From the NCBI RefSeq assembly GCF_001426245.1, contig NZ_LMCM01000001.1, positions 1 through 64,000 of the forward strand: a DNA stretch of 64,000 bases. The letters run 5' to 3'. Both the position numbers and the translations under genes were made by a program. The DNA is from Phycicoccus sp. Root101 (GTDB lineage Bacteria; Actinomycetota; Actinomycetes; Actinomycetales; Dermatophilaceae). The notes beneath the pieces are model-generated. The model was not told the DNA's origin. It saw only the letters and a list, made by a program, of their open reading frames with translations, and searched no databases. Below, one piece after another: positions 1 to 64,000 of this stretch (positions within the stretch are counted from its first letter, which is position 1; every line of letters starts with the position of its first letter).

Positions 1-100
1 GGGGGGCCTTGACGTACCCGCGACACGGCCGGTGGGGAGCCATCATTTCTGGGGGGCCTTGACGTACCCGCGACACGGCCGGTGGGGAGCCATCATTTCT
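1..100. repeat. Exact 50-bp tandem duplication
   Basis: Bases 1-50 and 51-100 are identical, a head-to-tail copy that starts at the first base of the window. The unit begins GGGGGGCCTTGACG and ends CATCATTTCT. No coding function is evident in it. At a contig edge this may be an assembly overlap artefact. A true short tandem repeat is the alternative. Confidence 0.95.
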
Positions 101-160
101 CTCGATGACGAGCCATGTCCGTCGGGTCTCGCCTGAGTGTCGATGGCGCGGGTGTCGGGA

Positions 161-862
161 CTACGGGTGCACCTTTCGATCCACGTACTCGGCGAAGTCG
201 ACTGCTTCGCCCTCGCCCTCAGATGGGTAGGCGAGGTCGATCCATTCGGAGATCGAGGTCACCACGTCTTTGAGGTGGTGACCCGCCCGCCACACCGCCT
301 CAAGGGAACGAGCGGCTCCCGGGGGGAATTCGTCCTGCTGGTCGATCAGCAACTCGGCGTGACCCAGGATCGTGGTCAGTGGTGTCCGAAGGTTGTGGTT
401 CACGGTCTCGGCCATGGACCGGTTCAGCTCTCCGCGGGCGGCCGCCACCAGGCTGGTGACGTCGGTGATGACCGCCCAAGCGCCCTGCTGCTCGCCGTCG
501 AGCCCCACTATCGGCGTGGCGTTGACCCGAAGGTGACGGACCGGCTGCCCCGGAGCCCTCACCGTGACGGTGGCGTCTTCGACCACCTCTCCTCTCGAGG
601 CCCGCACGATCGGCACCTCATGCGGTTGGAGGACCCGGTCACCGCCCTCGGTGTAGAGGTGGAACACCTCCGCCAACGACTCGGCCCGCACGGCTGCGAA
701 CGGCTGATGCAGCAGGTGCTCGAGGCCCGGACTCAGCATCGACAACCATCCGGACCCGCCGAGGACTGCGACAGCAAGCCCGGAGCGGCACATCAGCGCC
801 TGAAGAGCGGCTGGGTCGACCGGTTGGGCTGAGGCAGGAAGGCTGTCCTGGGTCGACCTCAT
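161..862 (-). CDS. PAS-HisKA sensor kinase lacking its ATPase domain
   Basis: This 233-residue protein has a PAS-like sensor region at about residues 20-140, followed by a histidine-kinase dimerisation/phosphoacceptor helix. The H-box reads NHNLRTPLTTILGHAELL, with the phosphoacceptor His at 156. The protein ends about 60 residues later at a stop codon, with no HATPase_c domain (no N, G1 or G2 boxes), so it could not phosphorylate itself. There are no transmembrane segments. The ATG has a GGAGG about 11 nt upstream. Only 160 bases remain to the window edge, so the missing domain is not encoded downstream in any frame. It is either a truncated kinase gene or a phosphoacceptor served by another kinase. 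The PAS assignment rests on overall pattern; the H-box is clear. Confidence 0.72.
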   Translation of the reverse strand: MRSTQDSLPASAQPVDPAALQALMCRSGLAVAVLGGSGWLSMLSPGLEHLLHQPFAAVRAESLAEVFHLYTEGGDRVLQPHEVPIVRASRGEVVEDATVTVRAPGQPVRHLRVNATPIVGLDGEQQGAWAVITDVTSLVAAARGELNRSMAETVNHNLRTPLTTILGHAELLIDQQDEFPPGAARSLEAVWRAGHHLKDVVTSISEWIDLAYPSEGEGEAVDFAEYVDRKVHP

Positions 863-1212
863 GGTGCGTTCTGCCTCCGTTGTGGTTCGGGCTCCTCACC
901 GAGCGAGCGCCCCGGGCCCCCGGGTCTGAGGACCGACGCTCCAGCGGTCCTTGCGGTTTGGAGCGCCCACGAAGGGGCGTCCCCTCACCGTGCCGGTGGC
1001 GCCGTGCTCATTTCGACCGGTTTGGCGGGGCATTTCTCGACCTCCTAGCCGAAGCATGGCCGCCTCCCCGACGAATGCGACCCAGTCGGCCAGAGAGCTT
1101 CGCAGTCTGGATACAAACGTGCGCTGAGCGGTCACCAGGACGCCCAGGTCGCCATGACCCGGCGCAGCTGCCCCAGTTCAGGTGTTGGAGCATTAGCCAT
1201 CAGGCTAACGAC
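863..1212. other. 350 bp without a recognisable gene
   Basis: This is the upstream region of the truncated kinase gene, whose GGAGG ribosome-binding site lies at about 874-878. Short open frames exist on both strands but none has recognisable residues or a convincing ribosome-binding site. No tRNA-like cloverleaf is seen. Confidence 0.5.
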
Positions 1213-1254
1213 GCAGTCGGTGCCCGACCGGGCGACCGATCGGGCACCGACTGC
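1213..1254. terminator. 15-bp perfect hairpin
   Basis: GCAGTCGGTGCCCGA (1213-1227) pairs exactly with 1240-1254 across a 12-nt loop. It lies about 10 bp beyond the stop codon of the leftward hydrolase remnant and SnoaL gene. There is no clear T-run, which is usual for actinobacterial terminators. A protein-binding palindrome is the alternative. Confidence 0.6.
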
Positions 1255-1263
1255 CGCGCTGAG

Positions 1264-1440
1264 TCAGGAGCGGGTGCTCTTGATGGCGTTGAGGATGAGG
1301 TTCGTGACGACCACCGGGTGGCTGATCATCGCGACGTGCGAGCTTCTGATCTCGACGGTGTGCGCCCTTGCCCTGGCGGCCATCGCGCGCTCGGCCTCAG
1401 GCGGGATGGCGCACCGCACGATCGCGGCAGTCGCTGCCCT
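1264..1440 (-). pseudogene. C-terminal remnant of an alpha/beta hydrolase
   Basis: The last 55-60 codons before the stop at 1264 read like the C-terminus of a small alpha/beta-hydrolase (pyrethroid-hydrolase/EstC-like). They contain an IPPE-x-ER-x-MAARA stretch, then SSHVAMISHP, which carries the catalytic His, and VTNLILNAI. Upstream in this frame the reading becomes Ser/Arg-rich shadow sequence, and no nucleophile elbow (GxSxG) is found. The next leftward gene starts its own coding only 35 bp away. I read it as a decayed gene fragment, and the left limit of homology is approximate. Confidence 0.6.
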
Positions 1441-1474
1441 ACCGAGCTGAATCGCCTTGCAGGTGGATTCCGGC

Positions 1475-1903
1475 TCAGTCCTGCAGTTGAGGGCGGTGGC
1501 CCGACTGGGCCTGCACCGAGTCGTTGATGTCGGCTCCACCCTGCTCGACGAGCTCCGCGAAGAGCCGCCCACGCACGACGAGACCTTCCCGCACCGTGAA
1601 CTGAGTGATCGCGCGCAGGTCGAACGGCTCACCCTGCTCGGTCGTGCCCCACCAGTGCCACTCACTCCACACGACATCGCCGTCCTGCACCGAAGCCGGA
1701 ACCTCGGCGCGCAGATCCGGCACCCCAGTGAGAATCGGGCCCCAGTTCGCCTTCATCTGCGCCCGTCCGCCGAAGCCTCGGGCCGGATGAAAGGGCTGCT
1801 CGCTCTGGTAGTCCTCATGGATCAGTGCCGCCATGCCCTCGAGGTCGTGGGCGTTGGTCCGCTCGACCATCTGCCGGATGACCTCCATACCGGTTGCTGC
1901 CAC
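1475..1903 (-). CDS. SnoaL-like / NTF2-fold protein
   Basis: This 142-residue protein has the pattern of the SnoaL/ketosteroid-isomerase-like NTF2 fold. An N-terminal helix (EVIRQMVERTNAHDLEGMAAL) leads into IHEDYQSEQPF, and WSEWHWWGTTEQGEPF sits in the central sheet. Such proteins bind small hydrophobic ligands and some are polyketide cyclases or isomerases; the substrate here cannot be told. I chose the GTG at 1903 because GAGGAGAGGG lies just before it. A longer frame back to 2134 gives only Arg-rich shadow sequence. It lies between an alpha/beta hydrolase and a hydrolase remnant, all leftward. Confidence 0.72.
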   Translation of the reverse strand: MAATGMEVIRQMVERTNAHDLEGMAALIHEDYQSEQPFHPARGFGGRAQMKANWGPILTGVPDLRAEVPASVQDGDVVWSEWHWWGTTEQGEPFDLRAITQFTVREGLVVRGRLFAELVEQGGADINDSVQAQSGHRPQLQD

Positions 1904-2087
1904 GTCCCTCTCCTCAGCCTTCGCCCGCCCTGACAAGCGTCGCACGGCCGACCCAGCCAAACCACACCCCAGCGCACGGAGTTGACCGATGCGACGACTG
2001 GTGGCGCGGTGCCACAGTCGCAGCGTTGCCCGCCGCGCCATCCGCCCACGCCAACGGATGTCGCGTGGCTGGGGAGAGCAACCGCTC

Positions 2088-2870
2088 TCAGCTGGTGCTG
2101 TCGAGAATGAGTTGTACCGCTTCGTGCGGTGCATCCCATTGCGGAAAGTGACCGCACCGCTCGAACCAGTGCAGCACCGCGTCGGGAAACAGCTCCGTGG
2201 CGCGTGCGGCTTGTCTCGGCACGGTCACCAAGTCACGGCGCCCCCACCCGATCGTGACCCGGCCGGGCACTGTGCCAGCCGGGGCGCCCCGTTGCTTGGG
2301 CCCCTTCGTCAGGGCGTCCATGGCCGCTGCGGTCGCCGGGGAGTCGGCCAGGCCGCGCACGTCTGGCAGCACCGTGTCGCGCGAGAGCGCCCAGGGCCGC
2401 GCCGACAGCTGCGCCAGCAGCACGGTCCTGGCGACCGGGTTGCCGAGCAGTGACGGCAGCACGCCCCGCAGCGCCCTGACCAGAGCGATCGACGGCCGCA
2501 GGGTGGCACCGAAGGCCACCAGCTCGCGGTCGCTCCAGAAGCCGCCCGGGTCCAACGCCACGGTGTCGCCGCCGACTCCCCGCCGCGCGAGCTCGAGCAC
2601 GATGCGGCCCCCCATCGACTGGCCCACGGTGGAGACCCCGTCAAGCCCCTGTTCCCGGGTGAACTCCGCGACGGAGTCGGTCAAGGTCGCGATCGATACC
2701 TCACCGGTCAGCGGAGGTGTCTCACCGAACCCCGGAAGGTCGACGGCGATGACCTCACGGTGCTCGGCTAGGTCGTCGATGATCGGAGCCCAGGACTGCC
2801 ACCCTGCTCCCAGACCGTGCACGAGTAGCAACGGACTTCCGCTTCCGCGTCGAACATGGTTTAGCGTCAC
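2088..2870 (-). CDS. alpha/beta hydrolase
   Basis: This 260-residue cytoplasmic protein has the complete alpha/beta-hydrolase signature. The oxyanion region is LLLVHGLGAGWQSW (residues 14-27). The nucleophile elbow is GQSMG, the acid lies in GWGRRDLVTVP, and the catalytic His is in RCGHFPQWDAP near the end. The cap region (about 135-200) is Leu/Arg-rich, as in the MhpC/BphD-like and haloperoxidase-like groups. The substrate is not predictable. It starts at an ATG and is transcribed away from cysM, with 184 bp between the two starts. An alpha/beta-hydrolase remnant lies about 0.7 kb downstream, which suggests an old duplication or two acquisitions. Confidence 0.85.
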   Translation of the reverse strand: MTLNHVRRGSGSPLLLVHGLGAGWQSWAPIIDDLAEHREVIAVDLPGFGETPPLTGEVSIATLTDSVAEFTREQGLDGVSTVGQSMGGRIVLELARRGVGGDTVALDPGGFWSDRELVAFGATLRPSIALVRALRGVLPSLLGNPVARTVLLAQLSARPWALSRDTVLPDVRGLADSPATAAAMDALTKGPKQRGAPAGTVPGRVTIGWGRRDLVTVPRQAARATELFPDAVLHWFERCGHFPQWDAPHEAVQLILDSTS

Positions 2871-3041
2871 CCCGCGACGCTATCCCAAGCGGATCCGGCG
2901 GGTTTGGCCACCACAAGCCGATCGTCCGAAGGGAAGGAAGAATCCGCCGATGGTTTCACGGCATCCGCGGCGGAAAGACGCAGGTTCACCTCGAGCCGGG
3001 GTCGAGCAGTTGGCTTGCGGCTCTTCGGCTCTGCGCCGCCG

Positions 3042-3047
3042 TAGACT
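3042..3047 (+). promoter_or_regulatory. -10 box of cysM, leaderless layout
   Basis: TAGACT ends 7 nt before the GTG of cysM, so the transcript would begin at or next to the start codon. No ribosome-binding site is present. Confidence 0.6.
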
Positions 3048-3054
3048 CCGGCGC

Positions 3055-3969
3055 GTGAGCAACCCTCCGGCGTACCCCACGATGGAGGACGTCATCGGCG
3101 ACACCCCGCTCGTGCGTCTGCAGCGTCTGCCCGGACCGGAGAACGAACGTCGCGGCAATGTGCTGCTCGCCAAGCTCGAGGGGAACAACCCGGCCGGCTC
3201 GGTGAAGGACCGGCCAGCGATCGCCATGATCCGGGGCGCTGAGTTGCGAGGGGATATCTCCCCCGGCGACACCCTGCTGGAAGCCACCTCGGGCAACACC
3301 GGGATCGCCTTGGCGATGGCGGCGGCGATCAGCGGCTACCCCTTGGTCATCGTCATGCCCGAGGACGCCTCCACCGAGCGGATCCAGACGATGAAGGCGT
3401 ACGGAGCCGACCTTGTCCTCACCCCGGCAGATGGCGGCATGGAAGAGGCTCGCGATGTCGTGACGCGGATGGAACGGGATGGTCGCGGCCGGGTCCTGGA
3501 CCAGTTCGGCAACCCGGACAACCCCCGTTCCCACGAGGACGGGACGGGCCCGGAGCTCTGGCGTCAGACTGATGGACGGATCACGCACTTCGTGTCCGCG
3601 ATGGGCACCACCGGCACGATCACCGGGGTCTCGCGGTTCCTGAAGTCTCGCAACCCCGACGTCCAGATCGTTGGGGCACAGCCCGCAGAGGGCTCCAAGA
3701 TTCCCGGGATCCGCGCCTGGCCCCCGGAGTACGTGCCGAAGATCTTCGACCCGTCGGCGGTGGACCGGACCATGGAGGTCACCCAGACCGACGCCGAGGA
3801 GACGGCCCGCCGGCTGGCCCGCGAGGAGGGCATCTTCGGCGGTGTCTCCGCGGCCGGCGCCTGCTGGACCGCCCTGCAGGTCGCCCAAGAGGTCGAGGGG
3901 GCGACGATCATCTTCGTGGTCTGCGACCGCGGCGACCGGTACCTCTCCAGCGGCGTGTTCCCCGCCTGA
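3055..3969 (+). CDS. cysM: Cysteine synthase B (O-acetylserine sulfhydrylase family)
   Basis: This PLP enzyme makes L-cysteine from an activated serine (O-acetylserine, or O-phosphoserine in some actinobacterial CysM) and a sulfide donor. It has 304 residues, the usual length. GDTPLVRLQRL opens the fold, NNPAGSVKDRP carries the PLP lysine (K51), SGNTG (79-83) binds the substrate carboxylate, and GTTGTITGVSRFL binds the PLP phosphate. RYLSSGVF lies at the C-terminus. I chose the GTG at 3055 because a TAGACT -10 box sits 7 nt before it. The longer upstream frame is antisense to the neighbouring hydrolase. No mec or sulfur-carrier gene is adjacent, so the sulfur donor is open. Confidence 0.93.
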   Translation: MSNPPAYPTMEDVIGDTPLVRLQRLPGPENERRGNVLLAKLEGNNPAGSVKDRPAIAMIRGAELRGDISPGDTLLEATSGNTGIALAMAAAISGYPLVIVMPEDASTERIQTMKAYGADLVLTPADGGMEEARDVVTRMERDGRGRVLDQFGNPDNPRSHEDGTGPELWRQTDGRITHFVSAMGTTGTITGVSRFLKSRNPDVQIVGAQPAEGSKIPGIRAWPPEYVPKIFDPSAVDRTMEVTQTDAEETARRLAREEGIFGGVSAAGACWTALQVAQEVEGATIIFVVCDRGDRYLSSGVFPA

Positions 3970-4038
3970 GATCTGGCGCACCGGGCGATCTGGCGCCTTG
4001 CCCAGCGCTACGTTCATTGGCTCTTCCTGCGGGAGGAT

Positions 4039-4060
4039 CCCCGCGGTTCCCACTGCGGGG
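4039..4060. terminator. Hairpin between convergent genes
   Basis: CCCCGC (4039-4044) can pair with GCGGGG (4055-4060) around a 10-nt loop. It lies between the stop of cysM and the stop of the leftward membrane-protein gene, and could serve both. Confidence 0.45.
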
Positions 4061-4426
4061 TCAGTGAGACGAGCGGAGGCTCTGGGGGTGACCTTGGGAA
4101 GTCCGCAATAGGTACACGCTAAGCGCGACGACGAACAGGATCAGGGACACGGGACCGGCTATCGCGAGAACCCAACCCCTGAGCACAATTTCGATTGCCC
4201 GCAGCGTGCAGAGTGCTGCGACGCCGAGCGCGGTCCGTCGCAGCCAGGACGGGCCGAGAAGCCCGCGAGCGCACGCCGCAGCGAAGAAGGCAATGGTCAG
4301 AAACAGCACCACGTCGACCATGTCGGAGAGCAGTGCCAACGTGTCGATCAGGGCTGCGGACGCGCTCGAGGCGGCCACGCACAACCACAGCGGTGGGACG
4401 GCCGTCAGGACGGCGGCAGTTGCCAT
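4061..4426 (-). CDS. Small hypothetical membrane protein
   Basis: I do not recognise a family. The part from the ATG at 4426 gives 121 residues with four hydrophobic segments (about 3-24, 28-51, 62-80 and 84-106), a short basic loop (WLRR) and a hydrophilic tail. The open frame continues upstream to 4945, but there it is Arg/Ser-rich and antisense to the next gene, so it is probably not coded. The region 4427-4697 holds an 8-bp hairpin (TCATCCCC/GGGGATGA, 4603-4624). No good ribosome-binding site marks the start, so the true N-terminus may lie 20-40 codons upstream. Confidence 0.5.
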   Translation of the reverse strand: MATAAVLTAVPPLWLCVAASSASAALIDTLALLSDMVDVVLFLTIAFFAAACARGLLGPSWLRRTALGVAALCTLRAIEIVLRGWVLAIAGPVSLILFVVALSVYLLRTSQGHPQSLRSSH

Positions 4427-4697
4427 CGTCAAACCGGCAGCCCTGAGCTGGCGACCAACGCCGACCAGTGTGGATCGCGCCAGGAATGGACGCCCGGTCG
4501 CGGCCAGCCGGGCATCAGGTACGGCGCTCCACTGTCCAACTCCAGTCAGAGGGCAGCGGCAAGTTGGAGAGTCGCGCCCGGGCACGACCGGCACGGCTCC
4601 GGTCATCCCCCGTACCGGGGATGACAGGCGGGCCGCCCGACCGGCACGCTGAAGTCTCCCCCCCGGCCAGCGGTCGGGATCGTCACCGGGAGTCGAG

Positions 4698-5318
4698 ATG
4701 CATGTGCGATCCACCCTGATCACGGCCGACCCCGCACGGCTCGAGGATGCCGTCCATTTCATCGAGACCGACGCACGCAAGATCGTCGAGGACCTGGCCG
4801 GCAATCTCGGCATGTCGCTGAAGGTGAACCGTGCGCTCGGAGTCGCGGTGGTGAACAGCTTCTGGGTGTCAGCCGACGCGATGCGGGAGAGTGACAAGCA
4901 TGTGCGTTCGACCCGGGAGACCGCTGTCCACCGCGCGAGCGGCACGGTCTCCGCTGAGACCTACCGGGTTGCGAGCGTGGTGCGGGTGGCCCCTTGGGTG
5001 TCGGGGGCCGCGGTCCGGGTGACCCGAGCTGACGCGGACCCATCCCGGCTCGACTCGGTGGTCGCCGCCTACGAAGACACCGCCGTCCCGTGGCTCACCG
5101 AGACTGCGGGCTTCTGCGGAGCGCTCTTCGTCGCGCAGCAGCGCACGGGCCGCACCGTCAGCGAGACGATATGGAGCGACGAGGCCGCGCTGGCCGAGAG
5201 CCGGAGCGTGGCGGCTGCCATCAGGGTCGACACCGCAGCCGCCGCCGACCTGGCCGTACGAGGGCTCGAGGAGTACTCCCTCCTGTTCGGCACGGTGCGG
5301 CCCGCCCCCGCCGAGTGA
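4698..5318 (+). CDS. Duplicated dimeric alpha/beta-barrel (ABM-like) protein
   Basis: This 206-residue soluble protein is built from two similar halves (about 3-95 and 103-200). Each reads as a strand, a helix starting DP-x-RL, a second strand, and a strand-helix ending in a W/E-rich segment (NSFWVSADAMRESDKHV; ETIWSDEAALAES). This is the pattern of the antibiotic-biosynthesis-monooxygenase or stress-responsive A/B-barrel fold, here as a fused pseudo-dimer. No catalytic residue is assignable. It is possibly a small-molecule or haem-binding protein. It stands alone, divergent from the membrane-protein gene. Confidence 0.6.
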   Translation: MHVRSTLITADPARLEDAVHFIETDARKIVEDLAGNLGMSLKVNRALGVAVVNSFWVSADAMRESDKHVRSTRETAVHRASGTVSAETYRVASVVRVAPWVSGAAVRVTRADADPSRLDSVVAAYEDTAVPWLTETAGFCGALFVAQQRTGRTVSETIWSDEAALAESRSVAAAIRVDTAAAADLAVRGLEEYSLLFGTVRPAPAE

Positions 5319-5339
5319 CCCTTATCTCCCGGGCGCCTA

Positions 5340-5381
5340 CTCGACGGGCCCCCGGTCCCCTGATCGAAGGGGTTCGTCGAG
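5340..5381. terminator. Nested hairpin after ABM-like gene
   Basis: CTCGACG (5340-5346) pairs with CGTCGAG (5375-5381), and inside it CCCC (5357-5360) pairs with GGGG (5369-5372). It lies 22 bp after the stop codon. Confidence 0.45.
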
Positions 5382-5420
5382 CGCGTGCAACGTTGTGGTG
5401 CCCGAGCTGCAGGAGGCGGC

Positions 5421-5507
5421 ATGTCGGCAGCGATGCTTGGCGATTGCGACGTCCAGCTCGGCCACGCCCCGACAAGGACGCTTTCGACCTGGGCCGACCT
5501 GGAGTAG
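5421..5507 (+). CDS. Possible 28-residue small protein
   Basis: An ATG at 5421 follows a perfect AGGAGG with 4-nt spacing (5411-5416) and opens a 28-codon frame (MSAAMLGDCDV..., ending ADLE) that stops 58 bp before the LtrA gene. No family is recognised and there is no membrane segment. The strong ribosome-binding site is the only support. It could be a leader peptide for the next gene, a gene remnant or chance. Confidence 0.3.
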   Translation: MSAAMLGDCDVQLGHAPTRTLSTWADLE

Positions 5508-5565
5508 CCCGGCTCACCGGGTGCGCAACGAAGCTGGTGCTGTCCGATCCGTCAGGGGATTGCCA

Positions 5566-6735
5566 ATGGACGTAAATGCCGAGCCGGGCATCGACCAGGA
5601 CGACCGGACCACAGACACCCTCGAGTTGTTCTTCGACCTGGTCTTCGTGTTTGCGATGTCCGAGGTGACCCAGTTGATGCTCGCCGAGGGCTCGTGGCTT
5701 GGACTCGGACGAGGCGCGTTGGCGCTGACTGCGGTGTGGTGGGCCTGGGTCTGCTACGCGTGGTTGACCAACACCACCGCAGATGCCGGAGTGGCGGCAC
5801 GGATTCTGACCCTTGCCGCGATGGCAGCGATGCTGGTCGCGGCCACCGCGCTGCCAGATGCGTTCGGTTCTCGGGCCCTGCTGTTTGCAGTCGCCTACTT
5901 GTGTGTGCGGCTCGTGCATCTGGTGCTTCTGCTTCTTGATACGGGGCAAAACCGCGAGCAGCGTTCAGCCGCCATGCGTTTGCTGCCCACCCTGCTGGCC
6001 GGCGCCTGCCTTCTCGTGATCGCAGCGTTCCTCGACACCCCCTACCGTGAGTGGGCGTGGGTCCTCGCGGCGCTCATCGACCTAGGCGGCCCGCTGGTGC
6101 TCGGGGTCGGAGGACTTCGCGTACTACCGCGCTACTTCGTCGACCGGCACGGATCGATCATCATCATCGCCCTCGGCGAGACCATCCTCCAGGTCGGGAC
6201 AGGAGCCCACCCACACCTCAGCGACGCTGGTGTGATCACAGCGGTCGTCCTGGCGTTGCTCATCGCTGGCCAACTCTGGTGGTCCTACTTCGGCCTCACC
6301 GACGCAGCCCAAGCACGACTCGTGTCCACTCCCGGACTAGCGCAGACCCGGCTGGCCCGCGACGCCTACAGCTACCTACACCTGCTCATCGTGGCCGGAA
6401 TCGTGTTCTTCGCGCTGGGACTCCATCGGGCAATTGACAAGGTCTTCGATCCGCTCCCGCTGCTCCACGCCGTCGCCCTGACCGGGGGAGTTGCCCTTGC
6501 CTACGTAGGCGACGTCGCCTACCGCTGGCGCGACCACCACCGGCTAGCCGCAGATCGACTCATCGCCGCCGCAGCTTCGGGTGCCATCGTTGCTCCCGCC
6601 CTCTTCGCACCAGCCGTATTGACTCTTGCCGCATTGGTCGCCATCGGTGCGGTGCGCATCGTGTGGGAGGCGCGAGACCGCCTCGCTGCCACAGCCGAGC
6701 CCCAATCGAGTGAATACATGCCGCCACCGATCTAG
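5566..6735 (+). CDS. ltrA: LtrA-family (low temperature requirement A) membrane protein
   Basis: This 389-residue protein has about ten membrane segments. It opens with the family hallmark TLELFFDLVFVFAMSEVT, and the conserved GETILQVG motif lies in mid-protein (about 204-211). In Listeria LtrA was found through a cold-growth phenotype, but the molecular activity is unknown. The start at 5566 follows GGGGA with 6-7 nt spacing. A longer frame upstream is not supported. Possible upstream control by the 28-codon reading frame is speculative. The following 287 bp to the next gene contain nothing I can name. Confidence 0.88.
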   Translation: MDVNAEPGIDQDDRTTDTLELFFDLVFVFAMSEVTQLMLAEGSWLGLGRGALALTAVWWAWVCYAWLTNTTADAGVAARILTLAAMAAMLVAATALPDAFGSRALLFAVAYLCVRLVHLVLLLLDTGQNREQRSAAMRLLPTLLAGACLLVIAAFLDTPYREWAWVLAALIDLGGPLVLGVGGLRVLPRYFVDRHGSIIIIALGETILQVGTGAHPHLSDAGVITAVVLALLIAGQLWWSYFGLTDAAQARLVSTPGLAQTRLARDAYSYLHLLIVAGIVFFALGLHRAIDKVFDPLPLLHAVALTGGVALAYVGDVAYRWRDHHRLAADRLIAAAASGAIVAPALFAPAVLTLAALVAIGAVRIVWEARDRLAATAEPQSSEYMPPPI

Positions 6736-7022
6736 TCGAGACCCGTGCGGTTGCAGAACGCCGACCGACTCAGGCGCGGGCGGGGGCACACCCTCTGGCG
6801 CGTTTTCGTAGGGCCGGACCGGTGCGGGCTTCCAGCAGGTCCCTCTGGCAGCAACGTGCAGCTCGGCAACCACGATCGATGGACTCGCGAAGAACCGCTG
6901 CAATACGCGCCCGCCGGGCCTGTCGAGCCTATGGGGCGAGCCGACGCGGCGGGATGGGGCAGGTTCTCGAGGGAGTGCGCTTGTTCAGGCGTGATGCAGG
7001 CCGAACCGAGCACGCGGCTTGC

Positions 7023-7418
7023 TCACAACCGAGGGACGTAGCGCTTGCCCTGGAGGGCGTCGTACACGAGCCCTGCGCTGCGGCGGGCCGCCAACAGCCG
7101 TACCCCTTCCGCCTCCAGGTCCGCGAGCACCTGGGTCAACCCCTCGCTGGTGAGGTGGTCGCCGAGCTCGACGCGCACCTCGCGGTACGCCTGTCTCATC
7201 GCCACCAGCTGGGCGTCGATGTGCCGCGTCGCCACCCAGGCGAGGGCCACCGGCTGGCGGCGCCACCCCGCATACGAGCGGTAGTCCGACGGGCAGTGGT
7301 CGAGCAGCCACGAGACGGCCGGCACCTGCCACCCGGGGCTCTCCGGCGGCGGCACGAGTGGCGGCCAGCCCGGCGGGACCGCCCCGAGGACCTCAGCCCG
7401 GCGGGCGCGGCTCGGCAC
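7023..7418 (-). CDS. Conserved hypothetical protein, candidate SOS gene
   Basis: This 131-residue cytoplasmic protein carries no fold name I can give. Its core (PGWQVPAVSWLLDHCPSDYR, then a segment rich in W, R and H) is well structured, with a long charged C-terminal helix region (EGLTQVLADLEAEGVRLLAARR) and a YVPRL end. I chose the GTG at 7418 because GGAG lies 6 nt before it. The longer frame to 7544 would run through its own promoter. A perfect LexA-type box and a TAGACT -10 lie 50-70 bp upstream, so DNA damage probably induces it. Function unknown. Confidence 0.7.
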   Translation of the reverse strand: MPSRARRAEVLGAVPPGWPPLVPPPESPGWQVPAVSWLLDHCPSDYRSYAGWRRQPVALAWVATRHIDAQLVAMRQAYREVRVELGDHLTSEGLTQVLADLEAEGVRLLAARRSAGLVYDALQGKRYVPRL

Positions 7419-7468
7419 GACCAGCTCCGGGCGGCGTGGCGGACGACCGGGTGTGGGAGTCGCCGCGT

Positions 7469-7484
7469 TCGAACATGTGTTCGA
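7469..7484. promoter_or_regulatory. LexA (SOS) box
   Basis: TCGAACATGTGTTCGA is a perfect match to the actinobacterial SOS box TCGAAC-N4-GTTCGA. It directly abuts a TAGACT -10 box read leftward (7489-7484), so bound LexA would cover the start site of the gene at 7418-7023. The site is a near-perfect palindrome, so its orientation is not meaningful. Confidence 0.85.
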
Positions 7485-7621
7485 GTCTAGGTCATGCCGG
7501 GCTGTGCCGACAGCTACTCGCGACCGTTCGTGGCTCCGCGCCACGGATGGTGCTCAGCGAGGGTGACCCACGACCATTCCTGGGTCCGAGGCCATGAAGG
7601 GTGGCGCGGACGAGCCCTACC

Positions 7622-8860
7622 TCAGCGCAACGTCGCGTCGAGCCGGGCCAGCCGCGCGGCATACAGGGAGCTGGCGAGGCTGCCCACGGGCAGCACCGCG
7701 AGCAGGGCCTCGAGGGCGGCCACGTCGTCCGCTCCCCCACCGTCCACCCACCGTGCCAGCAGCCCCGCGTCCCCCGACCGCAGCACCGCCCCGCGCAGCG
7801 TCTCGTGCAGCTCGGCCCGCAGGAGGGCCACCTCCAGCGAGCCGGAGCCGGGGCGCAGCGGCCCGGCATACCGCTCCAGGGCGCGGGTCAGGTCACCGGC
7901 GGCCAGCGCCCGGCGCACGCTCCACACGTCGACGGACACCCCGTCACCGCCGAGGCGGTAGGGCGAGCCCTCCAGCCGCGGGCCGAGCACCTCGCGCAGG
8001 CGGTGCACCTCGGCGCGGACCGACGAGGGCACCCCGCGGTCGCCGTACAGCGCACCGGCGAGCTCGTCGGCGCTCCAGCCCGGCTCGCGCGACGTCAGCA
8101 GGGCGAGGATGTCGGCGCGGCGCGGGGTCAGCTCGTGCACCACCCCGCCAACGCGCACCGTGGGCCGGGCGCCGAGCAGGTTCACCCCGATCTGGGCCAC
8201 GGCCCGCAGCGCCGGCTGGGACTGCGCCCGTCGCCGGAGCGCGTCGCCGCGCATCATCTCCTCGATCAGTCGGGCCGCGGTGCGCACCAACGCCCCTGCG
8301 GCGACGGGCTCGAGCCCGACCGGCGCCGACACGTCGAGCACGGCGACCATGTCACCGGTGCCGGGGTCGGTGATCGGGGCAGCCGAGCAGAGCCAGCCGT
8401 GGTGGGAGTGCACGAGGTGCTGCCCACCGACGAGGTCCACCGCCGAACCCGTCACGAGGCTCTGGCTGATCGCGTTGGTGCCGATCCCGCCCTCCGACCA
8501 GTTCGCCCCCTCGACGAACTCGATCGACTCCGCCACCCGCAGCGCTGCCGCCGAACCGATCCGCCACAGCACCTCCCCCGAGACGTCGGTGACCACGACG
8601 AGGTGGTCGTCGCTGATCGAGGAGTCCCCGAGCAGGCCCGTGACGACGGGGATGTATGGCGCGAGCGGGTGCTCGGCACGCAGCCGCACCGTGTCGTCGA
8701 CCTCGTGGAACCGGCGGGGGCGTTGGCGTTCGGGGTCGATGCCCTGCGCCACCGCCCGCCGCCACGAGGCGGCGATCTGGTCGCTGACGCGCGCGTCGTC
8801 CTCCCCCGCGAGGACCCGGTCGTGCGCCTCGCGGAGCCCCGCGACGCTGCGTCGGCCCAT
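7622..8860 (-). CDS. GAF-domain transcriptional regulator
   Basis: This 412-residue regulator resembles the GAF activators found next to actinobacterial oxidoreductase genes. The N-terminus (SDQIAASWRRAVAQGIDPE) is the typical lead-in of AcoR-type activators. A GAF sensor spans about 70-200 (ISDDHLVVVTDVSGEVLWR; EGANWSEGGIGTNAIS). The C-terminus holds a winged-helix-like region (LTPRRADILALLTSREPGWS). There is no sigma-54 AAA+ domain. It is divergent from the flavin monooxygenase gene, with 134 bp between starts, so it most likely controls that gene. The ligand is unknown. Confidence 0.85.
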   Translation of the reverse strand: MGRRSVAGLREAHDRVLAGEDDARVSDQIAASWRRAVAQGIDPERQRPRRFHEVDDTVRLRAEHPLAPYIPVVTGLLGDSSISDDHLVVVTDVSGEVLWRIGSAAALRVAESIEFVEGANWSEGGIGTNAISQSLVTGSAVDLVGGQHLVHSHHGWLCSAAPITDPGTGDMVAVLDVSAPVGLEPVAAGALVRTAARLIEEMMRGDALRRRAQSQPALRAVAQIGVNLLGARPTVRVGGVVHELTPRRADILALLTSREPGWSADELAGALYGDRGVPSSVRAEVHRLREVLGPRLEGSPYRLGGDGVSVDVWSVRRALAAGDLTRALERYAGPLRPGSGSLEVALLRAELHETLRGAVLRSGDAGLLARWVDGGGADDVAALEALLAVLPVGSLASSLYAARLARLDATLR

Positions 8861-8994
8861 GGCTGCACTCTCGCACGCACACGCCGGTTTCGGGAGTCCC
8901 GCGCGTCCCCCTCACCGGCTCACCAGGGCTCCGTGCAACGCCGGTGCAACGCCCCGTGTCGTGGACTGGCCTCCCCGGATGCAAAGGAGCAACC

Positions 8995-10785
8995 ATGGGC
9001 ACCTCCCCCAGCGACGTCGCCGAGGCGTGGCTCACGTCGTTCGACCAGGCCCTGCAGTCCCAGGACGTCGGCGGCGTGACGGACCTGTTCGCGGACGAGT
9101 GCTACTGGCGCGACCTCGTGGCCTTCACCTGGAACATCAGGACCATGGAGGGCCGGGAGCAGATCGCCGACATGCTCACGGCGACGCTCGGCCGCGTGCA
9201 ACCCAAGGGCTGGGCGCTCGCCGAGCCGGCGACCGAGGCCGACGGGACCGTCGAGGCGTGGATCGACTTCGAGACGGCCGACGCCCGGGGCCACGGCCAC
9301 CTGCGCCTCGTGGACGGCAAGGCGTTCACGCTGCTCACGACGATGACCGAGCTCAAGGGGTTCGAGGAGCCGAGTGGTCCGCGGCGGGTCAAGGGCGTCG
9401 AGCACGAGATCCACCAGGGTCGGCAGAGCTGGCTGGAGAAGAAGACCGCCGACGAAGCCGCCCTCGGCGACACGGAGCAGCCGTACGTCGTGGTGGTCGG
9501 CGGCGGCCAGGGCGGCATCGGTCTCGGCGCCCGCCTCAAGCGGCACGGCATACCGACCGTGATCCTGGAGAAGAACGACCGCCCGGGTGACTCGTGGCGC
9601 AAGCGGTACAAGTCGCTGCACCTGCACGACCCGGTCTGGTACGACCACCTCCCCTACCTCAAGTTCCCCGACCACTGGCCGGTCTTCGCCGCCAAGGACA
9701 AGATCGGCGACTGGCTCGAGCACTACACCGCGCTCATGGAGCTGAACTACTGGACGAGGTCGGAATGCCTTGGGGCGCAATGGGATGAGGCTGCCGGCGA
9801 GTGGGAGGTCAAGGTCAACCGTGACGGCAAGGACGTCACGCTGCGGCCGAAGCACCTCGTCATCGCGCTCGGCGTGAGCGGGTACCCGTTCATCCCCGCC
9901 TTCCCCGGCGCGGACACCTTCCGCGGCGAGCAGCACCACTCCTCCCAGCACCCCGGTGGCGACGCGTATGCCGGCAAGGACGTCGTCGTCATCGGTTCCA
10001 ACAACAGCGCGCACGACATCTGTGCCTCCCTCTGGGAGGTCGGCGCGAGGCCGACGATGGTGCAGCGGTCGAGCACCCACATCGTGCGCAGCGAGTCGCT
10101 CATGGACCTCGCCCTGGGCGACCTCTACTCCGAGCGCGCCTTGGCCAACGGCGTGACGACGGAGAAGGCTGACCTGGTCTTCGCCTCACTCCCCTACCGG
10201 ATCATGCCCGGCATCCTGAAGCCGGCGTACGACGAGATGCAGGTGCGCGACAAGGACTACTACGACGCGTTGCGCGAGGCCGGGTTCGACCTCGACTTCG
10301 GCGTCGACGGGTCCGGGCTCTTCATGAAGTACCTGCGACGGGGCTCCGGCTACTACATCGACGTCGGCGCCTCCCAGCTCGTCATCGACGGCCGGATTCC
10401 CGTGGTCAACGGCCAGGTCGACCACCTCACGGAGAGCTCGGTCGTCCTCGCCGACGGCACCGAGCTCCCGGCGGACGTGGTCGTCTACGCCACCGGCTAC
10501 CAGTCGATGAACGGCTGGCTCGAGACGCTCATCTCCCCCGAGGTCGCCGACCGCGTCGGCAAGGTGTGGGGCTTCGGCTCCGACACCCCCAAGGACCCGG
10601 GCCCGTGGGAGGGCGAGCTGCGCAACATGTGGAAGCCGACCAACGTCGACCACCTGTGGATCCACGGCGGCAACCTGCACCAGTCACGCCACTACAGCCA
10701 GTTCCTCGCCCTCCAGCTCCGGGCGCGGTACGAAGGTCTCGAGACCCCCGTCTACGGGCTGCAGGAGTCGCACCACCCGCGCTGA
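8995..10785 (+). CDS. SnoaL-flavin monooxygenase fusion
   Basis: This 596-residue enzyme has an N-terminal SnoaL/NTF2-like domain (about 5-120) and a C-terminal FAD/NADPH monooxygenase of the FMO/YUCCA group. The FAD-binding GGGQGG lies at 169-174. The NADPH motif VIGSNNSAHDI and the FMO-type fingerprint FRGEQHHSSQHPGG follow, and the late ATGYQSMNGWL motif is typical. It probably hydroxylates or Baeyer-Villiger-oxidises a small substrate. ATG 8995 has an excellent AAAGGAG 6-7 nt upstream. The GAF regulator gene is divergent. A strong hairpin follows, so it is a single-gene unit. Confidence 0.88.
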   Translation: MGTSPSDVAEAWLTSFDQALQSQDVGGVTDLFADECYWRDLVAFTWNIRTMEGREQIADMLTATLGRVQPKGWALAEPATEADGTVEAWIDFETADARGHGHLRLVDGKAFTLLTTMTELKGFEEPSGPRRVKGVEHEIHQGRQSWLEKKTADEAALGDTEQPYVVVVGGGQGGIGLGARLKRHGIPTVILEKNDRPGDSWRKRYKSLHLHDPVWYDHLPYLKFPDHWPVFAAKDKIGDWLEHYTALMELNYWTRSECLGAQWDEAAGEWEVKVNRDGKDVTLRPKHLVIALGVSGYPFIPAFPGADTFRGEQHHSSQHPGGDAYAGKDVVVIGSNNSAHDICASLWEVGARPTMVQRSSTHIVRSESLMDLALGDLYSERALANGVTTEKADLVFASLPYRIMPGILKPAYDEMQVRDKDYYDALREAGFDLDFGVDGSGLFMKYLRRGSGYYIDVGASQLVIDGRIPVVNGQVDHLTESSVVLADGTELPADVVVYATGYQSMNGWLETLISPEVADRVGKVWGFGSDTPKDPGPWEGELRNMWKPTNVDHLWIHGGNLHQSRHYSQFLALQLRARYEGLETPVYGLQESHHPR

Positions 10786-10804
10786 CGCGCGATGATTCTG
10801 CCAA

Positions 10805-10843
10805 CAGCAGGGCTGGCCACGGCGCGCGCGGCCAGCCCTGCTG
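10805..10843. terminator. 14-bp perfect hairpin terminator
   Basis: CAGCAGGGCTGGCC (10805-10818) pairs with 10830-10843 around an 11-nt loop, between the convergent monooxygenase and SDR genes. It probably ends transcription from both sides. Confidence 0.8.
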
Positions 10844-10892
10844 CATACCCGGACGGGAGCCCACCCGTATGGCGCGTGGCCGGGCCCCGCGC

Positions 10893-11852
10893 TCAGGCCA
10901 GGTTCTCGCCGGTGGCTCCGACGACGAACTCCCAGAACCGTTGGCGCTGTGGGGCGGTCTCCACCCCGACCGGTGCGTAGTGGGTGGGCCGACGGCTGCG
11001 GTCGTGCCAGAAGCCACCAGTGCCGATCGGGTCGTCGGTCGCGACGAGCCAGGTGACCGTGTCGGCCCCCTCTGCCGGTGAGCGCAGCAGCGGGCCCATG
11101 ACCTTGTTGAACCCGGGCAGCGACTCGGTGACGCCCGGGGTGTCGGCCCAGCCCGGGTGCATGCTGTGGACGGACACGCGGCCGCGCAGCCGGTCGGCCC
11201 ACTGCTCGGTGATGACGAGCTGCATGCGCTTGGTGCGCGCGTAGGCCGTGACCCCGGAGTAGTCGCCCTCGGCGTACTCGAGGTCGTCGACCGCGAGCTT
11301 CTGCCCGTAGGCGCCGCCGGAGGACACGACCACGACCCGTCCGCCGCGCAGGCTGTCGGCGAGCAGGGCGGTCATCAGATGCGGGCCCAGCACGTGGGTG
11401 GCGAGGGTGAGCTCGTGCCCCTGCGCGGTCGTGCGACGCTCGGGCGGAAGGACGCCGGCGTTGTGCACGAGGGCGTGGAGCTCCGGCACCCGCTTGGTGA
11501 AGTCAACGCAGAACTCGCGCACCGCGTCGAGGTCGCTGAGGTCGCAGGGCGCGATCTCCACCCGGGCCGAGGGCTCGGCCGCCACCAGCTCGGCACGAGC
11601 CGACTCCAGGCGTTCGGCGTTGCGCCCCAACAGGTGCGCGGTCGCGCCCAGGCCGGCGAGCTGTTGGGCCGCGGCCAGGCCGAGCCCGCCGCTGGCACCC
11701 GTCACGAGGACGTGCCGGCCGGCGAGGCAGGCGGGACGCGGGTCCGCGGGCCACCACGAGCGACGGATCCGTGGTCCCAGCCGCGTGTAGCCGAGGACCA
11801 GGGACTTGTCCATGGCCCAGTCGAGGGCACGGGCAGCGGGGTTGGGGGGCAT
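10893..11852 (-). CDS. Short-chain dehydrogenase/reductase
   Basis: This 319-residue NAD(P)-dependent oxidoreductase has the glycine motif TGASGGLG at 51-58 and NAG at 131-133. Catalytic Ser is at 177-178 (VVSSGGAYG), followed by Y204-xxx-K208 (AYARTK). It has an N-terminal extension of about 40 residues and a C-terminal ATDDPIGTGGFWHDR segment, like the DHRS12/retinol-dehydrogenase-like group of classical SDRs. The substrate is unknown. It is divergent from the MazG-like gene, with only 61 bp between starts. Confidence 0.9.
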   Translation of the reverse strand: MPPNPAARALDWAMDKSLVLGYTRLGPRIRRSWWPADPRPACLAGRHVLVTGASGGLGLAAAQQLAGLGATAHLLGRNAERLESARAELVAAEPSARVEIAPCDLSDLDAVREFCVDFTKRVPELHALVHNAGVLPPERRTTAQGHELTLATHVLGPHLMTALLADSLRGGRVVVVSSGGAYGQKLAVDDLEYAEGDYSGVTAYARTKRMQLVITEQWADRLRGRVSVHSMHPGWADTPGVTESLPGFNKVMGPLLRSPAEGADTVTWLVATDDPIGTGGFWHDRSRRPTHYAPVGVETAPQRQRFWEFVVGATGENLA

Positions 11853-11901
11853 GGGATCACGGTACGGGCGACCGGTGGGCAGCAGCGCGTCGGGCAGGAC
11901 C

Positions 11902-11907
11902 TAGGGT
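11902..11907 (+). promoter_or_regulatory. -10 box, leaderless layout
   Basis: TAGGGT ends 6 nt before the ATG at 11914, and no ribosome-binding site is present. Confidence 0.55.
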
Positions 11908-11913
11908 GTTCCC

Positions 11914-12258
11914 ATGCACGAGAAGCGCCACCGGAAGCTCGTCCGCGACCGGGTCCCCGCCATCATCCGATCGAAGGGCGAGGAGGCGCAGACCACGGTG
12001 CTCGCGCCGACCGAGTTCACCCCGGCCCTCCTCGACAAGCTCGTCGAGGAGAGCGTGGAGCTGCGCATGGCGCCGGCCCGCGGGCAGCTCGACGAGCTCG
12101 CGGACGTCTGGGAGGTGCTGACCACGGTGGTGACCGAGCTGGGGTTCACCCTCGACGAGGTCGAGCAGGCCGCCTCGTTCAAGCGCATCGTGCGCGGTGG
12201 ATTCTCCGAGCGGGTGTGGCTCGAGTCGACCTCGGAGGTCCAAGCGGTCAGGAACTGA
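11914..12258 (+). CDS. MazG-like / phosphoribosyl-ATP pyrophosphohydrolase-like protein
   Basis: This 114-residue protein starts KLVRDRVPAIIRSKGEEA, the hallmark of a small all-alpha NTP-pyrophosphohydrolase subgroup. It has an EESVELRM helix and a LDELADVWEVL helix that supply the acidic Mg2+ ligands (E-x2-E and E-x2-D). It probably hydrolyses a nucleotide triphosphate, as a house-cleaning activity. It is not HisE, because no other his genes are near. The transcript appears leaderless. The next rightward gene starts 25 bp after its stop and has its own -10 box. Confidence 0.8.
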   Translation: MHEKRHRKLVRDRVPAIIRSKGEEAQTTVLAPTEFTPALLDKLVEESVELRMAPARGQLDELADVWEVLTTVVTELGFTLDEVEQAASFKRIVRGGFSERVWLESTSEVQAVRN

Positions 12259-12283
12259 CCGCTTCCCTTCCTACGCTGGTGTC

Positions 12284-12847
12284 ATGACCACGACACCAGA
12301 GTCCAGCACCCAGCCGTCCGCCTCCAGCCGTGAGCGCGCCGACCTCGTGCAGGCACTGCGCAGGCACCGCGACTTCCTGCGCTTCGCCGTGCGAGGGATC
12401 GACGACGAGCAGGCCCGGCAGCGCACCACGGTCAGCGAGCTCACCCTCGGCGGCCTCGTGAAGCACGTGGCCGACACGGAGGTCCAGTGGGCGACCTTCA
12501 TGACGGAGGGCGCCGGGACCGCCCCGGACATCGACTGGGAGTCGATCGACTGGAGCAACCCGCCGGCGGAGATCGCCGCCTACGCCGACTCCCACCGACT
12601 CAAGGACGACGAGACCCTCGCGGGACAGCTCGCGCGCTACGACGAGATCGCCCGCCACACCGACGAGCTCGTCCAGACCCTGGACCTCGACACGGACCAC
12701 GAGCTGCCCAAGGCGCCGTGGTTCGAGCCGGGAGCACGCTGGTCCGTGCGCCGCGCCGTCCTGCACCTGCTGGCCGAGACCTCCCAGCACGCCGGCCACG
12801 CCGACATCATCCGTGAGTCGCTGGACGGCCAGAAGACGATGGGCTGA
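12284..12847 (+). CDS. DinB-fold (DUF664) protein
   Basis: This 187-residue four-helix-bundle protein of the DinB/DUF664 superfamily is probably a metal-dependent, thiol-using (mycothiol) transferase. The three metal-binding His are placed as expected: GGLVKHVADTE near residue 60, and HLLAETSQHAGHADIIRE near the C-terminus. The N-terminal 20 residues are a Ser/Thr-rich tail. A TACGCT -10 box lies at 12272-12277, 6 nt before the ATG, which indicates leaderless transcription. It is unrelated to the DNA polymerase DinB encoded further right. Confidence 0.85.
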   Translation: MTTTPESSTQPSASSRERADLVQALRRHRDFLRFAVRGIDDEQARQRTTVSELTLGGLVKHVADTEVQWATFMTEGAGTAPDIDWESIDWSNPPAEIAAYADSHRLKDDETLAGQLARYDEIARHTDELVQTLDLDTDHELPKAPWFEPGARWSVRRAVLHLLAETSQHAGHADIIRESLDGQKTMG

Positions 12848-12962
12848 GGCCCTGCGCATCGGGGAACAGACCTCGCGCGTCACACGAATGCTGTTGTGCA
12901 CCAACGGTTTCAGACGTATCTGGCACTGAGGCACTGTCAGTGGTCGCACCTACAGTGAGTTC

Positions 12963-14348
12963 ATGGCAGTTGCACCGCAGGAGTATGCCGGGCAGGGCGG
13001 GGACCACCCCGCCCGGCCGGTCCTCGGCGCCCTGTCCTCAGCCCTCGTCGCGTTGACGGACTCCCAGCCGGAACGGCTGTGGGCGCTGTCCGAGGGTGAG
13101 GTGGTCGGGGCGGTCCGGGCGCTCGGGGAGCTGTCGGCCACCGTGGACGCGCACCTGGTCGCCGTGCTCGCCGAAGCCAAGGCCCGCGGCCTCGGCACGG
13201 GTGATGGCTGGGGGCCGGTGGACTGGGCCCGGTCCCTGGCCCCGCTGCTGCCGCTGCGCACGCTGACCGACGCCGACACCGTGGCCCGAGCCGCTCGGGA
13301 CCCACGGCTCGGCCCGGTGGTCGAGGCCGCGACCACAGCCGCGACCAGGGAAATCGGTGACCCCGACACGGCGACCGGGGTGCTTCCGGTCGGCAAGGCG
13401 GCCCAGCTCGTCCGCTTCCACCGGTCCGTCGCCGGGCTGGCAGATCCCGACCAGCTCGACGAGGCACTCGGCACGCTCCTGGACGGTGCCACCGGTCCTC
13501 GTGGCCTGAGCGAGCGCGACCTGGCCATCTGCCTGCGCCGCACGGGTGACCTGCTGCGCCCTGATGGGCTCGTCGAGCGCGACGCCGACACGGTCCGGGC
13601 GCATCGCTCCCTCACCAAGGCCCGCGGTCCCGTCGGGCTGTCCCGCTACACCCTGCTGCTCGACGACGAGGGCGCCGCTGTCGTCGACGCGGCCGTCGAG
13701 GCCCTTGCCCGGCCCCACCGCGACGAGGACACCGGCGAGCTCGACCACCGGACTCCTGCCGCGCGACGCGCCGATGCCCTGGTCGACCTGGTGACCCGCG
13801 CCGTGTCGGCCCCTGACGGGCTGCCGCGCCAGGCCAGGACGACGATGCTCGTCACCGTCCCGCTCGAGGTGCTGCAGCGGCGGGCTCGGGGCGACGGCCT
13901 CACCCTCACCGGCGATGTCCTGACCACCGACGCCGTCCGGCGACTGGCGTGCGACGCCGAGGTCGTCCCGGTCGTGCTCGGCAGTCGCGGAGAGGTCCTC
14001 GACCAAGGCACCGCCGTGCGGCTGTTCACGACCGCCCAGATCCGCCACCTGTGGGTGCGCGACCGGCACTGCACCTTCCCGGGGTGCAGCAAGCCAGCCC
14101 GGTGGACCGACGCGCACCATCTCGTGCACTGGGCCGACGGCGGACGCACCGACATCGACAACGCAGCCCTGCTCTGCCGGGCGCACCACACGGTCGTCCA
14201 CCGGGAACGGCTGCGTGGCGCCGTGGTCGACACCCGACACGGACCGACCGTCGTCTGGGACCTGGCGCCCGGCTCCTACGACACCCGGCGCACCCCGAGC
14301 CCGGGCGCTCGCGCCCAGCAGGGCCCACCGGACCCCGAACGACCCTGA
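12963..14348 (+). CDS. 13E12-repeat (DUF222) HNH endonuclease family protein
   Basis: This 461-residue protein has an N-terminal DUF222 helical region (about 20-330) and a C-terminal HNH nuclease motif. The motif reads HCTFPGCSKPARWTDAHHL, then HW-x-DGG-x-TD-x-DN and LCRAHH (about 375-420), with the zinc Cys and catalytic His present. Such genes are found in many copies in actinobacterial chromosomes, are often linked to REP13E12-type mobility, and have no settled role. TACAGT (12951-12956) is 6 nt before the ATG. The upstream region also holds GGCACTG as a direct repeat (12922-12936) and as half of an inverted repeat (12932-12942), a possible operator. It ends in a Pro-rich tail. Confidence 0.9.
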   Translation: MAVAPQEYAGQGGDHPARPVLGALSSALVALTDSQPERLWALSEGEVVGAVRALGELSATVDAHLVAVLAEAKARGLGTGDGWGPVDWARSLAPLLPLRTLTDADTVARAARDPRLGPVVEAATTAATREIGDPDTATGVLPVGKAAQLVRFHRSVAGLADPDQLDEALGTLLDGATGPRGLSERDLAICLRRTGDLLRPDGLVERDADTVRAHRSLTKARGPVGLSRYTLLLDDEGAAVVDAAVEALARPHRDEDTGELDHRTPAARRADALVDLVTRAVSAPDGLPRQARTTMLVTVPLEVLQRRARGDGLTLTGDVLTTDAVRRLACDAEVVPVVLGSRGEVLDQGTAVRLFTTAQIRHLWVRDRHCTFPGCSKPARWTDAHHLVHWADGGRTDIDNAALLCRAHHTVVHRERLRGAVVDTRHGPTVVWDLAPGSYDTRRTPSPGARAQQGPPDPERP

Positions 14349-14411
14349 TCCCGCCCCATACCCCGCCCCCGGCGGGGCCACAGGCGTGTCCCCAGTGCTT
14401 CAGGACGCGAG

Positions 14412-14444
14412 GGGTATGCCGCGTGGTGACCACGCGGCATACCC
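14412..14444. terminator. 16-bp perfect palindromic terminator
   Basis: GGGTATGCCGCGTGGT (14412-14427) pairs with 14429-14444 around a single central base. It lies between the convergent HNH and aconitase genes. Each arm contains one copy of the over-represented octamer GTATGCCG/CGGCATAC. Confidence 0.85.
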
Positions 14445-14471
14445 ATCGGTCGTGTTGCGGGAGAACCGAAC

Positions 14472-17264
<2,793 letters not shown>

Positions 17265-17323
17265 TGCCTGCTCCTTCGATGCTCAGTTGTGTGCGTCGTT
17301 GCACTCTGATGTCGATCTCGATT

Positions 17324-17341
17324 TATCTTGACGTCAAGATA
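17324..17341. promoter_or_regulatory. 18-bp perfect palindrome upstream of acnA
   Basis: TATCTTGACGTCAAGATA is fully self-complementary and sits 60-77 bp before the acnA start. Read leftward it contains TTGACG, a good -35 hexamer, with CGACAT 17 bp downstream as a weak -10. A protein bound here would block the promoter. In Streptomyces, aconitase is controlled by the MarR-family protein TamR; assigning this site to such a protein is inference. Confidence 0.7.
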
Positions 17342-17368
17342 TCACGTCGGCCGTGCGTGGTCGCGTGG

Positions 17369-17899
17369 TCAGGCTGGGACTCGATCCTCGTCCAATGCGC
17401 TGCGCAGCGAAAGTGGCAGCTCCCGTTTGGTCCGCTCGGCGAGACCGGCCGCGACGTACGTGATCGTCAGGACGGCGCAGAGCATGCCGTCGGAGGCACG
17501 GTGGATATCGTGCCGCAGGGTGAAGCTCGTCGTGCCCACCCGCACCGGTCGCACGACGATGTCCGCCCGGTCCCCCGCCGACAGGCTCGCCAGCCACTCG
17601 ATGTCGGCGTGCCGCACGAGCGGCAGGGCGTCGGCCGCACGGGCCTGCTCCAACCCGTACCCACGGGAGGCGAGGTAGGCCAGCCGCGCGTCGTCGCACC
17701 ACGCGAGGTACCACGCGTTGAACACCACCCCGACCTGGTCCACCTCGTAGAAGTGCACCTCCACGTGGTGGGTGAAGGCGGCGGGCTCGCCCCGGGACCC
17801 ACTCGCAGGTTGGGTCGGGGGCTCGCCCTGAGGCTCGCTCAGGGGTTGGATCTGGGACTCACGCTGGGACTCGGTCTGGGGCTCGGGCGGGATCGACAC
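17369..17899 (-). CDS. Acyl-CoA thioesterase (hotdog fold, YbgC/FadM-like)
   Basis: This 176-residue protein has a 4HBT thioesterase domain at about 42-165. HHVEVHFYEVDQVGVVFNAWYLAWCDDAR contains the catalytic-Asp segment of the family. The first 40 residues are a Gln/Pro/Glu/Ser-rich low-complexity tail encoded by imperfect repeats. It may be a true tail or a sign that the start is over-extended. A TAGGCT -10 box lies 8 nt before GTG 17899, which supports the long form as a leaderless message. The substrate is a short or medium acyl-CoA by family. It ends 105 bp from the acnA start. Confidence 0.82.
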   Translation of the reverse strand: MSIPPEPQTESQRESQIQPLSEPQGEPPTQPASGSRGEPAAFTHHVEVHFYEVDQVGVVFNAWYLAWCDDARLAYLASRGYGLEQARAADALPLVRHADIEWLASLSAGDRADIVVRPVRVGTTSFTLRHDIHRASDGMLCAVLTITYVAAGLAERTKRELPLSLRSALDEDRVPA

Positions 17900-17980
17900 G
17901 ACGAGCGAGCCTAGGTCACCGGAACCGACGGCCCGGCACCGCAGGGGCAGGTGTGGCGGCGGGCCTGGTCCCTGCGACCG

Positions 17981-19150
17981 TCACCGACGGGACGGCACGC
18001 AGAGCAGGAGCGCGGCGAGACAGACGGCTGCGGGGAACAGCAGCCCGGCCGGGAACCCGGCCGCCGTGGCGATCGCCCCCACCAGGACCGCACCGACGGC
18101 CGTCCCACCGTCGAACCCGACGTTCCAGCCGGCACTGGCCACCGGGATGTGCGCCGGGTCCACCCGGGCGAAGGCGACCACGAGGGTGAGGTTCTGCAGG
18201 GCCCCGTAGGCGACGCCGACCAGTGCGGCACCGGGGAGCAGGAGCGCCAGGTCTCCCCCGCTGGCGGCCCCCCAGGCGCAGACGGCAAGCCCAGCCGCCC
18301 CGGTGAGGAGCAGCGGCGCGAGGAAGCGCTCGGCGCCATACCGGTCGGAGAGGTGACCGGCGCCCCAGCGGCAGGCGGCCGTCCCCACGCCGAGGACGAG
18401 CAGGACGGCAGCCGAGGCGGTGCCCGACCGGACGATCTGGGGCACGAAGGTGAGCAACCCTCCCCCGGCCATGGTCACGGCGAACAGCACGCCGGTGGGG
18501 CGGGCGACCGCGACGACACCCGCGCGGTCGAGCCGCGGCGCCTGCTCGGTGACCCGGTCGAGCGGGCCCAGCGCCCGGGCCACGGCGAAGGCGAAGGGCG
18601 CGGCCAGGACGGGCAGGCCGCCGAGGGCGAACACCCATCCGAAGCCCCACCGGTCGGCGACGGCGACGGAGGCGGGCAGGAGCACGAGGTTCGGCACGGC
18701 CACGGCGAGGCCGTAGGCGCCGATGGCCGCGCCCCGCCGGTGGGCCGGCACGAGGTGGGCGGCGACCGCCGACCCGGTGACCGTGAGGATGCCGAACCCC
18801 GCACCCCGGACCGCGGACAGGGCGAGGACGGACCAGAGGGCGTCCGACAGCAGGTAGAGCGGCGAGGCCACCCCCATGAGCACCACGCCGACCGCGATGA
18901 CCGGGCCGTGCCCGAACCTGCGCAGCAACGCGGGCACGGCGAACTGCGTGAGGACCGTGGCTGCGAGCAGGACACCGTTGACCAGCCCCGATCCGGCCTC
19001 GTCGGCGCCGCCGCGGACGGCCCACAGCGGGGCGACGGAGAGCAGGGCGGCGTACCCGCTGAAGCCCAGGACGGACAGCATCCCGAGCGCCGGCATGCCC
19101 GGCAACCGCCACACCGACCCCGTGGTGGCGTGAGGTGCGCTCCCCCTCAC
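17981..19150 (-). CDS. MFS transporter
   Basis: This 389-residue integral membrane protein has about twelve hydrophobic segments and a loop 2-3-like basic motif (ALLRRFGHG). A DRYGAERF motif between segments 8 and 9 is the A-motif copy. It is a major-facilitator family exporter or importer with unknown substrate. I prefer GTG 19150, which overlaps the stop of the RNA methyltransferase gene as GTGA, over a start 7 codons upstream. It is the last gene of a coupled three-gene unit with the KimA-like transporter and the methyltransferase. Confidence 0.85.
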   Translation of the reverse strand: MRGSAPHATTGSVWRLPGMPALGMLSVLGFSGYAALLSVAPLWAVRGGADEAGSGLVNGVLLAATVLTQFAVPALLRRFGHGPVIAVGVVLMGVASPLYLLSDALWSVLALSAVRGAGFGILTVTGSAVAAHLVPAHRRGAAIGAYGLAVAVPNLVLLPASVAVADRWGFGWVFALGGLPVLAAPFAFAVARALGPLDRVTEQAPRLDRAGVVAVARPTGVLFAVTMAGGGLLTFVPQIVRSGTASAAVLLVLGVGTAACRWGAGHLSDRYGAERFLAPLLLTGAAGLAVCAWGAASGGDLALLLPGAALVGVAYGALQNLTLVVAFARVDPAHIPVASAGWNVGFDGGTAVGAVLVGAIATAAGFPAGLLFPAAVCLAALLLCVPSRR

Positions 19151-20442
19151 CGTTCGAACAGGGCGACGCACTCGACGTGGTGCGTCATCGGGAACGCGTC
19201 GAAGGCGCGCAGCTCCCTCAGTTCGTAGCCGGCCTCGCGCAGGTAGGACGTGTCACGGGCCAGCGCCGCCGGGTCGCACGCGACGTAGGCGATGGCGCGC
19301 GGGGACAACCGGGTCACCTGGCCGACGACGTCCTTGCCCGCACCCGTCCGTGGCGGGTCGAGGACGACGAGGTCGGCGGTGAGCGGCAGGAGCGGGTGGC
19401 GACGCAGCTTGCGTGACCGCTGGCCGCGACGGCCGGCGGGACCCGACTTCGTCGCTCGCGGCACCCCGAACGCGTCGTCGACCCGCGCCCGCACCGCCAG
19501 GACCGACGGGTATGCCGCGAGGTTGCCGGCCGCGGCGGCGACGGCACCCGCGTCGGACTCGACCGCGACGACCTTGCCCTGCGGGCCGACGGCCCGCCCG
19601 AGGGCGGCGGCGAACAGGCCGACCCCCGAGTAGAGGTCGAGGGCGATCTCGCCCTCGCGCGGGCCGAGCATGCCGAGCACGGTCTCGACGAAGGTCGCTG
19701 CGGCACCGGGGTGGACCTGCCAGAACCCCCGGGCCGACACCTCGAAGTCGGCGACGAACGACGCGGCCTCGACGTGCTCGACGACGGTCGGGGCGTCGGC
19801 CTCGCCGGACGGCACGCGGACGACGACGGCCTCCCCTCGCGAGGGGGCGACGACGTCGACCGCGTCCTCACCGTCCCAGTGCCCACGCAGCACCTCGGTC
19901 GCGAGGATGCGCTCGTCGGCGATGAGGCAGGTGTCGACCGGGACGACGTCGTGGGACCGGTGCTGGCGCAGGCCGGCCCGGCCCACCTCGTCGACGGCGA
20001 ACTCGACGCGGGTGCGCCACCCGAGCCCGTCGTGGTCGCCGGGCACCGGCTCGACGACGACCTCGACGTCGAGCTTGGCGATGCGGGAGAACTGTTCGCG
20101 GACCACGGTGGCCTTGAGGTCGCGCTGGTGCGCGACCCGGACGTGCTGGAAGTCGCAGCCGCCGCACAGGCCGGGCGCGGCATACGGGCAGGGGGCGGCG
20201 ACGCGGTGCTCGCTGGCGTCGAGGACCTCGACGCAGTCGGCGCGGACGAACCGCTGGCCGTCCCGCGCCTCGGTGACCCGCACCCGGACCCGCTCACCGG
20301 GCAGCGCGTGCCGGACGAAGACGACGCGTCCCTCGTGGCGAGCGATGCAGAAGCCGCCGTGGGCGATCGGGCCGACCTCCACCTCGACCTCGTCGCCGAC
20401 CCGCAGGTCGGCCTGCCCTGAAGCCTGCTCGGTGACGGTCAC
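19147..20442 (-). CDS. TRAM-domain RNA (uracil-5) methyltransferase
   Basis: This 431-residue SAM-dependent enzyme of the RlmD/TrmA (RumA) family probably makes m5U in rRNA or tRNA. It has an N-terminal TRAM RNA-binding domain (about 8-70). A [4Fe-4S] motif C-x6-C-x2-C follows (CPYAAPGLCGGC), then the SAM loop LDLYSGVGLFAAAL. The catalytic LDPPRTGAG and the nucleophile Cys in YVACDPAALARD lie near the end. Start GTG 20442 overlaps the stop of the upstream K+ transporter gene as GTGA. In M. tuberculosis the homologous neighbour is Rv2689c, in the same order. Confidence 0.92.
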   Translation of the reverse strand: MTVTEQASGQADLRVGDEVEVEVGPIAHGGFCIARHEGRVVFVRHALPGERVRVRVTEARDGQRFVRADCVEVLDASEHRVAAPCPYAAPGLCGGCDFQHVRVAHQRDLKATVVREQFSRIAKLDVEVVVEPVPGDHDGLGWRTRVEFAVDEVGRAGLRQHRSHDVVPVDTCLIADERILATEVLRGHWDGEDAVDVVAPSRGEAVVVRVPSGEADAPTVVEHVEAASFVADFEVSARGFWQVHPGAAATFVETVLGMLGPREGEIALDLYSGVGLFAAALGRAVGPQGKVVAVESDAGAVAAAAGNLAAYPSVLAVRARVDDAFGVPRATKSGPAGRRGQRSRKLRRHPLLPLTADLVVLDPPRTGAGKDVVGQVTRLSPRAIAYVACDPAALARDTSYLREAGYELRELRAFDAFPMTHHVECVALFER

Positions 20443-22445
20443 TGGCCGAGCCGGACCGAACCGGCGGTGGGCCCGTCGAACCGCTCCTCCTGGCCCTCGG
20501 AGGACGCGAGCTGCCACGGCACGCTCGCGACCATGACCCCGGGGGTGAACAACAGCCGGCCCTTGAGGCGCAACGCACTCTGGTTGTGCAGGACCTGCTC
20601 GTACCACTTGCCCAGGACGTACTCGGGGATGTAGACGACCACGACGTCGCGGGGGTGGCCGGAGCGCAGCGACTTCACGTAGTCGACGACGGGACGGGTG
20701 ATCTCGCGGTAGGGCGAGTCGAGCGCCTTGAGCGGCACCGGGATGTCGCGGCGGTCCCACTCGTCCTGCAGCGCCTTGGTCTCGTCGGGCTCGACGTTGA
20801 CGGTGATGGCCTCGAGCTTGGAGGGACGGGTGGCCCGCGCGTAGGCCAAGGCCCGCAGCGTCGGCTTGTGGATCTTGGAGACCAGCACGATCGCGTGCAC
20901 CCGGCTGGGGAGCATCTGCGCGTCGACGTCGTCGTCGGAGACCCGCAGCTCGGCGCGGACCCGCTCGTAGTGCTTGTGGATGCCGAGCATGAGGAAGAAC
21001 AGGACGACCATCGCGGCGATGGCGTAACCGGCGCCGTGGGTGAACTTCGTCAGCAGCACGACGACCAGGACGATGCCGGACATGGTGGCGCCGACCGCGT
21101 TGATGACGCGGCTGCGCTTCATCCGCGACCGCTCGGAGGCGTCGCGCTCGAGGCGCAGGTGGCGGTTCCAGTGGCGGATCATCCCCGTCTGGCTGAGCGT
21201 GAAGGACACGAAGACACCGACGATGTACAGCTGGATCAGCTTGGTGACCTCGGCGTTGTACAGGACGATGAGGAAGGCAGCCGCCCCGGCGAGGATGAGG
21301 ATGCCGTTGGAGAAGGCGAGCCGGTCACCACGGGTGTGCAGCTGGCGCGGGAGGTAGCCGTCCTTGGCCAGGATCGAGCCGAGCACCGGGAAGCCGTTGA
21401 AGGCCGTGTTGGCGGCGAGGATGAGGATCAGGCCCGCGACGATCGACACGAGGATCACGCCGGGGTGGAAGCCCTGGAAGACCGCCTTGGCGACCTGGCC
21501 CATGATCGTGTCCTGCACGTACCCGGGACCGACCGGCTTGCCGTCGCGGAGCAGCTGGGTCGCCGGGTCCTCGGCGTACTTGATGCCGGTCCACTTCGCG
21601 AGGGTGAGCATCGACATGAGCATGGTGATGGCGATGACGCCCATGAGCAGCAGCGTGCTGGCGGCGTTGCGGCTCTTGGGCTTCTTGAACGCCGGCACAC
21701 CGTTGGAGATGGCCTCGACCCCGGTGAGGGCGGCACAGCCGGACGAGAACGCGCGCAGCAGGAGGAACAGCATCGCGAAGCTGCCGAGCTGCCCGTACCC
21801 GTCCTCCGGCACGAGGGTCAGCCCCGCGCTCTCGGCCTGCGGCAGGTTGCCGGTGACCTCGCGGACGACGCCGACGATGCCCATGCCGATGACGCTGAGC
21901 ATGAACAGGTAGACCGGGACGGCGAACGCCTGCCCCGACTCGCGCACCCCGCGGAGGTTCATCGCCGTGAGGAGGACCACGAGCCCGACGGCGACGATCA
22001 CCTCGTGGCCTCGGATGAACGGCAGTGCAGCAGCGGCGTTCTGGACACCGGAGGAGATCGACACCGCGACCGTGAGGACGTAGTCGACGAGCAGCGCCGA
22101 GGCCACCGTCAGGCCGGCCTTGGGACCGAGGTTGGTGTTGGCCACCTCGTAGTCGCCACCACCCGAGGGGTAGGCGTGGACGTTCTGGCGGTAGGACGCG
22201 ACGACGACGAGCATGACCGCGACGACGCACAACCCGATCTGCCACGAGTGCGTCAGCGCGAGCGCACCACCGGCGAGGCCGAGGGTCAGGAAGATCTCGT
22301 CCGGCGCGTACGCCACGGACGACAACGCGTCGCTGGCGAAGATGGGCAGCGCCAGCTTCTTGGGGAGCAGGGTGTCGCCGAGGCGGTCGCTGCGCATCGC
22401 GCGACCGACAAGCACACGCTTGAGGACGCGTCCGGGAGTTGCCAC
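20439..22445 (-). CDS. KimA-like APC-superfamily K+ transporter
   Basis: This 668-residue protein has about twelve membrane segments and a cytoplasmic C-terminal domain of about 170 residues. Several stretches match the Bacillus subtilis KimA (YdaO) K+/H+ symporter as I recall it: ASDALSSVAYAPDEI, SYRQNVHAYPSGGGDYEVAN, LLVDYVLTVAVSISSG, FSSGCAALTGVEAISNGVP and RGDRLAFSNG. It is usually annotated only as an amino-acid permease. Its position next to two TrkA-type RCK genes supports K+ transport. GTG 22445 has TAGAGT 7 nt before it (leaderless). It is coupled by GTGA to the methyltransferase gene. Homologue by position: Rv2690c. Confidence 0.82.
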   Translation of the reverse strand: MATPGRVLKRVLVGRAMRSDRLGDTLLPKKLALPIFASDALSSVAYAPDEIFLTLGLAGGALALTHSWQIGLCVVAVMLVVVASYRQNVHAYPSGGGDYEVANTNLGPKAGLTVASALLVDYVLTVAVSISSGVQNAAAALPFIRGHEVIVAVGLVVLLTAMNLRGVRESGQAFAVPVYLFMLSVIGMGIVGVVREVTGNLPQAESAGLTLVPEDGYGQLGSFAMLFLLLRAFSSGCAALTGVEAISNGVPAFKKPKSRNAASTLLLMGVIAITMLMSMLTLAKWTGIKYAEDPATQLLRDGKPVGPGYVQDTIMGQVAKAVFQGFHPGVILVSIVAGLILILAANTAFNGFPVLGSILAKDGYLPRQLHTRGDRLAFSNGILILAGAAAFLIVLYNAEVTKLIQLYIVGVFVSFTLSQTGMIRHWNRHLRLERDASERSRMKRSRVINAVGATMSGIVLVVVLLTKFTHGAGYAIAAMVVLFFLMLGIHKHYERVRAELRVSDDDVDAQMLPSRVHAIVLVSKIHKPTLRALAYARATRPSKLEAITVNVEPDETKALQDEWDRRDIPVPLKALDSPYREITRPVVDYVKSLRSGHPRDVVVVYIPEYVLGKWYEQVLHNQSALRLKGRLLFTPGVMVASVPWQLASSEGQEERFDGPTAGSVRLGQ

Positions 22446-22452
22446 GGCGAAC

Positions 22453-22541
22453 ACTCTAGGCGGCGCACGGGGTCGCTGTGCGAGACCCTGCCGCGGACCC
22501 GCGCGGCAGCGTGCACGAGGGGGTATGCCGCGGTGTAGCGT
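22453..22541. promoter_or_regulatory. Divergent promoter pair, K+ transporter / trkA
   Basis: The leftward -10 box TAGAGT (22458-22453) is 7 nt from the transporter GTG. The rightward -10 box TAGCGT (22536-22541) is 7 nt from the trkA GTG. Only 103 bp separate the two start codons, so both promoters share one control region. A copy of GTATGCCG lies at 22523. Confidence 0.65.
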
Positions 22542-22548
22542 CACCGTC

Positions 22549-23217
22549 GTGCACTTCGTGATCATGGGCTGCGGCCGAGTGGGCTCGTCCCTCGCGCTGA
22601 GCCTCGAGAGCCAGGGCCACGACGTCGCGGTGATCGACCAGGAGGAGTCCGCGTTCCGGCGCCTGGGCTCCGCGTTCGAGGGTCGCCGGGTCACCGGTGT
22701 CGGTTTCGACCGCGACACCCTGGCCGAGGCCGGCATCTCCGACGCGTACGCCTTCGCCGCCGTGTCCAGTGGTGACAACTCCAACATCCTCGCGGCCCGG
22801 GTGGCCCGCGAGACCTTCGGCGTCGAGCACGTCGTGGCGCGCATCTACGACCCCGGCCGCGCCGAGGTCTACCAGCGCCTCGGCATACCCACCGTCGCCA
22901 CCGTGAAGTGGACGTCCGACCAGATGCTGCGCCGCCTGCTCCCCCAGGGCCACGTGCCCGAGCTGGTGGACCCGTCGGGCAAGGTCGTCATCGCCGAGGT
23001 CACCGTGAACCCCGGGTGGGTCGGACGGCTCGTCAGCGAGCTCGAGAGCGTCACCGGCACGCGCACCGCCTACCTGACGCGACTCGGCTCCGGCATCCTG
23101 CCGACCGCCGAGACCGTGTTCCAGGAGGGCGACCTGCTGCACGTCGCCGCCCTCGCGTCCGAGCTCCCGGCCGCGGAGCGCACCCTCGACGCCCCGCCCG
23201 CCCCGTCCGGGCACTGA
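22549..23217 (+). CDS. trkA: TrkA-type K+ channel/transporter regulatory protein (first)
   Basis: This 222-residue cytoplasmic RCK protein has an N-terminal Rossmann NAD(H)/nucleotide domain (HFVIMGCGRVGSSLALSLE, GxGxxG at about 7-12, with the acidic residue in VAVIDQEE). A C-terminal RCK_C (TrkA_C) domain spans about 135-215. It gates K+ uptake in response to nucleotides such as NAD(H), ATP or, in some families, c-di-AMP. GTG 22549 is leaderless. The second trkA gene follows after 14 bp with its own ribosome-binding site. The pair matches M. tuberculosis ceoC/ceoB (Rv2691/Rv2692). Confidence 0.92.
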   Translation: MHFVIMGCGRVGSSLALSLESQGHDVAVIDQEESAFRRLGSAFEGRRVTGVGFDRDTLAEAGISDAYAFAAVSSGDNSNILAARVARETFGVEHVVARIYDPGRAEVYQRLGIPTVATVKWTSDQMLRRLLPQGHVPELVDPSGKVVIAEVTVNPGWVGRLVSELESVTGTRTAYLTRLGSGILPTAETVFQEGDLLHVAALASELPAAERTLDAPPAPSGH

Positions 23218-23231
23218 GCAGAAGGAACCAC

Positions 23232-23915
23232 ATGCGCGTCGTCATCGCCGGGGCCGGGAGCGTCGGGCGCTCCATCGCCCGGGAGCTGCTGCACAACGGC
23301 CACCAGGTCCTCCTCATGGACAAGGACCGCAAGGACATCCAGTCCAGCCGCGTCCCCGAGGCCAACTGGCTGCTGGCGGACGCGTGCGAGATCACGGCCC
23401 TGCACGAGGCCGGCCTGGCCGAGTGCGACGTCGTCGTCGCCGCGACCGGTGACGACAAGGTCAACCTCGTCGTCTCCCTGCTGGCCAAGACCGAGTTCGG
23501 TGTGCCCCGCACGGTGGCCCGCGTCAACAACCCCAAGAACGAGTGGATGTTCGACGAGGCCTGGGGTGTCGACGTGGCCGTCTCGACCCCGCGCCTGATG
23601 ACCGCCCTCGTGGAGGAGGCCGTCAGCGTCGGCGACCTCGTGCGCATCTTCCAGTTCCAGCAGGGCAAGGCGACGATGGTCGAGCTGACCCTGCCGCCGG
23701 ACAGCCCCTACGCCGGCAAGCGGGTCGGCGACGTCGACTTCCCCGGCGAGACCGTCCTGGTCGGCATCATCCGCGAGGACCACCCGATCGCCCCCAGCCG
23801 CGACGACTCGCTGGAGCCGCACGACGAGCTGCTCTTCATCTCGACGCCGGAGTTCGAGGACGAGCTCGAGGCGATGCTCAGCCCCGGCGACCGCAACCCC
23901 CGCGGCGAGGCCTGA
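23232..23915 (+). CDS. trkA: TrkA-type K+ channel/transporter regulatory protein (second)
   Basis: This 227-residue RCK protein has a Rossmann core (RVVIAGAGSVGRSIARELL, then VLLMDKD) and the signature DACEITALHEAGLAECDVVVAATGDD, in two parts here. A C-terminal TrkA_C domain ends TPEFEDELEAML. It lies 14 bp behind the first trkA with AAGGAA before ATG 23232. The two proteins probably form a hetero-oligomeric ring with the membrane transporter encoded across the divergent promoter. The stop lies 2 bp from the convergent DUF3159 stop codon. Confidence 0.92.
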   Translation: MRVVIAGAGSVGRSIARELLHNGHQVLLMDKDRKDIQSSRVPEANWLLADACEITALHEAGLAECDVVVAATGDDKVNLVVSLLAKTEFGVPRTVARVNNPKNEWMFDEAWGVDVAVSTPRLMTALVEEAVSVGDLVRIFQFQQGKATMVELTLPPDSPYAGKRVGDVDFPGETVLVGIIREDHPIAPSRDDSLEPHDELLFISTPEFEDELEAMLSPGDRNPRGEA

Positions 23916-23917
23916 GC

Positions 23918-24652
23918 TCAGCCGCTCTCGGCGGTGGACCCCTCCAGGTCCTGCGGCGTCTGGCCGCGCACGAGCATCAGCCCCATCACGGCGAGCCCGG
24001 CGAGCCACAACGGCCAGCCCAGCGCCACCTTGGCCACACCGAGCCAGGCCACCTCACCCGCGAAGTAGAGCGGGAGCATGATGGCCACGCGCACGGCATA
24101 CATCACGACGAGCACCATCGTCAGGCGCTGGCAGACGCGGACCAGGCCCCGGTCGCGGTGCCAGGAGAAGGGGTCCTCGGCAGCGCGGGGGTCGCCGGCG
24201 CCGACCATGAACCCGACCAGCGGCCACCGGCTGACGACCGAGACGAGGGCGGCGACACCCCATGCCGCGCTCGTGAGGATGCCCGGCAGGAACGCGTCCT
24301 GGGCCCGGCCGCTGCGCAGCGCGAAGAACGCGGCGATCGCCGTGGCCAGGGCGGCCGACCCGACGAACTGCAGGCTCTGGCGCTGGGCCAGCCGCACCAC
24401 GGCGAGCACGACGATGACGGCCGCGGCAGCGATGACGGCCGTCCGCACGTCCTTGGTCGCGGTCCACACCACGACGAACGCGACGGTCGGCAGGGCCGTC
24501 TCGAGCGACCCGCGCCACCCGCCGAGGGCCTTGGAGAGCCGTTGGCGGATGACCTCCTCGACGGTCGCGGGCGGAACCGGCGCCCCGGTCGGCGCGGGTT
24601 CGTCCACCCCGGTCACACCGTCGTGGGCTCCGAGCTCGCGGTCAGTGGGCAC
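23918..24652 (-). CDS. DUF3159 membrane protein
   Basis: This 244-residue integral membrane protein of the actinobacterial DUF3159 family (Rv2693c position) has a hydrophilic N-terminal tail of about 40 residues and six hydrophobic segments. The VEEVIRQRLSKALGGWRGSLE entry, in two parts here, and the loop EDPFSWHRDRGLVRVCQRLT are characteristic. The role is unknown. GTG 24652 overlaps the end of the OB-fold gene by 11 bp, so the two are probably translated together. It is the last gene of a leftward operon from DUF4193. Confidence 0.88.
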   Translation of the reverse strand: MPTDRELGAHDGVTGVDEPAPTGAPVPPATVEEVIRQRLSKALGGWRGSLETALPTVAFVVVWTATKDVRTAVIAAAAVIVVLAVVRLAQRQSLQFVGSAALATAIAAFFALRSGRAQDAFLPGILTSAAWGVAALVSVVSRWPLVGFMVGAGDPRAAEDPFSWHRDRGLVRVCQRLTMVLVVMYAVRVAIMLPLYFAGEVAWLGVAKVALGWPLWLAGLAVMGLMLVRGQTPQDLEGSTAESG

Positions 24653-25070
24653 GCAGCGGGACGATCTCGTAGGACGGGTTGAAGATCGTGGGGATGCCCC
24701 GGTAGTAGGTCACCCGGCCCTGGGCCCGCAGGTAGGTGCCCGGCTCGATCCCGGCGATCGACCGTCGGCCCAGCCAGACGAGGTTGATGGTGCGGCTGCC
24801 GTCGTAGAGGTCGATGACCAGGGCCGGCACGTTGACGCGCGGGCGCAGCGTCACGGCGCGGACGGTGCCGGACACGGTGGCCCGCTGACGGTCGAGCAGG
24901 TCGCACATCGGGGTGCAGCCCAGGCGGGCCGCGTCCTCGCGCAGCTCGTCGGCCTCCATCTGGGTGACCGACTTGGTGAGGCGCTCACCGAGCCGCGCGA
25001 TCGCCGACTTGTGGTGTCCCTGAGGACCCTTGGTGCCGCGGGGCGGGGTGGTCTGCACATCGTGGGCCAT
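24642..25070 (-). CDS. OB-fold nucleic-acid-binding protein
   Basis: This 142-residue protein (Rv2694c position) is short. Residues 65-140 form an OB-fold of the tRNA-anticodon/RecG-wedge type: ATVSGTVRAVTLRP, then NLVWLGRRSIAGIEPGTYL and GRVTYYRGIPTIFNPSYEI. The N-terminus is basic and helical. The partner is unknown. It lies 5 bp behind the DUF3710 gene and overlaps DUF3159 at its end, within the conserved dut-linked operon. Confidence 0.87.
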   Translation of the reverse strand: MAHDVQTTPPRGTKGPQGHHKSAIARLGERLTKSVTQMEADELREDAARLGCTPMCDLLDRQRATVSGTVRAVTLRPRVNVPALVIDLYDGSRTINLVWLGRRSIAGIEPGTYLRAQGRVTYYRGIPTIFNPSYEIVPLRAH

Positions 25071-25075
25071 GGTGG

Positions 25076-25918
25076 TTACCGGACCTCGGTGATCTCGGGG
25101 CCACGCTCGAACGGCTTGAGGTCGTCGGTGTGGACGGTGGTGTCGGCGTCCTCGGACGCCTCGGGGTCGACGTCGCCGTCGGACTCTGCGTCGGGCTGGA
25201 CCGGCAGCGTGAGCGTGAGCATCTCCCGTGGTGCCATCGCGTTGTCACCGCGGACGACGACCACGCTCCGGACGACCTCGAGCAGCGGGGCCGCCGCGTC
25301 GTCGTCGATCGCGGCGCGACCGGAGAACACGGCCCGCAAGAACCAGCGCGGTCCGTCGACGCCGGCGAAGCGGGCGGGGGCGAAGACCGTGCGGCCGTCA
25401 GGTCCGGCGGACGGCATCCGGGTGCGCAGCTCGGTGCCGAGGGCGCCGTGCACCTCGTCGGCGGTGCCGCCCTGGGTGAGGATGGACTCGGCGATCTCCG
25501 AACGGATCTCGTCCCAGATGCCCATCGTCTTCGGTGCGGCGAAGGCCTGCAGCTGGACGGCCGAGTCGCCGATCACGGCAGTGGCACCGACGACCTGGTC
25601 AGCCGCCTCGTCCACCTCGAGCCGCAGCTCCATGCCGGCGACGCCGCGGATGCGCAGCGCACCGAGGTCGAGCCTGCCGTCGTCGGTGGTGTCGACCTCG
25701 GAGCTGTCGTGCGGGCCGTTGCCCTCACGGTCGACCGGGGCCGCCTTGGCAGCCGGGGCCGCGGCGGTGTCGTCAGCCGCGACGTCGGTCGAGCCGGACT
25801 CGTCGGCGTTCGCTGCATCGGTCGGCTCGTCGAGCTCGGTCGCGTCGAGCGCCGGGTCGAGGGTCTTGTCGACCTCGTCGGTCTGCTCGGACTTCTTGCC
25901 TCGTCGGAAGATGGCCAC
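25076..25918 (-). CDS. DUF3710 protein
   Basis: This 280-residue soluble protein of the DUF3710 family (Rv2696c position) starts with the basic MAIFRRGKK. It has an Asp/Glu/Ala-rich disordered region at about 12-80, then the folded domain from DLGALRIRGVAGMELRLE to the end. ERGPEITEVR closes it. The function is unknown. It starts 8 bp after the dut stop codon, in the same leftward operon. Confidence 0.88.
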   Translation of the reverse strand: MAIFRRGKKSEQTDEVDKTLDPALDATELDEPTDAANADESGSTDVAADDTAAAPAAKAAPVDREGNGPHDSSEVDTTDDGRLDLGALRIRGVAGMELRLEVDEAADQVVGATAVIGDSAVQLQAFAAPKTMGIWDEIRSEIAESILTQGGTADEVHGALGTELRTRMPSAGPDGRTVFAPARFAGVDGPRWFLRAVFSGRAAIDDDAAAPLLEVVRSVVVVRGDNAMAPREMLTLTLPVQPDAESDGDVDPEASEDADTTVHTDDLKPFERGPEITEVR

Positions 25919-25926
25919 TGGAGTGT

Positions 25927-26406
25927 TCAGTCCTTCGTTGTCTGGGGGTGGTTGCCGAAGCCGCCACTGGCACCATGACCAGTGTCCCCCCGGGAGGTGT
26001 CCTCGAGCGAATCCACCTCGAGGAAGTCGGCGACGGCGACCTGCTGCACCACGAGCTGGGCGATCCGGTCGCCGCGGTGGACGGTGAACTCCTCGCGCGG
26101 GTCGAGGTTGACGAGGTTCACGAGAACCTCTCCGCGGTAGCCCGCATCGACCGTGCCCGGGGCGTTGACGATGGTGATGCCGTGCCGGGCCGCGAGGCCG
26201 GACCGCGGGTGCACCAGGCCGACGTAGCCGTCGGGCAGGGCGAGGGCGACGCCGGTGGGGACCAGGGCCCGCTCCCCCGGTGCGAGGGTCACGTCGGTCG
26301 CGGCGTGCAGGTCGGCCCCGGCGTCACTGGGGTGCGCGTAGGACGGGACCGGCAGGTCGGGGTCGAGCCGGCGCAAGGGTACGGAGACGCGGATAGGGCC
26401 AGTCAC
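25927..26406 (-). CDS. dut: dUTP diphosphatase (dUTPase)
   Basis: This 159-residue trimeric enzyme hydrolyses dUTP to dUMP, which keeps uracil out of DNA and supplies dTMP synthesis. All five motifs are present: [42 protein letters not shown] and the C-terminal P-loop-like [13 protein letters not shown]. The start is GTG 26406; a TAGGGT -10 box (26420-26415) sits 8 nt upstream, so a leaderless start is likely even though DUF4193 lies 32 bp upstream. The conserved Rv2698-like (DUF3093) gene normally found beside dut is absent here. Confidence 0.96.
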
Positions 26407-26414
26407 GTGGACTG

Positions 26415-26420
26415 ACCCTA
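26415..26420 (-). promoter_or_regulatory. -10 box of dut, leaderless layout
   Basis: TAGGGT, read leftward, ends 8 nt before the dut GTG, in the short gap after DUF4193. It would give dut its own leaderless transcript inside the operon. Confidence 0.5.
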
Positions 26421-26438
26421 TCGGTGGTTGGTGCGTGC

Positions 26439-26738
26439 TCAGGCTGCGCACTCCCGGCACACCATCTGCCCGTTGACCTCCTTGGCCAGCTGGCTGCGGT
26501 GGTGCACGAGGAAGCAGCGCGAACAGGTGAACTCGTCGTACTGGCGCGGGATCACCCGCACCGACAGCTCCTCGCCGGACAGGTCTGCGCCGGGGAGCTC
26601 GAAGCCCTCGGCCTGCTCCGTCTCGTCGACGTCGACGCTCGAAGCGCTCTTGTCGACCCGGCGGGACTTCAGTTCCTCGATCGAGTCCTCGGACAGCTCG
26701 TCATCGGTCTTGCGCGGCGCGTCGTAGTCAGTCGCCAT
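26439..26738 (-). CDS. DUF4193 zinc-ribbon protein
   Basis: This 99-residue protein has an acidic N-terminal half ([16 protein letters not shown]) and a C-terminal zinc ribbon with CSRC and CREC pairs, as in the DUF4193 family (Rv2699c position). It is probably a nucleic-acid or RNA-polymerase-associated small protein; the role is unproven. It is the first gene of the leftward operon DUF4193-dut-DUF3710-OB-DUF3159. The ATG has AGGGAGAG upstream at a rather long spacing. Confidence 0.9.
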
Positions 26739-27180
26739 AGTCGCTGTCGCTCTCCCTCTTCAGTCGCATCTGTGCCCGCTCGATGATCGAGAAGGCAAGT
26801 CGCCGGTGTTAACGCTGATCGTCGTGGTTTTGTGCCCACCGCCGGCGGGGATTGTGCCCTATCTCGCTGGCGCCGTCACCATCGCGTCCACCACAGCGTC
26901 CGCAGCGCCTCCCCAGACCGTCGGCAACCGGCCCAAACCGGCGCCGTGCCGGCCCAAGAACCGGTCTCGGTTCATCCAAGGTTCACCCAAGGGACGCAAC
27001 CCCGAGTGGGCTCCGGGGCGTCTGCCACCGTAGAGTCCTGTCTCCGCCCGACCCGGGACCGAGGGTGCGCGAGCACCTCGGAGCCCCTGAGACACAGGAC
27101 CCCGGCCCGACCCGGATCCACCTGGATTCACCTGGATCCACCCGAACCGACTCGTGACACGACTCAGAGAGGGGTGCAGC
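26739..27180. other. Divergent promoter region with a structured leader
   Basis: No gene is seen in these 442 bp. Going right, a direct repeat GGTTCATCCAA/GGTTCACCCAA lies at 26969-26990, a TAGAGT -10 box at 27031-27036, a hairpin CCGAGG...CCTCGG at 27059-27081, and three 11-bp GGATYCACCTG-like units at 27114-27141. These would place the gene at 27181 behind a leader of about 140 nt. Confidence 0.5.
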
Positions 27181-27366
27181 ATGACCGAGTTCCACACCGA
27201 GATCACCCGCCGCGCCAGCCGCGCAGTGCAGTCCCTGCGGACCGCGCAGGAGGCCGGCGACGACTACCTGGCCTCTGTCCGCGAGGCCGAGCTGGAGAAC
27301 CTGGCCCGCCTCGCCGACGAGCACGGCCTGCGCATCCCCGACCTCGCGGGGTACCACGCAGCCTGA
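27181..27366 (+). CDS. Small hypothetical helical protein
   Basis: This 61-residue protein is predicted to be a helical hairpin. An amphipathic helix (TRRASRAVQSLRTAQEAGDD) is followed by YLASVREAELENLARLADEHG and a short tail. There is no membrane segment. AGGGG lies about 7 nt before ATG 27181. It is followed by a very strong terminator, so it is a single-gene unit. I do not recognise a named family, and the function is unknown. Confidence 0.65.
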   Translation: MTEFHTEITRRASRAVQSLRTAQEAGDDYLASVREAELENLARLADEHGLRIPDLAGYHAA

Positions 27367-27390
27367 CGCCGCCTGACCCAGCCCGACGCC

Positions 27391-27428
27391 GCGAACGGCG
27401 CGACCGCCACCGCGGTCGCGCCGTTCGC
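27391..27428. terminator. 17-bp perfect hairpin terminator
   Basis: GCGAACGGCGCGACCGC (27391-27407) pairs with 27412-27428 around a 4-nt loop, 25 bp after the small-protein stop. This is the strongest stem-loop in the window. Confidence 0.88.
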
Positions 27429-27475
27429 GCTGGGTGGGACGTGCGACCGGCCGACTCCGCGCCGATCTGCTGCGC

Positions 27476-27550
27476 GCCGGCCCACTCCGAGCCGGCCCAC
27501 TCCGAGCCGGCCCACTCGGCGCCGGCCTACTCCCCGCCGACCGACTCCAC
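27476..27550. repeat. Five 15-bp tandem units at a convergent gene end
   Basis: GCCGGCCCACTCCGA occurs exactly at 27476 and 27491, then with changes at 27506, 27521 and 27536. The array runs over the stop codon of the leftward phosphatase gene (27527), so the last units encode its C-terminus. Confidence 0.85.
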
Positions 27551-28387
27551 AGCCCGCCGGACGAGCGGCTCGAGCTCGGCGTGCAGCGCGGGCGCCGCCC
27601 CCACGACCATGTCCTGGTCGGGAGCCAGGTCGCCCAGCCCGGTGAAGACCCCGCCGGACTCGGTGAGCACCAGCCACGCAGCCGCCATGTCCCACGGGTT
27701 GAGGCCGCGCTCGAAGTAGCAGTCGAGGGTGCCGGCGGCCACGGCGCAGATGTCCAGCGCCGCGCTGCCGATCCGGCGGATGTCGCGCAGGTGCGGCAGC
27801 ACCTGCACGAGCAGGGTGGCCTGCCACAGCCGCCGACGGGTGTCGTAGCCGAAGCCCGTGCCCGCGAGCGCGTGGCCGAGTCCGGGCGGGTCGGCGATGA
27901 CGAGCCGGCGGGCGTCGCCGTCGCCTCGTCGCAGCCGGGCGCCCCCACCGAGGCGGGCGTGGAAGAGCTCCCCCGTGACCGGGTTCACGACGGCACCCGC
28001 GACCGGGCGCCACGCCCCCGGGGTCGTGGGGTCGCCGACGACGGCGGCGACGGACACGGCATACGAGGGGATGCCGTAGAGGTAGTTGACCGTCCCGTCG
28101 ATGGGGTCGACGACCCACGTGATCTCGGACTCGCGGTCGGTGCCGCCCTCCTCCTCGCCGAGGAAGCCGTCGCCCGGGCGGGCGGCCTGCAGCCGCGTGC
28201 GCAGGAGGTCCTGGGAGCGCTGGTCCATCACGGTCACGACGTCGGTGGCCGTGCTCTTGGTCTTGGAGACCCCGAGGTCGGCGGGCCGGTCGTCGACGAT
28301 GAGGCGACCGGCCTCGAGGGCGACCTCGACGGCGAGGCGTTCGAGCTCGACGAGGACCACGGCGTCCGGGACGGTCAGCGCGGACAC
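27527..28387 (-). CDS. suhB: Inositol monophosphatase family protein
   Basis: This 286-residue Mg2+-dependent phosphatase (Rv2701c/SuhB position) probably dephosphorylates inositol-1-phosphate for the synthesis of inositol lipids or mycothiol. The metal motifs GEEEGG, WVVDPIDGTVNY and NPWDMAAAWLVLTESGG are complete. The N-terminal KTKSTATDVVTVMD segment fits the family. GTG 28387 lies 2 bp after the ferrochelatase stop codon, so translation is coupled. A tandem repeat alters the last codons. Confidence 0.93.
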   Translation of the reverse strand: MSALTVPDAVVLVELERLAVEVALEAGRLIVDDRPADLGVSKTKSTATDVVTVMDQRSQDLLRTRLQAARPGDGFLGEEEGGTDRESEITWVVDPIDGTVNYLYGIPSYAVSVAAVVGDPTTPGAWRPVAGAVVNPVTGELFHARLGGGARLRRGDGDARRLVIADPPGLGHALAGTGFGYDTRRRLWQATLLVQVLPHLRDIRRIGSAALDICAVAAGTLDCYFERGLNPWDMAAAWLVLTESGGVFTGLGDLAPDQDMVVGAAPALHAELEPLVRRAVESVGGE

Positions 28388-28389
28388 GG

Positions 28390-29541
28390 TCAGTCCTGCC
28401 CGCACAACGCCGGCTTGGCGACCCGGAGGTTCGGGCAGCACCCCGGCGCGCACGTCGACCGCAACGGGTCGCGACCCGGCCAGGACGGCTGGACCGGCTG
28501 CTCCCCCCGGGCCACGGCGGCGCGCTCCTCGACGAGGTCGACCAGGCCGGAGACGAACTCCGGGTCGATGCCGACCGTGGGGACGCGCACCAGCTGGATG
28601 CCCAGCTTCTCCGCCGTGGCAGCCGCCTCGGTGTCGAGGTCGTAGACCACCTCCATGTGGTCGGAGACGAACCCGATCGGCGACACGACAACGACCTGCG
28701 CGCCCTCGGCCGCCAGCTCCTCGAGCCGGTCGTTGACGTCTGGCTCGAGCCACGGCTGGCTCGGCGGACCCGACCGCGAGCAGAACACGAGCTCACCGGA
28801 CAGGTCCGTGTCGAGCGTGGCGTTGACCTCGTCGGTGATCGCCGCACCGAGGGCGATGTGCTGGCGGCTGTAGGCGCTGCCGTCCTCGTCACCCGGGCCG
28901 GACGTCTCGTCCATGGCGGTGGGGATGGAGTGGGTGACGAACAGGAGCCGTATGGCGCCGGCGTCCGTCCCGCCGCGCAGCACCTCCCGCACGGACTCGG
29001 TGACGAGCCGGCTGTTGGTGCGCGAGAACCCCGGGTGGTTGGCGTAGGTGCGGATCTTGTCGATGGCGATGTCGATACCGGCCTCGGCGACCTCCGCCTG
29101 CGCCCCGGCGAGGTCCTCGCGGTACTGGCGGCAGGAGGAGTAGCAGGAGTAGGCGCTGGTCATCACCGTGACGAGCCGCGACAGGCCCTGGTCGTGGGCC
29201 TCGCGCAGCGCCTCCGGGACGAACGGCGTGAAGTTGCGGTTGCCCCAGATGACCGGCGTCGTGATGCCCCGACGGTCGAGCTCGCCGCGCAGCGCCGCGA
29301 TGAGGGCACGGTTCTGGTCGTTGATCGGGCTGCGGCCGCCGAACCCGTAGTAGTGCTCACCGACCTCCTCGAGCCGCTCGTCGGGGATGTTCTTGCCCGC
29401 GGTGACCGTCCGCAGGAACGGCAGGACGTCCTCCGGCTTCTCCGGCCCGCCGAAGGACAGCAGCAGGATCCCGTCGTAGGGCTCCAGCGGCGAGGCCTCC
29501 GGGCTGTTGTCGGCAGTGGGGTCGGGGTGGGGGGTGCTCAC
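28390..29541 (-). CDS. cpfC: Ferrochelatase, coproporphyrin type
   Basis: This 383-residue enzyme inserts Fe2+ into coproporphyrin III (the actinobacterial and Firmicute haem route) or protoporphyrin; older name hemH. LLLSFGGPEKPEDV starts the domain. GNRNFTPFVPEAL, SAYSCYSSCRQYR and FVTHSIPTAMDE carry the metal-site His, and SPIGFVSDHMEV follows. The C-terminus has four cysteines (CAPGCCPNL, then ALCG), as in actinobacterial enzymes with a [2Fe-2S] cluster. GTG 29541 overlaps the stop of the TRIC gene as GTGA. Confidence 0.93.
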   Translation of the reverse strand: MSTPHPDPTADNSPEASPLEPYDGILLLSFGGPEKPEDVLPFLRTVTAGKNIPDERLEEVGEHYYGFGGRSPINDQNRALIAALRGELDRRGITTPVIWGNRNFTPFVPEALREAHDQGLSRLVTVMTSAYSCYSSCRQYREDLAGAQAEVAEAGIDIAIDKIRTYANHPGFSRTNSRLVTESVREVLRGGTDAGAIRLLFVTHSIPTAMDETSGPGDEDGSAYSRQHIALGAAITDEVNATLDTDLSGELVFCSRSGPPSQPWLEPDVNDRLEELAAEGAQVVVVSPIGFVSDHMEVVYDLDTEAAATAEKLGIQLVRVPTVGIDPEFVSGLVDLVEERAAVARGEQPVQPSWPGRDPLRSTCAPGCCPNLRVAKPALCGQD

Positions 29542-30173
29542 GTGAGTTCTCCGGTTCGCAGGGGCTTGGGGGCGTGCACATCGAGGACGACGGCGATCAT
29601 GCGCACGGCGAAGACCAGGGCGACGCAGCCCCAGATCACCACCGGGCCGACCCGGTCGAAGTGGTGGGCGGTGACGACCAGGGCGGACCCCAGGAGGGCG
29701 GGCAGCGCATACATCTCCCGGCGCAGCACCTCGGGCACCTGCCCGGCGAGGACGTCGCGGACGATGCCGCCGCCGACGGCGGTGATGCCGCCGACGATCA
29801 CGGCCGTGAGGGGGTCCATCCCCGCATCGAGGGCCTTGAGCGACCCGCCGATCGCGAACACGGCCAGCCCGGCCGCGTCGAGCACCCGGACGAACCGCGA
29901 GATGCGTTCGATCCCGGGGTGGTAGACGAACGTCACGAGCCCGGCGACCAGGGCGCTGGTGAGGAGTCGCCAGTCGGAGATGCCCACCGGGGGCAGCGCA
30001 CCGATGAGGACGTCCCGCATCACCCCACCGCCGAGGGCGGCCGCACCGGACAGCACGAGGACCCCGAACAGGTCGAGGCGCTTCTTCACCGCGACGAGTC
30101 CACCGGACAACGCGAAGGCGAAGACGCCGACCAGGTCGAGGGCCAGTTGGAGATGGGGGTCGAAGGTGAGCAT
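29538..30173 (-). CDS. TRIC (trimeric intracellular cation channel) family protein
   Basis: This 211-residue membrane protein has seven hydrophobic segments arranged as two related halves, each with the signature GGGVMRDVL (about 47) or GGGIVRDVL (about 133). This is the UPF0126/TRIC fold, a homotrimeric K+-permeable cation channel. I chose ATG 30173 because the frame upstream of it is antisense to sepH. Its stop overlaps the ferrochelatase start (GTGA), which gives a coupled leftward unit TRIC-cpfC-suhB. Confidence 0.88.
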   Translation of the reverse strand: MLTFDPHLQLALDLVGVFAFALSGGLVAVKKRLDLFGVLVLSGAAALGGGVMRDVLIGALPPVGISDWRLLTSALVAGLVTFVYHPGIERISRFVRVLDAAGLAVFAIGGSLKALDAGMDPLTAVIVGGITAVGGGIVRDVLAGQVPEVLRREMYALPALLGSALVVTAHHFDRVGPVVIWGCVALVFAVRMIAVVLDVHAPKPLRTGELT

Positions 30174-30267
30174 CGCGAGGTCAAAACTACCCTCGCGGCG
30201 TGGTCGCTTCCTCGGCGAGGCCCGTGGTGGCAGAGTCGACCACGATGTGGCGATACGGGAGAAGGCA

Positions 30268-31584
30268 ATGCGCAACCTGCGGCTGATCGGTGTCCATGAG
30301 GACGGTCAGCAGCTGCTGCTGTCCGATTCCGGGGGCGAGCAGTTCAGCGTCCCCCTCGACGAGCCCCTGCGAGCGGCGGTCCGACGCGACCGTCCGCGCC
30401 TCGGCCAGCTCCAGATCGAGATCGACGGAGGCATGCGGCCTCGGGAGGTCCAGGCGATGATCCGCGCCGGCCTGAGTGCCGACGACGTCGCCGACCGCTC
30501 CGGGTGGACGGTGGAGAAGGTCCGTCGTTACGAGGGCCCGATCCTCGCCGAGCGCGAGTACGTCGCCGGCCTCGCCCGCGCCGTCAGGCTCCGCGGTCGC
30601 GCCGGTGCGGGGTCGACCACCCCCACCCTCTCGGCGCGCGTCAGTGCCCGGCTCTCCGGCCGTGGCGTCGACCCCGCGGCAGCGCTGTGGGACTCCGCCC
30701 GCAACGAGGCCGGCGAGTGGACGGTCCTCGTCACGTTCCCGGCCGGCGGCCGCGAGCGCGAGGCGCGCTGGCACTTCGACGTGCCGGCCCGCACCGTCAC
30801 CGCGGCCGACGACGAGGCGCGCTGGCTGAGCGAGGAGGACACCGGCAGCGGCGCCTCCCCCCTGCCGACCCCGCACCTCGCGACCCCGCCCGTCCGCGCC
30901 ACGACCGTGTATGACGTGGAGGCCGAGGGCGGCGTGCAGGCCACCCCGCGCCGCGCTGCTCCCCAGCGCACCGAGGAGCCCCTCGACCTCATGACCGCGA
31001 TGCGCGAGCGCGCGTCGCACCGGGGTCGCCCGCGCCGCCGCAAGGCGTCGGCGACGCAGACCCCCGGCGACGACGCCCCTCGTGAGGACGCGCTCCCCCT
31101 GGAGGATCTCGCCTACGACCCCGAGACGATGCCGCCGCCGCCCGCGGCGCGAGGCCCGCACCCGCTCGACCCCGTCGAGGAGTCCGCAGCGTCACGCGAC
31201 GACGCAGTGGTCCTCGAGGCACCCGACGAGGTCGTCCCCGACCCGGGGGTCGAGCCCTCGCTCGAGGCCGAGGCCGAGGTGGAGGTCGAGGACGTCGCCA
31301 CGGTCACCGACCCCGCTGTCGAGACCGCTGCCGCCCCCGAGCCGACTCCGGAACCCACTCCTGCGCCCGAACCCGCGGCCCAGCCCGAACCGGCCCAGCA
31401 GGTCGACCGACTGGGCGCCGTCGAGGCCGGGGCCGACGACCGGCACGAGGACGTCGGGCCTGCCGCGGAGAAGGCCGACCAGGACGACGCGCCTGCGGCG
31501 AAGCCGCGCCCGGCGAAGAAGGCCGGCCGACGCAGCGTCCCGAGCTGGGACGACGTCATGTTCGGGGCCAGGACCCGCGACTGA
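30268..31584 (+). CDS. sepH: Septation protein SepH
   Basis: This 438-residue actinobacterial cell-division protein stimulates FtsZ assembly. The N-terminal DUF3071 domain (about 1-165) contains a helix-turn-helix-like segment (GLSADDVADRSGWTVEKVRRYE). A long Pro/Glu/Ala-rich disordered region (about 190-415) follows, and the conserved C-terminal peptide RRSVPSWDDVMFGA ends it. ATG 30268 has GAGAAGG just upstream. It is convergent with thymidine kinase; the stops are 5 bp apart. Repeated EPTPEPTPAPEPAAQPEP in the linker is low complexity. Confidence 0.95.
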   Translation: MRNLRLIGVHEDGQQLLLSDSGGEQFSVPLDEPLRAAVRRDRPRLGQLQIEIDGGMRPREVQAMIRAGLSADDVADRSGWTVEKVRRYEGPILAEREYVAGLARAVRLRGRAGAGSTTPTLSARVSARLSGRGVDPAAALWDSARNEAGEWTVLVTFPAGGREREARWHFDVPARTVTAADDEARWLSEEDTGSGASPLPTPHLATPPVRATTVYDVEAEGGVQATPRRAAPQRTEEPLDLMTAMRERASHRGRPRRRKASATQTPGDDAPREDALPLEDLAYDPETMPPPPAARGPHPLDPVEESAASRDDAVVLEAPDEVVPDPGVEPSLEAEAEVEVEDVATVTDPAVETAAAPEPTPEPTPAPEPAAQPEPAQQVDRLGAVEAGADDRHEDVGPAAEKADQDDAPAAKPRPAKKAGRRSVPSWDDVMFGARTRD

Positions 31585-31589
31585 CTGGA

Positions 31590-32264
31590 CTACTGCTGCG
31601 GCACCGGGCACAGGTCGAGGTCGAACGGCAGCACGTCGGGCGACTCTGCTGCGGCCCGGGCCGCGGCGGAGTTCATCCGCCGCATGAAGTGGCGCCGGCA
31701 CAGCACCTCGTACTCCACGAGCGTCTCGCTGCCGGGCTTGGTGTCACCGACCACGACCTGCTCGCCCTCGACGACCATGACGCCGTCCACGACGCGCGCG
31801 TTGTGCGTGGCTCGCTTCCCGCACCAGCACAGCGCCTCGACCTGGAGCACCTGCACCTTGTCGGCGAGCTCGATCATGCGGCGCGAACCCGGGAACAGCT
31901 GGGTGCGGAAGTCGGCGGTGATGCCGAACGCGAACACGTCGATCGCCATCTCGTCGACGAGGCGGGCGAGCTGCTCCACCTGCACCGGTGTGTAGAACTG
32001 CACCTCGTCGCAGATGAGGTAGTCCACCCGCACGCCGTTCGTGGCGTGCTCGACGACCGCGTCCCAGAAGTCGAGGTCGTCGCCCACCTCGTGGGCCGCC
32101 GTGGAGAGACCGAGCCGCGACGAGAGCACGTCGGTCCCGGCGCGGTCCATCTTCGTGTAGATCAGGCCGGACCGGCCGCGGGCCTGGTGGTTGTGGTCCA
32201 TCTGGAGGGCAAGGGTCGACTTGCCGCAGTCCATGGTCCCGGAGAAGAAGACGAGCTCAGCCAC
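31590..32264 (-). CDS. tdk: Thymidine kinase
   Basis: This 224-residue type II thymidine kinase of the salvage pathway uses ATP and thymidine to give dTMP. The P-loop FFSGTMDCGKST is at 6-17, the DEVQF catalytic motif (YLICDEVQFYT) follows, and zinc ligands are CWCG and CRRH. GTG 32264 has TAGGGT 8 nt before it. That -10 box overlaps the stop codon of the preceding phosphodiesterase gene, so tdk can be transcribed both alone and with its upstream neighbours. The C-terminus is extended by about 25 residues. Confidence 0.95.
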   Translation of the reverse strand: MAELVFFSGTMDCGKSTLALQMDHNHQARGRSGLIYTKMDRAGTDVLSSRLGLSTAAHEVGDDLDFWDAVVEHATNGVRVDYLICDEVQFYTPVQVEQLARLVDEMAIDVFAFGITADFRTQLFPGSRRMIELADKVQVLQVEALCWCGKRATHNARVVDGVMVVEGEQVVVGDTKPGSETLVEYEVLCRRHFMRRMNSAAARAAAESPDVLPFDLDLCPVPQQ

Positions 32265-32272
32265 GAGGGAAC

Positions 32273-32278
32273 ACCCTA
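32273..32278 (-). promoter_or_regulatory. -10 box of tdk, leaderless layout
   Basis: TAGGGT, read leftward, overlaps the TAG stop of the upstream gene and ends 8 nt before the tdk GTG. Confidence 0.55.
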
Positions 32279-33496
32279 GGCGGTGTCCCGGGCCGGCACG
32301 TGGAAGAGGGGTATGGCGGACTCGTCCGCCGTCAGCGAACCGTGCAGCCCCACCAGCGCGAGCAGCTCGGGCCGCGCCCGCCGGGAGTCCACGATGGCGA
32401 AGTTGTCGCGCATGGCGACGACGACGTCACCGATGCGGGCCAGGTTCTCGGCGCTCACCGGCCCGAACCACCCTTCGCGGATCGCCTCCTCCCGTGACCT
32501 GATCCAGGCCCGCTCGCGCACGCGCTCGACCCAGACCTGCTCGACGTCGGCCGCCGCGCCGTCCTCGCAGTAGAGCTGCAGGGCCCGGGCCTCGCCCCCG
32601 ACGTGGCGCACCCCCGCCGCCAGCTCGGGGTCGTGGGCCAGGTCGATGCGCAGGGCGTGCGGGGCGTCCACCATGCCGTGGTCGGCGGTGACGTAGACGG
32701 CGGTGTCCGACGGGACGGAGCGGCACAGGCGGGCCAGCTCGGCGTCGATCGCCTCGAGCTCGTCGCCCCACTCCCACGACTGGCACCCGTGCACGTGCCC
32801 GACCTTGTCGAGCTCACCCCAGTACAGGTAGACCAGCGAGCGCTTCGACGCCCGCACGGCCGCCACCGAGGCGTCCACCCGCGACTCGAGCGTGTCGGCC
32901 GCCTTGAACCGGCCGCCGCGCAGCGCCGCCCGGGTCAGGCCGGACCCGTCGAAGAACCCGGGACCGATGCGGGTGACCGACACCCCCGCCCGCTCGACCT
33001 GCTCGAACACGGTGGGCTGCGGCTGCCAGGTCAGCGGGTCGGGTCCGTCCTCCCACGACAGCTGGTTGACGAGGCGGTCCTCCCCAGGGACCAGCACCTC
33101 GTACCCGAGCAGCCCGTGGCTGCCCGGAGGGAGCCCGGTGCCGAACGTCCCCATCGACGTCGCCGTCGTCGACGGGAACCCCGCCGTGATCCGGTATGCC
33201 GCGGGGAGCAGGGACCGCAGGAACGGTGCGTGACCTCCGCGGCGACGGATCAGCTCGTACCCGAGCCCGTCGACGAGGACGACCACGGCACGGCGCGACG
33301 GGCCGAAGGCCAGGCCGGAGTTGCCGGCCTCGTCCAGCCCGTCCGGGCCCGTGCTGGCAGGGCCGGTCGGCTGCGTCGAGCTGCCGGCCAGGGCACCGGC
33401 GAACCGGTCCACTCCGAGCGTCGCCGCCACCGCCGGCAGGACTCCTGCGAGTCCCGCCGCGTCGTAGCGCGGGTGGAGCAGACCTTCGTGGGGCAC
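32276..33496 (-). CDS. Alkaline-phosphatase-fold phosphodiesterase / nucleotide pyrophosphatase
   Basis: This 406-residue metal-dependent hydrolase has metal ligands in VVLVDGLGYELI. The nucleophile Thr lies in FPSTTATSMGTFGTG, with further ligands in WGELDKVGHVHG and VTADHGMVD. This matches the type I phosphodiesterase/nucleotide pyrophosphatase family. There is no signal peptide, so it acts in the cytoplasm, on an unknown phosphodiester or pyrophosphate. It follows DUF5998 by 66 bp and precedes tdk, in a leftward cluster conserved in actinobacteria. Confidence 0.88.
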   Translation of the reverse strand: MPHEGLLHPRYDAAGLAGVLPAVAATLGVDRFAGALAGSSTQPTGPASTGPDGLDEAGNSGLAFGPSRRAVVVLVDGLGYELIRRRGGHAPFLRSLLPAAYRITAGFPSTTATSMGTFGTGLPPGSHGLLGYEVLVPGEDRLVNQLSWEDGPDPLTWQPQPTVFEQVERAGVSVTRIGPGFFDGSGLTRAALRGGRFKAADTLESRVDASVAAVRASKRSLVYLYWGELDKVGHVHGCQSWEWGDELEAIDAELARLCRSVPSDTAVYVTADHGMVDAPHALRIDLAHDPELAAGVRHVGGEARALQLYCEDGAAADVEQVWVERVRERAWIRSREEAIREGWFGPVSAENLARIGDVVVAMRDNFAIVDSRRARPELLALVGLHGSLTADESAIPLFHVPARDTA

Positions 33497-33562
33497 GGCC
33501 TACGCCGTCGCCGTCAGGGAGACCGGCCGGCGGCGGGGCACGGACGTGGGAGGAGGCACGGG

Positions 33563-34174
33563 TCAGCTGCCGATGCTCGTCGACAGCGCCTGTGCGAAGT
33601 CCAGTGCCTGCTGGAGGGCGACCTCACCCTCGGCGTCGGCGCTGATGCGCAGGGAGATGTCGTCCGAGGCGACGCTGCCCTCGTAGCCGTGGTCGGCGTC
33701 GCAGTCGGGGTCGGCGCAGGAGGCGGGCATCAGGTCGATGCGGCTCACCGCTCCCCAGCCGAGGGTGAGCGTGATCTCGCGACCGAGCGACCCGGGCTGG
33801 TAGTCCTGGGGGCGCGCGACGACGTGGGTGACCATAACTCCACGGACCGCGCTGAGCGGGACGCTCTCGGTGGTCGCCGTCGCCACGTCCTCCTGGCCCG
33901 GCCCGCCGTCGGTGTGGTCGTCCGCGTGGGCGATGACCAGGCGGCTCATGGTCAGGGCCAGGACCGTGATGTGGCGGCGCACCACGTCGTGGTCGAAGGT
34001 CGTCTCCTGGTGCACGAGGTGCGACACGACCTCGTCCCCACCGAGGGCCGCGCGGACGACGTCACCGACGAGGGCCGGGTAGTAGCCGGCCTGCTGGATC
34101 GCTCGGGTGAGGTCGTCGGGGAGAGCCAGCGGCGGCGGTGCGGGGTGGGAGGAGGTGGAGCCCATAACGCCCAT
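33563..34174 (-). CDS. DUF5998 protein
   Basis: This 203-residue soluble protein of the DUF5998 family has a core beginning LPDDLTRAIQQAGYYPALVGDVV. SHLVHQETTFDHDVVRRHITVL lies mid-way, in two segments, and a CADPDCDADHGYEG loop could bind metal. The function is unknown. Two ATG starts are possible, 34174 and 34165; neither has a strong ribosome-binding site. It lies between the GNAT-acyl-CoA ligase and phosphodiesterase genes on the same strand. Confidence 0.85.
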   Translation of the reverse strand: MGVMGSTSSHPAPPPLALPDDLTRAIQQAGYYPALVGDVVRAALGGDEVVSHLVHQETTFDHDVVRRHITVLALTMSRLVIAHADDHTDGGPGQEDVATATTESVPLSAVRGVMVTHVVARPQDYQPGSLGREITLTLGWGAVSRIDLMPASCADPDCDADHGYEGSVASDDISLRISADAEGEVALQQALDFAQALSTSIGS

Positions 34175-34250
34175 CCTGCCCTAGTACGCGGCCCCCTGCC
34201 GGTGGCCGGCCCGTGCCGGGGGTCCCGCACCAGCGTGACCTGCGGTGATG

Positions 34251-36917
34251 TCAGGTCAGGGTGCGTCGGCCCGGGTCCTTGCGACGAGGCGTGGGGGCCA
34301 CCACGGCCTCGGCGCCGAGCACGTCGACCCCGGAGGGGTGGGCGTTGACCGGGTTGAGCACGAGGCTCGAGACCTCGGGCAGGTTGTCCGCGAGCACCGA
34401 GACGCGGGCGATGAGGTCGGCGAGTGCCGCGCGGTGGACCGGGGTCGACCCCCGGTGGCCGTGCAGCATCGGCGAGGACTTGACCGAGGAGATGAGGTCG
34501 GAGACGTCGACGTCGGTGAGCGGCGGGATGCGGTGGCCGATGTCGCCGAGCAGGTCGGTGGGCGGCCCCGCGATGCTGAACGACACGACGGGCCCGAACA
34601 GCGGGTCCTCGTCGGAGCGCACCACGCAGGAGACGCCGGGGGTGGCCATCCGCTGGACGACGAACGAGTTGGCGGACAGCGGCGCGAGCCGTTCGGTGAG
34701 ACCGGCGAAGGCCTCGCGCACCTGGCCCTCGGTGCGCAGGTCGACCCGGATCCCCGACAGGCCCGGCTGGTGGCGCATGAGGGGGGCGACCGACTTGATC
34801 ACCACGGGGTAGCCGACGGCCTCGGCCGCCGCCACCGCGTCGTCGACGGTCCGGGCCGGCACGCTCCCCCACAGGTCGACGCCGTAGGCCGACAGCAACG
34901 AGGTGACCTCGGCATGGGTGAGGCGGCGCCCCTCGGGCGACTCGGTGAGGACGCGTTCGACCAGGGCCTCGGCCGCCTCGCGGTCGATCCCGACGGGGTT
35001 GACCTGCACCCCCCGGTCCTTGGAGCGCCACTCGGAGTACCGGGTGGCTGCGGCCAGGGCCCGCACCGCGTCCTCGGGCATCGCATAGGCCGGGACGACC
35101 TCGACCCGTCCTGCGCCCGGCTGGTCGGACAACCGGTCGAGCACACCCCGCATCCCGAGGAACGTTGCGAGACAGGGCTTGTCGGAGGCGATCGCCGCAT
35201 CGCGCACCGCCGCGGCCACCTCGGCGTCCTCGGTGACCAGGGGCGGGATGAAGCAGGTGAGGACGCTGTCGACCTCTGGGTCGCCGAACGCGTCGGCCAG
35301 GGCGGCGGCGAAGTGCTCACCCCTGGCGTCGCTGGGCAACGACACCGGTCCGTGCGCCACCTCGAGCCCCCAGCTCACGCAGGCCTCGGCGGTGAGCGCG
35401 CCCAGGGCGTCGGAGTTGCCGACGATCGCGACCCGGTTGCCCTGGGGCAGGGGTTGGTGCACCACGAGCTGGGCGACGTCGAACATCTGGTGGACGTTCT
35501 CGACCCGGATGACACCGGCCTGGCGCAGCATCGCGTCGAACGCCTCGGGGCGCACCCGGGTGGGCCGCGCCCGGTGGCCGGGTGGCACGCCATACGACGA
35601 CACCCCGGACTTGACGACGATGACCGGCTTGGTCGTGGCGAGCCGGCGCGCGATGCGCGAGAACTTGCGCGGGTTGCCCATGGACTCGAGGTAGAGCCCC
35701 ACGGCGTCGGTGTCGTCGTCGTCGATCCAGTACTGCATGAAGTCGTTGCCGGAGACGTCGACGCGGTTGCCGGCGGAGGCGAACACCGAGATCCCGAGCC
35801 CGCGGCGGGCGGCGGACGCGAGGACGGCGATGCCGAGCGCCCCGCTCTGCGCGAAGAGCCCGAGTCGTCCGGCCGGGGGCAGCTCGGGGGCGAGGGAGGC
35901 GTTGAGGCGCACGCTCGGGTGGTTGTTGATGACGCCGAAGGAGTTGGGTCCGAGGACCCGCATGCCCGCGGCCCGCGCGGTGGCCAGCAGCTCGCGCTGC
36001 AGCTCCTCCCCCGCCGGTCCTGCCTCGGCGAACCCGGCCGACACCACGAGCAGCGTCTTCACGCCCGCCTCCGCGCAGTCGGCGACGACGTCGAGGACCT
36101 CCTCGGCGGGCACGGCGACCACGGCCAGGTCGACCTCGTCGGGGATCTCGGAGACACGGGCGTGCGCGTGCAGCCCGAGCACCTCCATGGCCTCGCGGTT
36201 GACGGCGTACACCGCGCCGTTGAAGCCGGCCGACTGGATGTTGGACAGGATGTGGTGGCCGATCGAGTCGCTGCGCCGGCTCGCGCCGACCACGGCGATG
36301 GTGTCGGGGAAGAGCACCGAACGCATGCTCACCGACTCCGCGCGGTGCTCCCGCGACAGCCGCACGGCCTCGGACCGTTCGGTGGGCCGGATCTGGAACC
36401 GCACCGAGACCACGCCGTCCTCGAAGCGCCGGCTGACCTCGTACCCCGCCTCGCTGAAGACCGAGATCATCTTGCGGTTCTGCGGGAGCACCTCGGCGGT
36501 GAACTCCTCGATGCCCGACTCCCAGGCGATCACCGCGAGGTGTTCGAGCAGGACCGAACCGATCCCCTTGCCCTGGAAGGAGTCGGAGATGTTGAAGGCC
36601 ACCTCCGCGCTCGTCGCGGTGATCTTGTCGTAGCGACCGATGCCGATGATCGCGCCGCGCACGGTGGCGACGAGGGCAACACGGTCGTGGTAGTCCACGT
36701 TGGTGAACCGCGTGACGTCGCGGTCGCTGAGCTTGCGCAGCGGCGCGAAGAACCGCATGTAGATCGACTCGTCGGATTGCCCCGCGTGGAACCGGTGCAC
36801 GGCCTCGACGTCGGACGGCGTGATCGGCCGCAGGTGGGCGACCGAGCCGTCGCGGAGCACGACGTCGGCCTCCCACTGCGTCGGGTACCCCACAGGGCGC
36901 CCTGCGGCCTCGGTCAT
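34251..36917 (-). CDS. GNAT acetyltransferase / NDP-forming acyl-CoA ligase fusion
   Basis: This 888-residue protein has an N-terminal GNAT domain (about 15-180, acetyl-CoA loop SFQGKGIGSVLLEHLAVIA). An NDP-forming acyl-CoA synthetase core follows: CoA-binding IAVVGASRRSDSIGHHIL from about 200, two flavodoxin-like subdomains, then ATP-grasp-like VKSVAPLMRHQPGLSG near the C-terminus. This is the Pat/AcuA-like protein lysine acetyltransferase class that regulates acyl-CoA synthetases, with GNAT in front rather than behind as in Salmonella Pat. I chose ATG 36917; 14 more codons upstream are possible. It lies 69 bp after the beta-propeller gene. Confidence 0.88.
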   Translation of the reverse strand: MTEAAGRPVGYPTQWEADVVLRDGSVAHLRPITPSDVEAVHRFHAGQSDESIYMRFFAPLRKLSDRDVTRFTNVDYHDRVALVATVRGAIIGIGRYDKITATSAEVAFNISDSFQGKGIGSVLLEHLAVIAWESGIEEFTAEVLPQNRKMISVFSEAGYEVSRRFEDGVVSVRFQIRPTERSEAVRLSREHRAESVSMRSVLFPDTIAVVGASRRSDSIGHHILSNIQSAGFNGAVYAVNREAMEVLGLHAHARVSEIPDEVDLAVVAVPAEEVLDVVADCAEAGVKTLLVVSAGFAEAGPAGEELQRELLATARAAGMRVLGPNSFGVINNHPSVRLNASLAPELPPAGRLGLFAQSGALGIAVLASAARRGLGISVFASAGNRVDVSGNDFMQYWIDDDDTDAVGLYLESMGNPRKFSRIARRLATTKPVIVVKSGVSSYGVPPGHRARPTRVRPEAFDAMLRQAGVIRVENVHQMFDVAQLVVHQPLPQGNRVAIVGNSDALGALTAEACVSWGLEVAHGPVSLPSDARGEHFAAALADAFGDPEVDSVLTCFIPPLVTEDAEVAAAVRDAAIASDKPCLATFLGMRGVLDRLSDQPGAGRVEVVPAYAMPEDAVRALAAATRYSEWRSKDRGVQVNPVGIDREAAEALVERVLTESPEGRRLTHAEVTSLLSAYGVDLWGSVPARTVDDAVAAAEAVGYPVVIKSVAPLMRHQPGLSGIRVDLRTEGQVREAFAGLTERLAPLSANSFVVQRMATPGVSCVVRSDEDPLFGPVVSFSIAGPPTDLLGDIGHRIPPLTDVDVSDLISSVKSSPMLHGHRGSTPVHRAALADLIARVSVLADNLPEVSSLVLNPVNAHPSGVDVLGAEAVVAPTPRRKDPGRRTLT

Positions 36918-36986
36918 GCGGCCTCGCTCGCGGCCCGACTCATGCACGAAGCATGGCACGAGCCTGCACCCGGGTGGGTGACCGGC

Positions 36987-38417
36987 TCAGCGACGCAGGG
37001 GCACCGTCTCGAAGGTCGAGCCGGCGTCGGTGCTGAGCCAGTACGAACCACCTCCGCTGAAGGCGTAGACCAGCCCGCCCCCGGCCGCCCCGGCCCACGC
37101 GGTGTCCGTCGAACCACCCGGTGCGACCGGCGCCCACGCGGCGCCACCGGTGCTGCTTGCGAGCATCGTCGTCGGCGACGGCACCTCCCCGGTGCTCGCC
37201 GGGAGGGCCTGTCGCACGGCGACGAGGTGGGTGGCATCGGTCGCGGTCAACCACACCCCCGCCCGGGTGGGGGTGCCCAGCCCGGGCGCCGGCCGCGAGC
37301 GCCAGGAGCCGCCCCGGTCGGTGGACGTCACGACGGTCCAGCGGCTGTCGGGGGCGTCGGCGGACGGGCACAGGCCGACGAGGGTGCCACGGGTGTTGGC
37401 CGTGGCCGCCAGCGTCAGTCCCTGCGACGGGTCGCAGCCCTCGGGTACGGGCAGCGCCGTGGGCGTGCCCGAGACGCGGATGGCGGGCAGTGGCTGCTGG
37501 GCGCCCGTGGACGTGCCGTTGAGGTAGGCGTCCGGTCCGTCCATCGCGATCCAGGCGTTCTCGACGACCTTGGCCAGCCCCTCGACCCGGACCGCCGTCG
37601 TGGTCCGGTCGGTGACCGACCCGGTGCGGACCTGCAGGTCCGAGCACCCGAGCGTGGCCGCCGCACCCTGGTGGGTGCAGCGGGCCGCGGTGGCCATCCA
37701 GACCCGCGAGCCGTCGGTCTCCAGCGACAGCACGGTGCGCCCACCCACGTCGACGGGGGTCCAGCTCCGTCCGCCGTCGGTGGTGCGCCGGACCTCGGTG
37801 CCGAAGACGTACCCGACCTGCGGGTTCGCGAACCGCACGCCCACGAGCTGGTGCGGTCCTGCCGGGGTGACGAGTGGTCCGCGGGTCGTGAGGTCGGTGA
37901 AGGAGGCGCGCGTCGACCAGGTCCGCCCGTTGTCGTCGGAGCCGACGACGGCGGTGCAGTCGCCCGTGGCGCAGACCCCCGCGCCGAGGGCGTAGAGGTG
38001 ACCGCCGCCCGCGTTGGTCATCGAGGCCAGGCCGAAGCCGACCGGCACGGGCAGGATCTTGCTGGCCGGTGTGGTGCGGCTCGGGGACGACGTCGTGGCC
38101 TCGCCGGTGGCGGGCGGGCCGGGCTGGACGGTCCGGGTCACGGTCACCGTGGGCTGCGGGGTCCCGGAGGTCGTGGCAACGGTCCTCGTCGGGGTGTCCG
38201 ACGCCGTCTGCAGGTCCGGGACGTTCCCGGTGCCGACGACGACGGAGCCGGCGACCACCGCAGCGGCAGCGGCGGCACCGAGCCAGAGGAGGGCGCCGCG
38301 GCGGTGCGGGCGGCGCGACTCGGCCACCATCGCCTCCCAGCGCTCCTCGCCTGCGGGGAGCTCGCGGACGTCGGCGCGTTCGCGCGCGAAGAAGTCCTCG
38401 AGGGGGTCGCGGTTCAT
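36987..38417 (-). CDS. Membrane-anchored beta-propeller (BNR/sialidase-like) protein, possible anti-sigma
   Basis: This 476-residue single-pass protein has a cytoplasmic N-terminus of about 40 residues (DPLEDFFARERADVRELPAG). A membrane segment runs at about 42-65, and a Thr/Ser/Pro-rich linker follows to 120. The outer domain carries BNR-type repeats (SDDNGRTWS, TTDGGRSWT, STDRGGSWR, SSTGGAAWA, STDAGSTFE), so it is a beta-propeller. There is no zinc-binding HxxxCxxC of classical anti-sigma factors. Its ATG overlaps the sigma-factor stop as ATGA, which suggests that the short inner domain controls that sigma factor and the propeller senses an envelope ligand. That role is inference. Confidence 0.8.
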   Translation of the reverse strand: MNRDPLEDFFARERADVRELPAGEERWEAMVAESRRPHRRGALLWLGAAAAAAVVAGSVVVGTGNVPDLQTASDTPTRTVATTSGTPQPTVTVTRTVQPGPPATGEATTSSPSRTTPASKILPVPVGFGLASMTNAGGGHLYALGAGVCATGDCTAVVGSDDNGRTWSTRASFTDLTTRGPLVTPAGPHQLVGVRFANPQVGYVFGTEVRRTTDGGRSWTPVDVGGRTVLSLETDGSRVWMATAARCTHQGAAATLGCSDLQVRTGSVTDRTTTAVRVEGLAKVVENAWIAMDGPDAYLNGTSTGAQQPLPAIRVSGTPTALPVPEGCDPSQGLTLAATANTRGTLVGLCPSADAPDSRWTVVTSTDRGGSWRSRPAPGLGTPTRAGVWLTATDATHLVAVRQALPASTGEVPSPTTMLASSTGGAAWAPVAPGGSTDTAWAGAAGGGLVYAFSGGGSYWLSTDAGSTFETVPLRR

Positions 38418-38911
38418 CTCGTCTCTCCCAGGATCTTCGCCATGCGCTGGCGTGCGTCGAACAGGTCCCGCTTCACGGTGCCCTCGGACTTCTCGAGCTG
38501 TCTGGCCACGGTGGCCACGGGCAGGTCGGCGAAGTAGTGCAGGAGCACGACCACCCGCAGCCGGTCCGGCAGCTGCTGGACGGCGTCGCGGACGGTGAGC
38601 GCGGTCGCCAGGTCGGGGGCCGGGGTGAAGTCGTCGCGACCGGCCTGGTGCCGCTCGTACGCCACCGCCTCGCGGCCGCGCTTGCGCCAGTGGTCGCGCA
38701 CGAGGTTGGCGGCCACGGTGTAGAGCCACGCCCTGGGGTCGTCGACCTTGCCGAACTCCCGGAACAGCTTGAGGAACGCCTCCGTGGCCACGTCATGGCC
38801 GAGGTCGGTGTCGCCCACCAACCGGGCCGTCCACCCCGCGAGGCGGCCGTAGTGGACGTCGTAGACCTCGCGGACGGCAGCCTCGACGTCGACCCGGTCC
38901 CGCGTCGCCAC
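38414..38911 (-). CDS. ECF-type RNA polymerase sigma factor
   Basis: This 165-residue sigma factor has region 2 (YGRLAGWTARLVGDTDLGHDV, in two segments, with FREFGKVDDPRAWLYTVAANL at the DNA-melting helix). Region 4 is PDRLRVVVLLHYFADLPVATVARQL, in two parts, ending GTVKRDLFDARQRM. It belongs to the group 4 (ECF) class. I chose GTG 38911 because AGGGGAGGGG lies directly before it. Upstream frames to 39772 are antisense to the nitroreductase. Its stop overlaps the ATG of the membrane propeller protein, the usual sigma/anti-sigma arrangement. Confidence 0.9.
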   Translation of the reverse strand: MATRDRVDVEAAVREVYDVHYGRLAGWTARLVGDTDLGHDVATEAFLKLFREFGKVDDPRAWLYTVAANLVRDHWRKRGREAVAYERHQAGRDDFTPAPDLATALTVRDAVQQLPDRLRVVVLLHYFADLPVATVARQLEKSEGTVKRDLFDARQRMAKILGETR

Positions 38912-39034
38912 TGCCACCCCTCCCCTGAGAGCCACGGCGGTCATCGTCGTCATGCCTGGTGGACGCCGCACCCCCGCGCGTGGTTGGGCCCATCCTGTCA
39001 GCGCCTCGTCGCCCGTTCGCGACAGGATGGGGTC

Positions 39035-39682
39035 ATGGAGCTCTCGCAGGTGGTCCGTCGCCGTCGGATGGTGCGTCGCTTCGACCCCGACCGCCCGGTC
39101 CCGGGGGACGTCCTCGAGCGGATCCTGTATGCCGCGCAGCGGGCTCCCAGCGCCGGGTTCAGCCAGGGGTGGGACTTCGTCGTGCTCGAGGGACCGTCGC
39201 AGACCGAGGCCTTCTGGGCCGCCACCCGCGACGGTGAGCGCGAGCCGGACGCGTGGCTGCGGGGCGTGTCGGCGGCCCCCGTCCTGGTCCTCTGCCTGTC
39301 CGACCCCACTGCCTACCTCGACCGCTACGCCGAGCCCGACAAGGGCTGGACCGACCGCGACCCGGCTCGCTGGCCGGTGCCCTACTGGGACGTCGACACC
39401 GGCATGGCGGCGATGCTCATGCTGCTCACGGCGGTCGACGAGGGCCTCGGCGCCCTCTTCTTCGGGGTGCCCCCGGACCGGCACCCGCAGGTGAGGCGGG
39501 CCCACGGCATACCGCAGGACCGGCGGCTCGTCGGGGTGGTCGCGCTGGGCCACGAGCGGGAGCGGACCACGTCCCCGTCGCTGCGGCGCGGTCGGCGCAG
39601 CGAGCAGGAGGTCGTGCACCGGGGTCGCTTCGGGGGTGGTCGGGGAACCGGCCCCGGCGAGTCGGCGACCGAGCCCGTCTAG
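39035..39682 (+). CDS. Nitroreductase family FMN oxidoreductase
   Basis: This 215-residue NAD(P)H/FMN flavoprotein begins SQVVRRRRMVRRFDPDRPV, the FMN-phosphate-binding Arg cluster. AAQRAPSAGFSQGWDFVVL follows. The dimer/FMN part, LLTAVDEGLGALFFGVPPD, lies mid-protein and the VVALGHERE strand near the end. The physiological substrate is unknown; coenzyme-F420-type or quinone reduction cannot be excluded. The last 30 residues are basic and low complexity. It is divergent from the sigma-factor gene, and parC begins 65 bp after its stop. Confidence 0.87.
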   Translation: MELSQVVRRRRMVRRFDPDRPVPGDVLERILYAAQRAPSAGFSQGWDFVVLEGPSQTEAFWAATRDGEREPDAWLRGVSAAPVLVLCLSDPTAYLDRYAEPDKGWTDRDPARWPVPYWDVDTGMAAMLMLLTAVDEGLGALFFGVPPDRHPQVRRAHGIPQDRRLVGVVALGHERERTTSPSLRRGRRSEQEVVHRGRFGGGRGTGPGESATEPV

Positions 39683-39747
39683 CCGTGGTCCAAGATTGGG
39701 ACGACCCCCGCGCCCCGCGGGACGACTGCTAGGAGTGGCACCCAGGT

Positions 39748-42192
39748 ATGGCCCGCAAGACCCCGTCAGCACCCGTGGACGAGCCGTTCGTCGAGCGGAT
39801 CGTCGACATCGACGTCCGCGAGGAGATGCAGGGGGCGTTCCTCGAGTACGCCGTCTCCGTCATCCACTCGCGCGCCCTGCCCGACGCCCGTGACGGCCTC
39901 AAGCCGGTCCAGCGACGGATCCTGTACTCCATGAACGAGATGGGCCTGCGCCCCGAGCGCGGCCACGTCAAGTCCTCCCGCGTCGTCGGCGACGTCATGG
40001 GCAAGTACCACCCGCACGGCGACACGGCCATCTACGACGCCCTCGTCCGCATGGCCCAGCCGTTCACGATGCGCCTGCCCCTCGTCGACGGGCACGGCAA
40101 CTTCGGCTCGCTCGACGACGGGCCGGCCGCCTCCCGGTACACCGAGGCCCGTCCCGCTCCTGCCGCCGTCCTCATGACGACCGGGCTCGACGAGGAGACG
40201 GTCGAGTTCGTCCCCAACTACGACGACCAGCTCCTGCAGCCCGAGGTGATGCCGGCGGCGTTCCCCAACCTGCTCGTCAACGGCGCCAGCGGCATCGCGG
40301 TGGGCATGGCGACCAACATGGCCCCGCACAACCTCGTCGAGGTCATCGGCGCGGCCCGCCACCTCATCGCCAACCCCACCTGCTCGCTGGACGACCTGAT
40401 GAAGTTCGTCCCCGGTCCGGACCTGCCCGCGGGCGGGCGCATCGTCGGGCTCGACGGCATCCGCGACGCCTACCTCACCGGCCGCGGCAGCTTCAAGACC
40501 CGCGCCACCACCCGCATCGAGAAGACCTCGCCGCGCAGGATGGGCATCGTCGTCACCGAGCTGCCCTACCTCGTGGGCCCCGAGAAGGTCATCGAGAAGA
40601 TCAAGGACGCCGTCCAGTCCAAGAAGCTCCAGGGCATCTCGGACGTCAAGGACCTCACCGACCGCAAGCACGGCCTGCAGCTGGTCATCGAGGTGAAGAA
40701 CGGCTTCAACCCCGACGCCGTCCTCGAGCAGCTCTACAAGCTGACCCCCATGGAGGACTCGTTCTCCATCAACAACGTCGCCCTCGTCGGTGGTCAGCCG
40801 CGCACCCTCGGGCTCAAGGACCTGCTCAAGGTCTACGTCGACTTCCGCACCGACGTGGTCCGGCGTCGCACCGAGTACCGGCTCGGCAAGCGCAAGGACC
40901 GCCTGCACCTGGTCGAGGGACTGCTCATCGCGATCCTCGACATCGACGAGGTCATCCAGGTGATCCGGACCTCCGACGACGGCAACACCGCCAAGGCACG
41001 CCTCATGGACGTCTTCGACCTCACCGACCCGCAGGCGACCTACATCCTCGACCTGCAGCTGCGCCGGCTCACGAAGTTCTCGCGCATGGAGCTCGAGACC
41101 GAGAAGTCCGACCTCGAGCGCCAGATCGAGGAGCTCGAGGCGATCCTGGGCGACGAGAAGCTGCTCCTGAGGACGGTGTCGACCGAGCTCGCCGACGTCG
41201 CCAAGGCCCACGGCACGCCCCGCCGCACGGTCCTGCTCGAGTCGGCCGGCGTCCCCGCCACCACGGCGTCGCCGCTGGAGGTGGCCGACGACCCGTGCTG
41301 GGTCCTGCTCTCCTCCACCGGGCTGATGGCGCGCACCAACGGCGCCGACCCCATCCCCGCCGACGGCGCGCGCAGCAAGCACGACGCCCTCGTCGGAGCG
41401 GTCCGCACCACGGCGCGCGGCGAGGTCGGGCTGGTCACGTCCCGTGGCCGGCTCATCCGCCTCTCGGCCCTGGAGCTGCCGACGCTGCCCCCGACCAACG
41501 GGGCCCCCTCGCTGTCCGGCGGTGCGCCCCTCGCGGCATACGTCGACCTGCCGTCCGGTGAGGAACCCCTGACCATCGTCAGCCTCGTGGCCGACGCCCC
41601 GGGCATCGCCCTCGGCACGGCCCAGGGCGTGGTCAAGCGCGTCACGACCGACTACCCCGGCCGCACCGACTTCGAGCTCATCTCGCTCAAGGACGGCGAC
41701 CAGGTCGTCGGCGCCGTGGGCCTGACCAGCGGTGACGAGGACCTCGTCTTCATCACCACCGACGCCCAGCTGCTGCGGTTCGGCGCCTCGGCGGTTCGCC
41801 CCCAGGGACGTGCCGCCGGCGGGATGGCCGGCATCAAGCTCGCTGCCGGCGCCACCGTCGCCTTCTTCGGCGCCGTGCCGCAGGGCGCCGACGCCGTCGT
41901 CGTCACGTCCTCCGGCTCCTCCGGCGCCCTCCCCGGCACCGAGCCCGGCTCGATCAAGGCCACGCCCTACTCGGAGTACCCGCCCAAGGGTCGGGCGACC
42001 GGCGGCGTGCGCTGCCACCGGTTCCTGCGCGGTGAGGACACGCTGGTCCTCGCCTGGGCCGGGCCGTTGCCCGCCAAGGCCTCCGGCGCCAACGGCGTCG
42101 CCCTCGAGCTCCCGGAGCCGACCGGTCGACGCGACGGCTCCGGCGTCCCCGCCCCGGCCGCCATCGCCCGCATCGCGGGTCCCCCGCAGTGA
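39748..42192 (+). CDS. parC: DNA topoisomerase IV subunit A
   Basis: This 814-residue type IIA topoisomerase subunit cuts and rejoins DNA for decatenation. Catalytic Tyr131 lies in [10 protein letters not shown]. The helix-turn-helix/quinolone region is [18 protein letters not shown], with Thr93 at the Ser83-equivalent position. The GyrA-like core runs to about 490 and a C-terminal beta-pinwheel to 814. It is called parC rather than gyrA because of its place in the genome with a parE-type gene and the adjacent sucrase-ferredoxin gene. AGGAG upstream has a longish spacing. The stop overlaps the next start (GTGA). Confidence 0.93.
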
Positions 42193-43265
42193 CCCCGACG
42201 GGTTCAAGGTCAACCTCAGGGTCAGGGTCAGGGCACGGGACCCCGGCTCCCGACGCCTGCTCGGTCGGGTTCGACCGGGCCGGCGTCTCCGCCTACGGCA
42301 CCGCAGCCCGGGCGGACTTCTTCGTGGCGCTCGAGCAGCCGGGCCCCTGGGGCCGCGACGCCGCCACCCAGTCGCACCTCCCTACCGACCTCGGGTCGGC
42401 CCTCGCCGAGGCCTGCAGCAGCAGGGGCGGGCGGCTCAGCCTGATCCGACGCCCGGGCCGCCACCCCGACGACTCGCACGACCCGGCGCCGGCCGGCCAC
42501 ACGGCATACCTCGCCTGGGCGGGTGAGCAGCCGTGGCTGCTCACCGGACGTGTCGCCGACCCCGCTGTCCTCCTCGACGTCGACCTCGACGCCCTGGCCC
42601 GCGGCGACCGAGACGCCGTGACGCGGTCCCTGCCCGGTATGGCGCCGTGCCCGCCGGTGCTCCTCGTCTGCACCAACGGGCGGCGCGACGTCTGCTGCGC
42701 CGTGCGAGGGCGACCGGTCGCCCTCGACGCAGCCGCCGAGGCGCCTGGCCGGGTCTGGGAGGCCTCGCACACCGGCGGCCACCGGTTCGCCCCGACCGGC
42801 GTGCTGCTCCCCCACGGCGCGACGCTGGCGCGCCTCGACGCGACGCTGGCCGGGGAGGTCCTGGCCGCGGCCGGGCACGGGGCCCTCCCGCTCGGCCTGC
42901 TCGGCCCCGCCCACGACCGTGGGCGCAGCGCCCTCGCACCCGGCGCCCAGGCGGCGGAGTCGCACGTGCGCCACCTCGTCTCGGAGGTCTCGCTCACCGC
43001 GTTCACCGTGACCGAGCTGGCGCGGGTCTCGACACCCCCCGCAGGCACCCCCGCAGACACTGCCTCAGACACCCCCTTGGACACCCCCGACGGCACCCCG
43101 CAGGCAGCGGTCGGCACGGGCGGAAGCACCTTCGAGGTGGTCCACGAGGACGGCCGGAGCTGGGTCGTGCACTGCGAAAGACTGCTGCTCGCAGGGGAAT
43201 TGCCCGAGTCGTGCGGCAAGCACCCTGTCCACGTGTCGGTCTGGGACACCCGCGTCGCCTCCTGA
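42189..43265 (+). CDS. Sucrase/ferredoxin-like (thioredoxin-fold ferredoxin) protein
   Basis: This 358-residue protein of the sucrase-ferredoxin-like family carries the conserved block [18 protein letters not shown] and then [19 protein letters not shown]. Its Cys and His residues could hold a [2Fe-2S] cluster. The N-terminus is a Ser/Gly-rich tail and the region at about 278-310 a Thr/Pro repeat. The function in bacteria is unknown. GTG 42189 overlaps the parC stop as GTGA. Confidence 0.85.
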
Positions 43266-43297
43266 GCGACGGTCGTCCACGCTCGGTTTCCCGGCAG

Positions 43298-43400
43298 TTA
43301 CGTAATCGTTACCGCCTTGTCCTCATGAAGCGATTGCCACAGGCGAGCGCAAACGTTTACATGGGGCCGTTACCTCAGCGCTGAGGCACGTCCGCCTCAG
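43298..43400 (+). promoter_or_regulatory. Promoter and operators of the sugar ABC operon
   Basis: A -35 TTGCCA (43334-43339) and a -10 TTACAT (43357-43362) are 17 bp apart. The LacI-family core AAACGTTT (43351-43358, within GCAAACGTTTAC) overlaps the -10. Other palindromes are TTACGTAA (43298-43305), GTAA-N3-TTAC (43302-43312), and CCTCAGCGCTGAGG (43373-43386) with a second half-site pair CTGAGG/CCTCAG (43381-43400). The LacI protein encoded at 47136 is the likely ligand of the first site. Confidence 0.7.
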
Positions 43401-43427
43401 CACGACGCGAGAAATGGAGGCGGGCGC

Positions 43428-44708
43428 ATGGCCCTCCGAATGAACAAGCGGCACACCTTCACGGTGCTTGCCGGTGCAGTGTCCGTTGCGCTCGTCGCAG
43501 CGGCCTGTGGTGGCGGCGGCGGCGGCGGCAACGCTGCTGCGTCCTCCGGGGCTGACGCCCGCGGCCCCATCACCTACGTCCAGGGCAAGGACAACAGCAA
43601 CCTGCTCGCTCCGCAGGCGGCCCGCTGGAACGCGGCCCACCCGACCGAGAAGGTCACGATCAAGGAGCAGTCCGACCAGGCCGACCAGCAGCACGACGAC
43701 CTGGTGCAGAACTTCCAGGCCAAGAGCACGGCGTACGACGTCGTCTCGGTCGACGTCGTCTGGACCGCGGAGTTCGCCGCCAAGGGCTGGCTGACCCCCC
43801 TCAAGGACAAGTTCGCCCTGCCGACCACCGGATTCCTGGCCCCGACCGTCAAGGCCGCCACGTACAACAACACGCTGTACGCGGCACCCACCTCCTCCGA
43901 CGGCGCGATGCTCTACTACCGCTCCGACCTCGTGAAGACGCCGCCGAAGACGTTCGACGAGATGTGGTCGATGTGCTCCATCGCCAAGCAGAACGGCATG
44001 GACTGCTACGCGGGCCAGTTCGCCAAGTACGAGGGCGGCACCTGCAACGCGACCGAGTGGATGAACGCCTACGGCGCCAAGGTCGTCGACGACGCCGGCA
44101 AGCCGACCGTCGACTCCCCCGAGGCGGCTGCCGGCCTGAAGGCCCTGGCCGACCACTACAAGAACGGTGACATCCCCAAGCAGGCCATCACCTACCAGGA
44201 GGAGCAGAGCCGCGCTGCGTTCCAGGACGGCAAGCTGCTGTTCCTGCGCAACTGGCCCTACGTCTACAACCTGGCCAGCACCGACGCCTCCTCGAAGGTC
44301 AAGGGCAAGTTCGCCGTCGCCCCGCTGCCCGGCGTGGACGGCCCCGGCACCTCGACCCTCGGTGGCCACATGGCCGCGATCAGCGCCTTCTCGAAGAACA
44401 AGGCCACGGCCCTGGACTTCCTGAAGTTCCTGACCAGCCCCGAGGAGCAGAAGACCAACATGGAGAAGGGTTCGCTGGCTCCGGTCATCGAGTCGATCTA
44501 CACCGACCAGGCCCTCGTCGCCAAGTACCCGTACCTGCCGACGCTCAAGGAGTCCATCTCCAACGCGGTGTCGCGTCCCGTCACCCCGTTCTACCCGGCC
44601 GTGAGCAAGGCCATCCAGGAGAACTTCTACGCAGCCATCCAGGGTCAGAAGACCCCCGAGGCCGCCGTGAAGGACATGCAGGCCGCCATGCAGGCCGCCT
44701 CCGGCTGA
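43428..44708 (+). CDS. Sugar ABC transporter substrate-binding lipoprotein
   Basis: This 426-residue lipoprotein has a basic start, a hydrophobic segment and the lipobox LVAAAC with lipidated Cys27, then a Gly/Ala-rich spacer. The mature part is a family-1 extracellular solute-binding protein of the maltose/trehalose type: SVDVVWTAEFAAKGWLTPL, then APTSSDGAMLYYRSDLV and FLTSPEEQKTNM. It binds a carbohydrate outside the membrane and passes it to the two permeases. The sugar is not certain; similarity in style is to ThuE/LpqY. GGAGG precedes ATG 43428. An internal hairpin after the stop should give it more mRNA than the permeases. Confidence 0.9.
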   Translation: MALRMNKRHTFTVLAGAVSVALVAAACGGGGGGGNAAASSGADARGPITYVQGKDNSNLLAPQAARWNAAHPTEKVTIKEQSDQADQQHDDLVQNFQAKSTAYDVVSVDVVWTAEFAAKGWLTPLKDKFALPTTGFLAPTVKAATYNNTLYAAPTSSDGAMLYYRSDLVKTPPKTFDEMWSMCSIAKQNGMDCYAGQFAKYEGGTCNATEWMNAYGAKVVDDAGKPTVDSPEAAAGLKALADHYKNGDIPKQAITYQEEQSRAAFQDGKLLFLRNWPYVYNLASTDASSKVKGKFAVAPLPGVDGPGTSTLGGHMAAISAFSKNKATALDFLKFLTSPEEQKTNMEKGSLAPVIESIYTDQALVAKYPYLPTLKESISNAVSRPVTPFYPAVSKAIQENFYAAIQGQKTPEAAVKDMQAAMQAASG

Positions 44709-44729
44709 TCCACGCCGCCTGACCCGAGT

Positions 44730-44763
44730 CGTGGGGACGGTTCCTCCGGGAACCGTCCCCACG
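44730..44763 (+). terminator. 15-bp hairpin, probable attenuator
   Basis: CGTGGGGACGGTTCC (44730-44744) pairs with 44749-44763 around a 4-nt loop. It lies between the binding-protein gene and the permease genes and probably limits read-through or protects the 3' end of the first mRNA. Confidence 0.8.
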
Positions 44764-44863
44764 GCCGGGCCGCACCATCGTCGAGTACGTCGTCGCACCG
44801 AACGTCGCCGAGCGCGAAACACATCACGGTCTTTCCACCATCGCTTCCGGGCAAGGAGCAGGC

Positions 44864-45949
44864 ATGAGCGCAGTCGCACAGTCGACGCAGGGGTCGACGA
44901 AGAAATCGCCCCCCACCAAGAAGCCCAAGGGGCTCAACGACGCCCAGAGACGTCAAGGCCTCCTGCTGGTCCTGCCGACCTTGGCCTTCCTCGCAGCCGT
45001 CATCCTCTATCCCCTGGTCCGAGCGGTGTTCGACTCCTTCAAGAAGGACGAAGGACTCGACCCGGCCACCGGCCTGTTCGTCCAGGGCGGCAGTGCCGGC
45101 GTCTCCAACTACACCCACTGGCTGCTGCAGCAGTGTGGCAACGTCGACTGCCCGCCCGGCACCCTCGGCGCACAGTTCTACAGCGCCTTCTGGGTCACCC
45201 TCTTCTTCACCGTCGTCAGCGTCGTGGTCGAGATCGGCCTCGGCATGTGGTTCGCGATGATCATGAACCGCGACTTCAAGGGCCGTGGCCTCGTCCGCGC
45301 CGCCATCCTCGTGCCTTGGGCCATCCCCACCGCTGTGACCGCCAAGCTCTGGTTCTTCATCTTCGCCTTCGACGGCATCGCCAACAAGCTCCTCGGCTTC
45401 GTCGGGATCCCGGCCCAGCTGTGGACCAGCGACCCGACGGCGGCCAAGTTCGCCATCATCATCGCCGACGTCTGGAAGACCACGCCGTTCATGGCGCTGC
45501 TCATCCTCGCCGGCCTGCAGCTCATCCCCGGCGACGTCTACGAGGCCGCCCAGATCGACGGCGCCACCAAGTGGCAGACGTTCGTGCGCATCACCCTCCC
45601 GCTGGTCAAGGTGCCGCTCATGGTGGCCGTGCTGTTCCGCACCCTCGACGTGCTGCGCATCTACGACCTGCCGGCGATCCTCACCAACGGCGGTGGAGGC
45701 ACGACCTCCCTGTCGATGCTCGTGATCGACCAGATCCGCCAGGGCGGGTTCAACAACGCCTCCGCCCTCTCGACGATCATCTTCCTGCTGATCGCCATCG
45801 TCGCCTTCCTCTTCATCCGGTTCGGCGGGGCCGACGTCATCCAGCGACCGCCGACCTCGAAGAAGAAGGACGACGACGCTCCGACCCGCGGCCAGGCTGC
45901 CCAGGTGGGCAACCCCGTCGCCGCCAACGCGACCTCGACGGGAGCCTGA
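44864..45949 (+). CDS. Sugar ABC transporter permease, MalF type
   Basis: This 361-residue inner-membrane permease has a cytoplasmic basic N-terminus, eight or so membrane segments and the EAA loop GDVYEAAQIDGATKWQTF near residue 230, which docks to the ATPase. A periplasmic loop (about 60-105) contains two Cys (QQCGNVDCPPG). It has a hydrophilic C-terminal tail. AAGGAG precedes ATG 44864. The second permease follows 1 bp after its stop. Confidence 0.92.
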   Translation: MSAVAQSTQGSTKKSPPTKKPKGLNDAQRRQGLLLVLPTLAFLAAVILYPLVRAVFDSFKKDEGLDPATGLFVQGGSAGVSNYTHWLLQQCGNVDCPPGTLGAQFYSAFWVTLFFTVVSVVVEIGLGMWFAMIMNRDFKGRGLVRAAILVPWAIPTAVTAKLWFFIFAFDGIANKLLGFVGIPAQLWTSDPTAAKFAIIIADVWKTTPFMALLILAGLQLIPGDVYEAAQIDGATKWQTFVRITLPLVKVPLMVAVLFRTLDVLRIYDLPAILTNGGGGTTSLSMLVIDQIRQGGFNNASALSTIIFLLIAIVAFLFIRFGGADVIQRPPTSKKKDDDAPTRGQAAQVGNPVAANATSTGA

Positions 45950-45950
45950 C

Positions 45951-46865
45951 ATGACCGCGGCAACCACCACCTCGACCACGGCACCCCCCACCAGCGGGCG
46001 CACCGAGGCCCAGGAGATCCACTTCAAGAGCAACCGCAACGCCAAGATCCGGATGTACATCGGACTCGCGGCGCTGGTGATCTGGGGTCTGGCCCCGTTC
46101 TACTGGATGGTCGTCACGGCCTTCCGCGACGTGGGCTACACGTTCGACACCAGCCCGTGGCCGACCCACGTGACGCTGGACAACTTCCGGACGGCGTTCT
46201 CCACCGGCCGCGGCAACCACTTCGGTGCCGCGCTGGTGCACTCCGTCATCATCGGCGTCGTCACCACCGTGGTCGCCATGCTCGTCGGCGTCTTCGCGTC
46301 CTACGCGCTGGCCCGGCTCAACTTCCCGGGCAAGTACGTCGTCCTCGGTGTCATCCTCGGGTCCTCCATGTTCCCGGGTGTGGCCCTGGTGACGCCGCTG
46401 TTCCAGCTCTTCACGAACCTCGGCTGGCGCGACGGAGCCAACTACCAGGCCCTGATCATCCCGAACATCTCGTTCGCGCTACCGCTGACGATCTACACGC
46501 TGACGGCGTTCTTGGCAGAGATGCCGTGGGAACTCGAGGAATCGGCGCGCATCGACGGCTGCACCCCGGGCCAGGCCTTCCGCAAGATCATGCTGCCGCT
46601 CGCGGCGCCGGGTCTGTTCACGACGGCGATCCTGGCCTTCATCGCCAGCTGGAACGAGTTCCTCCTGGCCTCGCAGTTCTCCACGGCGCAGACGCAGACG
46701 GTGACGGTGGCCATCGCCCAGTTCACCGGCTCCCAGCCCCACCAGGAGCCCTACACCGCCGTCATGGCGGCAGGAACCATCGTCACCGTGCCGCTCATCA
46801 TCATGGTGCTGATCTTCCAGCGGGCCATCGTGTCCGGTCTGACGGCCGGAGGTGTGAAGGGCTAG
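45951..46865 (+). CDS. Sugar ABC transporter permease, MalG type
   Basis: This 304-residue partner permease has six membrane segments and the EAA motif MPWELEESARIDGCTPGQAF near residue 190. It starts 1 bp after the MalF-type gene. No ATP-binding subunit is encoded next to it, so the transporter must use a shared MsmK/UgpC-type ATPase encoded elsewhere, as is usual in actinobacteria. Confidence 0.92.
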   Translation: MTAATTTSTTAPPTSGRTEAQEIHFKSNRNAKIRMYIGLAALVIWGLAPFYWMVVTAFRDVGYTFDTSPWPTHVTLDNFRTAFSTGRGNHFGAALVHSVIIGVVTTVVAMLVGVFASYALARLNFPGKYVVLGVILGSSMFPGVALVTPLFQLFTNLGWRDGANYQALIIPNISFALPLTIYTLTAFLAEMPWELEESARIDGCTPGQAFRKIMLPLAAPGLFTTAILAFIASWNEFLLASQFSTAQTQTVTVAIAQFTGSQPHQEPYTAVMAAGTIVTVPLIIMVLIFQRAIVSGLTAGGVKG

Positions 46866-46892
46866 GCCCTGCGCCTATCCCCCACATCTGCA

Positions 46893-47117
46893 ATGGGACT
46901 GTTCAACCCAGGAAGCGGCACTGGCGGTCAGCGGGCCAGGGCCCAACGACTCGACACGCTGCTCGGCATCATCGGGGTCTTCACCTTCATGGCCGTCGTG
47001 CAGACGGTCGTCCTGGAGGTGCGCGGGGAGCCGGCGGGAACATCCGCCGTGCTCCTCGCGGTCCTCCTCGCGATCCTGTACGCGGTCTGGCGAGCACGGA
47101 AGAACACCGGAGTCTGA
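46893..47117 (+). CDS. Small two-segment membrane protein
   Basis: This 74-residue protein has a Gly/Arg-rich N-terminus, two hydrophobic segments (about 23-43 and 50-66) and a basic end (RARKNTGV). No family is recognised. It lies between the permease and the regulator gene on the same strand, 27 bp and 18 bp away, so it is part of the sugar operon. It has no clear ribosome-binding site. A role as a small transporter accessory is possible but unsupported. Confidence 0.6.
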   Translation: MGLFNPGSGTGGQRARAQRLDTLLGIIGVFTFMAVVQTVVLEVRGEPAGTSAVLLAVLLAILYAVWRARKNTGV

Positions 47118-47135
47118 GCCTCCAGGACGGGTGTC

Positions 47136-48230
47136 ATGACAACCATTGGCGACGTTGCCAAGGCCGCGGGAGTGTCCGTGGCGACGGTCTCGCGCGCGCT
47201 GCGCGGCGTCGACCGCGTCAGCCCGCGCACCCGGGACCGCGTCCTCGCGGCGGCCACCGAGCTGCACTACGTCGCCTCCCCCGCCGCCACCTCCCTGGTC
47301 TCGGGGCGGACGCGGGGCATCGGGGTCATCACGCCGTACTTCAACCGGTGGTTCTTCGCCACCGTCGTGACCGGCATCGAGAAGGCGCTGCGCGACGAGG
47401 GGCACCACGTGCTGCTGTGCGACCTCGAGAGCCACACCTTCGACGCCCGCCTGCCCATCACCCAGAACATGCTCTGGAAACGGGTCGACGGGGTCATCAT
47501 CCTCAACGTGCCGCCCGACCCGCAGGAGCGCGACCTGCTCGACCGGCTGGGCCTGCCCGTCGTCACCGTCGGCAACCGCCAGCCGGGGTGGCCGTCCGTC
47601 CGCATCGACGACCGGGCCGCGATGGCGATGGCCGTCGAGTACGTCGTGGGGCTCGGGCACCGCGAGATCGCGTATGCCGGGACGGTGCCGGCCTCGGTGT
47701 CGCACCTGCAGACCCCGTTCGACCGCCGGGAGGCGTTCGACGAGGTGCTGGCCCGGCACGGCATACCGAACCGTCCGGAGTGGACCCTGCGGTGCGACTG
47801 GACCGCTGACGGTGCCGCCGAGCACGCCGATCGGTTGTTCGCCGCCGCGGAGCGACCCACCTGCGTCGTCGCCGCCTCCGACGAGATGGCCTTCGGGGTG
47901 ATCAGTGCCGCCCGTCGGCGCGGCCTGCAGGTCCCCGGCGACGTGTCGGTCATCGGCATCGACGACCACGTCCACTCCCGCATCCACGACCTCACGACGG
48001 TGCGCCAGGACGTCGAGGCGCAGGGCCGGCACGCCGGCTCGCTCATGCTCTCGGCGCTGCACGGCCACGACGTGAGCAGCACGCACGACGAGGTCCTCGG
48101 GGTCGAGCTCGTGGTCCGTGGCTCGACGGCACCGCCCTCACGCTCCCGGGCGAACCGGACCGACCGCCCGACGCGGGCGCGCACGGCACCGAGGTCCGGT
48201 GCCCTCGGTGCCGTACAGGCGCCTGCCTGA
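47136..48230 (+). CDS. LacI-family transcriptional regulator
   Basis: This 364-residue repressor has an N-terminal helix-turn-helix plus hinge helix (IGDVAKAAGVSVATVSRALR, then TRDRVLAAATELHYVASP) and a periplasmic-binding-protein-like sensor domain (about 62-335). It ends with a basic tail of about 25 residues. It is the last gene of the sugar ABC operon. A LacI-type operator (AAACGTTT core) covers the -10 box of that operon, so the most likely role is sugar-relieved repression of the transporter and itself. Confidence 0.93.
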   Translation: MTTIGDVAKAAGVSVATVSRALRGVDRVSPRTRDRVLAAATELHYVASPAATSLVSGRTRGIGVITPYFNRWFFATVVTGIEKALRDEGHHVLLCDLESHTFDARLPITQNMLWKRVDGVIILNVPPDPQERDLLDRLGLPVVTVGNRQPGWPSVRIDDRAAMAMAVEYVVGLGHREIAYAGTVPASVSHLQTPFDRREAFDEVLARHGIPNRPEWTLRCDWTADGAAEHADRLFAAAERPTCVVAASDEMAFGVISAARRRGLQVPGDVSVIGIDDHVHSRIHDLTTVRQDVEAQGRHAGSLMLSALHGHDVSSTHDEVLGVELVVRGSTAPPSRSRANRTDRPTRARTAPRSGALGAVQAPA

Positions 48231-48248
48231 GCCCTGGTCGGCCCAGCG

Positions 48249-48266
48249 CGGGCCTTCTCGGGCCCG
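48249..48266. terminator. Short hairpin between convergent genes
   Basis: CGGGCC (48249-48254) pairs with GGCCCG (48261-48266) around a 6-nt loop, between the LacI and amino-acid permease stops. It is a weak candidate. Confidence 0.4.
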
Positions 48267-48278
48267 TCCGGCCGTCGT

Positions 48279-49715
48279 CTAGTTGACCGAGCCCTCGCGC
48301 TCGCCGAGCTCCTCCGGGTCGCGGATGTAGGTCTTCTTGGCCCGCAGCGCCCGGTTGGCGAACCAGGTGATCGCCCAGAGCACCACGCCGATGGCCAGCA
48401 GGATCCCGGCGATCTTGTACTGCTCCCCCGCTCGGCCGGTGACCGGCAGCACGAAGAAGAAGCAGAGCAGGGCGCCGACGACCGGCAGCACGGTCGGTGC
48501 GACGAAGTGCTTCCGGTCGATGGTGTCCTTGCGGAGCACGAGGACGCAGATGTTGACGATCGTGAAGACGCCGAGCAGCAGCAGCGACGTCGTCCCACCG
48601 AGCGTCTCCGTGGCCGAGGTGCTCGCCCCGGAGACGTAGGTGATCAGGCCGAAGGCGAGCAGCGTCGTGAAGATGATCGCCGCCCACGGCGTCTGCCGCG
48701 ACGAGTGGACCTTGCCCAGGAAGGGCGGCAGCACCTCCTGGCGGGCCATGCCGTAGAGCAGCCGGCTCGCCATGAGCATGTTGATCAGCGCCGAGTTGGC
48801 CACGGCGAACATCGAGATGAAGGGCAGCAGGGTGTCGATCGGCACGCCGGGCGCGGCCCGCTCGACGACGGTCACCAGCGGGGTCTCGCTGTCCCCGAGG
48901 ATGCCGACGGGCACGATGGCCACCGAGAAGAGCGCGACGAGCACGTAGATGACACCGGTGACGCTGATGCCGGTGATCATCATCTTGGGGAAGTTCTTGA
49001 CCGGGTCCTTGGTCTCCTCGGCCATGTTGACCGAGTCCTCGAAGCCGACCATCGCGAAGAACGCGAGGGACGTCGCCGCCGTGACGGCCAGGAACGCGCT
49101 CTTGTCGCTCGGGCTGTCGAACACCATGGTCCGGCTGAAGTCGGTCTTGCCGGCGAACAGGGCGTAGAACCCGACGAGGATGACGAGCAGCAGACCGGAC
49201 AGCTCGACGAGGGTGAGCACGATGTTGGCCCGCACGCTCTCGCCGACGCCACGGAAGTTCACGACCGCGACGAGGGCCATGAACGCCAACGCCACGACGA
49301 GGATCAGCGAGGTGTTGTCGCTGTCGAGCCCGAACCCCTTGGCCATGTTGGACGCGAACGCCCTCGACGCGGTCGAGGCGCTCGTGATGCCGGAACACAT
49401 CACGGTGAAGGCGACGATGAAGGTCAGGAAGTGCACCCCGAAGGCCTTGTGCGTGTAGAGCGCCGCCCCGGCAGCCTGCGGGTACTTCGTCACGAGCTCG
49501 AGGTAGGAGAACGCGGTGATCATGGCGATGCCGAAGGCCACGATGAACGGCACCCACGCCGCCCCACCGACCTCCTGGGCCACCTTGCCGGTGAGGGCGT
49601 AGACACCGGTGCCGAGGATGTCGCCCACGATGAACAGCAGCAGGAGCTTGGGACCCATCACCCGCTTGAGCTCGGTCTGTTCTTCCCCGGTGTCGACGTT
49701 CGTGGTCGTGGACAT
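48279..49715 (-). CDS. APC-family amino-acid permease
   Basis: This 478-residue membrane protein has about twelve segments. The first holds the APC signature FIVGDILGTGVYALTGKVA. SYLELVTKYPQAAGAALYT is followed by FAMVGFEDSVNMAEETKDP in segment 6, as in the cationic amino-acid/YfnA-like group. The substrate is unknown. Upstream of its ATG lies a GGAGG-like site. It is convergent with the LacI gene and on the same strand as parE, 105 bp after parE's stop. Confidence 0.9.
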   Translation of the reverse strand: MSTTTNVDTGEEQTELKRVMGPKLLLLFIVGDILGTGVYALTGKVAQEVGGAAWVPFIVAFGIAMITAFSYLELVTKYPQAAGAALYTHKAFGVHFLTFIVAFTVMCSGITSASTASRAFASNMAKGFGLDSDNTSLILVVALAFMALVAVVNFRGVGESVRANIVLTLVELSGLLLVILVGFYALFAGKTDFSRTMVFDSPSDKSAFLAVTAATSLAFFAMVGFEDSVNMAEETKDPVKNFPKMMITGISVTGVIYVLVALFSVAIVPVGILGDSETPLVTVVERAAPGVPIDTLLPFISMFAVANSALINMLMASRLLYGMARQEVLPPFLGKVHSSRQTPWAAIIFTTLLAFGLITYVSGASTSATETLGGTTSLLLLGVFTIVNICVLVLRKDTIDRKHFVAPTVLPVVGALLCFFFVLPVTGRAGEQYKIAGILLAIGVVLWAITWFANRALRAKKTYIRDPEELGEREGSVN

Positions 49716-49820
49716 GCAGAACCTCCTGGTCGCGGAGGTCGCCCTTCACGACCCCTGCAGGGCCCCACACTGACGCAGTTCGCCCACCTCGGCAACGAGC
49801 AACGCTGGTGGGCGGCGCCG

Positions 49821-51968
49821 TCAGGCGTCGATGCGCTCCCGGTCGAGCTCGGCTGCCGACTCGACGATGAAGTCCTTCCGGGGACCCACGTCGTTGCCCA
49901 TGAGGAGGTCGAACACGTTCTCGGCCATCTCGGCGTCCGCGAGCGTCACGCGCCGCAGGGTCCGGTGCCGCGGGTCCATCGTGGTCTCCGCGAGCTGGTC
50001 GGCATCCATCTCGCCGAGGCCCTTGTAGCGCTGCAGCGGCTGCTTGATGTTCTTCCCGCGCTTGCCGAGGGAGGCGACCGTCGTCCGCATCTCCTTCTCG
50101 GAGTAGGTGTAGATGAGGTCGTTCTTCTTGGCACCGTTGTTGACGACCTCGATCCGGTGCAACGGGGGCACGGCGGCATACACCCTCCCGGCCTCGACCA
50201 GCGGGCGCATGTAGCGGAAGAAGAGGGTGAGCAGCAGCGTCCGGATGTGGGCGCCGTCGACGTCCGCGTCGGTCATGATGATGACCTTGCCGTAGCGCGC
50301 CGCGTCGAGGTCGAACGAGCGCCCGGAACCGGCCCCGATCACCTGGATGATCGCGGCGCACTCGGCGTTCTTGAGCATGTCCGAGACCGAGGCCTTCTGG
50401 ACGTTGAGGATCTTGCCGCGGATCGGCAGCAGCGCCTGGTAGTCGCTGGAGCGGGCGAGCTTGGCGGTGCCGAGGGCGCTGTCGCCCTCGACGATGAACA
50501 GCTCGGACTTCTCGACCTCGGACGACCGGCAGTCGGCGAGCTTGGCAGGCAGCGTCGACGACTCGAGGGCGTTCTTGCGACGCTGGGTCTCCTTGTGCAG
50601 CCGGGCGCTGATCCGCGACTTCATCTCGGAGACGACCTTCTCCAGCAGCAGGGCCGCCTGGGCCTTCTCGCCCCGCTTCGTGGAGGTCAGGAGGCTGGTG
50701 AGCTCCTGCTCGACGACCTTGGAGACGATCGCGCGGACCGCGTTGGTCCCGAGGACCTCCTTGGTCTGCCCCTCGAACTGCGGCTCGGCCAAGCGGACCG
50801 TGACCACGGCGGTGAGGCCGGCGAGGACGTCGTCCTTCTCGGGCTTGTCGCTGCCGACCTTGAGGCGACGGCTGTTCACCTCGAGCTTCTTGCGGAACAC
50901 CTTGAGCAGCGCCTGCTCGAAGCCGGCGATGTGGGTGCCGCCCTTGGGCGTGGCGATGATGTTGACGAAGGAGCTGACCTTCGCGTCGTACCCGGTGCCC
51001 CACCGGACCGCGATGTCGACGCCGCACTCGCGCTCGACGGCGGTCGGGGTCATGTGCCCCTTGCCGTCCAGGACCGGCACCGTCTCGGTGAAGGTGCCCG
51101 TGCCCTGCAGCCGCCACACCTCGGTCACCGCGGTGTCGGGGGCGAGGAACTCGGCGAACTCGGAGATGCCGCCGTCGTGGACGAAGGTCTCCTCGTGCGG
51201 CCCGTCGGCCCCCGGGGTGCCGGGAAGCCCACGCTCGTCGCGGATGACGATGGTGAGCCCCGGGACCAGGAACGAGGTCTGGCGCGCGCGCGAGACCAGG
51301 CTGGGGTAGTCGAACGCCGCGTCCTTGAGGAAGATCTGCTCGTCGGCCCAGTAACGCACCCGGGTGCCGGTGACGCCCCGCCTGGCCTTGCCGACGACGG
51401 CCAGCTCGCTGGAGCGCTCGTAGGGTGTGAAGGCGTGGTCCGGCGCCTTGTCCGCGGTCGCCACGTCCGGGAAGTACCCGGGCTCGCCGCGGCGGAAGCT
51501 CATCGCATAGGTCTTGCCGGTCCGGTCGACCTCGACGTCGAGGCGTGCCGAGAGGGCGTTGACCACGGACGCACCGACGCCGTGCAGACCACCGGACGCG
51601 GTGTAGGAACCGCCGCCGAACTTGCCCCCCGCGTGCAGCTTGGTGAAGACGACCTCGACCCCGGTGAGGCCGGTGCGCGGCTCGATGTCCACCGGGATGC
51701 CACGACCGTTGTCGCGGACCTCCACCGACCCGTCGCGGTAGAGGATCACCTCGATGCGGTCGCAGTGACCGCCGAGCGCCTCGTCCACCGCGTTGTCGAT
51801 GATCTCCCACAGGCAGTGCATGAGGCCGCGGCCGTCGGTCGACCCGATGTACATGCCGGGACGCTTGCGCACGGCCTCGAGGCCCTCGAGGACCTGCAGG
51901 TGGTGGGCGCTGTAGTCCGACGTGGACTTCGTCGTCGCGGCCTTCTTCGCGGTGGTGGCTTCAGCCAC
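49821..51968 (-). CDS. parE: DNA topoisomerase IV subunit B
   Basis: This 715-residue GHKL ATPase subunit of a type IIA topoisomerase shows the ATP-binding motifs EIIDNAVDEALGG, DNGRGIPVD and GGLHGVGASVVNALS. A transducer domain follows, then the TOPRIM motifs EGDSALGTAK and MTDADVDGAHIRT, and the C-terminal RYKGLGEMDADQL. A basic 15-residue tail precedes the domain. GTG 51968 follows GAAGGG. It is oriented against parC, 7.6 kb away, instead of running in series with it. Confidence 0.94.
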   Translation of the reverse strand: MAEATTAKKAATTKSTSDYSAHHLQVLEGLEAVRKRPGMYIGSTDGRGLMHCLWEIIDNAVDEALGGHCDRIEVILYRDGSVEVRDNGRGIPVDIEPRTGLTGVEVVFTKLHAGGKFGGGSYTASGGLHGVGASVVNALSARLDVEVDRTGKTYAMSFRRGEPGYFPDVATADKAPDHAFTPYERSSELAVVGKARRGVTGTRVRYWADEQIFLKDAAFDYPSLVSRARQTSFLVPGLTIVIRDERGLPGTPGADGPHEETFVHDGGISEFAEFLAPDTAVTEVWRLQGTGTFTETVPVLDGKGHMTPTAVERECGVDIAVRWGTGYDAKVSSFVNIIATPKGGTHIAGFEQALLKVFRKKLEVNSRRLKVGSDKPEKDDVLAGLTAVVTVRLAEPQFEGQTKEVLGTNAVRAIVSKVVEQELTSLLTSTKRGEKAQAALLLEKVVSEMKSRISARLHKETQRRKNALESSTLPAKLADCRSSEVEKSELFIVEGDSALGTAKLARSSDYQALLPIRGKILNVQKASVSDMLKNAECAAIIQVIGAGSGRSFDLDAARYGKVIIMTDADVDGAHIRTLLLTLFFRYMRPLVEAGRVYAAVPPLHRIEVVNNGAKKNDLIYTYSEKEMRTTVASLGKRGKNIKQPLQRYKGLGEMDADQLAETTMDPRHRTLRRVTLADAEMAENVFDLLMGNDVGPRKDFIVESAAELDRERIDA

Positions 51969-52349
51969 GGGGTTCCCTTCTCGGTGCTCTGGCGGCCAGG
52001 TCGCTGACCGGTCCCCGCAGGGTAACCCGCGGCGCGGACAGGGCCGCGCAGGCACGCGGCACGTCCCGGGGTCGGTGGGCGTTGGTCCCATCGCGGGGCG
52101 ACGGACCTGGCCCAGGGCCCCGTCCGGACCGATCTGGACCCGCCCGGACCCATCCACCGGACACCTGACCTACGAATCACCTGTTGCGACATGACATGAC
52201 CCACATGGTGACCCAATACGAGCCGGGAAGAACGTGGCGTGCTTGACTGTTCTAACCGGCGCCGGACCCGGAAAGTTGTCTCACCCCTGTGACAACCCCG
52301 AACCGGCGGAGGACGTCTCATGGAGACAGACGAATGAAGGAAGGCTGAC
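51969..52349. other. Divergent parE / DUF7455 control region
   Basis: No gene is seen in these 381 bp. For parE, a leftward TACCCT (-10-like) lies around 52020-52030. For the rightward gene, TTGACT (52243-52248) is a possible -35 without a good -10. GTTGTC (52275-52280) and GACAAC (52291-52296) form an inverted repeat that could be an operator. Confidence 0.4.
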
Positions 52350-52571
52350 GTGACCACTGCACTGGCACCCTCTCTGAACGCGGCCGACCGCTGCGACCGC
52401 TGCGGCGCCCAGGCCTACGTGCGCGCTCGCCTTCACGCTGGTGGGGAACTGCTGTTCTGCGCCCACCACGGACGCGAGCACCTGCCGAAGCTGCGCGAGC
52501 ACGCCGACATCCAGGACGAGAGCGAGCGGCTCCACGAGACGCCCGCGACCGTGCCGGACGAGGACCGGTAG
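52350..52571 (+). CDS. DUF7455 small zinc-ribbon protein
   Basis: This 73-residue protein has the metal pattern DRCDRCGAQAYVRARL, then LLFCAHHGREH (C-x2-C and C-x2-H ligands), typical of the small actinobacterial DUF7455 family often found near sigA and parE. It is probably a zinc-stabilised protein of unknown role. GTG 52350 follows AAGGAAGG. sigA is not in this window, which departs from the usual neighbourhood. DUF456 starts 23 bp after its stop. Confidence 0.82.
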   Translation: MTTALAPSLNAADRCDRCGAQAYVRARLHAGGELLFCAHHGREHLPKLREHADIQDESERLHETPATVPDEDR

Positions 52572-52594
52572 ACCGGCCGCTCCACCACTCCCTC

Positions 52595-53077
52595 GTGGAG
52601 GCCACCCTGTGGGTCCCCGCCGTCCTGATCGTGATCGGGCTGGTGGGGATCGTCGTCCCCGTGCTGCCCGGGCTGCTGCTCGTGCTCGCGGCCGTGCTCA
52701 TCTGGGCCTTCGACACGGGTACGACCGCCGGCTGGTGGGTCTTCGCGCTCTGTGCGGCCCTCTACGTGGCCGGCATGGCCCTGCAGTACGCCCTCCCCGG
52801 TCGGCGCATGCGCGCGGCCGGGGTCCGTCGTTCGACGCTGCTGCTGGCGGTCCTGCTCGCCATCGTCGGGTTCTTCGTCATCCCGGTGGTGGGCGCCGCG
52901 GCGGGGTTCGTGGGCGGGATCTACCTCGTCGAGCTGGGCCACTCCCGCGACAGGTATGCCGCGTGGGCCTCGACCAGGGCCGCCCTCGGGGCGGTCTTCC
53001 TGTCGATCGGCATCGAGCTGTTGGCCGGGCTGGCGATCGCGACCACGTGGGTGGTCGCCGTGCTCGTCACGACCTGA
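52595..53077 (+). CDS. DUF456 membrane protein
   Basis: This 160-residue protein has four to five hydrophobic segments and the Gly-rich GFFVIPVVGAAAGFVGGIYLVE characteristic of DUF456, given here in two parts. It may form a Gly-zipper membrane unit. The function is unknown. GTG 52595 has no clear ribosome-binding site, and it may be translated from the DUF7455 mRNA. Its stop lies 3 bp from the stop of the convergent DUF3040 gene. Confidence 0.83.
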   Translation: MEATLWVPAVLIVIGLVGIVVPVLPGLLLVLAAVLIWAFDTGTTAGWWVFALCAALYVAGMALQYALPGRRMRAAGVRRSTLLLAVLLAIVGFFVIPVVGAAAGFVGGIYLVELGHSRDRYAAWASTRAALGAVFLSIGIELLAGLAIATTWVVAVLVTT

Positions 53078-53080
53078 CGG

Positions 53081-53515
53081 CTAGTACCCGCCTGCGCCGC
53101 CGTCCTTGCGACGGTCCCAGCGCTCTTCCATCCGGTCCATGAACGACCCGGCCGTCCGACGAGACCTGGGGCCCTTGCCCTGACCGGCCTTGGGCCGGGC
53201 CATCGGGTGGCGGACGGTTCCGTCCGGCTGGACCGCGCCGAGGGCCGCCTTGCCGCGCCGGGGCGGGGTCAGGGCGAAGGCCACGGCGGCGACCATGATG
53301 GCGAAGCCGATGGCCCCGATCCACATCGTGGTGTTGACCCCCACGAGCACGAGGGCGAGGCCGAGGACCACACCGACCACGCCGATGGCCACCCGTCGTC
53401 GGGCAGCCGCACGAGCACCGGCACCCTGCATCTGCGACGCGAACTTGGGGTCCTCGGCGTACAGAGCCTGCTCCATCTGCTCGAGCAGCTGCTGTTCGTG
53501 CTCTGAGAGCGGCAC
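53081..53515 (-). CDS. DUF3040 membrane protein
   Basis: This 144-residue protein begins MPLSEHEQQLLEQMEQALYA, the signature of DUF3040. It has two adjacent membrane segments (about 40-58 and 62-80) and a basic C-terminal region. GTG 53515 follows GGAGG. In many actinobacteria this gene stands before mraZ at the head of the division/cell-wall cluster and near dinB. Here dinB is upstream, but mraZ is not downstream. Confidence 0.9.
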   Translation of the reverse strand: MPLSEHEQQLLEQMEQALYAEDPKFASQMQGAGARAAARRRVAIGVVGVVLGLALVLVGVNTTMWIGAIGFAIMVAAVAFALTPPRRGKAALGAVQPDGTVRHPMARPKAGQGKGPRSRRTAGSFMDRMEERWDRRKDGGAGGY

Positions 53516-53706
53516 AGTGACCTCCTGGCAATCGGCGTGCATGTGCTCCAACGCGCCAGGCCGCCGATTCGTTGCGCCTGCGAAGGAGCATCTTTGCCGG
53601 TCGGTGGCGTGGCGCCGACACCATCAGGATATGTCGCGCAGCGGTGTTGCACCATCCGTTCGCCGGCACCCGTCGAGGTGATCTGCGTCAGGGACCAAGG
53701 ACCCGG

Positions 53707-54984
53707 TCAACGACCCGTCGCAGGGGGGTCACTGGGACGTCCCGGAGCACGTCGGTCGCGGTCCTTGTCGCTGATCAGGGCCGCCGGGCGGACGCTGCCG
53801 GCGCCGAACCGGGCACTGGCCCGGTCCACCGCCCGGTCCGCCTCCCGCCAGCCGTGGTCGGGCTCGTCGAGCAGGCCCTGGATGGGGGCACCCGCGCTGT
53901 CCACCAGACCCTCCATCCGCACCCCGACGAGGCGGATGCGGGCGCGCTGCAGGCCCAGCGCGTCATACAGGCTGCGCGCGGTCTCGTAGATCTCGCGGCT
54001 GACGTCGGTGGGGTCGCGCAGGGTCTTGCTTCGGGTGATCGTCGTGAAGTCCGAGAACCGCACGCGGACGGTCACGGTGCGTCCGAGCATGCCGGCGGAG
54101 CGGACCCGGGCCGCGGTGCGGTCGCTCAGCTTGAGCAGGTGGCGGTGGATCTGCACCGGGTCGTCGATGTCGAACTCGAACGTCTCGTCCGAACCGATGC
54201 TGCGCTCGCGGCGGACCGGTTCGACCCCTCGGGGGTCCCGACCCCACGACAGGTCGTGCAGGTGCGGGCCGGCCGACTCCCCCAGGGCTCGGCGCAGGGT
54301 GTCGAGGGGGGTGTGCGCGATGTCGGCGACGGTGTGCAGCCCGAGCCGCAGCAGCGTCTCCTCGGTCTTGTCGCCGACGCCCCACAGCGCGCCGACGGGG
54401 AGCTGCTGGACGAAGCTGACCACCTCGTCGCGGGGGACGACGACCAGGCCGTCGGGCTTGGCGAGGCCTGAGGCGAGCTTGGCGACGAACTTCGTCGGGG
54501 CGACGCCGACCGAGCAGGTGATGCCCTGCTCGTCGTGGATCGTGTCGCGGACCAGCTGGCCGATCCGCGCCGGGTTGCCGAGCCGACGGACCGAGCCCGC
54601 GACGTCGAGGAAGGCCTCGTCGAGCGAGAGGGGTTCGACGATGGGGGTGATGGTGTCGAAGGTGGCCATCACGGCGGCCGAGATCTGGCTGTAGAGCGCG
54701 TGGTCGGGGGCGATCACGGTGGCCTGCGGGCACAGGCGGCGGGCCCGCGACATCGGCATGGCCGATGCGACCCCGAAACGGCGGGCCTCGTAGGTCGCCG
54801 ACAGCACCACGCCACGGTTGCCGCCACCGCCGATGATGACCGGGGTGCCGACGAGGTCGGGACGACTGAGCAGGGATGCGGACGCGTAGAAGGCGTCCAT
54901 GTCGACGTGCAGGACGGTGCACCCGGTGTCGTCGGGCGGCCGGTCCGCACTGCGCGACGGCAGGGTGAACTGGCGACGGCTCAC
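53707..54984 (-). CDS. dinB: DNA polymerase IV (Y family)
   Basis: This 425-residue translesion polymerase extends across lesions with low fidelity. The palm motifs are VLHVDMDAFYASA (first catalytic Asp) and EPLSLDEAFLDVAG (Asp-Glu pair). YEARRFGVASAMPMSRARRL lies in the fingers, the HhH segment is LWGVGDKTEETLLRLG, and the little-finger domain runs to about 370. The last 50 residues are basic and disordered. No clear C-terminal clamp peptide is seen. GTG 54984 overlaps the methyltransferase stop as GTGA, which places dinB at the end of the SOS operon. Confidence 0.94.
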   Translation of the reverse strand: MSRRQFTLPSRSADRPPDDTGCTVLHVDMDAFYASASLLSRPDLVGTPVIIGGGGNRGVVLSATYEARRFGVASAMPMSRARRLCPQATVIAPDHALYSQISAAVMATFDTITPIVEPLSLDEAFLDVAGSVRRLGNPARIGQLVRDTIHDEQGITCSVGVAPTKFVAKLASGLAKPDGLVVVPRDEVVSFVQQLPVGALWGVGDKTEETLLRLGLHTVADIAHTPLDTLRRALGESAGPHLHDLSWGRDPRGVEPVRRERSIGSDETFEFDIDDPVQIHRHLLKLSDRTAARVRSAGMLGRTVTVRVRFSDFTTITRSKTLRDPTDVSREIYETARSLYDALGLQRARIRLVGVRMEGLVDSAGAPIQGLLDEPDHGWREADRAVDRASARFGAGSVRPAALISDKDRDRRAPGRPSDPPATGR

Positions 54985-55808
54985 GTGCGGGCGAGGACGT
55001 GGACCGCGGCGCCGAGCTGCCCGAGGAACGCGAACTCGGGGTGCCGGTTGGCGGCGGCCTCGAGCTCGAGCAGCGCGGCACGGTCGGCGTCGGAGTCGAT
55101 GAGCGCGGAGGGCACCAGGTCGCTGAACAGGCGGACCCCGTGGACGTCCTCCACGACGAGGCCGGTCTGCTCGACCATCGACCGGAGGGTGCTGGCGTCG
55201 AACCGCCGCGGCAGCGGGTCGGCTGCTCCCCAGCGCCCGTCCTCGCTGACGAGGGCCTGGTGGGCCTGGGTGAACTGGCCGGCGAGCACGCGGGCCAGGA
55301 CGACGGCGAGGCGCTGCGCCGCGACGATGCTCAGGTGTCCACCGGGGGCGACCACCCCGGCGAGGGCGGTGAGGGTGGCCTGGGGGTCGTCGACGACCTC
55401 GAGCGTGCCGTGGCAGCAGACGAGGTCGACCAGCCGGTCGCCGACGATGGCGGCGAGGGAGTCGGCGTCACCCTGCACGGCGGTGACGCGGTCGGCCACC
55501 CCGCGCTCGGCGCTGCGGCGGGACAGCGACGCCAGGGCGTCGGGGCTGGGGTCGACGACGACGACCTGGTGGCCGAGCTCGGCGAGCGGGACGGCGAGGC
55601 CGCCGGTGCCGCCACCGAGGTCGAGGACCCGCAACGGCTGGATGTCACCGTCGGCGCGGGCAGCCTGCTGGGCGGCGAGCAGACCGGTCACCGCGGTCCA
55701 CACCGCGGAGGTCCGCAATGCCGTCTCGACGCCACCGCGTCGGGTCCGCCACTGCTCGTCGGCCACCGCGGCCACCTCCTGTGCTTCCTGCTGGATCGTC
55801 CTGCTCAC
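54981..55808 (-). CDS. SAM-dependent methyltransferase in the SOS operon
   Basis: This 275-residue class I methyltransferase has motif I VLDLGGGTGGLAVPLAELG at about 62-80, motif II VVVVDPSPDAL and a post-motif VDLVCCHGTLEVVDD; GGHLSIVAAQ follows. The substrate is unknown; small molecule, tRNA and protein are all possible. GTG 55808 starts 1 bp after the dnaE2 stop, and its own stop overlaps dinB (GTGA). Coupling on both sides suggests a function tied to the repair polymerases or their lesion, which is inference. Confidence 0.85.
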   Translation of the reverse strand: MSRTIQQEAQEVAAVADEQWRTRRGGVETALRTSAVWTAVTGLLAAQQAARADGDIQPLRVLDLGGGTGGLAVPLAELGHQVVVVDPSPDALASLSRRSAERGVADRVTAVQGDADSLAAIVGDRLVDLVCCHGTLEVVDDPQATLTALAGVVAPGGHLSIVAAQRLAVVLARVLAGQFTQAHQALVSEDGRWGAADPLPRRFDASTLRSMVEQTGLVVEDVHGVRLFSDLVPSALIDSDADRAALLELEAAANRHPEFAFLGQLGAAVHVLART

Positions 55809-55809
55809 C

Positions 55810-58800
55810 CTAGTGGCCGGAGCTGCCGGGGCTGGAGTGCCACAGCTTGCGTGGTGCGGCGAGCTGTCCCAGGCCGGTGTCGTCGGGCACCTCGGCGCCC
55901 TGGGCCAGCGCCCGTGACCCGCGGACGTCCCCACCGGCCGGCTTGATGTCGGCGTAGGGCGACTGCTTGAAGCCCGACGCGTGCACCAGCACCCGGCGTC
56001 CTGCGGGACCTGCGGCGCGCTGGACCTCCTCGGCAGCCTCGGCCTGCTCCGTGGCGCTGCGTTCGCTGTCCTCCATCGCGGCATGCACGGCCTCGATCCC
56101 CCCGCGGGTCCAGGCCTCCCACAGCGGCGTCAGCTCCCACGCACCCGTGGCCCGCAACGAGATCCCCCGTGGTCCGGTACGCCGGACCACCCCCCGCACG
56201 AGCATCATCCAGGAGTGGAACACGGTCGCGGCGTAGGGCCCCTGGACGTCCTCGAAGAAGGTCGCGTCGACCGGTCCCGTGGAGTCGTCGAGGGTGAGGA
56301 ACACGACCCGTCGCCCCGACCGGATCGGTGGCGTCTGGGTGGCGACCTTGACCCCGCACACCCAGACCGTGGACCGGCTGCGGGATCGCAGCAGGTCACG
56401 GCTGCGGGTCACCCCGAGCGCCTCGAGCAGCGGCGCGTAGAAGTCGACGACGTGGGCGCTGGCGTCCAGGCCGAGGATGTCGAGCTCGGCGCGGACGCGT
56501 TCGGGACCGGTGAGCTCCGGGAGCCCGGTGCCCGAGGTGAGCTCCGGTCGGTCGCCGAGGTCGAGGGTGAGCTGGGTCGGCTGCTCCGCGGCCGCCGTCA
56601 CCGGCAGGGCGGCCTGCGACTGTCCCGCGGCGAGGGCCCGCACGCCCGACCCGTCGCTCACCCCCGCCTCCGGGGACCGTCCCCCGACCGGTATGCCGCG
56701 GGTCCCCCGGCCGCGCCGAGGGGCCGCCCGCTTGGCCGACCGGTCCAGCGCCCGGCCGTAGCGGTCGAGCTCGGCGACGTGCAGGAGCAGGTCACGGCGG
56801 GTCGTGCGCCCGCGGCGCCCGAGGCCGCCACTGCCCATGCCGCGTGATCCCACGGCACCGCCTCCTCCACCCCAGGCACCGCCGCCTCCTGCCCTCGGCA
56901 CTCCCCCGGGACCACCCAGCGAACCCATGCCGTAGAGCGCGTCGAACCCACCGGCGAGGACGAGCCGCTCCGCGACCGGTCGGGAGACGTGCGCGCGGTG
57001 CCAGAAGTCGGCGAGCCCGGCGTAGGGCTGGCCCGCGACGATGCGGGCGACCTCGGCGTCGCTGATGCCCCGGACGTCGGACAGGGACAACCGGATGCCG
57101 TAACCGCGGGCGTCGGGCAGGTCGGGGTCGGGTCGCTCGGGGTCGAACGACCCGTGCCCGACCCCCTCGAAGGCCACGGACGGCTCGTCGAAGTCCTGCA
57201 CCTGCACGTCGGTGGCGAGGTCGTCGAGGCGTTCGACCCGGTAGGCACCGGTCGAGGCGTTGACGTCGAGCCCGAGCACCGCGATGCCGAGCGACCGGGC
57301 GTCGTCGAGGATGAGCCGCTTGGGGTACATGCCGGGGTCGTGGGTGAGCACCCCGGACAGGAACGCCGCCGGGTGGTGGGTCTTGAGCCACGCCGAGTGG
57401 TAGGTCGGCAGGGCGAAGGCCGCCGCGTGGGCCTTGCAGAAACCGAACGACGCGAACGCCTTGAGCACCTCCCAGATCCGGTCGACGTCGGCCGGGTCGT
57501 AGCCGCGGGCCAGGGCCGCAGGTCGCCACCAGGCCTCGATCTCCACCTGACCTCGAGGGGTGCCCAGGGTGCGGCGCACCTCGTCGGCCTGGGCGAGGGA
57601 CACCCCGGTCGTCTCGGCGACGATCATCAGCACCTGTTCGTGGAAGACGACGACCCCCTCGGTCTCCCGGAGCGCCTCGATGAGGGTGGGGTGCAGGTAG
57701 CTGGGCTCCTTCCACCCGTGCCTGGCCTCGAGGAACGGCGTGATCATGTCGGACTTCACCGGTCCGGGCCGGAACAGCGAGATGTCGATGACGAGGTCCT
57801 CGAAGCGCTCCGGCCCGAACTTGCCGATCAGCTCGCGCTGGCCGGGACTCTCGATCTGGAAGCAGCCGAGCGTGTGGCTCGTGCGGATCAGCCGGAACGT
57901 CGCCTCGTCGTCGAGCGGCACCTGCCGCTGGTCGTCGAGGTCCACCTCCACGGCGTCGACCCGCTGCACCTCCTGCAGCGCGTGGGCCATCGCCGACTGC
58001 ATGCGGATCCCCAGCACGTCGAGCTTGAGCAGGCCCAGGGCCTCGACGTCGTCCTTGTCGAACTGGCTCATCGGGAACCCCAGCCAGCTCGCCTCCACCG
58101 GGGTCCGGTCGAGCAGCCCGCCGTCGGACAGCACCACCCCGCAGGGGTGCAGCGCGATGTGGCGAGGGAGCCCGTCGAGGCGCTCGACGAGGTCGAACAG
58201 CACCCGCATCCGGGGACTGTCCAGCCCGCGCGAGCGCAGCTCGGGCAGCTCGGCGATGGCGCTGCGTGCGTCCCGGGCCCGGATGTGCGGGAAGGCCTTG
58301 GCGATCTCGTCGATCTCCGTCGGCGGCAGGCCGAGCGCCGCGCCCACGTCACGGATCGCGTGGCGCACCTTGTAGGTGTCCATCATCGAGACGCAGGTGA
58401 CACGCTCACCGCCGAACCGGTCGAGGATGCGCTCGTAGACCTCGGTACGGCGGGCGGACTCCACGTCGATGTCGATGTCGGGTAGCTCGGCCCGCAGCGG
58501 CGAGCAGAACCGTTCCATGAGCAGGTTGTAGCGGATCGGGTCGACCCCGCTGATGCCGAGCAGGTAGTTGACCAGCGACCCCGCCCCCGACCCGCGCGCG
58601 GCGACGCGGACCCCCATCTCCCGGATGAGGTCGACGACCTCTGCGACCGTGAGGAAGTAGGTGGGGTAGCCCAGCTCGGCGATGACCTTGAGCTCTTCGG
58701 TGAGCCGGCGCTCGACCGCGGCGAACTCCTTCTCCCCGATGCCGGGGTAGCGGCCCCCGACGGCTGCGCGGCAGCGCTGCTCCAGCCTGGCCTGCGGGCT

Positions 58801-59937
58801 CTCCCCCGGCTCGATCTTCAACGTGTGGGGCTCGGGCAGGTGGACCGAGCCGATGCCGAGGTCGTGCCGGGCGCTCTGGGCGCACGACAGCCCCACGGCC
58901 AGGGTGCGCTGGAGCAGCTCGTCGGCGCGACCACGGTCGCCGCCGGTGACCTCGAGGGCGACGGCATGCATGGTCGGGGTCGCGGCGAGGTGGGCGGCGT
59001 CGGTGACCCGGTCGAGGTGACGGGTGTCGAGGGCGACCAGCCGCCGCGCCGCGTCGAGCAGGTCGACCACGGCCGACTCCCCCGGGTCGACGTGGCGCAC
59101 CGCGGCGGTGAGTACCGCGGGGACACCCTGCTCGTCGGCGAGGCCGAGCAGCCGGCGGGCGTGGCTGCGGGACGCCGGGGTGCCCTCGGGGCCGCCGTGG
59201 CAGACCACCTCGATCGCGACCGCGCCCGCCGGCAGCCGTCGTCGCCACGCGTCGAGCAGGACCCGCGCCCGGTCGACGCGCTTGACCAGCAGCGCCCGGC
59301 CCACGTCGGAGTCGGGTCCGAGCAGGACCAGCAGCGGGCTGGCGTGGTCCCGGCTGGACCGGGGGTCGCCGCCACGCCAGCAGCCTGCGGCGACGACCGC
59401 GGCCGAGGTCACCGGCACCCCTCGCTCCCCGCGCAGGTGGGTCTCGGTCACCAACCGGCACAGCGCCGCCCACCCGACTCCTGCCGGGACCCCGCCGGCC
59501 CGGCCCCGGGCCAGCACGGTGACCCGCGGGTGGCGGGGGTCGCGGTCGGCGCCACCCCGGGCGGGGGTGCGCGGCGGACGGCTCGGCTGCTGCGGTGGCT
59601 GCTGCAGTGGCTGTTGCGCGGAGGAGGAGGCGGACCGGGAGGAGTATGCGGCGGGGTCGCGTCGTCCCTCCCCGGCACCACCGTGGTCGCCCGGGGCGTC
59701 CGGCCCCACGGCGAGGTCGACGCCGAGGACCGGGGCGATCCCCGCCGCGGTGGCGGCCTGGACGAACCGGACCGCGCCGTAGAGGCCGTCGCGGTCGGTG
59801 AGCGCGAGGACCGGCTGCCGGTGCTGGGCGGCGCGCTCGACCAGCGCCTCGGGGGTGGAGGTGCCGTAGCGCATCGAGAACCCCGAGGCGACGTGCAGGT
59901 GCACGAACTCCGCCGCCGGGCCGGCAGCGGCGCTCAT
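55810..59937 (-). CDS. dnaE2: Error-prone DNA polymerase III alpha subunit
   Basis: This 1375-residue C-family polymerase performs mutagenic translesion synthesis. The PHP domain comes first (VHLHVASGFSMRYGTSTPEAL). The catalytic ELPDIDIDVES (Asp487/489/491) and ISLFRPGPVKSDM lie in the palm, and AFASFGFCKAHAAAFALPTYH in the fingers, in two parts. An HhH region and a C-terminal OB domain (about 1190-1240) follow. It is about 300 residues longer than usual because of a Gln/Pro-rich insert (about 98-130) and Gly- and Arg-rich inserts (about 1005-1120). QLTLDLG at 1122-1128 resembles a clamp-binding peptide. ATG 59937 overlaps the HEPN gene stop (ATGA). Confidence 0.94.
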   Translation of the reverse strand: MSAAAGPAAEFVHLHVASGFSMRYGTSTPEALVERAAQHRQPVLALTDRDGLYGAVRFVQAATAAGIAPVLGVDLAVGPDAPGDHGGAGEGRRDPAAYSSRSASSSAQQPLQQPPQQPSRPPRTPARGGADRDPRHPRVTVLARGRAGGVPAGVGWAALCRLVTETHLRGERGVPVTSAAVVAAGCWRGGDPRSSRDHASPLLVLLGPDSDVGRALLVKRVDRARVLLDAWRRRLPAGAVAIEVVCHGGPEGTPASRSHARRLLGLADEQGVPAVLTAAVRHVDPGESAVVDLLDAARRLVALDTRHLDRVTDAAHLAATPTMHAVALEVTGGDRGRADELLQRTLAVGLSCAQSARHDLGIGSVHLPEPHTLKIEPGESPQARLEQRCRAAVGGRYPGIGEKEFAAVERRLTEELKVIAELGYPTYFLTVAEVVDLIREMGVRVAARGSGAGSLVNYLLGISGVDPIRYNLLMERFCSPLRAELPDIDIDVESARRTEVYERILDRFGGERVTCVSMMDTYKVRHAIRDVGAALGLPPTEIDEIAKAFPHIRARDARSAIAELPELRSRGLDSPRMRVLFDLVERLDGLPRHIALHPCGVVLSDGGLLDRTPVEASWLGFPMSQFDKDDVEALGLLKLDVLGIRMQSAMAHALQEVQRVDAVEVDLDDQRQVPLDDEATFRLIRTSHTLGCFQIESPGQRELIGKFGPERFEDLVIDISLFRPGPVKSDMITPFLEARHGWKEPSYLHPTLIEALRETEGVVVFHEQVLMIVAETTGVSLAQADEVRRTLGTPRGQVEIEAWWRPAALARGYDPADVDRIWEVLKAFASFGFCKAHAAAFALPTYHSAWLKTHHPAAFLSGVLTHDPGMYPKRLILDDARSLGIAVLGLDVNASTGAYRVERLDDLATDVQVQDFDEPSVAFEGVGHGSFDPERPDPDLPDARGYGIRLSLSDVRGISDAEVARIVAGQPYAGLADFWHRAHVSRPVAERLVLAGGFDALYGMGSLGGPGGVPRAGGGGAWGGGGGAVGSRGMGSGGLGRRGRTTRRDLLLHVAELDRYGRALDRSAKRAAPRRGRGTRGIPVGGRSPEAGVSDGSGVRALAAGQSQAALPVTAAAEQPTQLTLDLGDRPELTSGTGLPELTGPERVRAELDILGLDASAHVVDFYAPLLEALGVTRSRDLLRSRSRSTVWVCGVKVATQTPPIRSGRRVVFLTLDDSTGPVDATFFEDVQGPYAATVFHSWMMLVRGVVRRTGPRGISLRATGAWELTPLWEAWTRGGIEAVHAAMEDSERSATEQAEAAEEVQRAAGPAGRRVLVHASGFKQSPYADIKPAGGDVRGSRALAQGAEVPDDTGLGQLAAPRKLWHSSPGSSGH

Positions 59938-60419
59938 GGCGCTGCGCGCGTCGAGCCGGCGGAGCTCGAGCCGGCGGAGGTCGTCGCGAGGGCGGTGGGT
60001 ACGAGCACCTCGTCGTGGCTGCCCGGCTGGACCGGCAGCCCGAGGCTGCGGCAGACCAGGTCGAGGAACACCTCGGACTGCCGGATCAGGTCGTCGGCCT
60101 CCCGGGCGCTGTGGGGCTGGCCGCGCCGGGCCGTCACGAGCTCGAAGAACTCGGCCCACTCCGCGAGCTCCGGGGCCACCGTCGGCAGCAGCTCCCACAG
60201 GGAGCGCGGCCCGCAGTGGCCGTCCGGGGTGGCGCGGGCGGCGACGAGGGCGGCAGCGGCCCGCAACGCACCGAGCTGGGCCTGCAGGTAGCGCTGGGAC
60301 ACCTCCCGGCTCTGGCAGGCCTCGAGCAGGGAGTGCCGGGACCGGTCGAGCAGGTCGAGGCTGGCGCCCGCGCTGTGCCTGGTGCCGGTCGCGGAGGCGT
60401 CCACGGTGATGGTCGCCAT
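59934..60419 (-). CDS. SAV_6107-family HEPN-domain protein
   Basis: This 161-residue helical protein belongs, by pattern and by its place before dnaE2, to the SAV_6107 HEPN family: DRSRHSLLEACQSREVSQRY, AALRAAAALVAAR-like helices, WELLPTVAPELAEWAEFFE and SAREADDLIRQSEVFLDLV. HEPN proteins are often RNases (R-x4-6-H) or nucleotidyltransferase partners. R98-x4-H103 is present, but its loop position makes activity uncertain. ATG 60419 is 1 bp after the DUF6504 stop. Its own stop overlaps dnaE2. Confidence 0.82.
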   Translation of the reverse strand: MATITVDASATGTRHSAGASLDLLDRSRHSLLEACQSREVSQRYLQAQLGALRAAAALVAARATPDGHCGPRSLWELLPTVAPELAEWAEFFELVTARRGQPHSAREADDLIRQSEVFLDLVCRSLGLPVQPGSHDEVLVPTALATTSAGSSSAGSTRAAP

Positions 60420-60420
60420 C

Positions 60421-60801
60421 TCAGTCCGCCACACGCAGCAGCCGCCAGCGCAGGCCGCGGTCCTGGTGGTCCGCACCGAGGTCGTAGACACCGACCGCGG
60501 CGCACCGGCCGGCACTGGCCTCCACCCGCCACACCTGGCGCTCCCGGGCGTCGGTGAGGACGTCGTTGCTGCCCTGCTCGCGCGCCTCGCGCCACCACGG
60601 CCGACGCTCCTGCCAGCGGTCGAGGACCGCCCGCACGACGTAGAGCCGACCCCGCCACACGAACGCCTCGGGTCCCGGGGTCGTGGGACCGTCCTCGACG
60701 GGGACACCGTGGACGCCTTCGGGACCGGGGGCACCGGGAGCACCGGGGGCACCGGTCGCCGTCTGGCGGACCTCGATGGGTTCTTCGTACCGGCGCACCA
60801 C
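60421..60801 (-). CDS. DUF6504 protein, first gene of the SOS operon
   Basis: This 126-residue protein of the DUF6504 family has an N-terminal Pro/Gly/Ala repeat (TGAPGAPGAPGPEG, encoded by 9-bp units at 60726-60755) and a folded part, FVWRGRLYVVRAVLDRWQER, then REARE, VWRVEASAG and YDLGADHQDRGLRWRLLRV. The domain looks like a small beta-rich unit often found beside repair polymerases. The role is unknown. GTG 60801 has GAAGGAG 7-8 nt upstream. A LexA box lies 170 bp upstream. Confidence 0.85.
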   Translation of the reverse strand: MVRRYEEPIEVRQTATGAPGAPGAPGPEGVHGVPVEDGPTTPGPEAFVWRGRLYVVRAVLDRWQERRPWWREAREQGSNDVLTDARERQVWRVEASAGRCAAVGVYDLGADHQDRGLRWRLLRVAD

Positions 60802-60970
60802 GAGCAGGCTCCTTCGTCAGGGCAGGGTGGAATGGTGTGGCTCTGGCCCTGCAGGGGACGGGGTCGAGGCGTCCGCTGCGGGCCAGAGCCCCACGGTGGT
60901 CCCTGGGCGCGGACGGCAGGTGGCGGGAGTCGTCCGCCCTGCTGGTCGCCCGGTCCTTCGGTGGAACCAT

Positions 60971-60986
60971 TCGAACAGATGTTCGA
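60971..60986. promoter_or_regulatory. LexA (SOS) box
   Basis: TCGAACAGATGTTCGA is a full match to TCGAAC-N4-GTTCGA. It lies upstream of the leftward operon DUF6504-HEPN-dnaE2-methyltransferase-dinB and is the natural site for DNA-damage control of these polymerases. Confidence 0.88.
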
Positions 60987-61101
60987 TATGAAGAACCGTA
61001 CACCTGCCCTCGGACAGCTCGTCAAGAGCGACGGCGCGTCGTCGCCACCCGGGCGCGTCGCCGTCGACGCTCCAGCGCTGGTGGCCGTCGGCAGCCACCC
61101 C

Positions 61102-61107
61102 TAGGCT
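61102..61107 (+). promoter_or_regulatory. -10 box, leaderless layout
   Basis: TAGGCT ends 6 nt before ATG 61114, and no ribosome-binding site is present. Confidence 0.55.
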
Positions 61108-61113
61108 CCGGAC

Positions 61114-61650
61114 ATGAGCCCGCCCGAGCCGGTCGCTCCACCCCCCGCCGAGGTCCGCGACCTCACCGGCCACCCCGCCGTGCAGCGGGTCCTGGCCACG
61201 CTCGCCGTGCACAGCGTCGACCCCGAGCTGGTCAGCCTGCCCGACGCCGTCCGCACCGCCGCCGCGGCCGCCGCGGCCATCGGCGTCACCCCGGCCGAGA
61301 TCGCGAACTCACTGATCTTCCGCGCCCACGACGAGCAGGGCACGATCACCCCGCTGCTCGTGCTCACCTCGGGTGCCCACCAGGTCGACCTCGTCAAGGT
61401 CGCCGAGCTGCTCGACGGCGTGGACCACGTCGACCGCGCCGACGCCGACTTCGTCCGCGCCGCGACCGGGTTCGCCATCGGCGGCGTCGCCCCGGTCGGC
61501 CACCCGGCCCCGATCCGCACCGTCGTCGACGTGTCGCTGAGCCGCTACCGCCACGTCTGGGCCGCCGCCGGCCACAGCCACACCGTCTACCGCACCACCT
61601 ACGAGGAGCTGCTGCGCGTCACCGCCGGGCACGCCATGGAAGTGGCCTGA
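61114..61650 (+). CDS. YbaK/aminoacyl-tRNA deacylase domain protein
   Basis: This 178-residue protein has the YbaK/ProRS-INS fold of trans-editing deacylases, which remove wrong amino acids from tRNA. Typical segments are IGVTPAEIANSLIFRAHDEQG, in two parts, then a strand-rich middle, and ATGFAIGGVAPVGHPAPI (about 117-134) with the conserved GG-x-x-P-x-G signature. The exact aminoacyl-tRNA is unknown. It is leaderless and divergent from the SOS operon. Confidence 0.9.
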   Translation: MSPPEPVAPPPAEVRDLTGHPAVQRVLATLAVHSVDPELVSLPDAVRTAAAAAAAIGVTPAEIANSLIFRAHDEQGTITPLLVLTSGAHQVDLVKVAELLDGVDHVDRADADFVRAATGFAIGGVAPVGHPAPIRTVVDVSLSRYRHVWAAAGHSHTVYRTTYEELLRVTAGHAMEVA

Positions 61651-61651
61651 C

Positions 61652-61697
61652 CGCGCCATACCGCCGACGGGCGCGCCACACCGCCGACGGGTGCGCC
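61652..61697. repeat. 20-bp tandem repeat at a convergent gene end
   Basis: CGCGCCATACCGCCGACGGG (61652-61671) is followed by the same unit with one change (61672-61691) and a partial third. It fills the gap between the convergent ybaK-like and VOC gene stops and may act in termination. Confidence 0.75.
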
Positions 61698-61704
61698 CGG
61701 CCGC

Positions 61705-62094
61705 TCAGGTGCGGTGCGCCTCGTGGATGCACAGGACGTTCCCGTCGGGGTCGACGAACCACGCGGCCCGCTCCCCCGCGAAGTCCGCGATGTGGTCCTG
61801 CGTCTGCAACCCCGGGAGGTCGTAGTCCTCGAACACCACGCCCTTGCCCTCGAGCTCGGCGATCTCGGCCGCGACGTCCGGGACCTCCCACGTCAGGGCG
61901 GTGCTCGGGTTCTGCGAGCCGGTCTCCCGAGGCAGCAGCATGAGCACCGTGCCGCCGCTGAGCTCGTACATCAGGCTGCCCTCGGCGTTCGTCCCCTGGA
62001 ACGGCAGGCCCAGCCGGTCGGAGTAGAACTCCTTCGCGCGATCGGTGTCCGTGACGGGAAGCATCGTCGCAACTGCACTCATGGCCAGTGACAT
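61705..62094 (-). CDS. VOC-family (glyoxalase/bleomycin-resistance fold) protein
   Basis: This 129-residue protein has the paired beta-alpha-beta-beta-beta modules of the VOC superfamily: VTDTDRAKEFYSDRLGLPF and, in the second module, DVAAEIAELEGKGVVFED and AAWFVDPDGNVLCIHE (the last with the metal-ligand Glu). A metal-dependent small-molecule enzyme or a binding protein is likely, with substrate unknown. ATG 62094 has AAGGAGGTG at 6-7 nt, the best ribosome-binding site in this part. Confidence 0.85.
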   Translation of the reverse strand: MSLAMSAVATMLPVTDTDRAKEFYSDRLGLPFQGTNAEGSLMYELSGGTVLMLLPRETGSQNPSTALTWEVPDVAAEIAELEGKGVVFEDYDLPGLQTQDHIADFAGERAAWFVDPDGNVLCIHEAHRT

Positions 62095-62189
62095 GACCAG
62101 CACCTCCTTCAGGCACCTCCCAGCGTCCTCCCCGTCCGAGCCCTGGCGATCCACCAATGTGGTGATCGCTCTGCGCCAGAATGGGCGAC

Positions 62190-62999
62190 ATGACCAGACC
62201 CAGGCCCGTCGAGTGCTGGCTCACCGACATGGACGGGGTGCTCGTCCACGAGGAGAGCGCCATCCCGGGGGCCGCGGAGTTCCTCGCCGCCCTCACCGAG
62301 CACGGGCGCCGGTTCCTCGTGCTGACCAACAACTCGATCTTCACCCCGCGCGACCTCCGGGCCAGGCTGCTGGCCAGCGGCATCGACGTGCCCGAGGAGT
62401 CGATCTGGACCTCGGCCCTGGCCACCGCGCAGTTCCTCGACGACCAGCGACCCCGCGGGAGCGCGTTCGTCGTGGGCGAGTCCGGCCTGACGAACGCGCT
62501 CTACGACGTCGGCTACACGACCACCGAGCGCAACCCCGACTACGTCGTCCTCGGCGAGACCCGCACCTACTCGTTCGAGGCCATCACCAAGGCGATCCGG
62601 CTGATCGAGGGCGGGGCACGGTTCATCGCGACCAACCCCGACGTCAGCGGGCCGAGCCCGCAGGGCTCCCTGCCCGCGACGGGTTCGGTGGCCGCCCTGA
62701 TCAGCGCCGCCACCGGCCGCCAGCCGTACTACATCGGCAAGCCCAACCCGCTGATGATGCGCAGCGCCCTCAACCGGATCGACGCGCACTCCGAGTCGAC
62801 GGTGATGGTCGGCGACCGGATGGACACCGATGTCATCAGCGGCCTCGAGGCCGGCCTGCGGACGGTCCTCGTCCTGACGGGATCCACCCAGCGGCACCAG
62901 GTGGACCAGTTCCCCTACCAGCCGACGCGCGTCGTCGACTCGGTCGCCGACATCGTCCCGCTCGTGGCCGAGCTGCGCCCGCTCGACGGACCGTCCTAG
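62190..62999 (+). CDS. HAD-IIA family phosphatase (NagD-like)
   Basis: This 269-residue haloacid-dehalogenase phosphatase has motif [14 protein letters not shown] (nucleophile Asp). [15 protein letters not shown] is motif II and [15 protein letters not shown] motif [21 protein letters not shown] carries the motif IV acids. A C2a cap lies between motifs II and III. The substrate is probably a sugar or nucleotide monophosphate. I prefer ATG 62190, where CAGAAT lies 7 nt upstream as a possible -10; ATG 62181 is the alternative. Its last codons lie in a 27-bp tandem repeat. Confidence 0.9.
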
Positions 63000-63088
63000 C
63001 GGAGCCTGCTCGACGGACCGTCCTGACGGAGCCTGCTCGACGGACCGTCCTGGCGGAGCCTGCTCGACGGACCGTCCTGGCGGGGGCC
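62981..63088. repeat. Four 27-bp tandem units spanning two stop codons
   Basis: Units start at 62981, 63008, 63035 and 63062. Each begins GCTCGACGGACCGTCCT and contains the 11-bp palindrome GACGG-A-CCGTC. The first unit supplies the TAG of the rightward phosphatase gene. The units read leftward encode a three-fold RQDGPSSRL repeat at the C-terminus of the ArsR protein. Confidence 0.93.
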
Positions 63089-63391
63089 GAGGACGCTGTC
63101 GAGCAGCCCCGGGAAGGCCGCGTCCACCTCGTCGCGGCGCAGCGACACCAGCCGTTGTCGACCGTGGGGCTCGTTGCGGATCAGCCCGGCCTCGCGCAGC
63201 ACCTTCATGAGGTGGGACTTGGTCGACTTGGGCAGGGCCGGGTTGGTCGCCCCGCACTGGGCCATCTCGAGGGGCCCGTCGACGAGGTCACGCACGATCT
63301 GCAGCCGGGCGGGGTCGCTCAGCGCGAAGAGCACGTCGGTCAGCGCGACGTCACCGAGGTCGGGGTGCACCAGCTCTGGCGTTCCACTCAT
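62996..63391 (-). CDS. ArsR-type winged-helix regulator with repeat tail
   Basis: This 131-residue regulator has the ArsR-like core [20 protein letters not shown]. The recognition helix is [18 protein letters not shown], and the beta-wing is [15 protein letters not shown]. There is no obvious Cys metal site; one Cys is in MAQCGATN. The last 30 residues are three copies of a 9-10-residue repeat created by a DNA tandem repeat. ATG 63391 has TATTGT 6 nt before it (leaderless), covered by an 18-bp operator. A second copy of the operator lies toward the divergent MFS gene. Confidence 0.87.
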
Positions 63392-63392
63392 G

Positions 63393-63410
63393 GTTCGACA
63401 ATACTCGAAC
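63393..63410. promoter_or_regulatory. ArsR operator copy 1
   Basis: GTTCGACAATACTCGAAC is an imperfect palindrome that overlaps the -10 box (TATTGT, 63403-63398) and start of the ArsR gene, as expected for autorepression. Confidence 0.72.
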
Positions 63411-63449
63411 TGATTTCGCGCGATCGGGAATGCCCCACCTGCTGACACC

Positions 63450-63467
63450 GTTCGACAATTGTCGAAC
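63450..63467. promoter_or_regulatory. ArsR operator copy 2
   Basis: GTTCGACAATTGTCGAAC is a perfect 18-bp palindrome, 57 bp from copy 1 and 42 bp before the MFS start. It differs from copy 1 at only two positions. Confidence 0.78.
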
Positions 63468-63508
63468 CAATGTCAGTCCCCCGAGTGTCGTCCCGAGAGG
63501 TTGCCGTC

Positions 63509-64000
63509 ATGGCCGAGCGCACCACCCCCACCACGCTCCTGCCCGCCACGACACCCGCCGCGCCGTCGCGCCGGGAGCGTCGAGCGCGCCGACCCCACCG
63601 ACCGGGCCGACTGGGTCGCGGCCCCGCCTTCACCACCGCCGTCGGTGCCGTCGCAGCCCTCATGGTCGGCGCCAGCGCCCCCTCCCCCTTCTACCCCGTC
63701 CTGCAGGCCCAGATCGGCTTCTCTGCCGGCACGATGACGACGATCTTCGGCGTCTACGCCCTCACCCTGCTCGCGACCCTGCTCGTCACCGGGTCGCTGT
63801 CCGACCACGTCGGCCGTCGTCCGGTCCTGGCCGTCGGCTTCGTCGTCCTCGCGGTGAGCATGCTCGGCTTCTGGCACGCCGACGACGTCACGACGCTGAT
63901 GGTGTCCCGTGCCGTGCAGGGAGTCGCCGCCGGCCTGCTCATGTCGACGGTCTCCGCCGCCGCGGTCGACCTCGAACCCCCGACCCGTCCCGGGCTCGCC
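63509..64000 (+). CDS. MFS transporter, N-terminal part (cut by window end)
   Basis: 164 codons are visible. A basic, Pro/Thr/Arg-rich cytoplasmic tail (about 1-38) is followed by four membrane segments, with the MFS motif A in the loop between the second and third (GSLSDHVGRRPVLAVGF). SRAVQGVAAGLLMSTVSAAAV lies in segment 4. It is probably a drug-type H+ antiporter. GAGAGG precedes ATG 63509. It is divergent from the ArsR gene and has the perfect operator in its promoter region, so it is the likely target of that regulator. Confidence 0.85.
   Translation, partial: MAERTTPTTLLPATTPAAPSRRERRARRPHRPGRLGRGPAFTTAVGAVAALMVGASAPSPFYPVLQAQIGFSAGTMTTIFGVYALTLLATLLVTGSLSDHVGRRPVLAVGFVVLAVSMLGFWHADDVTTLMVSRAVQGVAAGLLMSTVSAAAVDLEPPTRPGLA

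Follow-up and report, generated by a model that had tools for sequence, protein, structure and literature searches.

The question raised by this locus is how an SOS-linked DnaE2 polymerase might be assembled into a translesion complex when ImuA' and ImuB are missing, and what the other genes of its operon contribute. The DNA analyzed (hereafter, the window) is a stretch of 64 000 nt from Phycicoccus sp. Root101.

Operon structure and LexA box

Five genes on the minus strand, each separated from the next by 1 nt or overlapping it by 4 nt, follow one another in the order DUF6504, HEPN, DnaE2, methyltransferase and DinB. Re-reading the sequence reproduced both the gene coupling and the perfect LexA box given in a preliminary description of this DNA, and all five genes were named by Pfam, each over the curated cut-off. 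The features are as follows:

60971..60986, minus strand: LexA (SOS) box, perfect palindrome TCGAACATCTGTTCGA, conserved 5' of the first gene in relatives
60421..60801, minus strand: DUF6504 (PF20114), 126 aa; Pfam 84.3 bits; GTG start after GAAGGAG; predicted free-standing ImuB-C domain
59934..60419, minus strand: HEPN_SAV_6107 (PF18726), 161 aa; Pfam 78.2 bits; 1-nt gap after DUF6504
55810..59937, minus strand: DnaE2 error-prone C-family polymerase, 1375 aa; ATGA overlap with HEPN; DnaE2B-like clade; catalytic PDIDID
54981..55808, minus strand: class I SAM methyltransferase, 275 aa; 1-nt gap after DnaE2; distantly CmoM-like
53707..54984, minus strand: DinB (Y-family polymerase), 425 aa; GTGA overlap with the methyltransferase
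53081..53551, minus strand: DUF3040/SCO2097-family gene, directly 3' of the operon and kept as a locus neighbour in relatives; probably not part of the operon

The box (60986–60971) is located 170 nt 5' of the first start codon. LexA-like sites with at most two mismatches gave 11 strand-matches in the window, compared with 2.86 expected, and no shuffle out of 100 gave as many as 11; the operon box and the site at 7469–7484 are the only perfect ones. Among 18 relatives with DUF6504, HEPN and DnaE2 (one of which, L063, was matched by a DnaE2 fragment only), 17 carry a box with at most one mismatch within 600 nt 5' of the first gene, as counted at hand-picked loci that also took in 10 of 21 HEPN-only family genomes, with shuffles that preserved base content alone, as they did for the Corynebacterium counts given below. 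The SOS link that had been proposed from the box is thus upheld by its presence and by its conservation in these relatives. By this conserved promoter box, we infer that the operon belongs to the LexA regulon and would be induced by damage in Phycicoccus sp. Root101.

Genome-wide search for ImuA' and ImuB

The window contains neither ImuA' nor ImuB, in agreement with the preliminary description, which had also proposed a genome search. Profile searches over the 12 contigs of the genome (listed as 100% complete) found no imuA'-imuB pair elsewhere; the lone match, to the ImuB-C2 profile (G000:C7:101101-101244, E 6.6e-4), covered 49 of 127 positions and was judged partial and weak. The ImuA' profile matched nothing in 10 of 10 genomes, namely that of Phycicoccus sp. 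Root101 and those of nine DUF6504-bearing relatives. As a positive control, the same profile matched six of nine other genomes, two of which (G197 and G395) had contributed no row to it. The ImuB-C2 profile displayed the same pattern and matched the same six genomes, with G197 independent of the profile.

A degenerate ImuA'-ImuB-DnaE2 mutasome, with ImuA' and ImuB encoded elsewhere in the genome, would accord with the presence of an SOS-linked DnaE2. However, the ImuA' profile is blank in this genome, yet matches six others; the Y-family genes of the genome number only two, and each scores above an NCBIfam cut-off for DNA polymerase IV; and the DnaE2 of the window falls outside the ImuA/ImuB-linked clade. 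We regard this explanation as extremely improbable, and it was rejected within the limits of the 12-contig assembly.

Modules of a probable split mutasome

In a FastTree phylogeny of 48 sequences, the DnaE2 of the window grouped with DUF6504-linked DnaE2s, apart from ImuA/ImuB-linked DnaE2s and DnaE1. Support for the ImuA/ImuB-linked clade was 1.0, several deep nodes were weak (0.197, 0.154 and 0.207), and two far DUF6504-linked DnaE2s (L101 and L102) fell next to the ImuA/ImuB-linked clade. The clade of the window DnaE2 also includes sequences from f6 (two genomes) and f4 (one genome); G171 and G531 gave no DUF6504 match. DnaE2 carries a clamp-like motif, QLTLDL, for which only 7 of 20 relatives gave a match.

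We searched 1545 ORFs with a profile of 22 DUF6504 sequences. The top three distinct matches (E 0.001–0.005), each over the last ~75 residues, were a Rhizobium ORF located between imuA and dnaE2, the ImuB of Agrobacterium vitis and an inactive-PolY frame, and a fourth row was the inactive-PolY locus again, which had been fetched twice. The Pfam DUF6504 model matched the C-terminus of A. vitis ImuB (E 0.0022, 18.7 bits) and the small ORF that follows the inactive PolY (E 1.1e-4, 22.9 bits), both under the 24.2-bit cut-off, and matched neither B. cepacia ImuB nor four actinobacterial ImuBs. When the DUF6504 profile was compared with that of the diverged ImuB2-C of Actinobacteria, the result was not significant (probability 2.4%, P 0.019), PDB sequence searches with the DUF6504 and ImuB2-C profiles returned nothing up to E 1, and a single-sequence structure model of DUF6504 (pLDDT 35) was too poor for use. 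On the basis of a small number of proteobacterial-type ImuBs, matched at modest E-values, DUF6504 is predicted to be a free-standing C-terminal domain of ImuB. Tying DUF6504 to ImuB-C in this way would allow genomes seemingly without ImuB to be read correctly.

DinB keeps the catalytic motifs VDMDAFY and SLDEAFL. Its C-terminus contains a clamp-like QGLLD and a RecA-NT-like ADRAVDRASARFGAGSVRPAAL, which resembles, as judged by eye and by pattern, the N-terminus SVMGQIEKNFGKGAVMRL of RecA, the gene for which is present in the genome. At this site, DinBs of the same locus in relatives have [RK]FG in 22 of 22 cases and [RK]FGxG in 20 of 22, and the motif is absent from the second DinB of the genome. 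The protein is apparently an active PolY with a RecA-NT motif. Because DUF6504 appears to be a free-standing ImuB-C and both a RecA-binding-like and a clamp-like motif are present in DinB, the notion that the ImuB helper is simply missing was not borne out.

We consider it probable that the operon encodes a LexA-repressed split mutasome, which would be formed by DnaE2, DinB as the scaffold, DUF6504 as ImuB-C and RecA in place of ImuA', with HEPN as an older SOS gene. After damage, LexA would be cleaved and the five genes expressed together. DnaE2 would be the error-prone polymerase of the complex; DinB could fill the scaffold role of ImuB through its C-terminal clamp-like motif and its copy of the RecA N-terminal oligomerization motif, and would dock on RecA, which would substitute for ImuA'. 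DUF6504, as the C-terminal domain of ImuB made separately, may connect DinB/RecA to the PHP domain of DnaE2. HEPN would be an older SOS gene of the chromosomal site that stays when the mutasome is lost or when another type is used, most likely binding nucleic acid or protein rather than cutting RNA, and the methyltransferase might be an accessory of the HEPN/DinB locus. With such an operon, one could test cleanly if ImuB still functions as separate proteins and if RecA can stand in for ImuA'.

The composition of this core is already known from a published computational prediction for Actinobacteria, the DnaE2B-PolY-[ImuB-C]-RecA system of the Tessaracoccus lapidicaptus type (PMC12926913). The predicted system and the window share an actinobacterial host, the lack of ImuA and ImuB, a DnaE2 outside the ImuA/ImuB-linked clade, an apparently active PolY with RecA-NT and a putative free-standing ImuB-C. 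Unlike that system, the window has HEPN and methyltransferase genes tightly coupled to the others in a single operon; neither word was found in the main text of PMC12926913, and relative to that text the HEPN gene is the new part. The Streptomyces DnaE2-DinB2 pair, as described in PMC6511836 and PMC9380542, likewise combines an SOS-controlled DnaE2 with a Y-family partner, and its DnaE2 clade is related to that of the window (the f6 sequences, probably Streptomyces). However, its partner is reported to be an inactive PolY that lacks ImuB-C, whereas the DinB of the window keeps its catalytic motifs and a predicted ImuB-C is present. The mycobacterial ImuA'-ImuB-DnaE2 mutasome, as outlined in PMC6511836 and PMC12926913, resembles the window in its SOS-linked DnaE2 and its ImuB-C and RecA-NT modules; in the window, by contrast, these modules are split, there is no ImuA' and DnaE2 falls in a different clade.

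HEPN fold and the R-x4-6-H pair

The HEPN protein could also be an active RNase, that is, a toxin-like SOS effector restrained by the methyltransferase or the mutasome. Its best solved-structure matches are HEPN proteins, including HEPN/MNT toxins and the AbiV RNase, and the R-x4-H pair mentioned in the preliminary description is real: R98-x4-H103 is located in the loop before the last helix, which we take to be the place of the catalytic pair in HEPN toxins. An R-x4-6-H pair in this loop is shared by two genus mates (G124 and G137) and, in another genus (g18), by five of nine sequences; a third genus mate, G032, shows R-x3-H. Within the first set, 55 of 56 sequences have R99, which is invariant in a Corynebacterium-based alignment. 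Nevertheless, R-x4-6-H occurs in the loop of only 15 of 189 unique family sequences (16 of 190 with the window's own locus, L026, counted twice) and in one of 56 in the first set, which rules against a conserved catalytic RNase. A different pair, R43-x4-H48, is found in 51 of 56 sequences of the first set, with Q in the window protein, and position 43 is outside the conserved columns of Corynebacterium-based alignments. The published table of PMC3710099 lists the SAV_6107 HEPN as lacking the catalytic motif. A Pfam scan of the five operon genes and two flanking genes revealed no MNT partner; moreover, HEPN had no PADLOC match and, unlike mobile toxins, matched nothing on plasmids or phages at E 1e-5, and a mobile defence gene was rejected on these grounds. 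Because the pair is not conserved in the family, RNA cleavage by HEPN appears unlikely; the pair proposed earlier stands, the RNA-cutting role is not supported, and we give an active RNase little credence.

HEPN and methyltransferase outside the DnaE2 operon

HEPN might instead belong to the translesion complex, either as a true subunit or as its regulator. Consistent with this, DUF6504 is directly upstream of HEPN in all 113 family genomes that have the two genes, DnaE2 comes next in 17 of 18 fetched operons, and the coupling in the window is tight. However, a LexA box precedes HEPN at 9 of 10 loci without DnaE2 and DUF6504; HEPN and its box persist at a DnaE2-less locus in G004 and G027, whose DnaE2, encoded elsewhere, belongs to the ImuA/ImuB-linked clade; and three far relatives (L095, L096 and L099) have DUF6504-DnaE2-DinB with no HEPN match. 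We therefore consider a subunit role unlikely. Because its own LexA box is kept where DnaE2 and DUF6504 are gone, HEPN looks like a presumably older SOS gene sharing the locus, and not a mutasome subunit by default. The alternative or extended translesion complex suggested in the preliminary description is retained as an alternative assembly, with ImuA' and ImuB absent and the core matching the published prediction, and HEPN is dropped as its default partner.

Another reading, to which we would assign a minor though not negligible likelihood, is that HEPN and the methyltransferase make up an SOS module of their own, which might act on tRNA or translation and would share only a promoter with the mutasome. 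The two genes are adjacent without a neighbouring DnaE2 at 18 of 18 f6 loci (1.5 kb flanks), five loci (L087, L092, L212, L215 and L123) have a HEPN-methyltransferase-DinB arrangement, and the nearest model of the methyltransferase is CmoM, a tRNA wobble enzyme. However, the CmoM score (106.1 bits) is far under the equivalog cut-off of 366, no methyltransferase match accompanies HEPN at 46 of 48 f7 loci, 8 of 10 HEPN-only f1 loci and 4 of 18 full operons, and f6 is the group with the weakest box (boxes with at most one mismatch at 0 of 18 loci, and with at most two at 10 of 18). The methyltransferase also matched PADLOC mads_2 (E 1.1e-17) and, weakly, two other methyltransferase models; these matches cover the general methyltransferase domain, and a defence gene was not accepted.

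Over several families, a LexA box precedes HEPN at 69 of 104 loci, compared with 0 of 104 downstream controls; L087, a HEPN-only locus, and L209 have none. In two Corynebacterium samples, boxes with at most one mismatch were found at 3 of 10 and 7 of 36 loci, and with at most two at 9 of 10 and 22 of 36. The window protein belongs to the HEPN-M (SAV_6107) family (PF18726) and has the same HEPN fold; the row for this family in the table of PMC3710099 gives no gene context, whereas a LexA link and a conserved locus were found here. In the open-licence literature, supplements excluded, we found no report of the gene as an SOS gene under the SAV_6107 or HEPN name. We tentatively speculate that HEPN_SAV_6107 may represent an ancestral and mostly overlooked part of the SOS response in Actinobacteria, non-cleaving and often accompanied by a CmoM-like methyltransferase, which might act on RNA or the fork during damage whatever the mutasome, different translesion cassettes having been assembled or lost around its promoter. 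A widespread LexA-linked gene in Actinobacteria poses a damage-response question that can be tested by gene deletion.

In C. glutamicum, cg2381 is included in the LexA regulon list with no family name and is induced by ciprofloxacin (M 3.86; PMC5055667). In all 36 Corynebacterium loci that were examined (51 fetched; C. glutamicum is not among the named loci), mraZ is located downstream of HEPN, and the C. glutamicum control genome carries HEPN. Since mraZ is cg2378 in that species, cg2381 is, judged by gene position, likely the HEPN orthologue.

Organization and conservation of the operon

Five genes of the window, all on the – strand and assigned with Pfam, are tightly coupled into a single unit, as read from their junctions.

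Features of the operon
60986-60971, –, LexA box, perfect palindrome, 170 nt upstream of the first start codon (DUF6504)
60801-60421, –, DUF6504 (PF20114), gene 1
60419-59934, –, HEPN (HEPN_SAV_6107, PF18726), gene 2, 1-nt gap after DUF6504
59937-55810, –, DnaE2, gene 3, ATGA junction with HEPN
55808-54981, –, methyltransferase, gene 4, 1-nt gap after DnaE2
54984-53707, –, DinB, gene 5, GTGA junction with the methyltransferase

A simple scan matched neither a sigma-70-type promoter nor a terminator, a result that is little informative in this GC-rich genome.

Among 149 genomes of the family Dermatophilaceae, DUF6504 was found in 118 and HEPN in 134; in all 113 with both, DUF6504 immediately preceded HEPN in the same orientation (<1 kb). 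We fetched 18 relatives' loci (L063-L080, 14-15 kb each; 16 from the family, two from the order), in which the recurring order was DUF6504-HEPN-DnaE2-(methyltransferase)-DinB-DUF3040. In 17 of them DinB and DUF3040 were present and the DnaE2 match spanned the greater part of the protein; the methyltransferase was present in 14. The exception was L063 (genome G068), in which the DnaE2 match covered only the first ~80 residues (L063 2915-3136) and neither the methyltransferase nor DinB nor DUF3040 was matched in the following 11 kb, in a locus with masked stretches. DUF6504-DnaE2-DinB-DUF3040, with no HEPN or methyltransferase match, was also found in three distant relatives (L095, L096 and L099).

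The operon is real, and it belongs to a predicted kind of split mutasome, DnaE2B-PolY-[ImuB-C]-RecA, plus two extra genes. The DnaE2B-PolY-[ImuB-C]-RecA composition is the fourth DnaE2B group of PMC12926913; the main text of that paper mentions neither HEPN nor a methyltransferase.

Search for ImuA' and ImuB, and phylogeny of DnaE2

Besides the operon DinB, the genome contains one further Y-family gene. Both are above an NCBIfam cut-off for DNA polymerase IV; an ImuB of another genome scored far below. A RecA profile recovered RecA itself and two weak sub-cut-off matches. Seven ORFs adjoining ImuB in other genomes were combined into an ImuA' profile, which matched nothing in this genome or in nine DUF6504-bearing relatives and matched six of nine other genomes, four of which had supplied profile rows (G197 and G395 had supplied none). 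An ImuB-C profile matched the same six genomes, five of which had supplied rows, and gave one partial, weak match in the window's genome.

In a tree of 48 sequences, the window DnaE2 clustered with DUF6504-linked DnaE2s, Nonomuraea, two f6 genomes (probably Streptomyces) and one genome of family f4 (G531). The ImuA/ImuB-linked DnaE2s, from Rhizobium, Agrobacterium and Burkholderia and from every one of the six genomes that the ImuA' profile matched, formed a separate clade (support 1.0), which two far DUF6504-linked DnaE2s (L101 and L102) adjoined with a support of 0.207. The other DnaE of the genome clustered with replicative DnaE1-like sequences.

DUF6504 as a probable ImuB-C

We compared a 22-sequence DUF6504 profile with 1,545 stop-to-stop ORFs in the neighbourhood of Y-family, RecA-like and ImuB genes. 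The three top distinct matches (E 0.001-0.005) all lay in the last ~75 residues: 381-453 of 456 in a Rhizobium ORF between imuA and dnaE2, 430-500 of 506 in A. vitis ImuB, and 519-576 of 582 in a frame behind an inactive PolY, whose locus, fetched twice, also gave the fourth row, hence not a distinct match. PF20114 matched the same places in the latter two below its own cut-off, and had no match in B. cepacia ImuB or in any of four actinobacterial ImuBs. At genome level, the Caulobacter control, a genome that carries an ImuB, gave a DUF6504 match above the cut-off. A profile comparison of DUF6504 with actinobacterial ImuB2-C was not significant. PMC3765255 describes free-standing ImuB-C adjoining DinB or DnaE2 and reports a C-terminal tryptophan as conserved; in DUF6504 a tryptophan close to the C-terminus is invariant (W119 of 126). 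By sequence, we identify DUF6504 as ImuB-C.

Motifs of DinB and DnaE2, and the methyltransferase

The second half of the DinB C-terminus (QGLLDEPDHGWREADRAVDRASARFGAGSVRPAAL) resembles the N-terminus of the genome's own RecA (SLDSVMGQIEKNFGKGAVMRLGDD), and is a putative RecA-NT-like motif (PMC6511836). At this place, [RK]FG occurred in 22/22 relatives' DinBs and [RK]FGxG in 20/22; a stricter RecA-NT pattern matched 14/22, and the second DinB of the genome lacks the motif. The window DinB retains both of its catalytic motifs, VDMDAFY and SLDEAFL (S[LM]DEAFL was matched in 18/22 relatives). DnaE2 contains PDIDID and a clamp-like motif, QLTLDL, matched in 7 of 20 relatives. Given these motifs, the premise of the preliminary description, that DnaE2 depends on ImuB for access to the clamp, need not hold here.

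The methyltransferase is a class I SAM enzyme; its closest NCBIfam model is CmoM, matched over nearly the full length (106 bits versus a cut-off of 366). It also directly follows HEPN in 18/18 f6 loci, and HEPN-methyltransferase-DinB occurs without DnaE2 in L087, L092, L212, L215 and L123.

HEPN as a LexA-linked gene

The more surprising part of the operon is HEPN, a conserved LexA-linked gene. DUF6504 was absent from 21 of the 134 HEPN-bearing family genomes. Among ten such loci fetched, eight had HEPN directly followed by DUF3040 and two had HEPN-methyltransferase-DinB-DUF3040; nine kept a LexA box (≤1 mismatch, ≤600 nt upstream). Over 104 loci that began with HEPN or with DUF6504-HEPN, the box was found in 69 (≤1 mismatch) or 93 (≤2 mismatches), compared with 0 and 4 in 600-nt downstream controls. 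After base-shuffling of the upstream sequence, no group exceeded 0.2% (≤1 mismatch) or 2.5% (≤2 mismatches).

Loci with a LexA box (≤1 mismatch)
A, complete operon: 17/18
B, DUF6504-HEPN without DnaE2: 2/2
C, HEPN only, Dermatophilaceae: 9/10
D, Corynebacterium: 3/10
E and F, other f7: 9/10 and 25/32
G, f6: 0/18
H, f8-f10: 4/4

In G004 and G027, two of the family's HEPN-only genomes, a DnaE2 of the ImuA/ImuB-linked clade lies elsewhere. Together with the boxes at DUF6504-less loci, this indicates that the HEPN-SOS link is independent of mutasome type. In family f7, Corynebacterium included, HEPN was present in 141/151 genomes (that of G674 is the HEPN of C. aurimucosum) and absent from all nine genomes examined of one genus, g61, probably Mycobacterium. 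In 5/9 genomes of genus g18 (L006, L008-L011), HEPN has an R-x4-6-H spacing in the loop that precedes the final helix. Our literature searches gave no paper tying HEPN to SOS under its family name.

In C. glutamicum, cg2381 is reported as a conserved hypothetical gene of the LexA regulon that responds to ciprofloxacin with induction (M 3.86); the same paper gives mraZ as cg2378 (PMC5055667). HEPN is present in the C. glutamicum control genome; mraZ lay downstream of HEPN on the same strand (<5 kb) in 36/36 Corynebacterium loci examined (51 fetched), and an ORF with a DUF3040-like start lay between them in 9/10 loci of genus g296. Judged by position, cg2381 is likely HEPN.

Other features

The window DnaE2 has low-complexity insertions, S/Q/P-rich and G-rich, at residues ~80-130 (PHP region) and ~1000-1060 (near the C-terminal linker). 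At L081 1149-2593, an ORF resembling a free-standing ImuB-C lies behind an inactive-PolY gene. A second perfect LexA box (7469-7484) lies within, or a short way upstream of, a small ORF (7023-7544, –) with no Pfam match, possibly an unknown SOS gene. The intergenic region holding the operon's box is shared with a divergent tRNA-editing-domain (YbaK-like) gene (61114-61650, +), which starts 128 nt from the box. Downstream of the operon lies a gyrase-B-type gene (49821-52157, –), possibly parE, a reported LexA target in Streptomyces venezuelae (PMC9380542).
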